Origin: Mariprofundus ferrooxydans PV-1
GTDB lineage: Bacteria > Pseudomonadota > Zetaproteobacteria > Mariprofundales > Mariprofundaceae
NCBI RefSeq assembly: GCF_000153765.1
Contig: NZ_DS022294.1
Coordinates: forward strand, 1,145,626-1,178,993
Direction: 5' to 3'
DNA: 33,368 nt
Each line of letters starts with the position of its first letter. The stretch's first letter is position 1. A program made the translations under genes and the position numbers. The notes below the pieces were generated by a model. That model made no database searches and was not told the DNA's origin. It worked only from the letters and a program-made list of their open reading frames with translations. This document shows, one piece after another, positions 1 through 33,368 of this stretch.

Positions 1-31
1 GCTGCTGGCGGCACAATTAGGAGAGGTTTAG
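1..31 (+). other. Possible C-terminal tail of an upstream gene cut by the window edge
   Basis: Reading from base 2, the sequence is open for nine codons (Leu-Leu-Ala-Ala-Gln-Leu-Gly-Glu-Val) and stops with TAG at 29-31. This is compatible with the end of a protein encoded to the left, but nine codons cannot identify a gene and another frame is also open to base 114. From here to the cstA start nothing else is recognisable, and no convincing promoter was found. Confidence 0.2.
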
Positions 32-172
32 GTGATTGGACTGCTGACAAAGCCAGCCTGCGACCGGGGCGCGTACACAACAGCTTTAATGACCCGATAG
101 TATCCGGTGAGTAGCGTGCGCCGCGCTCGACTCACACAGCGAGCCAATCAACACCAGCAAGGAGGGTAGCTG

Positions 173-1870
173 ATGTCTCCCGTTGTCATGGCCATTGTCG
201 TATTGTGCCTGTATCTCCTGTTTTACCGTTTTTATGCCAAAAATATACTGGCACGGAACATCTTTGAGCTGAACGACGATGCCGCAACACCGGCTCATAC
301 ACTGTGTGACGATATCGATTACGTCCCTACCAACAAGTACGTTCTGTTTGGTCATCATTTCGCTTCCATTGCCGGTCTGGCTCCGATGCTGGGGCCGGCT
401 ATTGCAGTCATCTGGGGCTGGGTTCCTGCCCTGTGCTGGGTGGTTTTCGGCACCCTGCTGGTCGGAGCCGTACATGACTTCTCCGCCCTCGTCCTCTCTA
501 TTCGGCACAAGGGGCAGAGCATAGGCACCATCGCACGCGATGTGATCAGCCCGCGCACCCGCCTGTTGTTTTTGCTGGTCATATTCTTTCTGGTGGCGCT
601 GGCCATGGGTGTATTCGTGCTGGTTATCTCCGGCCTGTTTGCCGCACCCGATGCAGCCAAAATACCTGCCACGGCCCATCCGGAAGCAGTCTTCCCAACC
701 TACTCTCTGATGCTGATTGCCATGGTAATCGGCTTTCTGGTACACAAAAAGAACATGCCGCTATGGCCGATGATCGGAGTCGGTTTTGTACTGATGCTGA
801 TCACCACCAGCATCGGGCTGGGCATGCCGATCACCGGCGTTACGGCCAGAGAGTGGACCTGGTCACTACTGATTTACGCCTTTATTGCGAGCATACTACC
901 GGTCTGGCTGCTGCTGCAACCGCGTGACTTTCTCAACTCACTACTGCTATATCTGGCGCTGTTCGCCATGCTGGCAGGATTCTTCCTGCTATCGCCCGAC
1001 TGGGCTGCACCGGCGGTCAACCTGCATCCGGTCGGAGCGCCGCCGATGCTGCCGTTCCTGTTTATCGTCATTGCCTGCGGTGCGGTATCCGGCTTTCACG
1101 GGCTGGTAGCCTCCGGAACCACCTCCAAGCAGTTGAACAAGGAGAGTGATGCACCGTTTGTCGGTTATATCGGCATGGTCGGTGAATCGCTGCTCGCACT
1201 GCTGGCGGTGCTTGCGACCACGGCAGGCGCCTTCTCATCACGTGCCGACTGGGAAAGCTTTTACGGCTCATGGGATAAGGCTGTGGGCCTGCATCAGAAA
1301 CTGGGTATATTCATTCAGGGCAATGCCAACTTTATTCATCAACTGGGCGTGCCGCTGGATTATGCCGCTGCATTTATCTCCGTCGTTGTCGTCGGTTTTG
1401 CCATGACCAGCGTGGACACCGGCGCACGCCTGCTACGTTTTAATCTGGAGGAGATAGGCAACACCCTTGGTATCAAGGTACTGAGCAACCGATATCTGGC
1501 AACTACGCTGGCCGTAGGCGCTATCGGCTTTTTTGCCTTCTTCGAGGTAAACGGCAAGCCGGCAGGGCTGTTTTTATGGACACTGTTCGGCACCACCAAT
1601 CAGGTACTGGCCGGACTGACCCTGCTAACGGTCACCATCTATCTCTACCGCAAAAAGAAACCTGTGCTTTACACTCTGCTGCCGATGCTGCTGGTGCTCG
1701 GAGCCACGATTTCTGGCATGGTTATGGGCGTCATCAAAGCCGTTGGCAAAGAGCAGTGGGCCGTTGCATCCGTCGGTACAACCATCTTGCTGCTGGCCTT
1801 ATGGGTGCTGATCGAAGCGCTGCTGGTGGTGCGCCGGGTCAACACAGAACGCCGGCAACCATCGACCTGA
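173..1870 (+). CDS. cstA: CstA-family permease (carbon starvation protein; pyruvate/peptide transport)
   Basis: The 565-residue protein is an integral membrane permease of the CstA/BtsT family, whose E. coli members import pyruvate and were earlier linked to peptide uptake. Family hallmarks are the N-terminal GPAIAVIWGW stretch (about residues 75-84), the AVHDFSALV segment near 100, and the GFHGLVASGTTSKQLNKE block near 310. Many hydrophobic spans follow to the C-terminus. It is shorter than E. coli CstA (about 700 residues) but in the range of compact family members. ATG at 173 is chosen because GGAGG lies at 161-165 with seven bases of spacing. The gene ends at a shared terminator facing yciH. 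The nearby PDH operon makes pyruvate a plausible substrate, but this is inference from context. Confidence 0.9.
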   Translation: MSPVVMAIVVLCLYLLFYRFYAKNILARNIFELNDDAATPAHTLCDDIDYVPTNKYVLFGHHFASIAGLAPMLGPAIAVIWGWVPALCWVVFGTLLVGAVHDFSALVLSIRHKGQSIGTIARDVISPRTRLLFLLVIFFLVALAMGVFVLVISGLFAAPDAAKIPATAHPEAVFPTYSLMLIAMVIGFLVHKKNMPLWPMIGVGFVLMLITTSIGLGMPITGVTAREWTWSLLIYAFIASILPVWLLLQPRDFLNSLLLYLALFAMLAGFFLLSPDWAAPAVNLHPVGAPPMLPFLFIVIACGAVSGFHGLVASGTTSKQLNKESDAPFVGYIGMVGESLLALLAVLATTAGAFSSRADWESFYGSWDKAVGLHQKLGIFIQGNANFIHQLGVPLDYAAAFISVVVVGFAMTSVDTGARLLRFNLEEIGNTLGIKVLSNRYLATTLAVGAIGFFAFFEVNGKPAGLFLWTLFGTTNQVLAGLTLLTVTIYLYRKKKPVLYTLLPMLLVLGATISGMVMGVIKAVGKEQWAVASVGTTILLLALWVLIEALLVVRRVNTERRQPST

Positions 1871-1974
1871 AGTCACAATTTCCCTTTGTGCCCCGTGTCA
1901 CAGAGTTGTCATGAAATCATGGCAGAGTTAGCCGCACAGCAGTAGAAAAAAGCATCTTTGTAAACAGCGAACTG

Positions 1975-2005
1975 AAAAAAGCGGAGCAGGCACTCCGCTT
2001 TTTTT
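1975..2005. terminator. Bidirectional intrinsic terminator between cstA and yciH
   Basis: A GCGGAG/CTCCGC stem (1981-1986 with 1993-1998) has a six-base loop. It is preceded by six A (1975-1980) and followed by seven T (1999-2005). The A and T tracts also pair, so the hairpin has a U-run in either direction. It lies between the converging cstA and yciH genes and can serve both. Confidence 0.85.
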
Positions 2006-2035
2006 ATGCCTGAAATTCAAGGCCGGGCAAAGCTC

Positions 2036-2404
2036 CTAGCCGCCGGAAAGCTTGGCCTTATACCCCTCTTTTTCCAGCAGAAGCAACAGCTTTTCGCGAT
2101 GATCACCCTGAATTTCCAACTCATCGCCTTTGACCGCACCACCGCAACCGAGAGATGCCTTCAGTTTTTTCAACAGTATTTTCAGCCCTGCCGTATCCAA
2201 AGGCAGACCATCAATAACACATACCGACTTGCCGCCACGCCCCTTGCTTTCACGGCGAATGCGCACGCCCTGTTTGGCCGGATTTTTGATCGCAGCAGCC
2301 TGACTGCTCCGCTGAGGCCTGCCCTTTTTCCTGCCGGGCTTATCCGTCACCTTGCCGGTTTGCCCCTGTTCGGTGGAATATACCGCCCTGTATCTGTCAT
2401 CCAT
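2036..2404 (-). CDS. yciH: SUI1/YciH-family translation initiation factor-like protein
   Basis: The 122-residue protein is a small bacterial homologue of eukaryotic eIF1 (SUI1 fold). YciH is thought to bind the small ribosomal subunit and influence start-site fidelity. The N-terminus has the typical YSTEQG segment, followed by a basic, low-complexity linker. The SUI1 domain covers about residues 45-122, with VRIRRESKGRGGKSVCVIDG, LGCGGAVKGDELEIQGD and the C-terminal GYKAKLSGG, as in E. coli YciH. The start is less certain than the body: no good Shine-Dalgarno sequence precedes the ATG at 2404, and no better in-frame ATG was seen upstream. It is a single gene, convergent with cstA and divergent from the PDH operon. 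Confidence 0.88.
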   Translation of the reverse strand: MDDRYRAVYSTEQGQTGKVTDKPGRKKGRPQRSSQAAAIKNPAKQGVRIRRESKGRGGKSVCVIDGLPLDTAGLKILLKKLKASLGCGGAVKGDELEIQGDHREKLLLLLEKEGYKAKLSGG

Positions 2405-2547
2405 GAGCGCATCATGCCATCCGAAATAACAATTCCCAATATTTTACCGCCTCCCGAGCGCAAAAAAGACCACACACAGGCTGCAGGTTGCTGGCAACGC
2501 GGGGGTGGGGCATCATTCGCCGCTATTTAATCTATTCTGGGGGTGTC

Positions 2548-3597
2548 ATGTCAGCACAGCAGAAACAGGGCAAGGGTATTATGCGTGAAGGTATCTTCTA
2601 TGATGAAGAGACCCTGCACCAGTTGCATGATTCCATGTTGTTTATCCGCCGTTTTGAAGAAAAGGCCGGGCAGATGTACGGGCTTAAGAAAATCGGTGGT
2701 TTCTGTCACCTCTGTAACGGTCAGGAAGCGGTATGCGTCGGTATGCAGCATGCTGCCGAGCCGACCGACTATATGATGACCAGCTATCGTGACCACGGCC
2801 ATATTCTGGCTCGCGGCAGTGATCCAACGGCCGTCATGGCAGAACTACTCGGGCGCGCGGGCGGTATCGTCAAAGGCAAGGGCGGCTCGATGCATATGTT
2901 CGACGTCAGTAAAAACTTTGCCGGAGGCAACGGTATTGTCGGCGAGCAGGTTCCGATCGGCCTGGGTTTCGGTTTCTCCAGCTGGTATCGCGATGACGGG
3001 CGCGTCACGATCTGCATCATGGGTGATGGCGGCATCAATCAGGGTGCTGTGTACGAATCGTTTAATATGGCTGCCCTGTGGAAGCTGCCGATCGTGTTTC
3101 TGGTGGAAAACAACCAGTATGCCATGGGCACATCACTCGAGCGCGCTTCGGCTGAAACCCAGCTGTTCAAGCGCGGTATCTCCTTCAAGATTCCCGGCAT
3201 GAAAATCGACGGCATGGATGTGCTGGAGTTTGAAAAGAAAATGCGCGAAGCCATTGCCCACGCTCGCTCGGGCGAAGGCCCTATTCTGGTCGAGGCCATG
3301 ACCTATCGCTATCGCGGCCATTCGATGTCCGACCCGGCCACCTATCGTACCAGAGCCGAAGTGGATGAATGGCGTACAGGCCGCGATCCGATTGCACGTC
3401 TGCAGGCGCAAATGATTGAAGCGGGTCTGGCTACCGAAGAGAGCTTCAAAGAGAAAGACCGCGATATCAAAAAAGAGGTCGTGGCGGTTGCCAAGGCTGC
3501 GGAAGCTCAGCCGGAACCGGATGCGTCCGAGTTGTGGACAGATGTATACAGCGACCCGATTGAGGGTGGCTATCCTTATTCGGGCAAGGTGAGTTAA
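2548..3597 (+). CDS. pdhA: Pyruvate dehydrogenase E1 component, alpha subunit
   Basis: This is the alpha half of the thiamine-diphosphate-dependent E1, which decarboxylates pyruvate and passes the acetyl group to the lipoyl arm of E2. The 349-residue protein carries the ThDP motif: GDGG at about 159-162, ending at the Asn pair at 188-189 ([11 protein letters not shown]). The phosphorylation-loop-like [11 protein letters not shown] segment lies near 250-260. Residues 50-60 ([12 protein letters not shown]) are typical of acetyl-transferring E1 alpha. ATG 2548 is preferred because a G-rich ribosome site (CTGGGGGTG, 2537-2545) precedes it. The frame is open further upstream to 2488, and an ATG at 2581 is a weaker alternative. 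It is first gene of a four-gene operon; the promoter in 2405-2547 is not obvious. Confidence 0.93.
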
Positions 3598-3599
3598 CG

Positions 3600-4577
3600 A
3601 TGAAAATGACCTATCGTGAAGCACTGAATCAGGCCATGTGCGAAGAGATGGAGCGCGATGATCGCGTATTCCTGATGGGCGAAGAGGTGGCTGAATACAA
3701 CGGCGCCTACAAAGTATCCCAGGGCATGCTCGACAAGTTCGGCCCCAAACGCGTCATCGACTCCCCTATTACCGAACTCGGTTTTGCCGGCCTCGGCGTG
3801 GGTGCGGCAATGACCGGTTTGCGACCGATCATCGAATTCATGACATGGAACTTCGCCATTCTGGCTCTGGATCAGATCGTCAATGCAGCAGCCAAGATGA
3901 AATATATGTCCGGCGGCCAGTACAGCGTACCTATGGTCTTCCGCGGTGCCGGCGGCTCAGCAGCACGTGTGGGAGCGCAGCACTCACAGAGCCTGGAAAA
4001 CTGGCTGGCCAACGTACCCGGACTGAAAGTTGTGATGCCATCGTGTCCTGCCGATGCCAAGGGTTTGCTCAAGGCTTCTATTCGCGACAACGACCCTGTG
4101 GTTTTCATCGAAAATGAAATCAACTATGGCGATGTCGGCACGGTGCCGGAAGGCGAGTATATCATTCCGCTGGGCAAGGCCGAGGTAAAACGTGTGGGCA
4201 AGGATGTCACCATCGTCGCCCACTCTCGCATGACCGGTTTTGCGCTGGCTGCAGCCGTCGAACTGGCCAAGCAGGGGATTGATGCCGAAGTGATCGATCC
4301 GCGGACCATCCGCCCGCTGGATGAAACCACAATCCTGACCTCGGTCGCCAAGACCAACCGGGTCGTCACCGTGGAAGAGGGCTGGCGTTTTGCCGGTATA
4401 GGCGCAGAAATTGCTGCCCGCATTATGGAAAAGGGCTTTGATGACCTGGATGCGCCGGTCATTCGCGTCACCGGCAAGGAAGTTCCGATGGCCTATGCTG
4501 CTAATCTGGAGGCCATGACCCTGCCAAGTGTCGCCGACATTGTAGAAGCAGCCCGCGTTGCGTGCGGCCGCGCCTGA
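3600..4577 (+). CDS. pdhB: Pyruvate dehydrogenase E1 component, beta subunit
   Basis: This is the beta half of the heterotetrameric E1 and supplies the glutamate side of the ThDP site. The 325-residue length is typical. Recognisable blocks are [19 protein letters not shown] near the N-terminus, [18 protein letters not shown] (about 56-73), the MKYMSGGQ and [18 protein letters not shown] region (about 100-130), and the C-terminal transketolase domain with [11 protein letters not shown] and [15 protein letters not shown]. It starts two bases after the pdhA stop with AAGGTGAG at 3586-3593, so translation is probably coupled. It can only work with PdhA. Confidence 0.93.
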
Positions 4578-4604
4578 TGCCATTAACATATACGAGGTTT
4601 TGTA

Positions 4605-5894
4605 ATGCCGATTGATCTGTTTATGACCCAGCTGTCGCCGACAATGACTGAAGGCAAAATCGCCCGCTGGTTGAAAAAAGAGGGTGATGCGCTGGTTTCC
4701 GGCGATGTGATGGCGGAAATTGAGACCGATAAGGCCACCATGGAAATGGAAGTGGTGGATGAGGGTATTCTGCATCGTATTATAGCCGACGAGGGCGCAA
4801 CTGTAGGCGTCGGTACGGCTATCGCAGTGATTGCAGAAGATGGCGAGGAGGTTCCGGCCGACTACCAGCCTGCATCTGCTCAGGATGCCCCCGCAGCCGC
4901 AAGTGAGCCGGCACCAGCACCGACCGAGCCCACTCCCCCCGCAGCAACGCCTGCCCCCCAGGCTACAGCACCGGCCGCGCCTGAACGTAGTAGCGGCCGC
5001 ATCAAGGCCAGCCCGCTGGCGCGCAGACTGGCCAAACAGAAGGGTATCAACCTGGCAGCCATCACCGGCTCGGGTCCGAATGGCCGCATTGTCCGGGCCG
5101 ACATCGAACAGGCCATGCGCCGTGGTATCAATATCGGCGGTGCCGCCGCTGCTACTACGCCACCTCCGGTCAGACCGCTGCCGGCAGGGCCACTGCCCTA
5201 TCATGAGGATGAATTCGAGCGCATCGAAAACTCAATGATGCGCAAGGCCATTGCCCGCCGTCTCTCCGAATCCAAGCAACATGTGCCGCACTTCTACCTG
5301 AGCGTGGATGTGGCCATGGATCGGCTGATGGATCTGCGCGCACAGCTCAACGATGCTGCAAACGGTACATTCAAACTCAGCGTCAACGACTTCATCATCA
5401 AGGCTGTCGCCAAAGCACTGGTTGATGTACCGGCAGCCAATGCCGCATGGACCGAGACACATACACTGATGCACAAACATGCGCATATCTCTGTTGCCGT
5501 GGCAATTAACGGCGGCCTGATTACACCGGTTATCCGCTTCGCTGAGCAGAAGGGTATTGTTGATATCTCTGCAGAGGTGAAGGAGCTGGCCGGTCGTGCG
5601 CGTGAAGGCTTGCTGAAGCCTGAAGAGTATTCAGGTGGTACATTCTCCATCTCCAACCTGGGTATGTACGGTATCTCCCAGTTTTCCGCCATCGTCAACC
5701 CGCCCGAAGGGGCAATTCTGGCCGTCGGCGCCACTGAAGAACGCGCCGTCGCTGAAAACGGAGTTGTGGTGGTGAAGAAAATGATGACGCTAACCCTCTC
5801 CTGTGATCACCGCGTGGTTGATGGTGCGGTTGGTGCCGAATTCATGGCTGCCCTGAAAAAACAGATTGAGTGCCCTGCAGGCCTACTCATATAA
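4605..5894 (+). CDS. pdhC: Pyruvate dehydrogenase E2, dihydrolipoamide acetyltransferase
   Basis: This is the core of the complex; it transfers the acetyl group from lipoate to CoA. The 429-residue protein has an N-terminal lipoyl domain (about 1-80, lipoyl-lysine K43 in ETDKATM). An Ala/Pro/Glu-rich linker (about 88-130) follows, then the peripheral-subunit-binding domain (about 134-170, ASPLARRLAKQKG and GSGPNGRI). The catalytic domain ends with the HxxxDG motif (H402, D406, G407 in SCDHRVVDGA). ATG 4605 has GAGGT six bases upstream. The lipoyl domain is almost identical to that at the start of the downstream E3, differing only at residue 34 (Asp/Glu) in the first 54 positions. The enzyme could in principle use another 2-oxoacid, but the E1 partners point to pyruvate. 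Confidence 0.93.
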   Translation: MPIDLFMTQLSPTMTEGKIARWLKKEGDALVSGDVMAEIETDKATMEMEVVDEGILHRIIADEGATVGVGTAIAVIAEDGEEVPADYQPASAQDAPAAASEPAPAPTEPTPPAATPAPQATAPAAPERSSGRIKASPLARRLAKQKGINLAAITGSGPNGRIVRADIEQAMRRGINIGGAAAATTPPPVRPLPAGPLPYHEDEFERIENSMMRKAIARRLSESKQHVPHFYLSVDVAMDRLMDLRAQLNDAANGTFKLSVNDFIIKAVAKALVDVPAANAAWTETHTLMHKHAHISVAVAINGGLITPVIRFAEQKGIVDISAEVKELAGRAREGLLKPEEYSGGTFSISNLGMYGISQFSAIVNPPEGAILAVGATEERAVAENGVVVVKKMMTLTLSCDHRVVDGAVGAEFMAALKKQIECPAGLLI

Positions 5895-5900
5895 TAATCC

Positions 5901-5961
5901 ACCACAAAGTGCACGAAGAGCATGAAGCAGTTCAAACCACACCTTCGTGCTCTTCGTGGTT
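5901..5961. repeat. Inverted element of 9-nt units (type NNCACGAAG) between E2 and E3
   Basis: The left side reads as three 9-mers in tandem: accacaaag, tgcacgaag, agcatgaag (5901-5927). The right side, read on the minus strand, gives accacgaag then agcacgaag. The arms at 5912-5927 and 5943-5958 pair over 16 positions (one G-U) around a 15-base loop. T-rich sequence follows (ttatattttct), so the transcript could form a hairpin that stabilises mRNA or weakly attenuates lpdA. A larger relative with the same 9-nt period lies at 24706-24825. Confidence 0.75.
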
Positions 5962-5993
5962 ATATTTTCTATTCAAGACCGAGGTAACCCCGA

Positions 5994-7823
5994 ATGCCGA
6001 TTGATCTGTTTATGACCCAGCTCTCACCAACCATGACAGAGGGTAAAATTGCCCGCTGGCTGAAAAAAGAAGGCGATGCACTGGTTTCCGGCGAAGTGAT
6101 GGCGGAAATCGAAACCGACAAGGCAACCATGGAAATGGAGGTCGTTGATGAGGGCGTGATGCATCGCATTCTGGCCTCGGAAGGTTCAGTCGTCCCTGTT
6201 GGTGCACCGATTGCCATTATTGCCGAAGATGGAGAGGAGATCCCCGACGACTATATGCCGGAGGGTACCGTCGCCGAGTTTTCCGCAGATGAACCGGCTG
6301 AAGAGGCGGCCGAGCTGGGCGCCGAATCGGCTCCAGATGCACAGTCATCCGCAGTGGTCGGCCATGCTGTGCACGATGCCGAGGAGGAGCTGGAACTCAA
6401 GCTCAAACCTGCAGGCGTGTTCAATGCCGACGGTGAATACGATGTCGTTGTCATCGGCGCCGGTCCGGGCGGCTATGTTGCAGCCATTCGCGCAGCCCAG
6501 CTGGGCCTGAAAACCGCCTGTATTGAATCCACCCACTTAGGTGGCATCTGCCTGAACTGGGGCTGTATTCCTACCAAGGCGCTGTTGCGCACGGCTGAGC
6601 TGGTCAATGTGGTCAACCATCAGGGTGACGAGTTGGGGCTGGGTATCACTGCAACCACGCCGGATATTACCAAGGCTGTCAGTCGCTCACGCAAGATTTC
6701 CGACAAATTGAACAAGGGTATCGGCTTTCTGTTCAAGAAAAACAAAATTGACCACATCGACGGTTACGCAACATTCGAGGCCGGCAACAAACTGATGGTT
6801 AAAGGTGCTGACGGTAAAACAAGTCAGGTTACCGCCAAACATGTCATCGTCGCCACCGGCGCACGCGCACGCGCCTTCCCGGGCATGGATGTCGACAACG
6901 AAGTAATCATCACCTACAAACAGGCTCTGGTGCCCGAGCAGGCACCCAAGCGGCTGGTTGTTATCGGCTCCGGCGCTATCGGCATGGAGTTCGCCTACTT
7001 CTACAAGGCCATGGGCTCAGAGGTGACTGTCGTTGAGGCAGCCGAGCAGATTCTGCCGCTGGAAGATCATGAAATTTCCAAAGTAGTGGAGCGCAGCTTC
7101 AAGAAACAGGGTATCAAGATCATCACCGGCGCAATGGTCTCCAAGGCAGCCAATGTTGATGGCAAGGCTGTGGTTGAATATGAGGCGAAGGGCAAGCAGC
7201 AGAGCATCGAAGGCGATATCTGCCTGGTGGCTGTCGGTGTCCTCGGCAATACCGATACGATCGGGGCTGAGCACACACAGATGAAAATCGAGCGCAATAC
7301 GATCGAGGTGGACGACTGGTATCGCACCGACCATCCCGGCATCTATGCGATCGGTGATGTGGTCGGCGCCCCGGCACTGGCACATGTAGCCAGCCATGAA
7401 GGCACCGTCTGCGCAGAAGCTATTGCCGGCCAGCATCCGCACAAGGTTGATTACGGTAATGTGCCCGGCTGTACCTATTGCCAGCCACAGGTCGGCTCAT
7501 GCGGCAAGACTGAAAAGCAGTGCATGGAAGAGAATATTCCGGTCAAGATCGGACGCATGGCTTATGCTCCCAACGGCAAGGCTATGGGGCTGGGTGAAAC
7601 AGAGGGCATGGTCAAAACCATATTCCATGCCGAAACCGGCGAACTGCTCGGCGCCCATATCGTCGGCGCTGAAGCCACCGAGATGATTGTAACCCTGCAG
7701 CTCTCCCGCACGCTGGAAACGACAGAAACGGAGCTAGCACATCATATGTTCCCGCATCCGACACTGTCGGAAATGATTCACGAAGCGGTACTCGATTCCG
7801 AAGGTCGCGCGATTCATATCTGA
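5994..7823 (+). CDS. lpdA: Dihydrolipoamide dehydrogenase (E3) with N-terminal lipoyl domain
   Basis: This FAD enzyme reoxidises dihydrolipoamide and reduces NAD+ for the PDH complex. The 609-residue protein is about 130 residues longer than a plain E3 because it starts with a lipoyl domain (about 1-80, lipoyl-lysine K43) and an acidic Ala/Glu linker (about 95-140). The E3 part has the FAD-binding GAGPGG (155-160), redox disulfide C186/C191 in GGICLNWGCIPTKA, a second nucleotide-binding GSGAIG, the second FAD motif with YAIGDVVGAPALAHVA, and the C-terminal catalytic His-Glu pair (H588, E593 in HPTLSE). GAGGT at 5981-5985 precedes the ATG. Similar lipoyl-E3 fusions are known in Neisseria and beta-proteobacteria. 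The glycine cleavage system in this window may share this E3, which is inference. Confidence 0.94.
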   Translation: MPIDLFMTQLSPTMTEGKIARWLKKEGDALVSGEVMAEIETDKATMEMEVVDEGVMHRILASEGSVVPVGAPIAIIAEDGEEIPDDYMPEGTVAEFSADEPAEEAAELGAESAPDAQSSAVVGHAVHDAEEELELKLKPAGVFNADGEYDVVVIGAGPGGYVAAIRAAQLGLKTACIESTHLGGICLNWGCIPTKALLRTAELVNVVNHQGDELGLGITATTPDITKAVSRSRKISDKLNKGIGFLFKKNKIDHIDGYATFEAGNKLMVKGADGKTSQVTAKHVIVATGARARAFPGMDVDNEVIITYKQALVPEQAPKRLVVIGSGAIGMEFAYFYKAMGSEVTVVEAAEQILPLEDHEISKVVERSFKKQGIKIITGAMVSKAANVDGKAVVEYEAKGKQQSIEGDICLVAVGVLGNTDTIGAEHTQMKIERNTIEVDDWYRTDHPGIYAIGDVVGAPALAHVASHEGTVCAEAIAGQHPHKVDYGNVPGCTYCQPQVGSCGKTEKQCMEENIPVKIGRMAYAPNGKAMGLGETEGMVKTIFHAETGELLGAHIVGAEATEMIVTLQLSRTLETTETELAHHMFPHPTLSEMIHEAVLDSEGRAIHI

Positions 7824-7825
7824 TC

Positions 7826-7851
7826 AACGGGGAGCTTCGGCTCCCCGTTTT
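7826..7851. terminator. Bidirectional terminator after lpdA
   Basis: A perfect stem CGGGGAGC/GCTCCCCG (7828-7835 with 7840-7847) has a TTCG tetraloop and ends in TTTT (7848-7851), extended by A-T pairs at its base. It is three bases after the lpdA stop and just ahead of the end of the convergent MFS gene, so it closes the PDH operon. Confidence 0.92.
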
Positions 7852-7854
7852 GAT

Positions 7855-9036
7855 TTATGCATGCAGGTTTTTACTCCGTGGCAGGTTACTGCTGCCCGAA
7901 CGATGCTTCGGCAGCAGCAGTGACAATGGCACACCAAGCAGTGCGATGACTGCACAAGTGTAAAACGCCGGTGAATAACCGAATGCCCCGACAACCCAGC
8001 CACACCCCATGATGCCGATCGTGCTGCCAAGACCGAAACCGGCGGCGGAATACCAGCCCTGTGCCGCAGCATGGCGGGAAGCCGGCGTCATGCGCCGCAC
8101 CCAGGCGATTGCCGCCACGTGGAATGCGGCAAAGCTGGCAGCATGCAACAGTTGCAGGACAAACAGCCACCCCATATTGGTCGTCATGCCGGTACCCAGC
8201 CAGCGCAGTGCCGCCAGCCCCATACAGATAGCAAACAGATAAGCCGGCGCCGCCTGTTGTAAGGAGCGGCTCCACACCCACATCAGCACAATTTCGGCGG
8301 CAACACCGATCACCCAATAGATGCCGATCTGCCAACCACTATAACCTGCGGCGGCCAGATAGAGGCTGAAAAATCCGTAATATGCGCCGTGCGATACCTG
8401 CATTAAAAACGTTACGGACAACAACAGTATAAACAGCCTTGAAAACAGCGGGGCCTCTGTACTCACCAGGCTGGCAGGCAGCTGTAAACGGGGGAATCCG
8501 CGCGCAGCCAGAGCCGTGGTCAGCATCAGCAGACTCAGCACCACCGGGAGCGCAAGAATCTGATCCCCTTGCATCAGCCATGCCCCGCCGGCGAGCGATG
8601 CCAACACAAAACCCAGCGATCCCCATACACGCAGACGACCATAATCGGCCAGCGCTGCCTCTGAAATCGACACCGACAGTCCGTCTGTTAACGGCAGAAT
8701 CACGGCCCAGCAGATACCAAAGAGCAGTGTCATCAGGCCCAGCAGGATCAGTTGATGCGAGACCCCGATGAGCAGGGCGCTGACTGCCGCCAGCAGGGAT
8801 GCTGCAACCAGAAATCGGCGAATCACCTCCCCGCTCTGACTATCAAGCCTGTGTCCCAACCATGGCGGCGCAACCACCTTGGCCGCAGCGAGCAGGCCGG
8901 TCATGACACCGATCATCACAGCGCCCAGTCCGATCTGCTCCAGGTAGACAGGAAAATACGGGAGAATCAACCCCATGGCGGCGAAATAGGCGGCATAAAA
9001 CAGGCGAATACGATTCAGGGATGCAGCGGTAACCAT
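7855..9036 (-). CDS. MFS transporter, 3-phenylpropionate-transporter-like (MFS_1-like) family
   Basis: This 393-residue, highly hydrophobic protein has the layout of a 12-helix major facilitator. The N-terminal segment (YFAAMGLILPYFPVYLEQIGLG) and the loop GHRLDSQSGEVIRR after helix 2 resemble the HcaT/MFS_1-like branch, which includes permeases for aromatic acids and nucleosides. The central loop has a short stretch with Pro and Arg, and the C-terminus ends in a basic tail. The substrate cannot be read from sequence. The ATG at 9036 has no clear Shine-Dalgarno sequence, so the exact start is uncertain. The gene converges on lpdA and diverges from the next gene. Confidence 0.8.
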   Translation of the reverse strand: MVTAASLNRIRLFYAAYFAAMGLILPYFPVYLEQIGLGAVMIGVMTGLLAAAKVVAPPWLGHRLDSQSGEVIRRFLVAASLLAAVSALLIGVSHQLILLGLMTLLFGICWAVILPLTDGLSVSISEAALADYGRLRVWGSLGFVLASLAGGAWLMQGDQILALPVVLSLLMLTTALAARGFPRLQLPASLVSTEAPLFSRLFILLLSVTFLMQVSHGAYYGFFSLYLAAAGYSGWQIGIYWVIGVAAEIVLMWVWSRSLQQAAPAYLFAICMGLAALRWLGTGMTTNMGWLFVLQLLHAASFAAFHVAAIAWVRRMTPASRHAAAQGWYSAAGFGLGSTIGIMGCGWVVGAFGYSPAFYTCAVIALLGVPLSLLLPKHRSGSSNLPRSKNLHA

Positions 9037-9152
9037 CGGCAGAGGCTAGTACCTGTGATTCGCCATTGCATCCGCACACCGCCTGTTTCACATTACGACA
9101 CAGCGGAAAAGGGAGATTGCATGCGCCATTGTCATACAAAGCAACATCTCAG

Positions 9153-9767
9153 ATGATGGAAGAGTGGCTGCCAATCATAATCCGACAACTGATACTCTAC
9201 AGTTTGCCGGTGCTCGTATCTCTGACCTGTGTGGCCATGTTCGAGAGCAGATTTACCGGCAGCTCTCAGCCTCACCCCTTTTCAGCCATCGCCGGACGGG
9301 CAGTCTGGCTGCCTCTGCTGGCATCCATGGCTTTCCATCGCGGCATGATCATCACCCTGAACGGACAGATGGGGCGAGGCGGCAAAGCCGCCGCCACGCG
9401 TCTGATCGCTCACCTGCTACTATGTCTGACCGGATTTCTGCTTTATACGTGGAGCCTCTCCCACACAGCCCCGGTCGGTCTGCCGCCACTGCATCACTGG
9501 TGGGCCAAGGTTCTGATGTTTTTCAATCTGTGCATGGCATCTATGCACCTGCTACCGCTGCCCGGTCAGTTATTCGGTGAGGCTCTGCTGCAGAGCCGCT
9601 ATGGCACAATAATCGCTTCCGCATTCGAACAACGTTATGCCTGGCTCATCATGACACTACTGGCTGCCTCACCACTGCTGGATCTGTTGCTCGGCACAAC
9701 GCTGGTCTTTCCGGTTTATGAATCGATCAGCAGCAGCGCCATGCACTGGTCACAACAAACTGGCTAA
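9153..9767 (+). CDS. Unrecognised membrane protein, possibly a degenerate site-2-protease-like fold
   Basis: I do not recognise a family with certainty. From the ATG pair at 9153/9156 the protein has about 204 residues and several hydrophobic spans (about 10-28, 48-68, 84-100, 118-135, 165-190). Two segments are laid out as in M50 site-2 proteases. One is HPF...GRAVWLPLLASMAFH (41-62), where M50 enzymes carry HExxH but here H62 is followed by Arg-Gly-Met-Ile. The other is FFNLCMASMHLLPLPG (123-138), where M50 enzymes have N-x-LP-x-PPLDGG. If related, it has lost catalytic residues. The start is inferred from the N-terminal hydrophobic pattern; its ribosome site is weak, but a short upstream reading frame ends across it. 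The HDOD gene follows after 16 bases, suggesting one operon. Confidence 0.55.
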   Translation: MMEEWLPIIIRQLILYSLPVLVSLTCVAMFESRFTGSSQPHPFSAIAGRAVWLPLLASMAFHRGMIITLNGQMGRGGKAAATRLIAHLLLCLTGFLLYTWSLSHTAPVGLPPLHHWWAKVLMFFNLCMASMHLLPLPGQLFGEALLQSRYGTIIASAFEQRYAWLIMTLLAASPLLDLLLGTTLVFPVYESISSSAMHWSQQTG

Positions 9768-9783
9768 TGAACGGATTATTGCT

Positions 9784-10602
9784 ATGCTCCAGCCAATGAT
9801 GAATTCGGGTTTTGACCGGGAATCCACCCTTGAACTGCTGAAATTCAGCGATGACCTGCCATCGTTACCCGATCGCTTTGTAAGAATTCAGCAAGTGATA
9901 CAGGATCCGGAGTCCGGGGCGGATGACCTGGCCAGAATTATTCGTTCCGATCAGGCCACGACAGCCATGATCCTGAAATTCGCCAATTCGCCCGCTTATA
10001 ATCCTACCCATACACCCATCGGAGAACTCTCTAAAGCTATTGCGCGCATCGGCTCCAGAGAGACCGCCCATATCGCAACGACCATGTCCCTGATGTACGG
10101 CATGATATTGCCGACCGGCATGGCAAATATCCGCAGTTTCTGGGCCCATGCCTTCGGCGTTGCCACTGTATGCGAGCATCTCGCACGCCTGGTCCATCCG
10201 GCAGAGCAGCAGTGCCACGAACGCGCCTTTATGACCGGTCTGCTGCATGACATCGGACGAGCTGCACTCGGTATGCGCGTCGATTTTTCCTATTTCGAGA
10301 GGGAATCAGGGCACATGCATGGTGAGCCTCTGATCCGGTTTGAAGAGGCATATTACGGCGTTAATCATGCGGAGGCCGGCATGCAGCTATTGCGCCTGTG
10401 GCTCTTTCCCGATGACATCTTTACCGCAGTCGGTGAACATCACAATCCGGACTGCCCCCACTTCCTCGCCCGCATCTGCTACCAGGCCAATGCCTTCTGC
10501 AATGACCACGTGCCTGAGCATACCGGCATTGAAGCACTTCCCGCGACGATAGCGCAGGCCCTGGCCGATCACCCTGTCGACCTGTCAACACTGACCGCCT
10601 GA
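9784..10602 (+). CDS. HDOD-domain signalling protein
   Basis: The protein (about 272 residues from ATG 9784) consists mostly of an HDOD domain, a non-canonical relative of HD phosphohydrolases found in bacterial signalling and stress regulation. The early segment KFSDDLPSLPDRFVRIQQVIQDP and the LARIIRSDQATTAMILKFANSPAY block are typical. The partly kept HD motif GLLHDIGRAAL and the later HAEAGMQLLRLWLFPDDIFTAVGEHHNP follow. There is no attached receiver, GGDEF or EAL domain, so it is a stand-alone HDOD protein. The frame is open upstream to 9718, overlapping the previous gene, so the start could be earlier. The physiological role is unknown; it is probably co-expressed with the membrane protein before it. 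Confidence 0.82.
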   Translation: MLQPMMNSGFDRESTLELLKFSDDLPSLPDRFVRIQQVIQDPESGADDLARIIRSDQATTAMILKFANSPAYNPTHTPIGELSKAIARIGSRETAHIATTMSLMYGMILPTGMANIRSFWAHAFGVATVCEHLARLVHPAEQQCHERAFMTGLLHDIGRAALGMRVDFSYFERESGHMHGEPLIRFEEAYYGVNHAEAGMQLLRLWLFPDDIFTAVGEHHNPDCPHFLARICYQANAFCNDHVPEHTGIEALPATIAQALADHPVDLSTLTA

Positions 10603-10742
10603 CGTGAATCCTGTACTTCCCGCTGTTCGCCGAGTGGCATATCGGCTCGATGCAGCACACCATCAACGGTCACAACGTGCTGAGCAGTTCTGAAGTGACG
10701 GCATTGGTGTTAATATCGGCGAACTTTGCATAAGGACGTCTG

Positions 10743-12539
10743 ATGATCATTTGGAACATACTGCGGGATAGAAAGTCGGTGCTTATAGCCTGGACGCGCC
10801 AGCAGGACACCGTATTTATGGTGTTGCTGGCCGTCGTCATTGGCATCCTCTCCGGCTATGCGGCACTGTTGCTGCGTTTCGCTATCGAATGGGTCAGCCT
10901 TTTCTGGACAGGTGAACGCACCTGGGAAGATGCCATCACAACCCTGCCCTGGTATATCTACCTGCTTGCCCCCACCATCACCGGCCTTATCGTCGCCTGG
11001 ATAAGTATACGTTTCCTGCCTGAAGGAGAATTACGCGATGTGGCCGGCGTATTGGCTGATATGGTCGAACGCAGAGGGCGGGTACGCTCCCGCCTGTTGG
11101 CGACAGAGCTGGCGGGTTCCGCACTGGCCATGGGTGGCGGAGCAAGTCTGGGCCGTGAAGGACCTACGGTTGCCCTCGGTGCCTTGATCGCATCGGAAAT
11201 TGGGCAGCGGCTCGATATGAGCGAACAGCAACTGCGCATCCTGATCGGCTGCGGTGCGGCAGCAGGCATAGCCGCCTCATTCAACACGCCCATTGCCGGC
11301 GCCCTGTTTGCGCTGGAGGTGGTTCTGGCCGATTACGCCATTGCCACATTCAGTCCCATCGTCATTGCCTCCGTACTGGCCACCGTGATTGCCCGTTCCG
11401 AGGTCGGCAATTTTCCAGCCTTTACCGTGCCTGAATATCACCTGATCAGCACCTGGGAGATACCCGCCTATATCCTGATGGGCGCAATCTGCGGGCTGGT
11501 GGCGACGGTGCTGATCAAGTCCATGACGCCGACGCGTATCTTTCTGACCCGTCTGATTCCCAACCGCCTGATACGTCCGGCCGTTGTCGGCTTTGTCGTC
11601 GGTCTGATGGGGCTGATGCTTCCGCAAATCATGTCCATCGGTTATGGCACCGTTGAATCCATGATGCTGGAGCATGTTGATCCGCATCTGATGGGATATT
11701 TGGTGCCGCTGGTGCTGTTTCTCGCGGTACTGCTCATTGGAAAGCTGGTCGCAACGATACTCTGTGCCGCCGGCGGATTCCCAGGCGGCCTGTTCGGCCC
11801 GGTGCTGTTTCTTGGCGCCGTAGTCGGTGCGCTCTTCGGCGGTGTGGCCCATGCCTACTCACCCTCATATTCGGAGAGCTCCGGCGCTTATGCACTGGTG
11901 GCATGTGGTGCCCTGACTGCCGCCGCCCTGCAGGCGCCGCTGACGGTGATGCTGATTGTGTTCGAAATGACGGCCGACTACCACATCATGCTGCCCCTGA
12001 TGGCAGCATGTAGTGTGGCGACGCTGGTCACCCGCTCGTTCGGCCGCGAATCACTGTTTACCGAGGCTCTGGAAGAACGCGGCATTGATTCAAACTGGAG
12101 TCTGGAGCAATCCTGGATGCGCTCGGTGCCGGTAAGCAGGATACCGTGGCGATCGGTGCCGCGCGTATCCGGCCATGCCCGCCTCGGCGAGCTCAAACAG
12201 GTCTATACGGGTTCCGGCAAGGGCTGTGTACAGGTGGTTGATGATGAAGGGCTGATGATCGGCATTGTTACCTTCTCCGACCTGCAGAACTGGCTGATTG
12301 ATCCGGCTCTGGATGAGGTGATCGTGGCCGCTGAAGTAGCTAATCGTCATGTGGCTGTCATCTCTGAAACAGACAGCCTGCTTGATGCCATTCTCATACT
12401 GGACAGGGAAACATTTGAGCAAATGCCTGTAGTCGCAGCGGACAATCCGCGCAAAGTGCTGGGCATACTCTCCCGTAATACAATCTTTTCCACCTACCAC
12501 AAACTGATCGTCAAACATGGGGAGCGCGAACGTGGCTGA
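10743..12539 (+). CDS. ClC-family chloride channel/antiporter with C-terminal CBS pair
   Basis: This 598-residue ClC protein has about 450 residues of membrane domain followed by two CBS motifs (about 465-595), which in related proteins bind adenine nucleotides and regulate gating. The conserved GGGASLGREGPTV segment contains the gating glutamate E139. GIAASFNTPIAGALFALE and GGFPGGLFGPVLFLG correspond to other pore-forming ClC motifs. The usual GSGIP anion-filter motif is not visible; Glu-Gly-Glu-Leu-Arg-Asp-Val (94-100) occupies the expected place. AAGGA at 10732-10736 sits six bases before ATG 10743. A weak promoter-like pair (TTCTGA 10688-10693, TAATAT 10711-10716) precedes it. The end overlaps the helicase start. 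Whether it is a channel or a H+/Cl- exchanger cannot be decided. Confidence 0.9.
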   Translation: MIIWNILRDRKSVLIAWTRQQDTVFMVLLAVVIGILSGYAALLLRFAIEWVSLFWTGERTWEDAITTLPWYIYLLAPTITGLIVAWISIRFLPEGELRDVAGVLADMVERRGRVRSRLLATELAGSALAMGGGASLGREGPTVALGALIASEIGQRLDMSEQQLRILIGCGAAAGIAASFNTPIAGALFALEVVLADYAIATFSPIVIASVLATVIARSEVGNFPAFTVPEYHLISTWEIPAYILMGAICGLVATVLIKSMTPTRIFLTRLIPNRLIRPAVVGFVVGLMGLMLPQIMSIGYGTVESMMLEHVDPHLMGYLVPLVLFLAVLLIGKLVATILCAAGGFPGGLFGPVLFLGAVVGALFGGVAHAYSPSYSESSGAYALVACGALTAAALQAPLTVMLIVFEMTADYHIMLPLMAACSVATLVTRSFGRESLFTEALEERGIDSNWSLEQSWMRSVPVSRIPWRSVPRVSGHARLGELKQVYTGSGKGCVQVVDDEGLMIGIVTFSDLQNWLIDPALDEVIVAAEVANRHVAVISETDSLLDAILILDRETFEQMPVVAADNPRKVLGILSRNTIFSTYHKLIVKHGERERG

Positions 12540-14631
12540 TCTGAATCCGGCCCAGCTGGCGGCGGTAGAGGCTGGCGATGGCCCCCAGCTGATCCTCGCC
12601 GGAGCAGGTTCCGGCAAGACACGCACTATTATCCATCGTATCGGCCACCTGATCTCCGCTCGCGGTGTGGCGCCGCATCGTATTCTGGCTGTGACTTTCA
12701 CCAACAAGGCTGCGGCCGAATTGAAGTCCCGATTGAGCGAATTAATCGGTGATGACGGTGGCGGCGTAGTCTCCGGCACCTTTCACGCTATCTCTCTGCG
12801 CCTGCTGCGTCGTTATGCCGAAGCACTGGCTTACCCGCGCTCCTTTCAGGTGATCGATGCAGACGATCAGAAAGCGCTGGTTAAACGAATCCTCAAGCAG
12901 GCGAATATCCCTGCTGACCGGCTGCACCCCTCCTTCCTGCTCGGCTGGATCGAACACTGCAAGCATGCCGGCCAGACCGCGGAGCAGGCGCCTGCATGCG
13001 ACTGGAACGGCGTGGATCTGCGCGGCCTCTATAGCACCTACCAACAGCAACTGCGTGAGCATGAACGGATGGATTTTTCCGACCTGATACTCAACTGTGT
13101 ATTGCTGATGCGCGAACATGCCGACATTGCCGAAGCACTGCAGCGCCGCTTTGATCATATTCTGGTCGATGAATATCAGGATACCAACCCGGTACAGCAC
13201 GAGTGGCTGACCCTGTTGTGTGCCGGCCACCGCAACCTGACGGTTGTCGGTGATGATGATCAGAGTATCTACGGCTGGCGTGGTGCCGATATCCGCCATA
13301 TTCTGGAGTTCGAACGCATCTGGTCGGGAGCAGGTACCCACCGACTGGAAGAGAATTACCGCTCTACCGGCGCGATACTGGATCTGGCCAACGCCGTGAT
13401 CAGTAAAAATGAAGATCGCCATGATAAATCGTTGCGTGCTACGCAGGAGCAGGGGCTGCTGCCGCAGTGGCAGGTCTGCAACGATGAGTATGACGAGGCC
13501 CGCCAGATCGGCACACAGCTGCAGGCATGGCGAGATGCAGGCTATGCCTGGCAGGAGATGGCCGTGCTCTATCGCTCCAATCGCCAGTCGCTGGCACTGG
13601 AGCAGATTCTGCGTGAACAAGGCTTGCCCTATCGCATCGTCGGCGGTGTCGGCTTCTTCGAACGCCTGGAGATCAAGGACGCGCTGGCCTACTGGGCACT
13701 GTTAAACGGCTGTGGTGACGCTCTGCAACTGATGCGCATATGCAACCGGCCGAAACGGGGCATCGGCCTCAAGGGTCAGGAGCAACTGGCAGCCCAGCTG
13801 AGTGGGTCGGGCCTGCGCGCACATGAATGGCTGGATCTGGTAGCGGAGGGAGGTGTCGGCGGCGTTGCAGGCAAACTTGCGCCGCTTGCCAGGCTGATTG
13901 CCTCGCTGCGTCCGCAAGCCGGAACCCTGCCCGACCGCGGTCTGATGGCACTGCTGCAGGAGAGCGGTTATCTGGACAGCTTGCAGGCTATGGGTGAGTT
14001 GGAAGCTGCCAGCCGCATCGATAACATCCACACTTTGCAACGCTATATCGAGCTGACCATGGAGCAGGAGATCACGCCGATCGAGTTTATGGATCGCGCG
14101 GCACTACTGCAGAGCGGCGAAGAGGCCGGTCGCGATGATGAGAATGAAGAGAGCGTGACACTGATGAGCCTGCACCGGGCCAAAGGACTGGAGTTCGATT
14201 GCGTGGTGCTGCCAGGCGTCGAAGAGGGCTTATTGCCCCATCAGCGCGCGCTGGATGACGGTGAGGCAGGGATTGCCGAAGAGCGACGCCTGCTCTATGT
14301 CGGTATTACCCGCGCCCGTCGTCATCTGAAGCTGACCACGGCGCGCGTGCGCAGACTCTTCGGAGAAACACATTACCCGCTGCCCAGTCGTTTTATCAAA
14401 AATCTGCCACCCTCCATGCTGCAACAGGATACGCCTGTTGCCACTGCATCCGCCATGCAAAACAACTCCGGTGACATGGGAGTCGGTAGCAATGTGCTTC
14501 ACCCGAGCTTCGGTGAAGGGGTGATCATCGACTTTGAAGGCTCCGGCGATGCCATCCGGGTGACCGTACAATTCAGAAAAGCCGGCATCAAACGACTGAT
14601 GCTCAAATATGCAGCCTTGCAGGCTGCCTAA
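12532..14631 (+). CDS. uvrD: UvrD/PcrA/Rep-type superfamily 1 DNA helicase
   Basis: This 3'-to-5' ATP-driven DNA helicase acts in repair and in clearing proteins from DNA. The 699-residue protein has Walker A GAGSGKT (24-30), the TFTNKAAAELKSR motif Ia, the Walker B region DEYQDTNPVQHEWL, motif III VVGDDDQSIYGWRGAD, motif IV LEENYRST, motif V VTLMSLHRAKGLEF and motif VI RRLLYVGITRARR. The C-terminal 50 residues (VLHPSFGEGVIIDFEG to GIKRLMLKYAAL) match the Tudor-like tail of UvrD/PcrA rather than Rep. GTG 12532 is chosen because GGGGAG at 12519-12524 is well placed. An in-frame ATG at 12517 would add five residues. The start overlaps the last eight bases of the ClC gene, so the two are translationally coupled. 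Confidence 0.9.
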   Translation: MADLNPAQLAAVEAGDGPQLILAGAGSGKTRTIIHRIGHLISARGVAPHRILAVTFTNKAAAELKSRLSELIGDDGGGVVSGTFHAISLRLLRRYAEALAYPRSFQVIDADDQKALVKRILKQANIPADRLHPSFLLGWIEHCKHAGQTAEQAPACDWNGVDLRGLYSTYQQQLREHERMDFSDLILNCVLLMREHADIAEALQRRFDHILVDEYQDTNPVQHEWLTLLCAGHRNLTVVGDDDQSIYGWRGADIRHILEFERIWSGAGTHRLEENYRSTGAILDLANAVISKNEDRHDKSLRATQEQGLLPQWQVCNDEYDEARQIGTQLQAWRDAGYAWQEMAVLYRSNRQSLALEQILREQGLPYRIVGGVGFFERLEIKDALAYWALLNGCGDALQLMRICNRPKRGIGLKGQEQLAAQLSGSGLRAHEWLDLVAEGGVGGVAGKLAPLARLIASLRPQAGTLPDRGLMALLQESGYLDSLQAMGELEAASRIDNIHTLQRYIELTMEQEITPIEFMDRAALLQSGEEAGRDDENEESVTLMSLHRAKGLEFDCVVLPGVEEGLLPHQRALDDGEAGIAEERRLLYVGITRARRHLKLTTARVRRLFGETHYPLPSRFIKNLPPSMLQQDTPVATASAMQNNSGDMGVGSNVLHPSFGEGVIIDFEGSGDAIRVTVQFRKAGIKRLMLKYAALQAA

Positions 14632-14641
14632 GGAGGTAATC

Positions 14642-14986
14642 ATGCCTGTCACCATCTATCACAACCCGCGTTGTTCAAAATCCCGTCAGACACTGACGCT
14701 GCTGCAGGAGCAGGGTATCGAACCTGCAATTGTCGAGTACCTGAATACGCCGCCGACTGCTGCGGAGCTCGATCGCATTCTGAACATGCTCGGCATCGAG
14801 CCCGAAGCACTGATGCGCAAAGGTGAAAGCGAATACAAGGAACACTTCAGCGGTCGGAGTCTGTCGCGTGCGGAAACGATTGCCCTGATGGTACAGCATC
14901 CGAAAGTCATTGAGCGCCCGATCGTTGTCACCGGCGACAAGGCCGCCATCGGACGTCCGCCGGAGAGCGTGCTCGCAATCCTGTAA
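14642..14986 (+). CDS. arsC: Glutaredoxin-dependent arsenate reductase-like protein (ArsC/YfgD family)
   Basis: The 114-residue thioredoxin-fold protein belongs to the family of E. coli plasmid ArsC and YfgD. The nucleophile is C11 in HNPRCSKSRQTL. Other family blocks are LMRKGESEYKEHF and the C-terminal RPIVVTGDKAAIGRPPESVLAIL with the conserved arginines. ATG 14642 has a near-perfect AAGGAGGT (14630-14637) that overlaps the stop codon of the helicase gene, so it is the last gene of the ClC-helicase unit. It is unrelated in fold to the phosphatase-type ArsC in the ars operon at 19753-20172. Because it is outside an ars cluster it may be a YfgD-like housekeeping paralogue rather than a resistance enzyme. 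Confidence 0.85.
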   Translation: MPVTIYHNPRCSKSRQTLTLLQEQGIEPAIVEYLNTPPTAAELDRILNMLGIEPEALMRKGESEYKEHFSGRSLSRAETIALMVQHPKVIERPIVVTGDKAAIGRPPESVLAIL

Positions 14987-15036
14987 CAAGGGTAACTCGG
15001 ACCGGTTGATTAAACCTGCATCGACTATCAGCAACA

Positions 15037-15089
15037 CCCATACTAAAACAAAACAGCCCGACCGCCCTTAAAGGGCGACCGGGCTGTTC
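15037..15089 (-). terminator. Terminator hairpin between arsC-like gene and recQ
   Basis: A long stem pairs AACAGCCCG (15052-15060) with CGGGCTGTT (15080-15088) and, inside it, CGCCCTT with AAGGGCG (15063-15069, 15071-15077). On the minus strand it is followed by a T-rich run (complement of actaaaacaaaa), so it primarily terminates recQ. On the plus strand there is no T-run, but it may still act as a processing hairpin. Confidence 0.8.
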
Positions 15090-15108
15090 TACTATTACAG
15101 CGTTGTGA

Positions 15109-17277
15109 TCAGGCTACGCCGATACCTTCACGCCAGGCCAGAACCAGACGGAACATATCGTTATCCAGATCCACACTCAGATCACGCTTCACCTCGCTCA
15201 GTGACGCATACGGATCGGCATCATCCAGCTCGGCCATGATCGTATCGAAATCCTTGCCGATCAATGCCGGCACATCGATGTACTGACCTGCCCGAATGAT
15301 AGCGACAAAATGCTTCAGGATCGTCGATTCGCTGACGCTCTGCTCAGCGGCAATCTCCGCCAGACTCATACCCTTGCGTTGCTGCCCGAGAGTATAGCTC
15401 TGTGTTTCATTCAGCCCAGGTCCCTTGGCAATCAGCATCGGAATCTCTTTGCCGTCGGTCTGGGTCGTTTTATTACCCGATACTTCCACATGCTTGCTGA
15501 TCTCTTCAATAAAGGCTTCACCAAACGCTTCCAGCTTGTGCTCGCCAACACCGGAAATACCGCGCAGCTCCTCTTCGCTGGCAGGCTTGCGCTGCGCCAT
15601 TTCAGTCAGGCTCACATCGCTGAACACAACATGCGGAGGCAGATCTTCACGCTCTGCGATCTCCTCACGCAACGACACCAGCTTCTTGAACAATGGTTCG
15701 TCGCGCACTGCTCCCAGACGTTTCAGGTGACGACGGAAACCCGGCTGATACTTGGCCAGTACAATCGGTTCACCGGCAACACCGATACGTTCCGCCTTCT
15801 TGGTTGGCAACATCGCAGCACGCCGGGATACATCCTGTACAAAATAGCCGTGATGTACGAGCTGACGTAAAAGAGATGTCCACTCATCGGCATTCAGGTC
15901 ATCGCCCGCGCCGTGGGTTTTCAGCTTGTCATGCTTGTTTTCACGGATACGTGCATTGTTCGAGCCACGCAGAATATCCACAATATAGCCCATACCGTAG
16001 TCGCCCTTGAGCTCACGTACGCATTGCAGTGCCACTTCGGCATATTCGGTTGCATCATATGTGGCTGGCGGGTCCAGACAGATATCACAATTACCGCATG
16101 GCTCATCCAGCGACTCGCCGAAATAGCCGAGCAGCACACGGCGACGACAAGTCAGCGCCTCGGAAAAAGCCACCATACTGTTGAGCTTGTGCACTTCCAC
16201 GCGGCGCTGATCGATATTATCAACATTCTCGATCAGGCGACGCACCAGATTCACATCACCCGAGCCGTAGAGCATCAACGCTTCCGATTCCAGGCCGTCA
16301 CGACCGGCACGGCCGGTCTCCTGATAGTATGATTCGATACTCTTGGGCAGGTCATGATGAATGACAAAACGGACATTCGGCTTGTCTACGCCCATACCAA
16401 AAGCAATGGTTGCGACAATCACTTTCACACGATCACGCAGAAAATCATCCTGCACCCTTTCGCGTGAACGCCCGGGAATACCTGCATGGTAGGCCGCAGC
16501 ACGAATACCGTGCCGCTGCAGGTTCACAGCCAGATCCTCCACCCGTTTTCTCGACAGACAGTAGATCACACCCGAAGCATTCGGCCAACCGTCGAGGAAC
16601 TGTAATATCTGGGTCAGCGGCTGACGTTTTTCGGCCACCAGGTAGCGGATATTCGGACGATCAAAGCTGGCCACAAAGCGTTTGGCTTTGCCCAGTTGCA
16701 AGCGGTCACTGATATCCTCTCGCGTGTGCTCATCGGCAGTCGCCGTCAGTGCCAGCATCGGCACATCCGGGAAAATTTCACGCAACTCACCAAGCCGGAC
16801 ATATTCAGGCCGGAAATCATGTCCCCATTGCGACACACAGTGCGCCTCATCAATGGCAAACATCGATAGCTTCAATTTTTCCAGTTTGGTCAGAAAACTT
16901 TTCGACAACAGTCGTTCCGGAGCCACATAAAGCAGGTCCAGCTCACCCGCCTCAAAACGCTCCAGCACATCCTTGGCTTCGGCCGCTTTCAGGGAGGAGT
17001 TATAGTAGGCGGCCTTCACACCACAAGCGGTCAGTGCATCCACCTGATCCTTCATCAGGGAGATCAGCGGTGAAACCACAATGCCTGTCCCTTCACGCAT
17101 GATCGCGGGTATCTGGTAACAGATGGATTTGCCGCCGCCGGTCGGCATCAATACAAAGGCGTCCTTGCCATCAAGCAGGTTGCAGATAATCTCTTCCTGC
17201 ATCGGCCGAAACATGTCGTAACCGAAGATATCCTTCAGTACTTTTCTAGCCTGTTCTTTCATTTTCTTTGTTGCCAT
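15109..17277 (-). CDS. recQ: ATP-dependent DNA helicase RecQ
   Basis: This superfamily 2, 3'-to-5' helicase acts in recombination and fork repair. From ATG 17277 the protein has 722 residues. Walker A is PTGGGKS (45-51), the DEAH box is 142-145 and aromatic-rich motif CVSQWGHDFRPEY follows. The helicase C-lobe has YYQETGRAGRDGLES. The RQC zinc site is C-R-R-R then CGNCDIC. An HRDC-like domain (about 525-595) follows, and the tail (about 620-720) contains a helix-turn-helix-like region (MSLAEIAAEQSVSESTILKHF) often found in RecQ of this type. The frame allows ATG 17283, but AGAGGA sits directly against it and is correctly spaced (five bases) for ATG 17277, so the latter is chosen. Confidence 0.93.
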   Translation of the reverse strand: MATKKMKEQARKVLKDIFGYDMFRPMQEEIICNLLDGKDAFVLMPTGGGKSICYQIPAIMREGTGIVVSPLISLMKDQVDALTACGVKAAYYNSSLKAAEAKDVLERFEAGELDLLYVAPERLLSKSFLTKLEKLKLSMFAIDEAHCVSQWGHDFRPEYVRLGELREIFPDVPMLALTATADEHTREDISDRLQLGKAKRFVASFDRPNIRYLVAEKRQPLTQILQFLDGWPNASGVIYCLSRKRVEDLAVNLQRHGIRAAAYHAGIPGRSRERVQDDFLRDRVKVIVATIAFGMGVDKPNVRFVIHHDLPKSIESYYQETGRAGRDGLESEALMLYGSGDVNLVRRLIENVDNIDQRRVEVHKLNSMVAFSEALTCRRRVLLGYFGESLDEPCGNCDICLDPPATYDATEYAEVALQCVRELKGDYGMGYIVDILRGSNNARIRENKHDKLKTHGAGDDLNADEWTSLLRQLVHHGYFVQDVSRRAAMLPTKKAERIGVAGEPIVLAKYQPGFRRHLKRLGAVRDEPLFKKLVSLREEIAEREDLPPHVVFSDVSLTEMAQRKPASEEELRGISGVGEHKLEAFGEAFIEEISKHVEVSGNKTTQTDGKEIPMLIAKGPGLNETQSYTLGQQRKGMSLAEIAAEQSVSESTILKHFVAIIRAGQYIDVPALIGKDFDTIMAELDDADPYASLSEVKRDLSVDLDNDMFRLVLAWREGIGVA

Positions 17278-17283
17278 GTTCAT

Positions 17284-17528
17284 CCTCTGGCATCGGCATC
17301 ATGCCAATGCAATCACCTCCGCAGGCCCCCTCAAGCCTCCAGATATGACTTCATAATGTGTTAGAAATACGGCTTGCCGCGGGCGTGTGTACGTCTGTTG
17401 GGGGCCGTTCACGGATTATTTCAGCACATCCGCGAGAATCTCGCAAGCTTTATTGCAAGCAGCTCGGCCAAGCAGGTTGTTCTTTTGCCCCGCCGGACAA
17501 AACTGCCGGCGTCCCCAGGCAGGTTCCC
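17284..17528. other. Non-coding gap between arsJ and recQ with palindromes
   Basis: About 245 bases hold no recognisable gene. Visible structures are an exact palindrome GCGAGA-A-TCTCGC (17432-17444), a repeated GCAAGC (17444-17449 and 17455-17460), and a hairpin CGCCGG/CCGGCG around 17492-17513. None is followed by a T-run, so none is a clear intrinsic terminator. The ars operon end and the recQ promoter must both lie here. Short open frames overlapping this gap look random. Confidence 0.4.
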
Positions 17529-18731
17529 TCAGGACGCTGCGGGCCTCACAGATTCGAGTTTCAATGACAGCAGTAGCGCCGCAAAAACAAAAGCAGATGA
17601 TGCATAGAGGCAACCTGCAAGACCCCAGCTCTGATAGAGCAGGCCGGAAAGCACCGTGCCGGCCAGTCTACCCCCTGCATTAGCCATATAGTAAAAACCG
17701 ACATTCATCGATACCTGCTCTCTGTCAGACCAGGCGACGATCAGATAGGAGTGAGTGGCGGAGTTCATCGCGAATACCATGCCGAACAAGGTAAGGCCTG
17801 CTATCAAAACGGCCCCGGCATCCCAGCCCAGATGCAAGCCAGCCGCGATGGCGAGTGGAATAAGCGACAGTAGCGCCGCCCAACCGGCAAGCGTCCTGCC
17901 GCCAGGTGCCGCCGATGCACTGCGTATGACATGCGGAGCAACACCCTGCACCACGCCGTAACCGATCACCCATAACGCCAGAAAGGCACCGACCTGCATA
18001 AACGACCATCCAAGCACGGCCTGCAAAAAAACAGGCAAACCAACGACAAACCAGATATCCCGCGCCCCGAACAGAAAGAAACGGGCGGCAGAGAGCCAGT
18101 TTACAGCTTCTGACTTGGAGAGCAGCTGCTTAAACTTCGGGCCTGCACTGCTGATCCCCAGGTCTGTTGGCAGGCGCCACCAGGTCCAGACAAGCGCCAC
18201 CGTAAGCAGTCCGACCAGTGCAAACAGTGAACCGCGCCAGCCCAGCCACCCCAACAGTACAGCCCCGATAAAGAAACCGGCACCCTTGAGTGCATTCTTT
18301 GAACCGGTCAGCAGCGCCACCCAGCGGAACAGCTTCTCCTCTGCTCCGACAGGCAGAAACAGCTTGATCCCCGCCTTCGCGCTCATTTTATTCAGATCTT
18401 TGGCAATCCCTGAAAATGCCTGAGCTGCCATCACGTAGCTGACCGTGAGCCAGCTGTCGGGAACGGTCAACATCAACAGTGCCCCGATTTGCATCACCAT
18501 ACCGATATGCATGGTGTTATTCAGGCCGATGCGGGCTCCCAGCCAGCCGCCAACCAGATTGGTAACGATGCCGAAAAATTCATAAAACAGGAACAGCATG
18601 GCTATGGCCAGTGGAGAATATCCCAGTTGGTGAAAATAGAGCACCACCAGCATGCGGATGGCGCCGTCGGTTATCGTAAATGCCCAGTAACCACCTGTGA
18701 CAGTCAGGTAATTACGTAATCCCGCATCCAT
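17529..18731 (-). CDS. arsJ: ArsJ, organoarsenical (1-arseno-3-phosphoglycerate) efflux MFS permease
   Basis: ArsJ is a major facilitator that exports 1-arseno-3-phosphoglycerate, the unstable product made when GAPDH uses arsenate instead of phosphate. The 400-residue protein starts NYLTVTGGYWAFTITDGAIRMLV and contains the family blocks FSGIAKDLNKMSAKAGIKLF, GSKNALKGAGFF and NVGFYYMANAGGRLAGT. The multiple hydrophobic spans agree with 12 helices. It starts 13 bases after the GAPDH gene, the hallmark arsJ-gapdh pairing. It is last in the acr3-arsC-gapdh-arsJ operon. Identification is strong because the protein and its neighbour support each other. Confidence 0.92.
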   Translation of the reverse strand: MDAGLRNYLTVTGGYWAFTITDGAIRMLVVLYFHQLGYSPLAIAMLFLFYEFFGIVTNLVGGWLGARIGLNNTMHIGMVMQIGALLMLTVPDSWLTVSYVMAAQAFSGIAKDLNKMSAKAGIKLFLPVGAEEKLFRWVALLTGSKNALKGAGFFIGAVLLGWLGWRGSLFALVGLLTVALVWTWWRLPTDLGISSAGPKFKQLLSKSEAVNWLSAARFFLFGARDIWFVVGLPVFLQAVLGWSFMQVGAFLALWVIGYGVVQGVAPHVIRSASAAPGGRTLAGWAALLSLIPLAIAAGLHLGWDAGAVLIAGLTLFGMVFAMNSATHSYLIVAWSDREQVSMNVGFYYMANAGGRLAGTVLSGLLYQSWGLAGCLYASSAFVFAALLLSLKLESVRPAAS

Positions 18732-18744
18732 TACAGCACTGCCA

Positions 18745-19743
18745 TCAGAGTGACTTTGCCACCTTTCGCGTCAAATCCATCATCCGATTCACATATCCCC
18801 ACTCATTATCATACCAGGCCAACACCTTCACCTGCGTCTGATCAATCACCATGGTACTCAGTGCATCGATCACTGACGAGCGCGGGTCATTGGTATAGTC
18901 CACCGACACCAGCGGCCTCTCTTCATAGCCCAGAATCCCTTTCAGTACTCCTTCGGACGCCGAGTGAAAGAGTGCATTCACCTCATCGGCATCTGTTTCC
19001 CGCGCGGCTTCAAAGACAAAATCCACCAATGATGCGTTGAGTAGTGGTACACGCACAGCCAGCCCATTCAATTTGCCTTCAAGCTCGGGAAATATGCTGG
19101 TGATCGCTTTGGCCGAGCCGGTACTGGTAGGGATCAGCGACTGGCCGCAGGCGCGTGCCCGGCGCAAATCCTTATGCCCCTTGTCGACCAGGGTCTGGGT
19201 ATTGGTGATATCATGGATCGTAGTCATGCAGCCATGCTTGATACCAAGGCTTTCGTGCATAACTTTCACTATCGGCGCCAGGCAATTGGTTGTGCATGAT
19301 GCCGCGGTCAGCAGGTGATGTTTCTTTGCATCATAGAGGTAATCATTGATGCCAAATACGATATTCAGCGCCCCTTCGACCGGTGCCGCTACAATCACCT
19401 TTTTTACACCCTGATCGAAATAGGCAGCCAGCTGTTCCGGCTTGCGGAACTGGCCGGTCGCCTCAACGACAATGTCGCAACCCGACCAGTCGGTGTCGGC
19501 AATCGCGCTGTTTGAACTGTAACGCAGCTCATCCTCCTCAACACGAATGATATCGCCCTCGCCACTACAATCGTAGGGCCAAATTCCATGCACCGAATCA
19601 AATTCCAGCAGATGCGCCGATCCCGCCGCATCGCAGGCAATCTCATTAATCTGCACAATATCAAAACTGTGTTTACCCCATCCTGCTCTAAAGCCCAGCC
19701 GGCCCATGCGGCCAAAGCCGTTAATACCTACTCTAATCGCCAC
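18745..19743 (-). CDS. Ars-operon glyceraldehyde-3-phosphate dehydrogenase
   Basis: The 332-residue GAPDH has the NAD-binding [10 protein letters not shown] at the N-terminus, catalytic C150 in AASCTTNC, activating H177 and the C-terminal [15 protein letters not shown]. In ars operons this enzyme makes 1-arseno-3-phosphoglycerate from glyceraldehyde-3-phosphate and arsenate, and ArsJ exports the product. Placement between arsC (nine-base gap) and arsJ (13-base gap) supports this resistance role rather than central glycolysis. The protein is compact and complete, and no key residue is missing. It could also contribute to glycolysis or the Calvin cycle, which the sequence alone cannot exclude. 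Confidence 0.92.
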
Positions 19744-19752
19744 GCTTATCTC

Positions 19753-20172
19753 CTATTTGTTCGCAACCGCAATCCAGTTGCGAATGCGGGTAATGATCTC
19801 ACCACGTACCCGGCGGAATGCTTTTAGCTGATTCTCTTCATCGCCCTCTACTGCTGACGGGTCATCAAAACCCCAGTGAATCGGGGTATGGTGACCCGGA
19901 AAGCTGGCGCACTGATCTCTGGTTCGATCGCAAACCGTAATAATATAATCGAAATCCTTGCCGATGAACTGATCGATGCCTTTACTGACTGCATCGCCTG
20001 CATCGATATGTATCTCCTGCAGCACCCGGATAGTCAGCGGATGCACGGGACGGGGGTCCGTGCCGGCGCTGAACACCTCCAGATCGTCGCCACCGAGCGC
20101 TCTGAGAATATATTCCGCCATCTGCGAGCGCGCGGAGTTGCCCGTACATACAAATAAAACCCTTGTTGTCAT
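19753..20172 (-). CDS. arsC: Arsenate reductase, low-molecular-weight phosphatase type
   Basis: This 139-residue protein has the LMW tyrosine-phosphatase fold and reduces arsenate to arsenite for export by Acr3. The P-loop is CTGNSARS (C9 to S16, with C9 and R15 catalytic). VCDRTRDQCASFPG (about 80-93) carries the second cysteine expected of redox arsenate reductases of this class. HWGFDDPSAVEG contains the conserved Asp-Pro. AGGAG precedes the ATG by seven bases. It lies 85 bases after acr3; the gap contains a TATCCGGATA palindrome. It is the second, structurally unrelated arsenate reductase of the window. Confidence 0.92.
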   Translation of the reverse strand: MTTRVLFVCTGNSARSQMAEYILRALGGDDLEVFSAGTDPRPVHPLTIRVLQEIHIDAGDAVSKGIDQFIGKDFDYIITVCDRTRDQCASFPGHHTPIHWGFDDPSAVEGDEENQLKAFRRVRGEIITRIRNWIAVANK

Positions 20173-20193
20173 CTTGCTACTCCTGTCAGTAAA

Positions 20194-20203
20194 TATCCGG
20201 ATA
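20194..20203. promoter_or_regulatory. TATCCGGATA palindrome between acr3 and arsC
   Basis: A perfect 10-base palindrome lies in the acr3-arsC gap, 21 bases upstream of the arsC start. It contains the same ATCCG/CGGAT half-sites as the operator in the acr3 promoter (21333-21354), but with overlapping halves instead of a six-base spacer. It may be a secondary ArsR-family site. No convincing promoter was found around it. Confidence 0.35.
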
Positions 20204-20257
20204 AAAACATTTCATACATCCTTATTTGCGAATGTGTCACCACGATGACTGCATCCG

Positions 20258-21310
20258 TCATCCCTGCGAGACCAGGTCCTTTTCGTACCACTGCTTGCTG
20301 CGGTTGACGATGGACACAACAGAGAGCATCACCGGCACCTCGACCAGTACACCGACGACCGTAGCCAGCGCCGCACCGGACTCAAAACCAAACAGGGCGA
20401 TAGCAGCAGCTACGGCCAACTCGAAAAAATTGGATGCGCCGATCAGCGCCGACGGACCGGCAACGCAGTGCGCCACCCCCAGTCTTCGATTGAACCAATA
20501 GGCCAGCATGGAGTTAAAATAGACCTGAATGGTGATCGGTATAGCCAGCAACAGAATAAGCAGCGGCTGGGCCAGTATCTGCTTACCCTGAAAACCAAAC
20601 AGCAACACCACAGTGAGCAGCAACGCCCCCATCGAAACGGGATCCACCATATGCACAACATCATCCAACCGGCCTCTGGCGAGCAGCAACTTGCGCCCGA
20701 TATAGGCCAGTATGACCGGGATAACGATATACAGCAGCACCGACAAAAACAGCGTATCCCAGGGAACGGTAATTGATGCCACCCCGAGCAGAAGCCCGAC
20801 AATCGGAGCAAAGGCAAAGATCATAATGATGTCGTTCAGTGCAACCTGGCTCAAGGTGAACTGCGGATGACCATCCACCAGCCGCGACCATACAAAAACC
20901 ATTGCCGTACAGGGTGCTGCAGCCAGCAGAATGAGACCGGCGATATAGGAGTCTACTTCAGCCGGATCTAACCAGTCAGCGAAGATGAGACGCAGAAAAA
21001 TATAACCGAGTGCCGCCATTGAAAAAGGCTTGACCAGCCAGTTAATCGCCACGGTTACAGCCACACCACGCCGGTGAGCCCATACTTCATGCAGTGACGA
21101 ATAATCGATTTTCAGCAACATCGGCAGAATCATGGCCCAGATCAGCACGGCTACCGGCATGTTAATGTGCGCCACTTCCATCTCACCCAGCGCATGCAAC
21201 ACCCCGGGTATCATGTTGCCCAGTGCAATACCGGCAATAATGCACAACAACACCCACAGGCTAAGAAAGCGGGCAAACAGCCCCATCGATTTGGCAGTAG
21301 ATTCAGACAC
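20258..21310 (-). CDS. acr3: Acr3-type arsenite efflux transporter
   Basis: Acr3 is a ten-helix inner-membrane permease that exports arsenite. From GTG 21310 it has 350 residues. Family marks are LWVLLCIIAGIALGNMIPG, MPVAVLIWAMILPMLLKIDY, the essential cysteine C134 in LLAAAPCTAMVFVWS and the late SNFFELAVAAAIALFG segment. The frame extends to a TTG at 21331, but AGGAGG (complement of 21316-21321) is ideally spaced, five bases, for GTG 21310, which is also compatible with the promoter at 21331-21358. It is first gene of the ars operon. The rest of the operon provides arsenate reduction and the GAPDH/ArsJ route. Confidence 0.93.
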   Translation of the reverse strand: MSESTAKSMGLFARFLSLWVLLCIIAGIALGNMIPGVLHALGEMEVAHINMPVAVLIWAMILPMLLKIDYSSLHEVWAHRRGVAVTVAINWLVKPFSMAALGYIFLRLIFADWLDPAEVDSYIAGLILLAAAPCTAMVFVWSRLVDGHPQFTLSQVALNDIIMIFAFAPIVGLLLGVASITVPWDTLFLSVLLYIVIPVILAYIGRKLLLARGRLDDVVHMVDPVSMGALLLTVVLLFGFQGKQILAQPLLILLLAIPITIQVYFNSMLAYWFNRRLGVAHCVAGPSALIGASNFFELAVAAAIALFGFESGAALATVVGVLVEVPVMLSVVSIVNRSKQWYEKDLVSQG

Positions 21311-21330
21311 TCGGGCCTCCTGTCGAGGCA

Positions 21331-21358
21331 ATCATATCCGTTTATTCGGATATGTAAA
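21331..21358 (-). promoter_or_regulatory. Promoter and operator of the ars operon
   Basis: On the minus strand, TTTACA (complement of 21353-21358) and TATGAT (complement of 21331-21336) form -35 and -10 boxes with a 16-base spacer. A perfect inverted repeat CATATCCG-N6-CGGATATG (21333-21354) spans the end of the -35 box, the spacer and most of the -10 box. This layout is typical of ArsR/SmtB-family repression. The transcription start would fall about 14 bases before the acr3 GTG. No arsR gene is visible nearby, so the repressor is probably encoded elsewhere. Confidence 0.72.
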
Positions 21359-21531
21359 TGATCTTGCACTCAAAAGGGAGTTGCATCATGGCAACCCTTA
21401 CCCGGTCAGTCCGCCATCCAGACGATACTCCTGCAGCCCACGTCCCGGAACAGTCATATGGCCCCGGGAATTCACGCTCATTATAATACCTCTTGGGCTA
21501 TGCTTATGGTCATCAACAATAATACCCGACT

Positions 21532-21560
21532 TTGACACTCGGTCTTTAGTGTGCTATTAA
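21532..21560 (+). promoter_or_regulatory. Sigma-70-type promoter of the small orphan gene
   Basis: TTGACA (21532-21537), a 17-base spacer and TATTAA (21555-21560) form a near-consensus promoter. Transcription should start near 21567, giving a short leader of about 28 bases that holds the GGAGGTG ribosome site of the gene at 21595. It is one of the two best matches to the consensus in the window. Confidence 0.78.
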
Positions 21561-21594
21561 TCTACTCTGTCACCACGAAGCATGGAGGTGTTAC

Positions 21595-21807
21595 ATGGCA
21601 TTTATTGAGGAACAGATTGAGCAATTTCTTGACGCTATTGATCAGGTCTATGGAGAGGAATACAGGAACAGTATGATTGTGGAGAGTCGGGGCAACAGAC
21701 AGATATTAGTCAAACACCCCGAACATCAGGAGGGCAACCTGGTAACGCTGGGAACTCTGGAATTAATGACCAAAAGCCTTCTGGACCAGGCCAAGGAAGC
21801 GGCATAA
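21595..21807 (+). CDS. Small acidic hypothetical protein, 70 residues
   Basis: I do not recognise this family. The 70-residue protein is soluble, acidic and probably alpha-helical at both ends. The N-terminal half (EEQIEQFLDAIDQVYGEEY) is an amphipathic helix, and the middle (MIVESRGNRQILVKHPEH) looks like beta strands. The C-terminal LGTLELMTKSLLDQAKEAA is helical. No cysteine is present. It is certainly a real gene by its signals: GGAGGTG (21584-21590) before the ATG, a near-consensus promoter and a strong terminator directly after it. It is monocistronic, between the divergent ars promoter and the convergent gcv operon, so context gives no function. Confidence 0.75.
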   Translation: MAFIEEQIEQFLDAIDQVYGEEYRNSMIVESRGNRQILVKHPEHQEGNLVTLGTLELMTKSLLDQAKEAA

Positions 21808-21812
21808 GGCAG

Positions 21813-21845
21813 ATGAAACAGGGCCTTTAACAGGCCCTGTTTCAT
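21813..21845 (+). terminator. Strong hairpin terminator after the small orphan gene
   Basis: A 14-base-pair perfect stem (21813-21826 with 21832-21845, core ACAGGGCCT/AGGCCCTGT) has a TTAAC loop and is followed by tataatttta. It starts five bases after the stop of the 70-residue gene. The gcv operon ends at 21856 on the other strand, so the hairpin may also protect or end that transcript, although no T-run follows in that direction. Confidence 0.85.
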
Positions 21846-21855
21846 TATAATTTTA

Positions 21856-23343
21856 TCAAGCGGGCCAGACCAGCACCGGCTTTCTGGCTGCCTGTGTTTC
21901 ATCCAGGCGGCGCCTGAACGGCTTGACCGGAGCCTCATGCAGGATATCGGTATCACCCGCTTCACAGACATCTGCAATATCCAGCATAGCGTCACAGAAA
22001 GCATCCAGCGTCTCTCGCGACTCGGTTTCAGTCGGTTCAATCAGCATCGCGCCATGCACAATCAATGGAAAGTAGACCGTCATCGGGTGAAATCCCAGAT
22101 CAATCAGGCGTTTGGCGATATCGAGTGTTTTAACACCATGCCTTTCCTGCACCTCATCGGTCAGCAGACACTCATGTTTGCACAGACCGGGAAACGGCAC
22201 GTGATAACGACCCTGCAGCCGGCGCAGCACATAATTGGCATTGAGCACGGCATCTTCGGCAATACTGTGCAGGTGCTGACGCCCGAAGGCCGAGATATAG
22301 GCATGTGCACGCAGCAGCACGCCGATCTGACCGACACTGCCGAGCACCGGCCCTACCGACGTGTCAGCGTGCTGTAGCAGGACGTAGGTATCACCCTGTT
22401 TTTCGATACGCGGCACAGGCAGAAATGGCGCCAGCGTCTCGTTCACAGCTACCGGTCCGCCACCCGGTCCGCCACCGCCATGCGGAGTAGAGAAGGTTTT
22501 GTGTACATTGATATGCAGGCAGTCGATGCCCATGTCCCCGGGGCGCGCCACACCGACCAGCGCGTTGAGATTGGCGCCATCGCCGTAAACCAGTGCTCCC
22601 GCTTCATGAACCAGTCTGCATATCTCCTTGATATCCGACTCAAAAGCACCGGCTGTGTTCGGATTGGTCATCATCAGCGCGGCAGTGTCAGCGTCCAGAT
22701 GCGCTTTCAACTCATCCAGATCAATGCGCCCGTCCGCACCCGACTTCAATTCCACCGTATGCATGCCGCACAGAGCGGCCGAAGCGGGATTGGTACCATG
22801 GGCGGAATCGGGCACCAGTACCTTGCGCCTGTGCGTATCTCCGCGCGCATCAAGCGCTGCGCGAATCATCATCAAACCGGCCAGCTCCCCGTGCGCGCCG
22901 GCGGCAGGCTGCAGCGTAACATACGGCAGCCCGGCAATCTCACCCAGCCAACCCTGCAACTCATAGAGCAGCGCCAGCACGCCCTGCGCTGTCGCTTCCG
23001 GCTGATCCGGATGAATATGAGCAAGACCGGGCAGCCGCACGACCTGTTCATTGACGCGCGGGTTGTATTTCATCGTGCATGAACCCAGCGGATAGAAGCC
23101 GGTTTCAATGCCATGGTTCCACTGCGACATACGTACAAAATGACGTACCGCCTCCGGCTCCGACAGGCCCGGAATACCGGCCGCATCTTTACGCGCGAAG
23201 TGATTCAACGCATCCGATATTTCACCATCCACGCCGGGCAGACTGATCGATGACGGCGCCTCATGTGCATGCTCAAAGAGCAGGGGCTCTTCATGCTGAA
23301 TTCCGGCAGTCGCCGAGTATTTAAAGGTTGTATCGGCACTCAC
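21856..23343 (-). CDS. gcvPB: Glycine decarboxylase (P protein) subunit 2
   Basis: This is the C-terminal half of the split, PLP-dependent glycine decarboxylase, which releases CO2 from glycine and loads the aminomethyl group on GcvH. The 495-residue protein holds the PLP lysine K282 in HINVHKTFSTPHGGGGPGGGP. Other marks are EPLLFEHAH near the N-terminus, GFYPLGSCTMKYNPR (82-96) and AHGTNPASAA (181-190). The start is GTG 23343, sharing GTGA with the gcvPA stop (a four-base overlap) and preceded by GGAGGTGAG, so translation is coupled. Last gene of the folD-gcv operon. Confidence 0.95.
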   Translation of the reverse strand: MSADTTFKYSATAGIQHEEPLLFEHAHEAPSSISLPGVDGEISDALNHFARKDAAGIPGLSEPEAVRHFVRMSQWNHGIETGFYPLGSCTMKYNPRVNEQVVRLPGLAHIHPDQPEATAQGVLALLYELQGWLGEIAGLPYVTLQPAAGAHGELAGLMMIRAALDARGDTHRRKVLVPDSAHGTNPASAALCGMHTVELKSGADGRIDLDELKAHLDADTAALMMTNPNTAGAFESDIKEICRLVHEAGALVYGDGANLNALVGVARPGDMGIDCLHINVHKTFSTPHGGGGPGGGPVAVNETLAPFLPVPRIEKQGDTYVLLQHADTSVGPVLGSVGQIGVLLRAHAYISAFGRQHLHSIAEDAVLNANYVLRRLQGRYHVPFPGLCKHECLLTDEVQERHGVKTLDIAKRLIDLGFHPMTVYFPLIVHGAMLIEPTETESRETLDAFCDAMLDIADVCEAGDTDILHEAPVKPFRRRLDETQAARKPVLVWPA

Positions 23344-24686
23344 AGGCTCACCTCCAGTGCTGCCAGGTAATCGCTGATATCACTCTCTTCAACCATTTCA
23401 GTGGTCGCAACCAGCAGATGCCTTGCCTCCACGCCCGCTTCGATCTGCTCCAGCGGGATGCCGGCGAATATATCGTCCGCACTTGCCGCTGCCAGAAAAC
23501 GCTGACGCGCGGCATGATCGACAAAACTCAGCACAGTTTCATTGTAACGGGCACCGGTTGCGGCTGTAACATGTGCCGGCAAACGGGATACCAGTGAGTG
23601 CAGGGCTGCAGCCGAGTGACGCGCCACCGTCGCCAGCCCCGCATCGCCCATCAACGTCATATAGGTCGCCGCAGCGGTACACATCAGCCCCTGATTGGAG
23701 CAGATATTGGAGGTCGCCTTCTCACGGCGGATATGCTGCTCGCGCGTAGAGAGCGTCAGTACAAAGCCACGCTTGCCATTCACGTCCGTAGTCATGCCGC
23801 AGACGCGACCGGGCAACTGGCGCACATATTTTTGTTTGCAGGTAAACAGTCCCAGATGCGGGCCGCCGAATCCCATCGGAATGCCGAGCGACTGGCCGGA
23901 ACCAACAGCGATATCCGCTCCCATGGCTCCGGGTGATTCAATCAGCGCAAAGGCCGAAATATCCGAAAACGCGACAACCATCAGACATTTCGCTGCATCG
24001 CAGGCGGCGCGCAACTCTGCCAGGTCGTATACCGAGCCGTAAAAGTCCGGATACTGGACAATTACACAGGCGGTTTGAGCATCAATGGCGGCAATCACCC
24101 GATCGAGATCGGTGCCGAACGCGCCCATATCCACTTGCGTATACTCACCATCCAGCCGGGAGAGATAATTGGCGGTAACAGCCCTGTAACGCGGATTCAC
24201 CGAACCTGCCATCACGACGCGCGATTTACGCGTCACCCGCCGCGCCATCAGGGCGGCTTCCGCCGTAGCGGTCGCCGCTTCATACATTGAGGCATTGGAG
24301 ACATCCATACCGGTCAAACGGGCGATCATGGTCTGAAACTCGAACAGTGCCTGCAACGTGCCCTGCGATATCTCCGGCTGGTATGGCGTATAGGCCGTCA
24401 GAAATTCGCCGCGCGAAATCACATAGTCGACAACAGCCGGCACAAAATGGTGATAGGTGCCGCCACCGAGGAAATAACGGGTATTGGTCGCGTTGCGATT
24501 CTGCTCCGCAGCCCGGGTAAACTTGCGCACAATGCCTGCTTCCGGCAGCGCATCGGCAATCGCCAGAGAGCCCTTTTCTATATGAAATTCAGACGGTATA
24601 TCGGCAAACAGATCGCCGATGCCCGATACGCCAATCGTATCCAGCATCGCCCGTCTGTCGCTGTCGGTATGAGGCAAAAATCGCAT
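23340..24686 (-). CDS. gcvPA: Glycine decarboxylase (P protein) subunit 1
   Basis: The 448-residue protein is the N-terminal half of the split glycine decarboxylase and forms the alpha2beta2 enzyme with GcvPB. Typical blocks are the N-terminal MRFLPHTDSDRRAML, FLGGGTYHHFVPAVVD, TAYTPYQPEISQGTLQALFEFQ (about 97-118), the SNASMYEAATATAEAAL region and GGPHLGLFTCKQKYVRQLPGR. It carries no PLP lysine, which is normal for this subunit. The gap to gcvH upstream (153 bases) holds a large inverted element, so expression may be adjusted between GcvH and the P subunits. The end overlaps gcvPB by four bases. Confidence 0.95.
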   Translation of the reverse strand: MRFLPHTDSDRRAMLDTIGVSGIGDLFADIPSEFHIEKGSLAIADALPEAGIVRKFTRAAEQNRNATNTRYFLGGGTYHHFVPAVVDYVISRGEFLTAYTPYQPEISQGTLQALFEFQTMIARLTGMDVSNASMYEAATATAEAALMARRVTRKSRVVMAGSVNPRYRAVTANYLSRLDGEYTQVDMGAFGTDLDRVIAAIDAQTACVIVQYPDFYGSVYDLAELRAACDAAKCLMVVAFSDISAFALIESPGAMGADIAVGSGQSLGIPMGFGGPHLGLFTCKQKYVRQLPGRVCGMTTDVNGKRGFVLTLSTREQHIRREKATSNICSNQGLMCTAAATYMTLMGDAGLATVARHSAAALHSLVSRLPAHVTAATGARYNETVLSFVDHAARQRFLAAASADDIFAGIPLEQIEAGVEARHLLVATTEMVEESDISDYLAALEVSL

Positions 24687-24705
24687 GGTTTATGTCCTGT
24701 CTATT

Positions 24706-24825
24706 TTACCACAGAGGGCACAGAGGACACGGAGGAAATCCTGTTATGTGCGAATGCGGCACATGAACATCAGATGTATAAAAACATCGCGACTTCCTCT
24801 GCGTCCTCCGCATCCCCTGCGGTGA
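24706..24825. repeat. Large inverted element of 9-nt units (type NNCACAGAG) between gcvH and gcvPA
   Basis: The left arm reads accacagag, ggcacagag, gacacggag then gaaatc (24708-24740). The right arm (24791-24825), read on the minus strand, gives accgcaggg, gatgcggag, gacgcagag then gaagtc. The two arms align over about 35 bases with a handful of mismatches. The 50-base interior holds two smaller hairpins: ATGTGC/GCACAT (24746-24751, 24759-24764) and GATGT/ACATC (24773-24777, 24784-24788). The RNA could fold like a three-way junction. It shares the 9-nt period with the element at 5901-5961. Confidence 0.8.
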
Positions 24826-24839
24826 ATGCTTTGTAATGC

Positions 24840-25214
24840 TTACTCTTCGAGGAAGGTAGTGTACTCGTCGTCGCTCATCAATTCGGCCGCGCCTTCGCCG
24901 ATCGTGACTCTGGCTATCCAGCCTGCACCATAGGGATCGGTATTCACCAGCTCAGGTTCGCCTTCCAGCGCCTCGTTCACTTCGACAACGTCACCGGCAA
25001 CCGGTGCATAGACATCGGAGACAGCCTTCACCGATTCAACCACGGCATAGGCTTCACCCGCCTCAAGCGTGCGTCCGATCTCCGGCAACTCGACAAATAC
25101 GATATCACCGAGCGCTTCCTGAGCATGATCGGTAATGCCGAAGGTGGCCGTATCGCCATCGATACGCACCCATTCGTGTTCTTTGGTATATTTCAAATCA
25201 GCAGGAATTGTCAT
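24840..25214 (-). CDS. gcvH: Glycine cleavage system H protein
   Basis: GcvH carries the lipoyl arm that shuttles the aminomethyl intermediate between the P, T and L proteins. The 124-residue protein has the expected length. The lipoylated lysine is K63 in [27 protein letters not shown] opens the domain and [13 protein letters not shown] closes it, both standard. GGGAGAGAG lies just upstream of the ATG. A 76-base gap separates it from gcvT, with no visible terminator. Lipoylation enzymes are not in this window. Confidence 0.95.
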
Positions 25215-25290
25215 CTCTCTCTCCCATTTATATCACCTGTCACTCACAACTTTTACCCGGCGAAACTATGCATCCGCTGCGAGGCAAAAA

Positions 25291-26382
25291 CTATCTTCTT
25301 ACGTTACTGCGCACGAAGGGCAACGTGGTGCGCTCAGCGGCGACCAGTTTGCCGCGAATCTCCACAGCCAGCTCCCCCTGATCCGCATGTTCAGGCTTCA
25401 CATAAGCCAGTGCCACGCCGCCGGCCATCGGACTATGCATGCCGGAGGTCACTTCCCCGCTCTGAGCGCCATCAACAAACACTTTATAGTGTTCACGCGG
25501 AATACCGCGACCGGTCAGTCTGATGGCAATCAGCCGCTGCCTCGCACCTTCAGCCCGGCGTGCGACCACAGCCTCCCTGCCGATGAAATCACCCTTATCA
25601 AGCTTGGTGATCCACATCAGCTTCGCTTCCACCGGTGTCACCGCATCGGAAATCTCATGGCCATAGAGTGCATAGCCCATTTCGGTACGCAGCATATCGC
25701 GTGCAGCCAGGCCTATCGGCTCGGCACCCGCTGCCAGCAGTCTGGTCCATACCGCAACTGCATTGCTGTTCGGGATATAGATCTCAAATCCGTCTTCACC
25801 GGTATATCCGGTGCGCGAAACGATGCCGCTGACACCATTGACGCTGACCTGAGCGAACTTGTAATAGCCGATGCTCTCCAGATCCTGATCCACCAGCGGC
25901 TGCAGCGCCTGCTGTGCGGCTGCGCCCTGCAGGGCCAGCAGCGTTGTCTCATCCGACTCATCGACAACGCGGACATCAAAGTTGTTTGCCTCGGCCAGCA
26001 GGTGCGCTACATCCTTATGCCGGTTGGCAGCATTGATGCACAGATAATATACGGTGTCACTGATCTTGTAGGTGGTGATATCATCAATAAAGGTGCCCGA
26101 CTCATTCAACAGGGCGGAATAGTGCACCTGGCCTGTCGCCAGCTTCGATACATCATTGGTTGTTACATACTGCAGAAAAGCCAGTGCTGCAGGGCCACTG
26201 ACGCGCACCTGTCCCATATGCGCAATATCGAAGAGACCGGCGCCGCCTTCGCGTACGCTTGTATACTCTTTGAGCGCACCGCTCCTGTACTGCACCGGCA
26301 TCTCGAAGCCGGCAAAGGGTACGATTTTTCCACCCAGCGCGACGTGCTCGTCAAACAGCGCTGTTTTAGCTAATTGGGGCAT
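25291..26382 (-). CDS. gcvT: Glycine cleavage system T protein (aminomethyltransferase)
   Basis: GcvT takes the aminomethyl group from GcvH, releases ammonia and makes 5,10-methylene-tetrahydrofolate. The 363-residue protein shows the family blocks HVALGGKIVPFAGFEMPVQY, REGGAGLFDIAHMGQVRVSGP (about 41-61), GYTGEDGFEIYIP (about 190-202) and GLAARDMLRTEMGYALYGHEI. The C-terminal barrel has GEVTSGMHSPMAGGVALAYV. It begins four bases after the folD stop, so the two genes that meet at methylene-tetrahydrofolate are directly coupled. Confidence 0.95.
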   Translation of the reverse strand: MPQLAKTALFDEHVALGGKIVPFAGFEMPVQYRSGALKEYTSVREGGAGLFDIAHMGQVRVSGPAALAFLQYVTTNDVSKLATGQVHYSALLNESGTFIDDITTYKISDTVYYLCINAANRHKDVAHLLAEANNFDVRVVDESDETTLLALQGAAAQQALQPLVDQDLESIGYYKFAQVSVNGVSGIVSRTGYTGEDGFEIYIPNSNAVAVWTRLLAAGAEPIGLAARDMLRTEMGYALYGHEISDAVTPVEAKLMWITKLDKGDFIGREAVVARRAEGARQRLIAIRLTGRGIPREHYKVFVDGAQSGEVTSGMHSPMAGGVALAYVKPEHADQGELAVEIRGKLVAAERTTLPFVRSNVRR

Positions 26383-26386
26383 CTGA

Positions 26387-27253
26387 TTACTCTCCGATAT
26401 GTGTTTTAAAGGCCTGCACTGTATTGGTCAGCAGCATGGTAATGGTCATAGGCCCCACCCCGCCTGGCACTGGGGTAATCCAGCCGGCACGTTTACTGGC
26501 CGATTCGAACACCACATCACCGGCCAGCTTTCCATCCTCGCAGCGGTGCATGCCTACATCGATCACCACGGCCCCCGGCTTGATCCATTCACCCTGAATC
26601 AACCCCTGTTTGCCGGCTGCGGCAATCACGATATCGGCCCGCTCAACATGGGCCTGCAGGTTTCTGGTAAAACGGTGGCACACGGTCACCGTGGCACCGG
26701 CAAGCAATAACTCCAGCGCCATCGGGCGACCGACAATATTGGATGCGCCGACAACCACACTCTCCATGCCATGCAAATCTAGCCCTGTCTCCTCCAGCAG
26801 CTTCATACAACCGTACGGGGTACAGGAGCGCAGGGCCGGCTGACGTGCCGTCAAACGACCAATATTATACGGGTGAAAACCATCCACATCCTTACCCGGA
26901 TCAATCGCCTCGATAATTGTTTCCGGATTGATATGCTCAGGCAATGGCAGCTGCACCAGAATCCCGTCCACCTTCGGATCATGATTGAGCTCGGTGATCA
27001 GACCCAGCAGATGCTGCTGGGTGGTCTCTGCCGGCAACTCGTAGGAGAAGGATGCAAACCCGCCCTTTTCACAGCCTATTTTCTTGTTGCGCACATAGAC
27101 ATGTGATGCCGGGTCGTCACCGACCAGAATCACCGCAAGGCCGGGAGCCCGTCCGTGCTTTTGTGTCAGTTCCGCCACTTCAATGCGTATCTCTTCGCGC
27201 AGGCGGTTGGCCAGCGCCTTGCCGTCGAGTATCTGTGTTGTTGATGTCGTCAT
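26387..27253 (-). CDS. folD: FolD bifunctional methylene-THF dehydrogenase/cyclohydrolase
   Basis: FolD interconverts 5,10-methylene-THF, methenyl-THF and 10-formyl-THF. The 288-residue protein has [13 protein letters not shown] with the catalytic lysine, [28 protein letters not shown] and the nucleotide-binding [36 protein letters not shown] closes it. As first gene of the folD-gcvT-gcvH-gcvPA-gcvPB operon it would process the methylene-THF made by glycine cleavage. Ribosome-site strength before ATG 27253 is low. A tentative promoter (TTGCCG, 17 bases, AACAAT on the minus strand, near 27260-27290) would leave a very short leader. No glycine riboswitch was recognised upstream. Confidence 0.94.
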
Positions 27254-27316
27254 AATACGCGCATTGTTGCAGCAAGTATCCCTTCCGGCAATGCAGATAT
27301 TTTAACGCTACCGGCA

Positions 27317-27342
27317 CTGCTCCAGCCCCTCAGGGGGAGCAG
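27317..27342. other. Bulged hairpin in the folD/mak divergent region
   Basis: CTGCTCC (27317-27323) pairs with GGAGCAG (27336-27342), with CCC/GGG (27326-27328, 27333-27335) continuing the stem after a two-base bulge. It lies in the 180-base gap between divergent folD and mak. No T-run follows on either strand, so it is not an intrinsic terminator. It could be an operator or a leader structure; nothing else in the gap is recognisable. Confidence 0.4.
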
Positions 27343-27433
27343 GTACGCAAGACCGGGCAGTTGAATCGCGATAATCCTGCCGAAATCTGAATTTCTAATG
27401 TACATCACCAACTTCACGATAAAGAATTAGAGC

Positions 27434-28330
27434 ATGCGAATCGGCATTGACCTTGGCGGCACCAAAACAGAGCTGATTGCGCTGGATAAAACCGGCGCGG
27501 CACGCCTGCGTTTCCGCCGCCCGACACCGGCTGGCGATTACGCCGCCACAATAAACATGATTGCCGACATGGTTGCACAGGCCGAAGGCGAGTCGGGCGA
27601 AACAGCAAACATCGGCATCGGCACACCCGGCGCTATATCCCCTCGCACAGGCCGAATGAAAAACTGCAATTCCACCTGCCTGAACGATCAACCGCTGCAA
27701 CAGGATCTCGAGCTGGCGTTGCGACGGCCGGTGCGATTATCCAACGATGCCAACTGCTTCGCGCTCTCCGAAGCGATTGATGGCGCAGCGGCAAGATCGC
27801 CCGTGGTGTTCGGCGTCATCCTCGGCACAGGTGTCGGCGGTGGCATCGTGGTCAACGGACAGCTGCTTGAAGGCGTGAACAGCATTGCCGGCGAATGGGG
27901 GCATAACCCGCTACCGTCAGCAAACAGAGAGGAGAGACCCGGCCCGCCCTGCTACTGTGGCAGAAAGGGCTGCATTGAAACATGGCTCTCCGGGCCGGCC
28001 ATGCGGAGGGATCACATCGCTTGTGGCGGACAGGATATTACGGCAGCAGAGATCACACGCATGGCCACCGAAGGCGATGCGGCATGTATGCTGACACTCG
28101 AGCGCTACTGCGAGCGACTGGCCCGGGCTCTGGCAGGCGTCATCAATATCCTCGATCCGGATGCCATTGTACTCGGCGGCGGGCTCTCCAACATCAGCCT
28201 GCTCTACGAGCAGGTGCCACGCCTCTGGTCGTCATATATATTTTCCGACAGCGTCAGCACCCGCCTGTTGCCGCCCGCACACGGCGATTCATCCGGCGTG
28301 CGAGGCGCCGCCTGGCTTTGGGGGAGGTAA
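27434..28330 (+). CDS. mak: ROK-family sugar kinase, Mak (manno/fructokinase)-like
   Basis: The 298-residue ROK kinase phosphorylates a hexose with ATP. It opens with the ATP-binding RIGIDLGGTKTELIAL and has LSNDANCFALSEAIDGAA, GVILGTGVGGGIVVNG and the ROK zinc-binding segment GEWGHNPLP followed by CYCGRKGCIETWLSG. ILDPDAIVLGGGLSN and the terminal HGDSSGVRGAAWLW closely match E. coli Mak, which acts on fructose and mannose. The exact sugar is an inference. The ribosome site before ATG 27434 is weak. The next gene begins one base after the stop, with GGAGG embedded in the end of mak, so the two are coupled. Confidence 0.85.
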   Translation: MRIGIDLGGTKTELIALDKTGAARLRFRRPTPAGDYAATINMIADMVAQAEGESGETANIGIGTPGAISPRTGRMKNCNSTCLNDQPLQQDLELALRRPVRLSNDANCFALSEAIDGAAARSPVVFGVILGTGVGGGIVVNGQLLEGVNSIAGEWGHNPLPSANREERPGPPCYCGRKGCIETWLSGPAMRRDHIACGGQDITAAEITRMATEGDAACMLTLERYCERLARALAGVINILDPDAIVLGGGLSNISLLYEQVPRLWSSYIFSDSVSTRLLPPAHGDSSGVRGAAWLWGR

Positions 28331-28331
28331 A

Positions 28332-28694
28332 GTGAAAGTTGCACATATCGGCCTGCTGGTCTCCGATCTGGATCGGGCAGCGGCATTTTACGAACAGATT
28401 CTCGGTCTGCAGCGAGCCGCTCGCCCGCAGCTCAACTTCGACGGCATCTGGTACGCTCTGGATGACGGGCAGCAGATTCACCTGATGCTGCTCGATAATC
28501 CTTATGCCGCTTGCGACAAACCCGTCCACGGCGGTCGTGATCATCATATCGCCCTGCACACCGATGAGTTCGACGGCATCCGGCAGCGTCTGGATGCCGC
28601 CGGCATCGCCTGCACCATGAGCAAATCCGGCCGCATCGCCCTCTTCTGTAGGGACCCCGACGGCAACACCCTGGAGCTGATTCCGGCCGCCTGA
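28332..28694 (+). CDS. Glyoxalase/VOC-family protein
   Basis: The 120-residue protein is a single-unit vicinal-oxygen-chelate protein, a fold that includes glyoxalase I, dioxygenases and fosfomycin-resistance enzymes. Likely metal ligands are H5 (VAHIGLLVSDLDRAAAFY), a histidine of the RDHHIALHTDEF strand and E115 in DPDGNTLELIPA. GTG 28332 is chosen because GGAGG at 28323-28327 is four bases upstream and the conserved fold begins there. The substrate is unknown. It is translationally coupled to the mak-like kinase, so a role in handling sugar-derived reactive carbonyls is possible but unproven. Confidence 0.85.
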   Translation: MKVAHIGLLVSDLDRAAAFYEQILGLQRAARPQLNFDGIWYALDDGQQIHLMLLDNPYAACDKPVHGGRDHHIALHTDEFDGIRQRLDAAGIACTMSKSGRIALFCRDPDGNTLELIPAA

Positions 28695-28806
28695 CTTCCC
28701 GGAACACAGCAAGGCCGGCACGTCTAATACAGAAGAATCGCTGGCGTACGGCGACCTTGTGTCATGGCCATTGCATAGTAGCTTGTACCTGCTACAGGAG
28801 GTATTT

Positions 28807-29586
28807 ATGAAACGTTATCTGTCCATTGTGGCCATTGGCCTGCTCGCCGGTTGCTCAACCGCCTACCAGCAGCGGACAGCAACACAGGGAGCGGTCGTCG
28901 GTGCAGCGACCGGCGCCGTCATCGGAGCCCAGAGCGATCAGGTGGTCGAAGGGGCGGTCATAGGCGGCGTACTGGGCGGTCTGGTCGGCGCTATGCTGGC
29001 TGATAATCGTGACGATCGTATCCATGAATCCGCACCACGCTACCACCGCAGCAACTGCGGCAGAGGCGACATCTACTTCAGCCGGGCCAGACATGCACGC
29101 GAGCTGAACCGTCGCATCATTCTGATGCGCCAGGGCATTGCCTACTGCCCCAACAATCCGGCAGCACACAATGACCTGGGCGTGGCTCTGATGCTGTGGG
29201 GTGACAGCAACGGCGCCCGCATGCATTTCCGGCAGGCACTCAGATTCGACCCGCAATACTATCCCGCCCGCCACAACCTTGAGCGCATGAGCCGCTATCG
29301 CGCACCTGCCCACTACCAGCGACCTGTTCCGGTCTACCGTCAGCCGCAGCGACAGATTCCGCATGAACGCATTGAGCAGCGCCGGGAAAGAGAGCCGCAG
29401 ATGCGTAACCAGCGTAATGAAGATTACCGCAGCGGCAGACAGGGCGCCGAGCGCAAAATCAAGGCGCGCGACCCCCGCTACAAGCGCAGCAGCGAGCGTG
29501 ACCGTCAACTGCAAAACCGAGACCGCCGGAATAACGGCTATCGTCAGAATAAAGACGACGACAGTCGCGATCGCCGCGAGGATTAA
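28807..29586 (+). CDS. Glycine-zipper/TPR lipoprotein with arginine-rich tail
   Basis: The 259-residue protein starts with a lipoprotein signal (MKRYLSIVAIGLLAGC, lipidated C16). Residues about 28-68 form a glycine zipper (GAVVGAATGAVIGA then GAVIGGVLGGLVGAMLAD), as in outer-membrane Rcs/SlyB-like proteins. About 100-160 contains one to two TPR-like helices (CPNNPAAHNDLGVALMLWGDSNGARMHFRQALRFDP). The remaining 100 residues are disordered, rich in Arg, Gln, Asp and Asn and ending in alternating Arg/Asp. AGGAGGT (28796-28802) fixes ATG 28807. The combination suggests an envelope protein whose tail could bind anionic polymers such as peptidoglycan or nucleic acid; this is inference. Confidence 0.78.
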   Translation: MKRYLSIVAIGLLAGCSTAYQQRTATQGAVVGAATGAVIGAQSDQVVEGAVIGGVLGGLVGAMLADNRDDRIHESAPRYHRSNCGRGDIYFSRARHARELNRRIILMRQGIAYCPNNPAAHNDLGVALMLWGDSNGARMHFRQALRFDPQYYPARHNLERMSRYRAPAHYQRPVPVYRQPQRQIPHERIEQRREREPQMRNQRNEDYRSGRQGAERKIKARDPRYKRSSERDRQLQNRDRRNNGYRQNKDDDSRDRRED

Positions 29587-29592
29587 GGTGGC

Positions 29593-30132
29593 ATGCACGT
29601 ATTAGCCATACCGGGCAGCGTCAGGCGTCACTCATATAACCTTGCCCTGCTACAGGCCATGAAAGACCGGGCTCCCGAGGACATGGAAATTACGATCTTT
29701 GATCGCATGAAAGAGATTCCGTTATTCGATCCGGATATTTGCGATGAAGCCCTGCCTGAATCGGTAGAGCATCTGATGGCAAGCATCAGGGCTTCCGACG
29801 GCGTTATCATCAGCACACCGGAATACGCTCATGGTGTCCCCGGCGCACTTAAAAATGCTCTGGACTGGCTGGTCGCGTCCGATGCAATGATCCTGAAGCC
29901 TGTTGTCGTCACCAGCGTCTCAACCAGCAGTCTGGGCGGCGTCAGATCACATAGCCCGCTACTCCTGATTCTCAGCGCCATGAATGCCAATGTGGTTGTG
30001 GAGGGCTCACTCAACGTGCCGTTTGCCAGCAAAAAGTTCAGGGCCGACAATCATCTGGAAGACAGGCTAACCGGGAGAGCCATCGACCTTTCGCTATCAG
30101 CACTTGAACAGGCCGTATCGCTTGCTTCTTAG
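29593..30132 (+). CDS. NADPH-dependent FMN reductase family protein
   Basis: The 179-residue flavodoxin-like protein belongs to the NADPH-dependent FMN/quinone/chromate reductase family (ChrR/YieF-like). PGSVRRHSYN at the N-terminus is the FMN phosphate loop. TPEYAHGVPGALKNALDWLV (about 76-95) is the family's FMN-ring-binding motif. It probably reduces quinones or metals with NAD(P)H. AAGGTGG (29585-29591), overlapping the lipoprotein stop, lies just upstream of the ATG, so it is likely in the same transcript. The true electron acceptor cannot be deduced. Confidence 0.87.
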   Translation: MHVLAIPGSVRRHSYNLALLQAMKDRAPEDMEITIFDRMKEIPLFDPDICDEALPESVEHLMASIRASDGVIISTPEYAHGVPGALKNALDWLVASDAMILKPVVVTSVSTSSLGGVRSHSPLLLILSAMNANVVVEGSLNVPFASKKFRADNHLEDRLTGRAIDLSLSALEQAVSLAS

Positions 30133-30222
30133 ACCACCTCGGGAACGCACCCTCTCGCTCTATCGGACGGCATCCGCTGACAGAGTGCAGCACCAACAAT
30201 CCGGCCACCCCGGAGGATAGCC

Positions 30223-30735
30223 TTGCGCAGCAACATGCACCTGATCAACAAGCTGAGTTTTCTCTCCGCCCCAAGGCGCTTTGAGCTCTACCCGCCATTT
30301 TTTCTGATGCGGGTAAAAATCATCACGCTGACGGATGACTGGAGCAGTGCGCGTATCCGCCTGCCACTGAACTGGGCATCACGCAATGCTGCCGGCAATA
30401 TGTACGGCGGCTATCAGGCCAGCCTGGCCGATCCGATCCCCGCCATCGCATGCATGCACCGGTTTCCCGGCTATCGGGTGGCAACCAGGAAACTGGAGCT
30501 CGACTTCATCCGCACAGGCAACTCCGACCTGATCCTGCAGTTTGATTTTCCGGCAGAGACCGCCACCGCCATCAGTGATGAACTGGATCGCCACGGACGG
30601 GCCACCCCCTGCTTTGACCTGCAATATCTGCGTGCCGACGGAAAAGTGTGCACCCGCATCAAAAACAGCGTCGCCATTCGCCCGGCCGGCTATGTCGCGC
30701 CGCACGAACACAGGGAGAGTGACATTGATTATTGA
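30223..30735 (+). CDS. DUF4442 hotdog-fold (thioesterase-like) protein
   Basis: The 170-residue protein resembles the DUF4442 branch of hotdog-fold thioesterases. It has the PPFFLMRVKIITLTDDWSSARIRLPL strand pair and the helix NMYGGYQASLADPIPAIACM, the place where PaaI-type enzymes carry their active-site helix. TTG 30223 is preferred: GGAGG (30212-30216) is six bases upstream, whereas the ATG at 30235 would be 18 bases away. The coding end overlaps the next gene by 11 bases. The acyl-CoA substrate is unknown. Confidence 0.78.
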   Translation: MRSNMHLINKLSFLSAPRRFELYPPFFLMRVKIITLTDDWSSARIRLPLNWASRNAAGNMYGGYQASLADPIPAIACMHRFPGYRVATRKLELDFIRTGNSDLILQFDFPAETATAISDELDRHGRATPCFDLQYLRADGKVCTRIKNSVAIRPAGYVAPHEHRESDIDY

Positions 30736-31315
30736 TTTTTATTTCGATTTTATCTCACCCTACTCCTATCTGGCCTCCACACGTATGCCCCTCTTCGAAC
30801 AGGCGCATGCCGTCCGCGTCAACTGGCTGCCGGTGAACTTGCCGAAGCTGATCGAACTCTCCGGCAATACGCCGCCGGGCATGATCCGGAACAAGGCACT
30901 CTACAGCCTGCGTGACCTCAAACGTTGGGCAGCATATCTGAATCTGCCGTTTAAAATGATCAAACCGGGAACATTCGACAGTCGGCCGGCCATGCGTATC
31001 GCCATGGCTCTGGAGGGAGAAGAGCGTGCACTCTTCTCTCAGGCCGTATTCAGCAGCATCTGGTCAGGCGAAATCGATCCGCGCGCAGAGGGGTGGCTGA
31101 AGCAGGTGGTTACCGCGCACAGGCTGCCTGCTGACTGGCTGGCATTGGCCAGCGACAAGCTCGACGACAATACGGAGACAGCGCTGAAAGACGGCGCATT
31201 CGGGGTGCCTACCTTTATCCTGCATTCAGGCCGGCGCAGCGAGATCTTCTTCGGTATCGATCACATGGACTTTCTGGCCCGCGCCTGCAAAGAGGCAACC
31301 CGCAGCCGAAGTTGA
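30725..31315 (+). CDS. 2-hydroxychromene-2-carboxylate isomerase-like (DsbA/kappa-GST fold) protein
   Basis: The 196-residue protein resembles glutathione-dependent 2-hydroxychromene-2-carboxylate isomerase of the kappa-class GST/DsbA fold. FYFDFISPYSYLAS places a serine at position 11, the catalytic position known for NahD. The C-terminal GAFGVPTFILHSGRRSEIFFGIDHMDFL is the usual cis-Pro region and closing helix. TTG 30725 fits GGGAG (30713-30717) with seven bases of spacing; GTG 30719 is the alternative but is too close to it. No naphthalene-degradation genes are nearby, so it is more likely a general GST-like isomerase than part of aromatic catabolism. Confidence 0.85.
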   Translation: MIIDFYFDFISPYSYLASTRMPLFEQAHAVRVNWLPVNLPKLIELSGNTPPGMIRNKALYSLRDLKRWAAYLNLPFKMIKPGTFDSRPAMRIAMALEGEERALFSQAVFSSIWSGEIDPRAEGWLKQVVTAHRLPADWLALASDKLDDNTETALKDGAFGVPTFILHSGRRSEIFFGIDHMDFLARACKEATRSRS

Positions 31316-31343
31316 GTCTGTTACTATATTTTTCTGCTTCTCA

Positions 31344-31715
31344 TCAGGCTGTAACGGGCACTTCGACCATCTCACCCGCCTCCCGGAACGGTAAGGGGTA
31401 GAGACCGCGCGGGCATGGCCCGGACAGACAATCACCCGATGCAGGGTCAAATACCGCGTGATGGGTGTGACAAATCAGATGTTCACCATCTTCGGAGAAG
31501 AACTGCCCCGGAATCCAGTCCAGTGGCGATCCTGCGTGCGGGCACTCATTTTTCCATGCCTGCAAACGCCCGCGATAACAGATCAGAAATCCCTGACCAT
31601 CAATATCGACCGTGCGCCCGCCGGATAGCTTCAGCGTGGATTTCAGTGCAAATACGGTTGCCCTGCCCTCCTCCGGACGGTTGACCTGTTGCCACTGAGC
31701 GCTGTCAGCGCACAT
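31344..31715 (-). CDS. Rieske [2Fe-2S] ferredoxin-like protein
   Basis: The 123-residue protein is a small soluble Rieske domain. Iron-sulfur ligands are C58 and H60 (ECPHAGSPLDW) and C82 and H85 (ICHTHHAVF), a CxH-N21-CxxH arrangement. The length matches free-standing Rieske ferredoxins or NirD-like proteins; no membrane anchor or oxygenase domain is present. It may donate electrons to an oxygenase or reductase encoded elsewhere. Its start (AGGAGAT upstream) lies just 22 bases after an intrinsic-terminator hairpin, which itself sits downstream of a near-consensus promoter, so expression is probably controlled by termination. It converges on the isomerase gene. Confidence 0.88.
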   Translation of the reverse strand: MCADSAQWQQVNRPEEGRATVFALKSTLKLSGGRTVDIDGQGFLICYRGRLQAWKNECPHAGSPLDWIPGQFFSEDGEHLICHTHHAVFDPASGDCLSGPCPRGLYPLPFREAGEMVEVPVTA

Positions 31716-31737
31716 CTCTGCCGATCTCCTGTCGATT

Positions 31738-31770
31738 AAAAAAGAGGCGGCTGCATGCCTGCAGCCGCCT
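31738..31770 (-). terminator. Perfect intrinsic terminator after hemY, in the Rieske leader
   Basis: AGGCGGCTGCA/TGCAGCCGCCT (31745-31755 with 31760-31770) forms an 11-base-pair stem with a four-base loop, followed on the minus strand by C then six T (complement of 31738-31743). It closes the hemY operon and is also positioned inside the 5' leader of the Rieske gene. Confidence 0.9.
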
Positions 31771-31788
31771 GCGACTCACGTGAGCCGC
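31771..31788. promoter_or_regulatory. Palindrome centred on CTCACGTGAG next to the terminator
   Basis: A 10-base perfect palindrome CTCACGTGAG (31775-31784) is extended by GCG (31771-31773) and CGC (31786-31788) with one mismatch. It lies downstream of the Rieske promoter and directly next to the terminator. It could be an operator, or the first hairpin of the leader. Confidence 0.45.
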
Positions 31789-31805
31789 TAATCCTTTACG
31801 TTGTT

Positions 31806-31834
31806 TATATAGCAGTGACACAGGCAAATGTCAA
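31806..31834 (-). promoter_or_regulatory. Near-consensus promoter upstream of the Rieske leader
   Basis: On the minus strand, TTGACA (complement of 31829-31834) is followed after 17 bases by TATATA (complement of 31806-31811). This sits between the hemY stop and the terminator at 31738-31770 and gives a start near 31799. It is the best -35 match of the window together with that of the 70-residue gene. Confidence 0.75.
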
Positions 31835-31850
31835 ATCCCGGGCCGGCTGT

Positions 31851-33011
31851 TCAGTCGCCGCTTTTTTGTTTATGCACAGATGCCAACGCCTGACTGAAGC
31901 AGTGTGCTGCCTGTTCATATTCGCCCGCCGTTTCATGCCAGCGCGCCATGCTTTCCCAGGCCGGAGCATAGTCGGCCTCTTCAGCCAGCTTCTGCATCTG
32001 CTCATATGCCAGCCCGCCCAGAGCGGACGCCTGCGCCAGCTCTGCGCGCAGCCAGCGCAGGGAGAAACTGATCTCGGCCGCCACTTTTCGATCCAGTTTG
32101 CGATAGACCTTGAGCGGATCATGACGCTGCAATATGGCCAGCAATTCGGTCGCAATCGTCATATCATCGTAATAATGCAGGTGATTCAGCCACACCCGTC
32201 GGGTATTGCTGCTATCGCCGTCATGCAGCTGCACCCGGCCATAAGCCAGCATCACCGCCCCATCGGCAGGACTCAAACGATACGCTTTACGCAACAGGGC
32301 CGGCGCCTGCTCTGCATCTGCCTCAGCCAGCTTCAGGTAGGCATGAATAAGCCGTGTCTTGATCCCTGCAGCAGACTGCTCGCCCTTCTTCCAACGCTCT
32401 TCCAGCAGATCCACCAACTCCTGCCAGTTACCCTCTTCTTCCGCGACATCGGCCATTCTGCTTCTGGCCAGTGACGAATTAGGCGCAATCTCCAGCCACG
32501 CTTTCAGATGCTCCTTGCGCACAACCAGATCCGGTCTGGGCGAAACCAGCGGCGACGTTACTGTTCGGGCTATCATCGCCGTCAACATCGGATCGGCCTG
32601 CGCATCGGGAGCGGGCTGATCTTTCGCCGGCGTTCCCATCACAGCCAGCAGGTCCAGAGCCCAGTCGGGCAGCACTTTACGGGAACGTTTTAACAAGCGG
32701 GCATTCAGATCGCCATCACCATTGAGCCAGCGCTCCAGCGCTTCCCGCAAACGCTTCTCCCGCCGCTTGCGACTGCCCATACTCAGGCTTTGCCACAGTT
32801 GACCGGGACCTGAGAGGAGACCGCCCAGTACCGTTCTGAGCAACCAGAGCAGCAACAGAACAACAAACAACGCAACGATGAAAGCACCCTGTCGGGTTTC
32901 AAACACCCAACCGAAAGCCTCCAGCCGCAAGGGCTGATCGGCGATATCGGGAAAGATGATCAACGCGACACTGACTGCCAGCGCCAGTACAAGCAGAAAA
33001 ATCAGCCGCAT
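31851..33011 (-). CDS. hemY: HemY-family membrane TPR protein
   Basis: This HemY is the proteobacterial tetratricopeptide protein encoded with haem-synthesis genes, not the protoporphyrinogen oxidase of the same name. The 386-residue protein has two N-terminal membrane segments (about 1-20 and 40-62) and then a mainly helical cytoplasmic or periplasmic part with TPR-like repeats to the end (EAPNSSLARSRMADVAEEEG-type helices). GGGAGG lies six bases before the ATG. The start overlaps the stop of the upstream gene (ATGA), so they are coupled. Its precise function in haem synthesis is still not defined in the family. Confidence 0.88.
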   Translation of the reverse strand: MRLIFLLVLALAVSVALIIFPDIADQPLRLEAFGWVFETRQGAFIVALFVVLLLLWLLRTVLGGLLSGPGQLWQSLSMGSRKRREKRLREALERWLNGDGDLNARLLKRSRKVLPDWALDLLAVMGTPAKDQPAPDAQADPMLTAMIARTVTSPLVSPRPDLVVRKEHLKAWLEIAPNSSLARSRMADVAEEEGNWQELVDLLEERWKKGEQSAAGIKTRLIHAYLKLAEADAEQAPALLRKAYRLSPADGAVMLAYGRVQLHDGDSSNTRRVWLNHLHYYDDMTIATELLAILQRHDPLKVYRKLDRKVAAEISFSLRWLRAELAQASALGGLAYEQMQKLAEEADYAPAWESMARWHETAGEYEQAAHCFSQALASVHKQKSGD

Positions 33012-33368
33012 CAGTTGCCTCCCTGTCCGCGAGCATTCCAGCGCTCTGCCGTATCATGCAGCGTAGCAATATCCTGTTGCAGGGCGTCCAGATTTTCCGG
33101 CAGACCCAATTCAGGCATCGCCTCACCTTTGGCTGCGGCCATGGCCTGCGCCTGCAACAGCAGCTCTGCACGCAGCGACTGCCATGATGCCTTATCGGGC
33201 CACTCTTCCAGCGTCAGATGCCGGGCTGTATCAAGCAGCGGGCACGCAAACCCGACAGGCGGCGCACCTCATCCGACGGCGCCCTGTGCAGTGAAACTGG
33301 CCGACGATCCATGCCAGCCATGGGTGTTCCGGTTGTGGAAGCATTTCAGGTGTGCGGGGGCTGCCATC
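33011..33368 (-). pseudogene. 3' part of the gene upstream of hemY, with two apparent frameshifts
   Basis: The frame ending at TGA 33011-33013 gives LLDTARHLTLEEWPDKASW and then a helical Gln/Ala-rich tail of about 60 residues. Upstream of 33236 this frame reaches a stop, but the protein-like reading continues in the next frame (HRAPSDEVRRLSGLRAR, 33238-33288) and then in the third (PEMLPQPEHPWLAWIVGQFH, 33291-33350). Two single missing bases, near 33236 and 33289, would restore one protein. The position fits HemX, but the sequence does not convincingly match it. The gene is cut by the window edge. It may be a pseudogene or show sequencing errors near a contig end. Confidence 0.6.

Follow-up and report, generated by a model that had tools for sequence, protein, structure and literature searches.

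The minus-strand interval from position 31834 to 31738 is very probably a complete, free-standing small-RNA gene that carries its own promoter and terminator. The window, i.e., the whole 33,368-nt stretch of Mariprofundus ferrooxydans PV-1 DNA that was analysed, holds this unit between a hemY-like gene and a gene for a small Rieske protein (Table 1). The predicted transcript is about 52–63 nt long and is made of two stacked hairpins, the second of which is the terminator, and the predicted promoter is of the sigma-70 type. Comparison among genomes shows a unit that is under selection, single-copy, and intact while its neighbours change; such a unit points to the RNA itself as the most likely product. 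Its marks as a small-RNA gene are a conserved promoter of its own, a covarying structure without a conserved reading frame, and independence from its neighbours. The unit was seen without Rieske, without hemY, and without both, which argues for a small-RNA gene rather than an attenuator or a mere terminator. A preliminary description of the interval had offered a small RNA as one option, and this option is now strongly supported because 28 genomes retain the promoter along with both hairpins, with covariation.

Anatomy of the unit in the window

The two promoter elements are separated by 17 nt, and in many relatives the −10 is of the TATAAT, TAAAAT, or TATAAA type. A search for TTGACA-N15-19-TATATA gave one match in the window and none in 100 shuffles; a stricter promoter scan of the window did not list TTGACA-N17-TATATA, because TATATA lacks the final T. 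Judging by the position of the −10, transcription would start at about 31799. The resulting 62-nt segment folds at −35 kcal/mol vs. −19.4 ± 2.9 for shuffled sequences (z = −5.3, 0/200), and the window copy scores 73.6 and 68.1 bits with covariance models R1 and R2, respectively. The Rieske ATG lies at 31715, 22 nt after the terminator end on the minus strand. In databases, most relatives of the Rieske protein come from Mariprofundus and other Zetaproteobacteria, a class known for neutrophilic iron oxidation.

The preliminary description had already named this promoter, hairpin 1, and an 11-bp hairpin followed by U6, as well as the 22-nt gap to the Rieske ATG; all are present at base level, on the strand claimed. 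Its positions also hold, except that the T-run ends at 31738 and not at 31737. Its statement that a separate Rieske promoter has no room is correct for the window, so transcripts may read through into Rieske.

Table 1. Features of the predicted small-RNA unit and its two flanking genes in the window.
Feature	Position	Strand	Basis or remark
−35 element TTGACA of the small-RNA promoter	31829..31834	−	sequence; 27 of 29 copies have a promoter scoring 9 or more out of 12
−10 element TATATA	31806..31811	−	preceded by TGC (extended −10)
Predicted small RNA, about 62 nt	31738..31799	−	start predicted; end is the end of the U-run
Hairpin 1, GCGGCTC-ACGT-GAGTCGC	31771..31788	−	7 bp including one G-U
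Hairpin 2, intrinsic terminator stem-loop, AGGCGGCTGCA-GGCA-TGCAGCCGCCT	31745..31770	−	11 perfect bp
Terminator U-run (T6)	31738..31743	−	sequence
hemY-like TPR protein gene, upstream context	31851..33011	−	PF07219 HemY_N, 1.7e-9
Small Rieske [2Fe-2S] protein gene, downstream context	31344..31715	−	PF00355 Rieske, 2.8e-10

Conservation and distribution

The first relatives, found in the DNA before Rieske, had the same anatomy with different letters in the stems. Covariance model R1 then found 29 copies of the promoter and two-hairpin unit, scoring 52.7–82.7 bits and spread over 28 of the 78 Zetaproteobacteria genomes; the scores fall into two groups, the in-class background reaching at most 28 bits. 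The model search of this segment, and a comparison of the leader in related genomes for covarying stems, were both suggested in the preliminary description, which had also raised the case of relatives conserving neither the promoter nor the hairpins. The relatives that carry the unit conserve both (the promoter in 27 of 29 copies), and their stems do covary.

Over the 28 aligned copies, covariation was 0.439 vs. 0.234 ± 0.015 in shuffled alignments (0/500); slid controls did not exceed 0.139. The two hairpins together comprise 17 pairs, 12 of them changed on both sides, with 99.4% of cells paired. Hairpin 1 contributes seven pairs (five doubly changed, 99.0% paired) and hairpin 2 ten modelled pairs (seven doubly changed, 99.6% paired). 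The 28-copy alignment was fitted to the model structure and is thus biased towards it; a plain MAFFT alignment of nine copies, made without such fitting, led to the same result, with 100% pairing and double changes in 8 of 17 pairs. As read from these alignments, compensatory changes maintain both hairpins, and RNAalifold predicted the two hairpins only. Sequence identity was 0.73–0.82 in the hairpins and 0.86 in the two loops vs. 0.37–0.39 in the flanks and leader (leader, 0.39).

In 27 of the 29 copies, the −35/−10 pair scored 9 or more out of 12, also in copies where this pair overlaps the 3′ end of hemY, vs. 1.5% of random windows from the same loci. The −10 lies 8–19 nt from hairpin 1 in 28 copies, and transcription should therefore start about 1–12 nt 5′ of that hairpin; G034 is the exception, with its top-scoring −35/−10 pair 30 nt away.

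No conserved start codon or reading frame was found across the RNA copies. A hidden peptide, read in the frame SGSLEPLAVADG..., was considered and rejected: only 5 of the 29 listed copies have an ATG at this position, and the frames shift. The loci with an ATG before hairpin 1 are L082, L076, L099, L101, and L102 (genomes G031, G032, G089, G091, and G092, respectively). The frame in the five copies crosses the terminator, and that of G091 enters Rieske; we judged these to be chance.

When the Zetaproteobacteria without the RNA were searched for diverged copies, the best score was 25.2 bits, i.e., background level, and no match above 38.6 bits was found in 398 genomes drawn from the phylum. The out-of-class matches G142 (38.6 bits) and G279, G299, and G394 (about 32 bits) were inspected and are unrelated terminators. 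As far as searched, the RNA is confined to one family of marine iron-oxidising Zetaproteobacteria. Mapped on a hemY tree, its presence requires 9 changes vs. 18.6 in shuffles, which suggests that it passed on chiefly by vertical descent and was lost in places, although some apparent losses may be gaps in the assemblies. A repeat element was rejected, since each genome has one copy, G016 excepted. That bin (L002, L077) has two copies each of the RNA, hemY, and Rieske; because the members of these pairs have different relatives, it looks like a mixture of two strains.

Gene neighbourhood and alternative readings

A Rieske leader would always stand before Rieske, and a pure hemY terminator always after hemY; neither expectation held. 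The order hemY-RNA-Rieske is found in most genomes, including that of the window. The RNA follows hemY without Rieske in G016 (contig C13), G027, G032, and G034, and precedes Rieske without hemY in G003, G018, G091, and G094; G033, which also has no detected hemY upstream, has a locus that begins at a contig edge. Neither gene adjoins the RNA in G006, G012, and G022. In G012, the RNA is flanked by a sensor kinase gene and a small gene of unknown function, and hemY and Rieske are on other contigs; in G003, G006, and G022, it follows an ahcY-type gene. Conversely, hemY and Rieske adjoin directly without the RNA in G023, G024, G025, and G036, and G005, G010, G013, and G014 have Rieske in other places, also without the RNA.

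Three further observations concern these loci. In G006 and G022, SAH riboswitches precede the ahcY-type gene upstream of the RNA (L073:986-1058 and L071:5023-5097). In the same two loci, an inverted-repeat-like stretch, AATTC-rTTATCAm-GAATTG, lies upstream of the −35 of the RNA and is possibly a regulator site. Loci L005, L006, L010, and L016, with no RNA directly in front of Rieske, have another conserved stretch, CTTGTTG...CGCTGTTTGAATGG, before the Rieske start.

The alternative that survives best is a dual output, in which a constitutive promoter yields mostly the small RNA and, through fixed leaky termination, some Rieske mRNA. This is a real, if somewhat doubtful, possibility, and it would hold in addition to the small-RNA gene, with which it is compatible. 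The RNA and Rieske are found side by side behind four different upstream genes (hemY, ahcY, an OmpA-like gene, and an outer-membrane protein gene), suggesting that Rieske uses the promoter of the RNA by read-through, and the 13–82 nt between the modelled RNA end and the start of the Rieske match leave scant space for a promoter. However, the RNA is independent of Rieske in G012 and in the genomes without Rieske behind it.

The preliminary description had also raised a conditional terminator before Rieske, controlled by iron, redox, or haem state. Such an attenuator or riboswitch, in which a signal chooses between termination at 31738 and read-through, is improbable, even though the promoter, hairpins, and Rieske start all lie within 120 nt with no space for a second promoter, and 22 of the 29 copies have Rieske immediately behind the RNA, some of them without hemY upstream. 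There is no Rieske behind the RNA in G012, G027, G032, G034, and contig C13 of G016, and there is Rieske without the RNA in G005, G010, G013, G014, G024, G025, and G036. Nascent folds, i.e., those formed before the 3′ arm of hairpin 2, keep hairpin 1 in 28/28 copies (5–7 of 7 pairs), and the competing or antiterminator pairing that the preliminary description had proposed to look for in relatives did not recur among the 28. The leader is unconserved, so it offers no candidate aptamer. The proposed sensing of iron, redox, or haem likewise found no support: the link to iron and haem consists of the neighbouring genes only.

A similarly small chance attaches to the unit being simply the transcription terminator of hemY, preceded by a promoter that arose by chance, a reading that the preliminary description had itself doubted. 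The RNA does stand behind hemY in most copies, and its intrinsic terminator is strong; however, 8 of the 29 copies have no detected hemY before them (one, G033, at a contig edge). Moreover, the promoter is conserved in 27 of the 29, hairpin 1 covaries although termination does not need it, and the loops are conserved beyond what a terminator requires.

A sponge that titrates CsrA is the least probable reading, as just 9 of 28 copies contain GGA, which lies outside the conserved loops, and the four g10 genomes carry the RNA without a CsrA match, despite CsrA being present in 63 of the 78 genomes (that of the window included) and the RNA being structured and Hfq-independent.

Mode of action and relation to known RNAs

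No match over the cut-off to Hfq (PF17209) or ProQ (PF04352) was obtained in the 78 Zetaproteobacteria genomes, whereas the E. coli control was positive; a second Hfq model (TIGR02383) likewise gave no match over the genus. Barring unrecognised relatives of these proteins, the small RNA must therefore work without them, and we propose that it acts in trans. Because the loops are its most conserved part, they would make the contacts: C-UCUU-G in hairpin 1 and C-GACG-G in hairpin 2. Either the pyrimidine-rich top of hairpin 1, CUCUCUU, would pair with purine-rich ribosome-binding sites, or the loops would bind a protein; we place the pairing slightly ahead. Against base pairing, little single-stranded seed is available: each loop has just 4 nt, and the short 5′ leader is not conserved. 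In the window's own lineage, both loops are changed (ACGU and GGCA), which weakens any mechanism that depends on loop sequence or strict loop identity.

As a side effect, the terminator of the small-RNA unit would end hemY transcription. Part of the transcripts may read through into Rieske, which seems to have no room there for its own promoter; partial read-through is plausible because the RNA and Rieske usually stay adjacent. A role in cis is conceivable in the 22 of 29 copies next to Rieske. The fuller picture, a compact (~55 nt), nearly fully paired RNA that works by its loops alone and whose promoter also feeds Rieske, is speculative and rather unlikely to be right in every part. If true, the shared promoter and read-through would tie the level of the RNA to that of the Rieske electron-transfer protein. 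Since such bacteria seem to lack the two common RNA chaperones, this RNA gives a defined handle on small-RNA action in them, and iron-mat metatranscriptomes that already exist allow a direct test with the covariance model and the 29 copies.

No Rfam 15 family reached its gathering score over the RNA, and the papers searched on small RNAs or Hfq in Zetaproteobacteria or Mariprofundus, or on hemY-linked small RNAs, contained nothing relevant. The Rfam model nearest to a strong family member is the atoC RNA (RF01733), which likewise comprises a −10-like stretch, a hairpin, and a terminator hairpin with a U-run. However, the scores were 22.3 and 22.8 bits vs. a gathering score of 50, and the hairpin sequences and loops differ; the atoC RNA was not reported for the window copy. 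The architecture, as judged from sequence, thus resembles that of the atoC RNA without membership in its family.

Attenuator leaders of bacterial operons have a promoter, a leader hairpin, and a terminator directly before a gene, as does the unit in the window; unlike them, the unit has no conserved antiterminator, aptamer, or leader peptide and is also found without the downstream gene. Short, Hfq-independent small RNAs of two hairpins with pyrimidine-rich loops are known in the actinobacterial 6C RNA and the streptococcal Cia-dependent csRNAs. The predicted RNA shares with these its own promoter, a last hairpin that is the terminator, a pyrimidine-rich hairpin top, and no Hfq, but it has CUCUCUUGAG and CGACGG as loops in place of C-runs or UCCUCC, and it belongs to a different phylum; the likeness is a resemblance only. 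On present comparisons, it appears to be a new family within a known kind of small RNA, well supported as an RNA gene.
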